DNA of 6,832 nucleotides, from contig JAQSXU010000292.1 in the NCBI GenBank assembly GCA_029256485.1, forward strand, positions 1 to 6,832. The letters run 5' to 3'. The first letter of the stretch is position 1; every line of letters starts with the position of its first letter. Of this stretch, positions 1-6,832 are shown in pieces. The notes under the pieces are model-generated. The model did no database searches, was not told the DNA's origin, and worked only from the letters and a program-made list of their open reading frames with translations. This stretch comes from Clostridiaceae bacterium. Lineage in GTDB: Bacteria; Bacillota_A; Clostridia; Clostridiales; Clostridiaceae. A program made the position numbers and the translations under genes.

Positions 1-53
1 TAGACTCGTACGCAGATTTTCCCCAAAACTGCAGGGACCCTATAAAAATACAA

Positions 54-60
54 GGGGGTG
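54..60 (+). promoter_or_regulatory. Ribosome binding site of rpsT
   Basis: The purine-rich GGGGGTG, within AAGGGGGTGA, differs by one base from the ideal AAGGAGGTGA complement of the 16S rRNA 3' end. It sits five bases before the ATG and fixes the start of S20. The bases before it include a possible -10 (TATAAA at 41-46), but no convincing -35, so the promoter probably lies upstream of the window. Confidence 0.85.
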
Positions 61-65
61 AAAGA

Positions 66-332
66 ATGGCAAACATTAAATCAGCTAAAAAAAGAATAAA
101 AGTTATCGAGAAAAAGACTCTTGAAAACAGAATGGTAAAATCAGCATTAAAAACAACTATTAAAAAGTTTGAAGCTGCTTTAGTTAGTGGCAATGCTGAT
201 GAAGCAAAGGCTGAATATGTTAAAACTGCAAAGGCATTAGATATGGCCGCAGCAAAATCTGTAATTCATAAAAACAAAGCTGCTAGAACGAAATCAAGAT
301 TAGTTGCAAAGTTAAACAAAACTCTTGCATAA
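66..332 (+). CDS. rpsT: 30S ribosomal protein S20
   Basis: Small-subunit ribosomal protein S20 (bS20), which binds 16S rRNA and helps assemble the 30S body. The 88-residue product has the typical family length and begins with the diagnostic [11 protein letters not shown]. It is very rich in Lys and Ala, as expected for the S20 helical bundle, and has the conserved C-terminal half [13 protein letters not shown]. The ATG follows a near-perfect Shine-Dalgarno sequence. The gene is monocistronic to the right, where a strong hairpin follows the stop codon. It converges on holA, as in Bacillus and Clostridium, where gpr and spoIIP usually follow rpsT; here the neighbour is holA/comEC, so the conserved comEC-holA/rpsT side of that locus is present. 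Identification is firm. Confidence 0.98.
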
Positions 333-368
333 TAAATAAACCGGTTTTTTAAACCGGTTATTTATTTT
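331..368. terminator. Bidirectional terminator between rpsT and holA
   Basis: The perfect stem ccggttt/aaaccgg (341-347 with 351-357, loop TTT) is extended by AA/TT. With one bulged A at 338 it continues through seven more A-T pairs (331-337 with 360-366). T-rich sequence follows on the right, and the AT-rich lower stem gives a U-rich run when read on the minus strand. It can therefore stop both rpsT and the convergent comEC-holA transcript, which ends about 10 bases to its right. Confidence 0.85.
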
Positions 369-378
369 AGTTTTTATT

Positions 379-1401
379 CTATGCAGTTATTATATTTATT
401 ATTAATAATTCCATTGATATTTTGCTGTTAATTGTTGAGCTTTTTAATTTAATTTCACAATCTAAACATAAATCTACCGCATTTTCTATTTGCTTTATAG
501 TAAACCTTTTGCTCTGTGATATAAGTTTTTCACAAATATATGGATTTAATTTCAATTCTTTAATAAGTGTATTTTTATTCTTTTTTGCTTCTAGACCAAG
601 GATTATATTTAAGAGCAGTTTAAACTGCCTTTCAACCATATAAAGTATATATGGAATCTTCTCACCCTTATATATGAGTTCATTCATTATATTTATAGCT
701 TTGTCAGCTTTTTTTTGTGCTAAAAAATCTACCATATCAAAGATATCTTCATCACTTTTCTGCGGAAACATATCCTCTATATCTTGTTTTGTAATGTCTT
801 TATTCATCGTGTAACAACAAAGCTTTTCAACTTCATTTTCAATTATACCCATGTTGTTATCCAATTTATTGCAAAATAATCTTAATTCTATTTTCCCTAT
901 TTCCTTATTATTATCATCGAAATATTGCTTTACCTTTTGTTCTAGGTTAGCACCTCTTATTTTATCCGCCTTTACAATACATGACTTTCTGTCAAGTTTA
1001 AATAATTTTTTAGATGGTTTTTCTCTTTTATTATCAAAAACATAATACATAATCAAAAGTGTATAAGGAGAAATCTTATCTATATATGAATTTATATTTT
1101 CAAAAAGTTTATTACTTTTGCTATCCCCATTATCAGATAAAAAATTAGCTCTATACAACACCACTACTTTTTTATCACCCATAAATGGTAGTGTTTCACA
1201 TGCATTTATGAGGCCGTCAACTTCAAAATTTGTACCATCAATTTTAATATAATTTAGCTGCTTAAAGTCATCTGATATAGTTTTCTTTACAATTTCATTT
1301 ATATAATCTTTTATTAAAGTTTCATCCTGACCACAAAACACAATGCACTTCTTTTCTAATCCCTTTTTAAATTCTGATTCAAATTGCAATAAGTCCAGCA
1401 C
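379..1401 (-). CDS. holA: DNA polymerase III subunit delta
   Basis: Delta subunit of the clamp loader, which opens the beta sliding clamp so it can be placed on primed DNA; cytoplasmic. The 340-residue length is normal for Firmicute HolA (YqeN). Visible landmarks are the degenerate nucleotide-fold start IVFCGQDETLI (about 20-30), the family signature ETLPFMGDKKVVVL (69-82), a middle region with DIFDMVDFLAQKKADKAI, the collar-domain motif PYILYMVERQFKLLL, and the C-terminal IKLKSSTINSKISMELLI. The start is GTG, with AGGATG about 10 bases upstream; an ATG overlapping that site is out of frame. It begins 14 bases after the comEC stop, so it is probably co-transcribed and last in the operon. The comEC-holA pairing is conserved in Firmicutes and supports the call. 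Confidence 0.95.
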   Translation of the reverse strand: MLDLLQFESEFKKGLEKKCIVFCGQDETLIKDYINEIVKKTISDDFKQLNYIKIDGTNFEVDGLINACETLPFMGDKKVVVLYRANFLSDNGDSKSNKLFENINSYIDKISPYTLLIMYYVFDNKREKPSKKLFKLDRKSCIVKADKIRGANLEQKVKQYFDDNNKEIGKIELRLFCNKLDNNMGIIENEVEKLCCYTMNKDITKQDIEDMFPQKSDEDIFDMVDFLAQKKADKAINIMNELIYKGEKIPYILYMVERQFKLLLNIILGLEAKKNKNTLIKELKLNPYICEKLISQSKRFTIKQIENAVDLCLDCEIKLKSSTINSKISMELLIINIITA

Positions 1402-1415
1402 AATACCACATCCTA

Positions 1416-3095
1416 TTAATAAATTCTATATGCTTTAGTAAATAATAATTTGTAGTGAATAGATTTGCTTTTTATACTATTCTCATATACTAATGGCAAT
1501 TTTATTATATCATAATAGCTGTTATTTTTAATCATTACATATTTATCGGATATGCTAACCTGCAAGCTGGGATTTAAATACAAATTCCTTTTTCCCTTTG
1601 GATTAGTAATAACCCTATTGGCTTTTATATTATTTTTTATTTCAATTATTTCCTTACCTAAAGTTTCATCATAATTACAAATTAAAATTCTTTCATTTAT
1701 ATAAGTTATAGAAACCAAGCTATATCCATTTCCCGAATAAAAATCTACAGAAGGCACAGGAGGAAATTTATAAATAAGTATTGTAAATAACAACACTAGT
1801 GGGAAATATCTGATTTTATGAAAATTATGTTTATATAGCACATAGGATAAATATATGCCAATAAACCCTATGCCGTCAATGAAGTCCAAACTAATTAATG
1901 GAGCACCCGTTTTCATTAAAAAATATACTGCCCCATCTATGCATAGAAATGTATACTTTATAATATATGTTAAAAAATTAAATACAATATTTATATTATA
2001 AAACAGTAAACTTATATTTCCTAAAACCACCACAGTGGAATACAAAGGCAGCAGAAAAATATTACCTAATATAAATGTTATGCCTAAATTTCTTATAGTA
2101 AAGGCGATACATGGATATGAAAATAATTGTGCACTAAGTGTTAAACTTAAGGATTCTGCTAGTTTTTCCGGTAAAATATATAATAGCCTTTTTATCTTTT
2201 TATAGTAAAGTAAAATCCCTAATGTTGATAAATAAGAAAGTATAAATCCAATGTCAAAAATATAATATGGCTTTATCAACAAAATAAGTATAGCAGACAT
2301 GCATAAAGAGGATAGTGAATCATAATTTTTATAAACTTTTTTTGAAAATTTTAAAATTAGTATCATAATGAAAGATCTTATAGCTGAAGCTTTACACCCG
2401 GTAAATATGACATATATTACAGATAAAAAAGTGGAAATATAAATTCCGCTTATCTTTTCAAGAACTAAATATATTAAAGATAAATGCATGCCGGAAACAC
2501 TCACCGCATGAATAACTCCAAGTCTTTGAAACTCAAGTTTTTCACTTTGTGACAAATATTTTGTTTCCCCAAAGCACAATGACATTGCGAGAGATGCATA
2601 TTTTTCTCCCAGCAGGTTATTATAATGGCTATATAAGCTTTCTTTAAATTTATTTAAGGAAAACAAGTATGTATTTTTTATAGTTTTATAATCATTAAGC
2701 TTGTATTCACCAATTTCTCCAAAGGAATAATTGATTTTATGAGTAAACTTTCCACTCACCATAATTTTATTTCCGGCTTGTAATTCCTTTGTATTTCCAG
2801 TTAAAGCTATTTTTCTTCCCCGAAAGTCACCTGTTGTTTTTCCATAAGCTTTTTCCGTAACAGTTATTTCTGCGCTATTACTTATAGAAATATTAAAATA
2901 ATTATAAAAGCTGGCGAAACCAATAATAAAAAAAATTATTATGATAATAAAATTTATTCTTTCTTCATAAATAAAAATAATGAGCAAAAAAGATGCAGCC
3001 AATGCTGCACCTAATAAAACGTTATTTATAAAAATTGAGGAGGACAGGCATCCTAATAAGATTGCAATACAATAATAAACCAACGGTCTTTTCAC
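1416..3095 (-). CDS. comEC: ComEC/Rec2-type DNA uptake channel lacking an intact nuclease domain
   Basis: Polytopic membrane protein of the ComEC/Rec2 family, which forms the channel that brings single-stranded DNA across the membrane in natural transformation. Two N-terminal membrane helices (about 4-40 and 48-66) precede an OB-like domain (about 75-140, DUF4131 type). The competence domain (about 165-440) has HAVSVSGMH (196-204; family form HLLxISGLH), ASAIRSFIM (236-244), DIGFILSYLSTLGI (281-294) and AQLFSYP (322-328). The protein is 559 residues, against roughly 700-800 for full-length ComEC. The tail (about 447-559) is a remnant of the metallo-beta-lactamase domain: FYSGNGYSL sits where FLDVGQGDSxL is expected, and no HxHxDH motif follows. 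The start is GTG, overlapping the stop of the upstream gene as GTGA, which indicates translational coupling. Family membership is firm; transformation activity is not shown. Confidence 0.92.
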   Translation of the reverse strand: MKRPLVYYCIAILLGCLSSSIFINNVLLGAALAASFLLIIFIYEERINFIIIIIFFIIGFASFYNYFNISISNSAEITVTEKAYGKTTGDFRGRKIALTGNTKELQAGNKIMVSGKFTHKINYSFGEIGEYKLNDYKTIKNTYLFSLNKFKESLYSHYNNLLGEKYASLAMSLCFGETKYLSQSEKLEFQRLGVIHAVSVSGMHLSLIYLVLEKISGIYISTFLSVIYVIFTGCKASAIRSFIMILILKFSKKVYKNYDSLSSLCMSAILILLIKPYYIFDIGFILSYLSTLGILLYYKKIKRLLYILPEKLAESLSLTLSAQLFSYPCIAFTIRNLGITFILGNIFLLPLYSTVVVLGNISLLFYNINIVFNFLTYIIKYTFLCIDGAVYFLMKTGAPLISLDFIDGIGFIGIYLSYVLYKHNFHKIRYFPLVLLFTILIYKFPPVPSVDFYSGNGYSLVSITYINERILICNYDETLGKEIIEIKNNIKANRVITNPKGKRNLYLNPSLQVSISDKYVMIKNNSYYDIIKLPLVYENSIKSKSIHYKLLFTKAYRIY

Positions 3096-3352
3096 TGTCT
3101 TAAAGCTTTCTCCATTTTATCCTGTTGTTGAACCTTAACATTAATCTTTATATTGTGAATTGATGCATCATAATCAATGTCTTCAACAAAAGGTATAACA
3201 TTCCTTCCTCTTGAATAAAAGTAGTTATTTGCAATCTCCTCAGCCGCAGTATTATTAATTTCGTCATAGTTAACAAAGTATTTATCATCAGGTATGTTTA
3301 AATATACTGTATTACTGCCCTTAATAACTGTTTCAAAGACATCCTCAAACAT
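3092..3352 (-). CDS. Small hypothetical protein coupled to comEC
   Basis: I do not recognise this family. The product is an 86-residue soluble protein, with no signal peptide, membrane helix or cysteine. Its N-terminal half is rich in Asp, Glu and Asn (PDDKYFVNYDEINNTAAEE). A central stretch, NNYFYSRGRNVIPFVEDIDYD, is followed by a probable beta strand (IHNIKINVKV) and a basic/Gln-rich end (QQQDKMEKALRQ). An in-frame ATG at 3370 would add six residues, but those codons contain the Shine-Dalgarno sequence GGAGGTGGG, so the ATG at 3352 is preferred. Its TGA overlaps the GTG of comEC by four bases, so the two are probably translated in a coupled way and may be made in similar amounts. It lies 46 bases after the P-type ATPase homologue. 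A regulator or accessory factor for its membrane neighbours is possible but unsupported. Confidence 0.8.
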   Translation of the reverse strand: MFEDVFETVIKGSNTVYLNIPDDKYFVNYDEINNTAAEEIANNYFYSRGRNVIPFVEDIDYDASIHNIKINVKVQQQDKMEKALRQ

Positions 3353-3360
3353 TATTTTAC

Positions 3361-3368
3361 CCACCTCC
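3361..3368 (-). promoter_or_regulatory. Ribosome binding site that decides the start of the 86-residue gene
   Basis: On the minus strand this reads GGAGGTGG and lies 8 to 11 bases before the ATG at 3352. The alternative upstream ATG (3370) overlaps this site and has no Shine-Dalgarno sequence of its own. A TATAAT hexamer sits just upstream (3372-3377), but without a good -35, so a separate promoter is only a weak possibility. Confidence 0.7.
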
Positions 3369-3398
3369 ATAATTATAGTTTATCCATAATATATTGCT

Positions 3399-5819
3399 TT
3401 AATCACTGGTTTTTATGGACAACTTTAAAAGCATTAAAGCACAAAATAAGTTTATTCCAATGAAATCATAATAATTCAATATATTTGAGTTAATTCCAAA
3501 AAATTTTATAATCACAAATATGCCTAAAAATATGGTTGTACATATTATCGCTGCTGTTATGCCATTAAAGAATGATTTCCAAAAACCTTCTTTAAAAAAA
3601 TCTTTGTTAAACTCCTGTTGAAAATGATAATTTTCCACTTTCTCGAAATTACAAATAATGAAAAATGAAAAAATTGATATTGTAATTAAGTTTACAAATA
3701 ATATCCCATAGAAGGTTAAATATATGTCAAAATTTAAAAAGCTCTTTATTATAAAATAACTTGTTTGAAAAATAACACAGCTGAACAGATAAATTAAAAT
3801 ATTTTTTATATTGATAATTACCTTTTTTGAACTTTCTATTATTGATATTATTTTTTCTAAACTTGTTTCCTCTAAATATACATCGGAAAAATTTCTAAGA
3901 ATACTGCTGCTACCATAACCAATCCCTATATCAGCTATCATCAGTGAGGTAAAATCTATAAGTTTACCTATTGCCATGGCAAATATTCTTCCTTGATTTC
4001 TATAAAATTCACAAAGCTTTTCCCTATTAATAGGACTAATTCTTGAAAAAATATTAATTCTATCTGCAATTCTATTAAATTCCTCATCTGAGGTATTGTC
4101 TATTTCAATTCCAGATAAAATTTGATTTTGTGATTTTATTAAATCAATTTTCTTTCCTGAATAAAAAGCTGTAACTCTATTTTCATCTGTAATAATAACA
4201 GGCCTTATATTATTCATTTTCAACATTTTAATATTTTCTTCTGTATCCTCACAAATTGGATTGTTAAAGGCTATTAATCCCGAAAATACTAAATTACTTT
4301 CTATATTTTCCTTTTCACTTGGTTCGTAATTAAAGTTTCTATAAGCCAGAGCAATAACATTTAAGCTATTACCTGAGAAAATTATGTCTGTGTCCTTAAT
4401 TACCTTTTTATCTTCTTCTGTTATTTCTCTTTCTATACCATTTTTATTAATTTGAGTGCATTTATCAATTAAAAAGTCCACTGACCCTTTAACATTTGCC
4501 CTGAAATTACTTTCAAATTTATTTACAGTTGTCATTATCCTTCTATGAGAATCAAAAGGTATTTGAAAAATTCTTCTCTGCTCTCTTTCCAGCTGTCTCT
4601 TCTTAATATTCATTTTATCCCCATACTTAACTAATGAGATTTCAATTGAGTCATCTTTATAATTTGTAATTCCTTTAGATGTAAAAACAGAATCATTACA
4701 TAATACTCCAATGCTGATCAATCGATTTAAGGCAACCACATCTACCTCATTTAAATCCATATTATTGGGTTCTACTATTTCATTGGGAATGTACATTTTT
4801 TCAATTATCATTTCATTCTTAGAAAAAAAGCCATACTTATCTGTACATAGCAAATCAATTTTAGACAGATTTTCAACTATAGAAAGATTTTTTAATATTA
4901 CTCCTCTTTTTTTGAATTTTTCTAAGATATAAGCTGATACTACATTCAACATAAAACTACTTGAAAATGGGGTGCACAAAATAATAATTAATGCTAAAGA
5001 TTTTAATGCTGAATTTAGATTATTTGTATATATTAAAGATGGAATTGTAAAAACCAATGCCATCATTGTTATTACTAAAGTAAATTGATTAACTGTCTTC
5101 TTAAAATATTTATTAATAAAATTACTGCTCATATTCTCTTTATATATATATGATATTATTCTTGCAATTTGTGTTTCCATTCCAGTAGCTATGACTACAC
5201 CTGTAGCATCACCTTCTACAACGGTGGATGCCCTAAACAAAATATTTCCCATTTCAGAAATTGAAATTTCCTCTTCCTCAATTCTGGCAGAAAATTTATC
5301 AACAATTGCTTTTTCACCAGTTATTGAGGACTCCTTTACCTTTAAATTGTTACATTCAAGAATTCTGATATCTGCTGGCACCATTTCATTACTTTGCAGC
5401 AAAACTATGTCGCCTTTAACCAGTTCCTCACAAGGGATTCTTATTATATGTCCTGCTCTAACAACTGTTGTGATTATCTTATTTAAGTTATTTAATTCCT
5501 GAAGTTTTCTATTCTCCCTGGCTGCATAAGATAATGTAACAGCTAAATGAAAAATATAATAAAAAACTAAAATTTCTGCTGGTATAAATGTTTCTATAAC
5601 AAAAAGCAACCCTATTGTAATGAAAACTAAAATGCTCCAAACCTGCTTAACTTCATCTATAAGTACCCACATAAGCTTCTTAACCTTAGGGCTGTTTAAG
5701 CTGTTATTTCCGTCTTTCTTCCTGTATTCTTCAACTTGTGCTAAACTTAGTCCATTATTTATATCTGTATTCAATTTTTTTAATACTTCAACCCATGTAA
5801 TATTATGCCATGCGGTCAT
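3399..5819 (-). CDS. P2-type cation ATPase homologue with degenerate catalytic motifs (pseudo-ATPase)
   Basis: Full-frame membrane protein of 806 residues with the architecture of Ca2+-type P-type ATPases. It has a cation-ATPase N-terminal domain (4-41, ending GLSLAQVEEYRKKDGNNSL), membrane pairs near 60-99 and 246-297, and an actuator domain (LVKGDIVLLQSNEMVPADIR at 133-152, TGE at 167-169). The P/N domains keep KGS (444-446) and FDSHRR (422-427). About four C-terminal helices follow, two fewer than usual. The signatures for pumping are broken. DKTGT is DKYGF (327-331, aspartate kept). TGDGVND is AIGKLID (616-622), followed by an intact ADIGIGYG. PEGL is TPFSS (283-287). TGDN is TDEN (544-547). 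The M6 NLVTD is NLITI (710-714), and M5 lacks the Asn/Glu ligands. The start has GGAGG seven bases upstream. There is no stop or frameshift, so this looks like a retained non-pumping protein, possibly a sensor or scaffold. First gene of the probable operon with comEC-holA. Confidence 0.85.
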   Translation of the reverse strand: MTAWHNITWVEVLKKLNTDINNGLSLAQVEEYRKKDGNNSLNSPKVKKLMWVLIDEVKQVWSILVFITIGLLFVIETFIPAEILVFYYIFHLAVTLSYAARENRKLQELNNLNKIITTVVRAGHIIRIPCEELVKGDIVLLQSNEMVPADIRILECNNLKVKESSITGEKAIVDKFSARIEEEEISISEMGNILFRASTVVEGDATGVVIATGMETQIARIISYIYKENMSSNFINKYFKKTVNQFTLVITMMALVFTIPSLIYTNNLNSALKSLALIIILCTPFSSSFMLNVVSAYILEKFKKRGVILKNLSIVENLSKIDLLCTDKYGFFSKNEMIIEKMYIPNEIVEPNNMDLNEVDVVALNRLISIGVLCNDSVFTSKGITNYKDDSIEISLVKYGDKMNIKKRQLEREQRRIFQIPFDSHRRIMTTVNKFESNFRANVKGSVDFLIDKCTQINKNGIEREITEEDKKVIKDTDIIFSGNSLNVIALAYRNFNYEPSEKENIESNLVFSGLIAFNNPICEDTEENIKMLKMNNIRPVIITDENRVTAFYSGKKIDLIKSQNQILSGIEIDNTSDEEFNRIADRINIFSRISPINREKLCEFYRNQGRIFAMAIGKLIDFTSLMIADIGIGYGSSSILRNFSDVYLEETSLEKIISIIESSKKVIINIKNILIYLFSCVIFQTSYFIIKSFLNFDIYLTFYGILFVNLITISIFSFFIICNFEKVENYHFQQEFNKDFFKEGFWKSFFNGITAAIICTTIFLGIFVIIKFFGINSNILNYYDFIGINLFCALMLLKLSIKTSD

Positions 5820-5826
5820 TTTATTA

Positions 5827-5831
5827 CCTCC
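5827..5831 (-). promoter_or_regulatory. Ribosome binding site of the P-type ATPase homologue
   Basis: GGAGG on the minus strand, seven bases before the ATG at 5817-5819. A strong, well-spaced site shows that translation initiation is preserved even though the protein has lost its catalytic motifs. Confidence 0.85.
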
Positions 5832-5835
5832 ATGC

Positions 5836-5878
5836 AGCTATAGTGACGCCATTAGAAAACATTAGCTCTATCAATGGC
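5836..5878 (-). repeat. Interleaved inverted repeats in the ATPase homologue leader
   Basis: Two short inverted repeats overlap in a pseudoknot-like order: AGCTA/TAGCT (5836-5840 with 5863-5867) and GCCATT/AATGGC (5848-5853 with 5873-5878). They end five bases before the ribosome binding site. They could form alternative hairpins or a pseudoknot in the leader RNA. The arms are only 5 and 6 bases, so the structure is uncertain. Confidence 0.35.
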
Positions 5879-5893
5879 ATACAATTAAATATT

Positions 5894-5921
5894 CGTATAA
5901 AAATAATTCTTCTTTAATCAA
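5894..5921 (-). promoter_or_regulatory. Possible promoter of the ATPase homologue operon
   Basis: On the minus strand, TTGATT (5916-5921) and TATACG (5894-5899) are 16 bases apart, a plausible but imperfect sigma-A promoter. It would give a leader of roughly 65-70 bases containing the interleaved inverted repeats at 5836-5878. The region is very AT-rich, so chance matches are likely. Confidence 0.3.
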
Positions 5922-5972
5922 CATTTACAAAGCATTACTTTATGTTAATCATTGTGTTTATTTTTATAAGCT

Positions 5973-6018
5973 ATAAAAAATAAAAGCATTTCCCTTATGG
6001 AAACACCTTTAATGCTTT
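5973..6018 (-). terminator. Terminator of the 47-residue membrane protein gene
   Basis: Read on the minus strand, the arms AAAGCATT (6018-6011) and AATGCTTT (5990-5983) enclose an inner TTTCC/GGAAA hairpin and are followed by a T-rich run (TATTTTTTAT, 5982-5973). It lies about 60 bases beyond the stop of the small gene and before the leader of the ATPase homologue, and separates the two transcripts. The T-rich tract is only on the minus-strand side. Confidence 0.6.
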
Positions 6019-6076
6019 AATTTAAAATTATTGGAATTCAGTTAACATATAGGTTGTTACTTGTATCTCCATTATG

Positions 6077-6220
6077 TCAATTACTACTATAAATGCTATA
6101 AGCCTCTAAGGCAACTGTTATTAAAAATATCACCACTGAAAGAATAATAAGCCTTTTCCTTGGAGACATTATTTTAACTTTATCAAAAAGGTTAACTTTT
6201 TTCAAATTGTTATCTGTCAT
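6077..6220 (-). CDS. Small single-pass membrane protein (47 residues)
   Basis: A short gene supported by its signals. The ATG follows GGGGGAA at good spacing, a promoter-like TTGAAG-17-TAGAAT lies upstream, and a hairpin terminator lies downstream. The product begins MTDNNLKKVNLFDKVKIM, followed by a basic SPRKR (19-23), one hydrophobic helix (about 24-40, LIILSVVIFLITVALEA) and a short polar end (YSIYSSN). The positive-inside rule puts the N-terminus in the cytoplasm. There is no signal peptidase site, lipobox or cysteine. I do not recognise the family. Such proteins often bind and adjust larger membrane proteins; the neighbouring membrane genes make that conceivable, but nothing in the sequence shows a partner. 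It could also be a sporulation-type or stress-type small membrane protein. Confidence 0.7.
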   Translation of the reverse strand: MTDNNLKKVNLFDKVKIMSPRKRLIILSVVIFLITVALEAYSIYSSN

Positions 6221-6255
6221 TATTTATTCCCCCATTACAATCTTTTATAAGCAGT

Positions 6256-6284
6256 ATTCTACACAGCAAGGTATATTCCTTCAA
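6256..6284 (-). promoter_or_regulatory. Probable sigma-A promoter of the 47-residue membrane protein gene
   Basis: On the minus strand, TTGAAG (6279-6284) and TAGAAT (6256-6261) are separated by exactly 17 bases. Transcription would start near 6249, leaving a leader of about 30 bases that holds the GGGGGAA ribosome binding site. Position and spacing fit the gene well. Confidence 0.6.
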
Positions 6285-6317
6285 ATATTAAAATATTTTT
6301 TATAAAAGTTAATAAAA

Positions 6318-6337
6318 GGAATTCCTATACAATTGTA
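6318..6337. repeat. Adjacent small palindromes upstream of the SemiSWEET gene
   Basis: GGAATTCC (6318-6325) and TACAATTGTA (6328-6337) are perfect palindromes two bases apart in the divergent intergenic region. An AT-rich hairpin, AAATATT/AATATTT (6283-6298), lies nearby and overlaps the -35 of the minus-strand promoter. They could be operator sites for a dimeric regulator acting on either divergent gene. I found no convincing promoter for the + strand gene; TATAAC at 6341-6346 is a possible -10. Confidence 0.3.
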
Positions 6338-6371
6338 GAATATAACATTAAAAATACTTTCTTAATTTGTT

Positions 6372-6378
6372 AGGGGTG
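6372..6378 (+). promoter_or_regulatory. Ribosome binding site that decides the SemiSWEET start
   Basis: AGGGGTG lies nine bases before the ATG at 6388-6390. It rules in favour of the 89-residue product over a 96-residue form starting at an upstream TTG that has no Shine-Dalgarno sequence. Confidence 0.75.
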
Positions 6379-6387
6379 AATATTAAT

Positions 6388-6657
6388 ATGTTTTTTAAAA
6401 TTTTGGGGATGGTTGCAGCAATACTTACCACATCTTCATTTGTTCCTCAGGCTATAAAAACAATTAAAACAAAAGATACATCAGGCATATCATTTTTTAT
6501 GTATCTTTTATTTACAATTGGTGTGCTGCTATGGGTAATTTACGGTATATATATAAAAGATAATGCAATTATTATTGCTAATTTAATAACCTTTATCTTT
6601 GCTTTTATCATATTAAAATATAAAATAGCAAATATAAAAAAAGATAAGAAATTATAA
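6388..6657 (+). CDS. SemiSWEET-family sugar transporter (PQ-loop, MtN3 type)
   Basis: Half-size member of the SWEET/MtN3 family, which moves mono- or disaccharides down their gradient across the cytoplasmic membrane as a homodimer of three-helix bundles. The 89-residue product has the family length. Helix 1 ends in the PQ motif (FVPQAIKTIKTKDTSGIS, Pro20-Gln21). Helix 2 (about 34-54) carries Trp49, and helix 3 (about 59-77) carries Asn65; this Trp/Asn pair at such spacing is the sugar-binding signature of SemiSWEETs. A basic tail (KYKIANIKKDKKL) faces the cytoplasm. The ATG at 6388 is chosen because AGGGGTG lies nine bases upstream; a TTG at 6367 would place that site inside the gene. It is transcribed alone, with a strong terminator after it. 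The substrate cannot be told from sequence. Confidence 0.88.
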   Translation: MFFKILGMVAAILTTSSFVPQAIKTIKTKDTSGISFFMYLLFTIGVLLWVIYGIYIKDNAIIIANLITFIFAFIILKYKIANIKKDKKL

Positions 6658-6681
6658 TAAAAAAGGCGTTTAACTAGATGG

Positions 6682-6713
6682 AAAAGGTAGTCTGAAGACA
6701 GACTACCTTTTTT
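6682..6713. terminator. Strong bidirectional terminator between SemiSWEET and tRNA-Sec
   Basis: A perfect 13-base stem (aaaaggtagtctg, 6682-6694, with 6699-6711) has the tetraloop AAGA and is followed by T-rich sequence on the right. The A-run at the left gives a T-run when read on the minus strand. It can end both the + strand SemiSWEET transcript and the minus-strand tRNA transcript. Confidence 0.92.
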
Positions 6714-6741
6714 AAAAACACCTCAAGGCTTTAAATTCAAT

Positions 6742-6832
6742 TGGCGGGAGTATGTGGGAATCGAACCCACCCGTCGTGGTCTTAGCACGGCAGCACAGTT
6801 TTGAAGACTGGCAGGCACACCAGCACCTATCT
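6742..6832 (-). tRNA. selC: tRNA-Sec (anticodon UCA), 5' end outside the window
   Basis: Selenocysteine tRNA, which is charged with Ser, converted by SelA and delivered by SelB at UGA codons. On the minus strand the anticodon loop CTTCAAA (6806-6800) holds TCA and is the same as in E. coli selC. The D arm has a 6-base-pair stem, AGGTGC/GTGCCT, with a four-base loop (6828-6813), longer than in ordinary tRNAs. A long variable arm (CCGTG...CACG) follows. The T arm is GTGGG/CCCAC with loop TTCGATT (6770-6754). The 3' strand ATACTCCC, discriminator G and encoded CCA end at 6742. The 5' acceptor strand lies beyond position 6832, so the 8-base-pair acceptor stem cannot be checked. The outermost anticodon-stem pair is a C-U mismatch. 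A UGA suppressor tRNA is less likely given the D-stem and variable arm. Confidence 0.88.

Follow-up and report, generated by a model that had tools for sequence, protein, structure and literature searches.

The window analysed in this study, a stretch of 6,832 nucleotides of Clostridiaceae DNA, encodes an 806-residue protein that belongs to a Clostridiaceae family of P2-type (Ca2+-ATPase-derived) pumps predicted from sequence to be catalytically dead. The catalytic residues appear to be lost across the clade, and the clade is under purifying selection, a combination that characterizes a pseudoenzyme. The protein is rather probably a pseudo-pump of the membrane, expressed in motile cells and working through ligand or partner binding by its N domain.

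Domains and motifs of the window protein and its family

The ATPase ORF starts with ATG and has no internal stop, and a GGAGG ribosome-binding site precedes it, so that the intact 806-codon frame described in an earlier note on this DNA stands. The gene is probably the first in its operon, as a terminator-like hairpin lies upstream. The features of the window are the following:

3399..5819, minus strand: pseudo-P2-type ATPase gene, 806 aa (ORF, family matches, predicted fold)
5827..5831, minus strand: ribosome-binding site GGAGG (sequence reading)
4284..4784, minus strand: N domain, residues 346-512 (boundaries set by us), containing all 17 gained-constraint sites
4839..4841, minus strand: codon of D327 (SERCA D351), retained but within DKYGF
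3954..3974, minus strand: AIGKLID replacing TGDGVND, with D622 the sole Asp retained
3678..3680, minus strand: I714 replacing the ion-binding M6 Asp
5890..5916, minus strand: putative SigD-type promoter TAAAG-N14-TACGAATA (TAAA-N17-CGA), 97 nt upstream of the ATG
5981..6011, minus strand: terminator-like hairpin upstream of the ATPase gene (consensus scan only)
3092..3370, minus strand: 92-aa ORF between the ATPase gene and comEC, overlapping comEC by 4 nt
1416..3095, minus strand: comEC, the usual downstream neighbour (Pfam PF03772)
379..1401, minus strand: holA, DNA polymerase III delta (Pfam)
6077-6220, minus strand: candidate ORF of 47 aa that includes a hydrophobic stretch, located between the pseudo-pump and SemiSWEET genes
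6367-6657, plus strand: SemiSWEET sugar transporter (NF037968, 106.9 bits)
6746-6832, minus strand: partial tRNA-Sec (Rfam RF01852, 50.4 bits)

The tRNA-Sec, because of which the host organism probably uses selenocysteine, was the only Rfam match at gathering scores when the window alone was scanned, and no riboswitch was found there.

Pfam matches at E ≤ 0.001 were obtained in the window protein for PF00690, PF00122 and PF13246, with none at this threshold for the HAD hydrolase (PF00702) and C-terminal (PF00689) domains. The alignment with Listeria LMCA1 covers residues 21-775 (E 2e-82). The AlphaFold2 model (mean pLDDT 85, pTM 0.79) has a P-type fold over its full length, with eight long helices at the positions expected for membrane helices, and the fold is predicted to be intact because the model aligns with the SERCA E2 chain 8owa over 797 residues (rmsd 4.2 Å). 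As there are eight helices and this alignment stops near SERCA residue 929, M9 and M10 (in our helix naming) appear to be missing.

The motif losses listed in the earlier note proved real in alignments with both LMCA1 and the family: DKTGT is DKYGF, TGDGVND is AIGKLID, PEGL is TPFSS, TGD is TDE (within TDEN) and the M6 Asp is Ile. The window protein retains D327, TGE, K328, G330, K444 (SERCA K515) and D622 (SERCA D707), while SERCA D703, N706 and T353 are all replaced. In addition, it has N487 where 25 of 25 canonical rows have Arg; we equate this position with R560 of SERCA, a residue of the ATP site.

A protein search in which 7988 candidates were scored found 784 relatives, and the best 120 of these were taken up; where named, they are mostly called Ca2+- or cation-transporting ATPases. 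Canonical motifs were present in 10 of these best 120 (P0107 and P0112-P0120), and the remaining 110, window protein included, have degenerate motifs wherever aligned. For instance, P0002-P0004, with 85-88% identity to the window protein, carry the same motifs with small changes. At least 75 family loci were recovered by a scan with two exact peptide patterns and one genome per species, which is not a census; they belong mostly to Clostridium or related Clostridiaceae genera, with some MAGs bearing a higher-rank name and one Caproiciproducens. Degenerate motifs are found at the same locus across Clostridium and are not strain-specific.

Motif retention was counted in 97 aligned family rows, some of them possibly near-copies and with the true family row of L027 excluded. 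The residues D351, T353 and D703 (SERCA numbers) never occur together, and D351 and D703 are combined in two rows. The Asp at D351 is lost in 45 of the 97 rows, T353 in 95, D703 in 81 and N706 in 95, whereas K352 is retained in 94 and the D707 position is D in 85 and E in 11. The loss appears selective, since K352 and D707 stay while T353, D703 and N706 go. The M6 Asp position is occupied by I, L, V or M in 81 rows. Loss of the catalytic, Mg2+ and ion-site residues is therefore, as far as these rows represent it, predicted to be family-wide. The earlier note had allowed for residual phosphoryl chemistry at D327, which is unlikely because D703, N706 and T353 are replaced in the window protein and 45 of the 97 rows are without the Asp. 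Its proposal of a nucleotide sensor fares partly better: the K515 position is K or R in 83 rows and that of F487 is F or Y in 72, which favours nucleotide binding, but Arg remains at the R560 position in only three, against 25 of 25 canonical rows.

In a quick tree without bootstrap, built from 54 family rows and 23 canonical rows, all 54 family rows group in a single clade, separate from the canonical Ca2+-ATPases (SH-aLRT 100). The L027 row of this tree is a canonical paralogue, identical to L123, and lies outside the family clade. Canonical pumps with DKTGT and GDGVND are also kept in the four genomes checked.

The window protein shares its fold, domain order, TGE and A domain with the P2A Ca2+-ATPases (LMCA1 of Listeria, SERCA and the PMR1/SPCA type). 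Among solved structures, LMCA1 chains are closest to it in sequence, and TIGR01522 is its best NCBIfam model, although its score (279.2 bits) is far below the cut-off of 798.3. Unlike these pumps, it has no DKTGT, TGDGVND, PEGL, M6 Asp or R560, and appears to be without M9-M10. Replacement of the M6 Asp by Ile is a likeness to the P6 ATPases (CtpE), which retain DKTGT. According to one review, PEGL is retained in P6 pumps as well (PMC10654040). The window protein differs from P6 ATPases in having neither motif and, judged by such features, falls outside both the P2A and the P6 pumps as these are defined.

Purifying selection and the shift of constraint

The median dN/dS of the pseudo-pump was 0.17 (range 0.087-0.308) in 26 pairs with dS < 1.5, a value that covers family pairs and not the own branch of the window gene, and the pairs are not independent because they share genomes. 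The corresponding values were 0.165 for comEC (25 pairs), 0.089 for holA (18) and 0.045 for gpr (20). A dN/dS well below 1 points to strong purifying selection. Together with the degenerate motifs shared at the same locus, it bears out the view of the earlier note that selection maintains a pseudo-enzyme here and that the gene is not dying.

The distribution of constraint along the protein differs from that of active pumps. Among pairs 35-45% identical overall, identity in the N domain was 0.49 in the family vs 0.29 in canonical pumps, whereas it was 0.23 vs 0.42 in M3-M4 and 0.20 vs 0.34 in M5-M8. Conservation in the family proteins is lowest in the ion-path helices, which makes an ion sensor, another role put forward in the earlier note, less likely. 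Sites were considered to have gained constraint when conserved in at least 85% of the family and at most 50% of active pumps, and all 17 such sites are located in the N domain (R366, I370, Y/F439, R440, A441, T455, E463, E465, S482, F496, Y498, P500, E504, N505, I506, S508 and N509). Constraint has been lost at 41 sites that are near-invariant in 25 active rows: 17 belong to the P domain and 16 to membrane parts, with 13 of the 41 in M3-M8, and the R560 position is also among the 41. The conserved parts of the family are thus the cytoplasmic A and N domains, with newly conserved sites in the N domain only, as far as alignments indicate. Loss along the ion path combined with gain in the N domain would fit a function based in the head, involving a new contact or ligand, and not transport.

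Putative promoter, flagellin and the comEC locus

The sequence TAAA-N17-CGA, which we read as a putative SigD-type promoter, was detected upstream of the pseudo-pump in 28 of 73 loci, window included, and its N18 form in eight, with every other spacing from N11 to N26 occurring in 0-3 of the 73 upstreams; 45 of the 73 are without the N17 form. At the 54 loci without an intact pseudo-pump, TAAA-N17-CGA was found ahead of neither comEC nor the 92-aa ORF. A strict form, TAAAG-N14-[TA]ACGA, was present in 21 of the 73 upstreams vs 0.08 in shuffles, and at the same loci it was not found upstream of comEC, holA, gpr, lepA, spoIIP, comEA, spoIIAA, dacF or rluD. A relaxed motif was found in 32 of the 73 upstreams vs 1.06, compared with 1 of 22 comEA upstreams vs 0.42. 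These counts are not independent because the loci are related. A sequence of the SigD type therefore seems to precede the pseudo-pump in many genomes.

Genome-wide, the strict motif was no commoner than a reversed control (17 vs 19 matches in 10 genomes, 0-3 per genome) and was rejected as a means of defining a regulon; one of its matches precedes an ORF read by eye as MotA. The classical TAAAG-N15-CCGATA was likewise set aside, with 24 matches vs 32 in the reversed control of 10 genomes, three of the 24 lying directly ahead of flagellins. Among the flagellin upstreams of ten genomes, five of 12 have a layout of the TAAA-N17-CGA type vs 0.5 expected. A scan for spore-sigma promoters gave no enrichment upstream of the pseudo-pump, and the positive controls gpr and spoVAC were missed likewise.

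For comparison, a study of C. difficile lists 11 SigD promoters, five of them mapped by RACE-PCR, with 15-18 bases from TAAA to CG (PMC3865298). By our count from this source, the 17-nt spacing is common to CD0226, flgM and CD3527 (RACE-mapped) and flgK (its Table 3), and fliC has the spacing of 18 that corresponds to the N18 form of the pseudo-pump (PMC3865298). The sites differ in that the base after CGA is variable and TACGA is common upstream of the pseudo-pump, while the C. difficile sites given there read nCGA (PMC3865298).

Flagellin was detected in 175 of 206 Clostridiaceae genomes. Among 138 loci, it was present in 83 and absent in one of those with the pseudo-pump, and present in 30 and absent in 24 of those without it (Fisher p 6e-11); without the eight outgroup loci, the counts were 83 and one vs 27 and 19 (p 2e-9). 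Gene states for this table and for the tree test were set by hand from locus maps. The table leaves out L049 and L062, which could be assigned to no genome, as well as L077, L104, L210, L220 and L221, in which the gene state is ambiguous. In L220 (clear) and L104 (weak) an end of the pseudo-pump lies at a contig edge and flagellin is present, and L077 has neither a pseudo-pump trace nor flagellin; adding these three would not weaken the table. Genomes without flagellin are thus almost always without the pseudo-pump at the comEC locus in the sampled assemblies. The gene occurs in a single flagellin-negative genome, L070; as this is a MAG, the assembly may have missed the flagellin. A TIGR00426 marker (a ComEA-type helix-hairpin-helix model) was uninformative, as it matches 205 of the 206 genomes.

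In a test of independent pairs on a comEC-holA-gpr tree (135 loci, 200 random pairings), the mean was 5.7 pairs in the same direction, 0.0 opposite and 9.3 without difference, with a median p of 0.03 (range 0.008-0.375) and one opposite pair in a few pairings; the reverse test gave p 0.0625-0.125. The pseudo-pump changes in presence at least 17 times on the tree, and 30 flagellated genomes are without it at the comEC locus. The link with flagellin is therefore modest once phylogeny is counted, and suggestive rather than proven.

The gene order around the pseudo-pump is fixed on one side. In 72 of the 75 loci comEC lies downstream, directly or past one or two small ORFs, the exceptions being L034 and L062, which end at a contig edge, and L072, where holA is next. 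Further downstream, gpr and spoIIP appear in most locus maps. The upstream neighbour is variable (spoVA, comEA, DUF503, MORN and others), with a gene of the spoVAC/E cluster directly upstream in 19 loci. Pfam was run on a single member of each cluster to check the names gpr, spoIIP, spoVAD, spoVAC/E, DUF503 and MORN; one member each of sigF, comEA, dacF and spoIIAA had sigma, HHH/SLBB, S11 peptidase and STAS content, respectively, and inspection by eye supplied the names of spoIIAB, lepA, hemW, rluD and others. The 92-aa ORF gave no Pfam or NCBIfam match. Its homologue was found in 18 of the 75 loci, and stays beside comEC without the pseudo-pump in L105, L106, L108, L109, L111, L192, L201, L203 and L204.

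A comEC gene was found in 200 of the 206 genomes, and a family match lies within 4 kb of it in at least 104 of the 149 genomes with a comEC match listed. The comEC regions of most of the remaining genomes were fetched; some carry the pseudo-pump and many are without it. An intact gene is missing from 54 sampled comEC loci, where absence refers to the comEC locus and not to the whole genome. Layouts seen at such loci are spoVA followed directly by comEC, or the 92-aa ORF with comEC, and remnants of 521 aa and of about 30 codons persist in L089 and L204, respectively. A component of the competence system would be kept whenever comEC is kept, which is not what is seen at the comEC loci, and because of these 54 loci the pseudo-pump is predicted to be optional for ComEC.

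Two other arrangements were observed. In genome G005 (L072 and L135) the pseudo-pump adjoins holA with no comEC between them and comEC is on another contig, which could be a real move or a binning fault of the MAG. In eight Clostridiaceae genomes (L211-L218, an outgroup by our reading), an ORF of 208-223 aa encoding a sigma factor occupies the place that the pseudo-pump has elsewhere and, with longest-ORF starts, overlaps the start of comEC; the two tested, from L211 and L213, resemble SigF/SigG yet score far under the SigF cut-off.

Proposed function and its rivals

The fixed neighbourhood of comEC points to a different partner from that expected if the protein serves motility. As a DNA-uptake accessory, the pseudo-pump would be co-transcribed with comEC and dock on or gate ComEC, and the SigD-type promoter could drive both genes. 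The conserved downstream position of comEC beside a widely varying upstream neighbour and the nearly equal dN/dS of the two genes would agree with this role. However, gene order is rigid on the far side of comEC as well, which leaves adjacency by itself a weak argument, and with 54 comEC loci lacking an intact gene and one pseudo-pump, that of L072, adjoining holA in a genome whose comEC is on another contig, we consider such an accessory doubtful. A part in sporulation, in which a relic calcium pump would aid the handling of Ca-dipicolinate with SpoVA, is very improbable. The spoVAC/E gene upstream in 19 loci and the downstream gpr and spoIIP could be cited for it, but unrelated genes lie upstream in other lineages, and in L082, L084, L087, L095, L097, L100, L103, L110 and L113 sigF, spoVA and comEC are kept while the pseudo-pump is absent.

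An unorthodox but active enzyme or transporter could be imagined from the D327, TGE, K328, K444 and D622 of the window protein and from the family-wide retention of K352 (94 of 97 rows) and of D or E at D707 (96 of 97). It is very improbable in view of the losses of Asp, T353, D703 and N706 counted above, of Arg at the R560 position in 94 rows and of the weak conservation of the ion-path helices. Hardly credible is a functionless gene in slow decay: the repeated changes of presence on the tree and the remnants in L089 and L204 would be expected of one, but all 26 pairs, which represent the family as a whole, have dN/dS of 0.087-0.308, new conserved sites have arisen in the N domain, the match is stop-free in most family rows listed and the promoter sequence is conserved.

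The favoured reading therefore remains that of a pseudo-pump acting through its N domain in motile cells. That the gene tends to come and go with flagella suggests that swimming cells have reused a dead pump as a scaffold or switch. Expressed together with the motility regulon, the protein would serve as a membrane-resident scaffold or conformational switch. A ligand or protein may bind to the N domain via a remodelled patch (around R440, E463 and YRNFNYEPS..ENIESNLV, 493-511), and the A/P/N headpiece could relay this binding without ATP turnover or transport. Candidate partners or ligands are ComEC, flagellar or pilus parts, and nucleotide. A more specific version is tentative: a P-type ATPase may have evolved into a membrane receptor or switch under SigD control, in which the N-domain site is new and the pump motions signal, possibly linking motility to DNA uptake via the comEC operon.

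Pseudoenzymes have long been familiar from kinases and proteases, and the pseudo-pump resembles pseudokinases and others in conserving the fold without the catalytic residues and in having a new conserved surface. A description of a P-type ATPase pseudoenzyme family was not found in searches of an open-licence library, most subscription journals being outside its reach. The relatives are mostly named Ca2+- or cation-transporting ATPases, so that, as regards this gene, many Clostridium genomes would carry an erroneous annotation and their transport models would err as well. A direct route to its function is offered by the link with flagella and by the SigD-type promoter. A conserved pseudo-pump family would show that the large moving machine of a P-type ATPase may be preserved solely for how it moves or for its surfaces.
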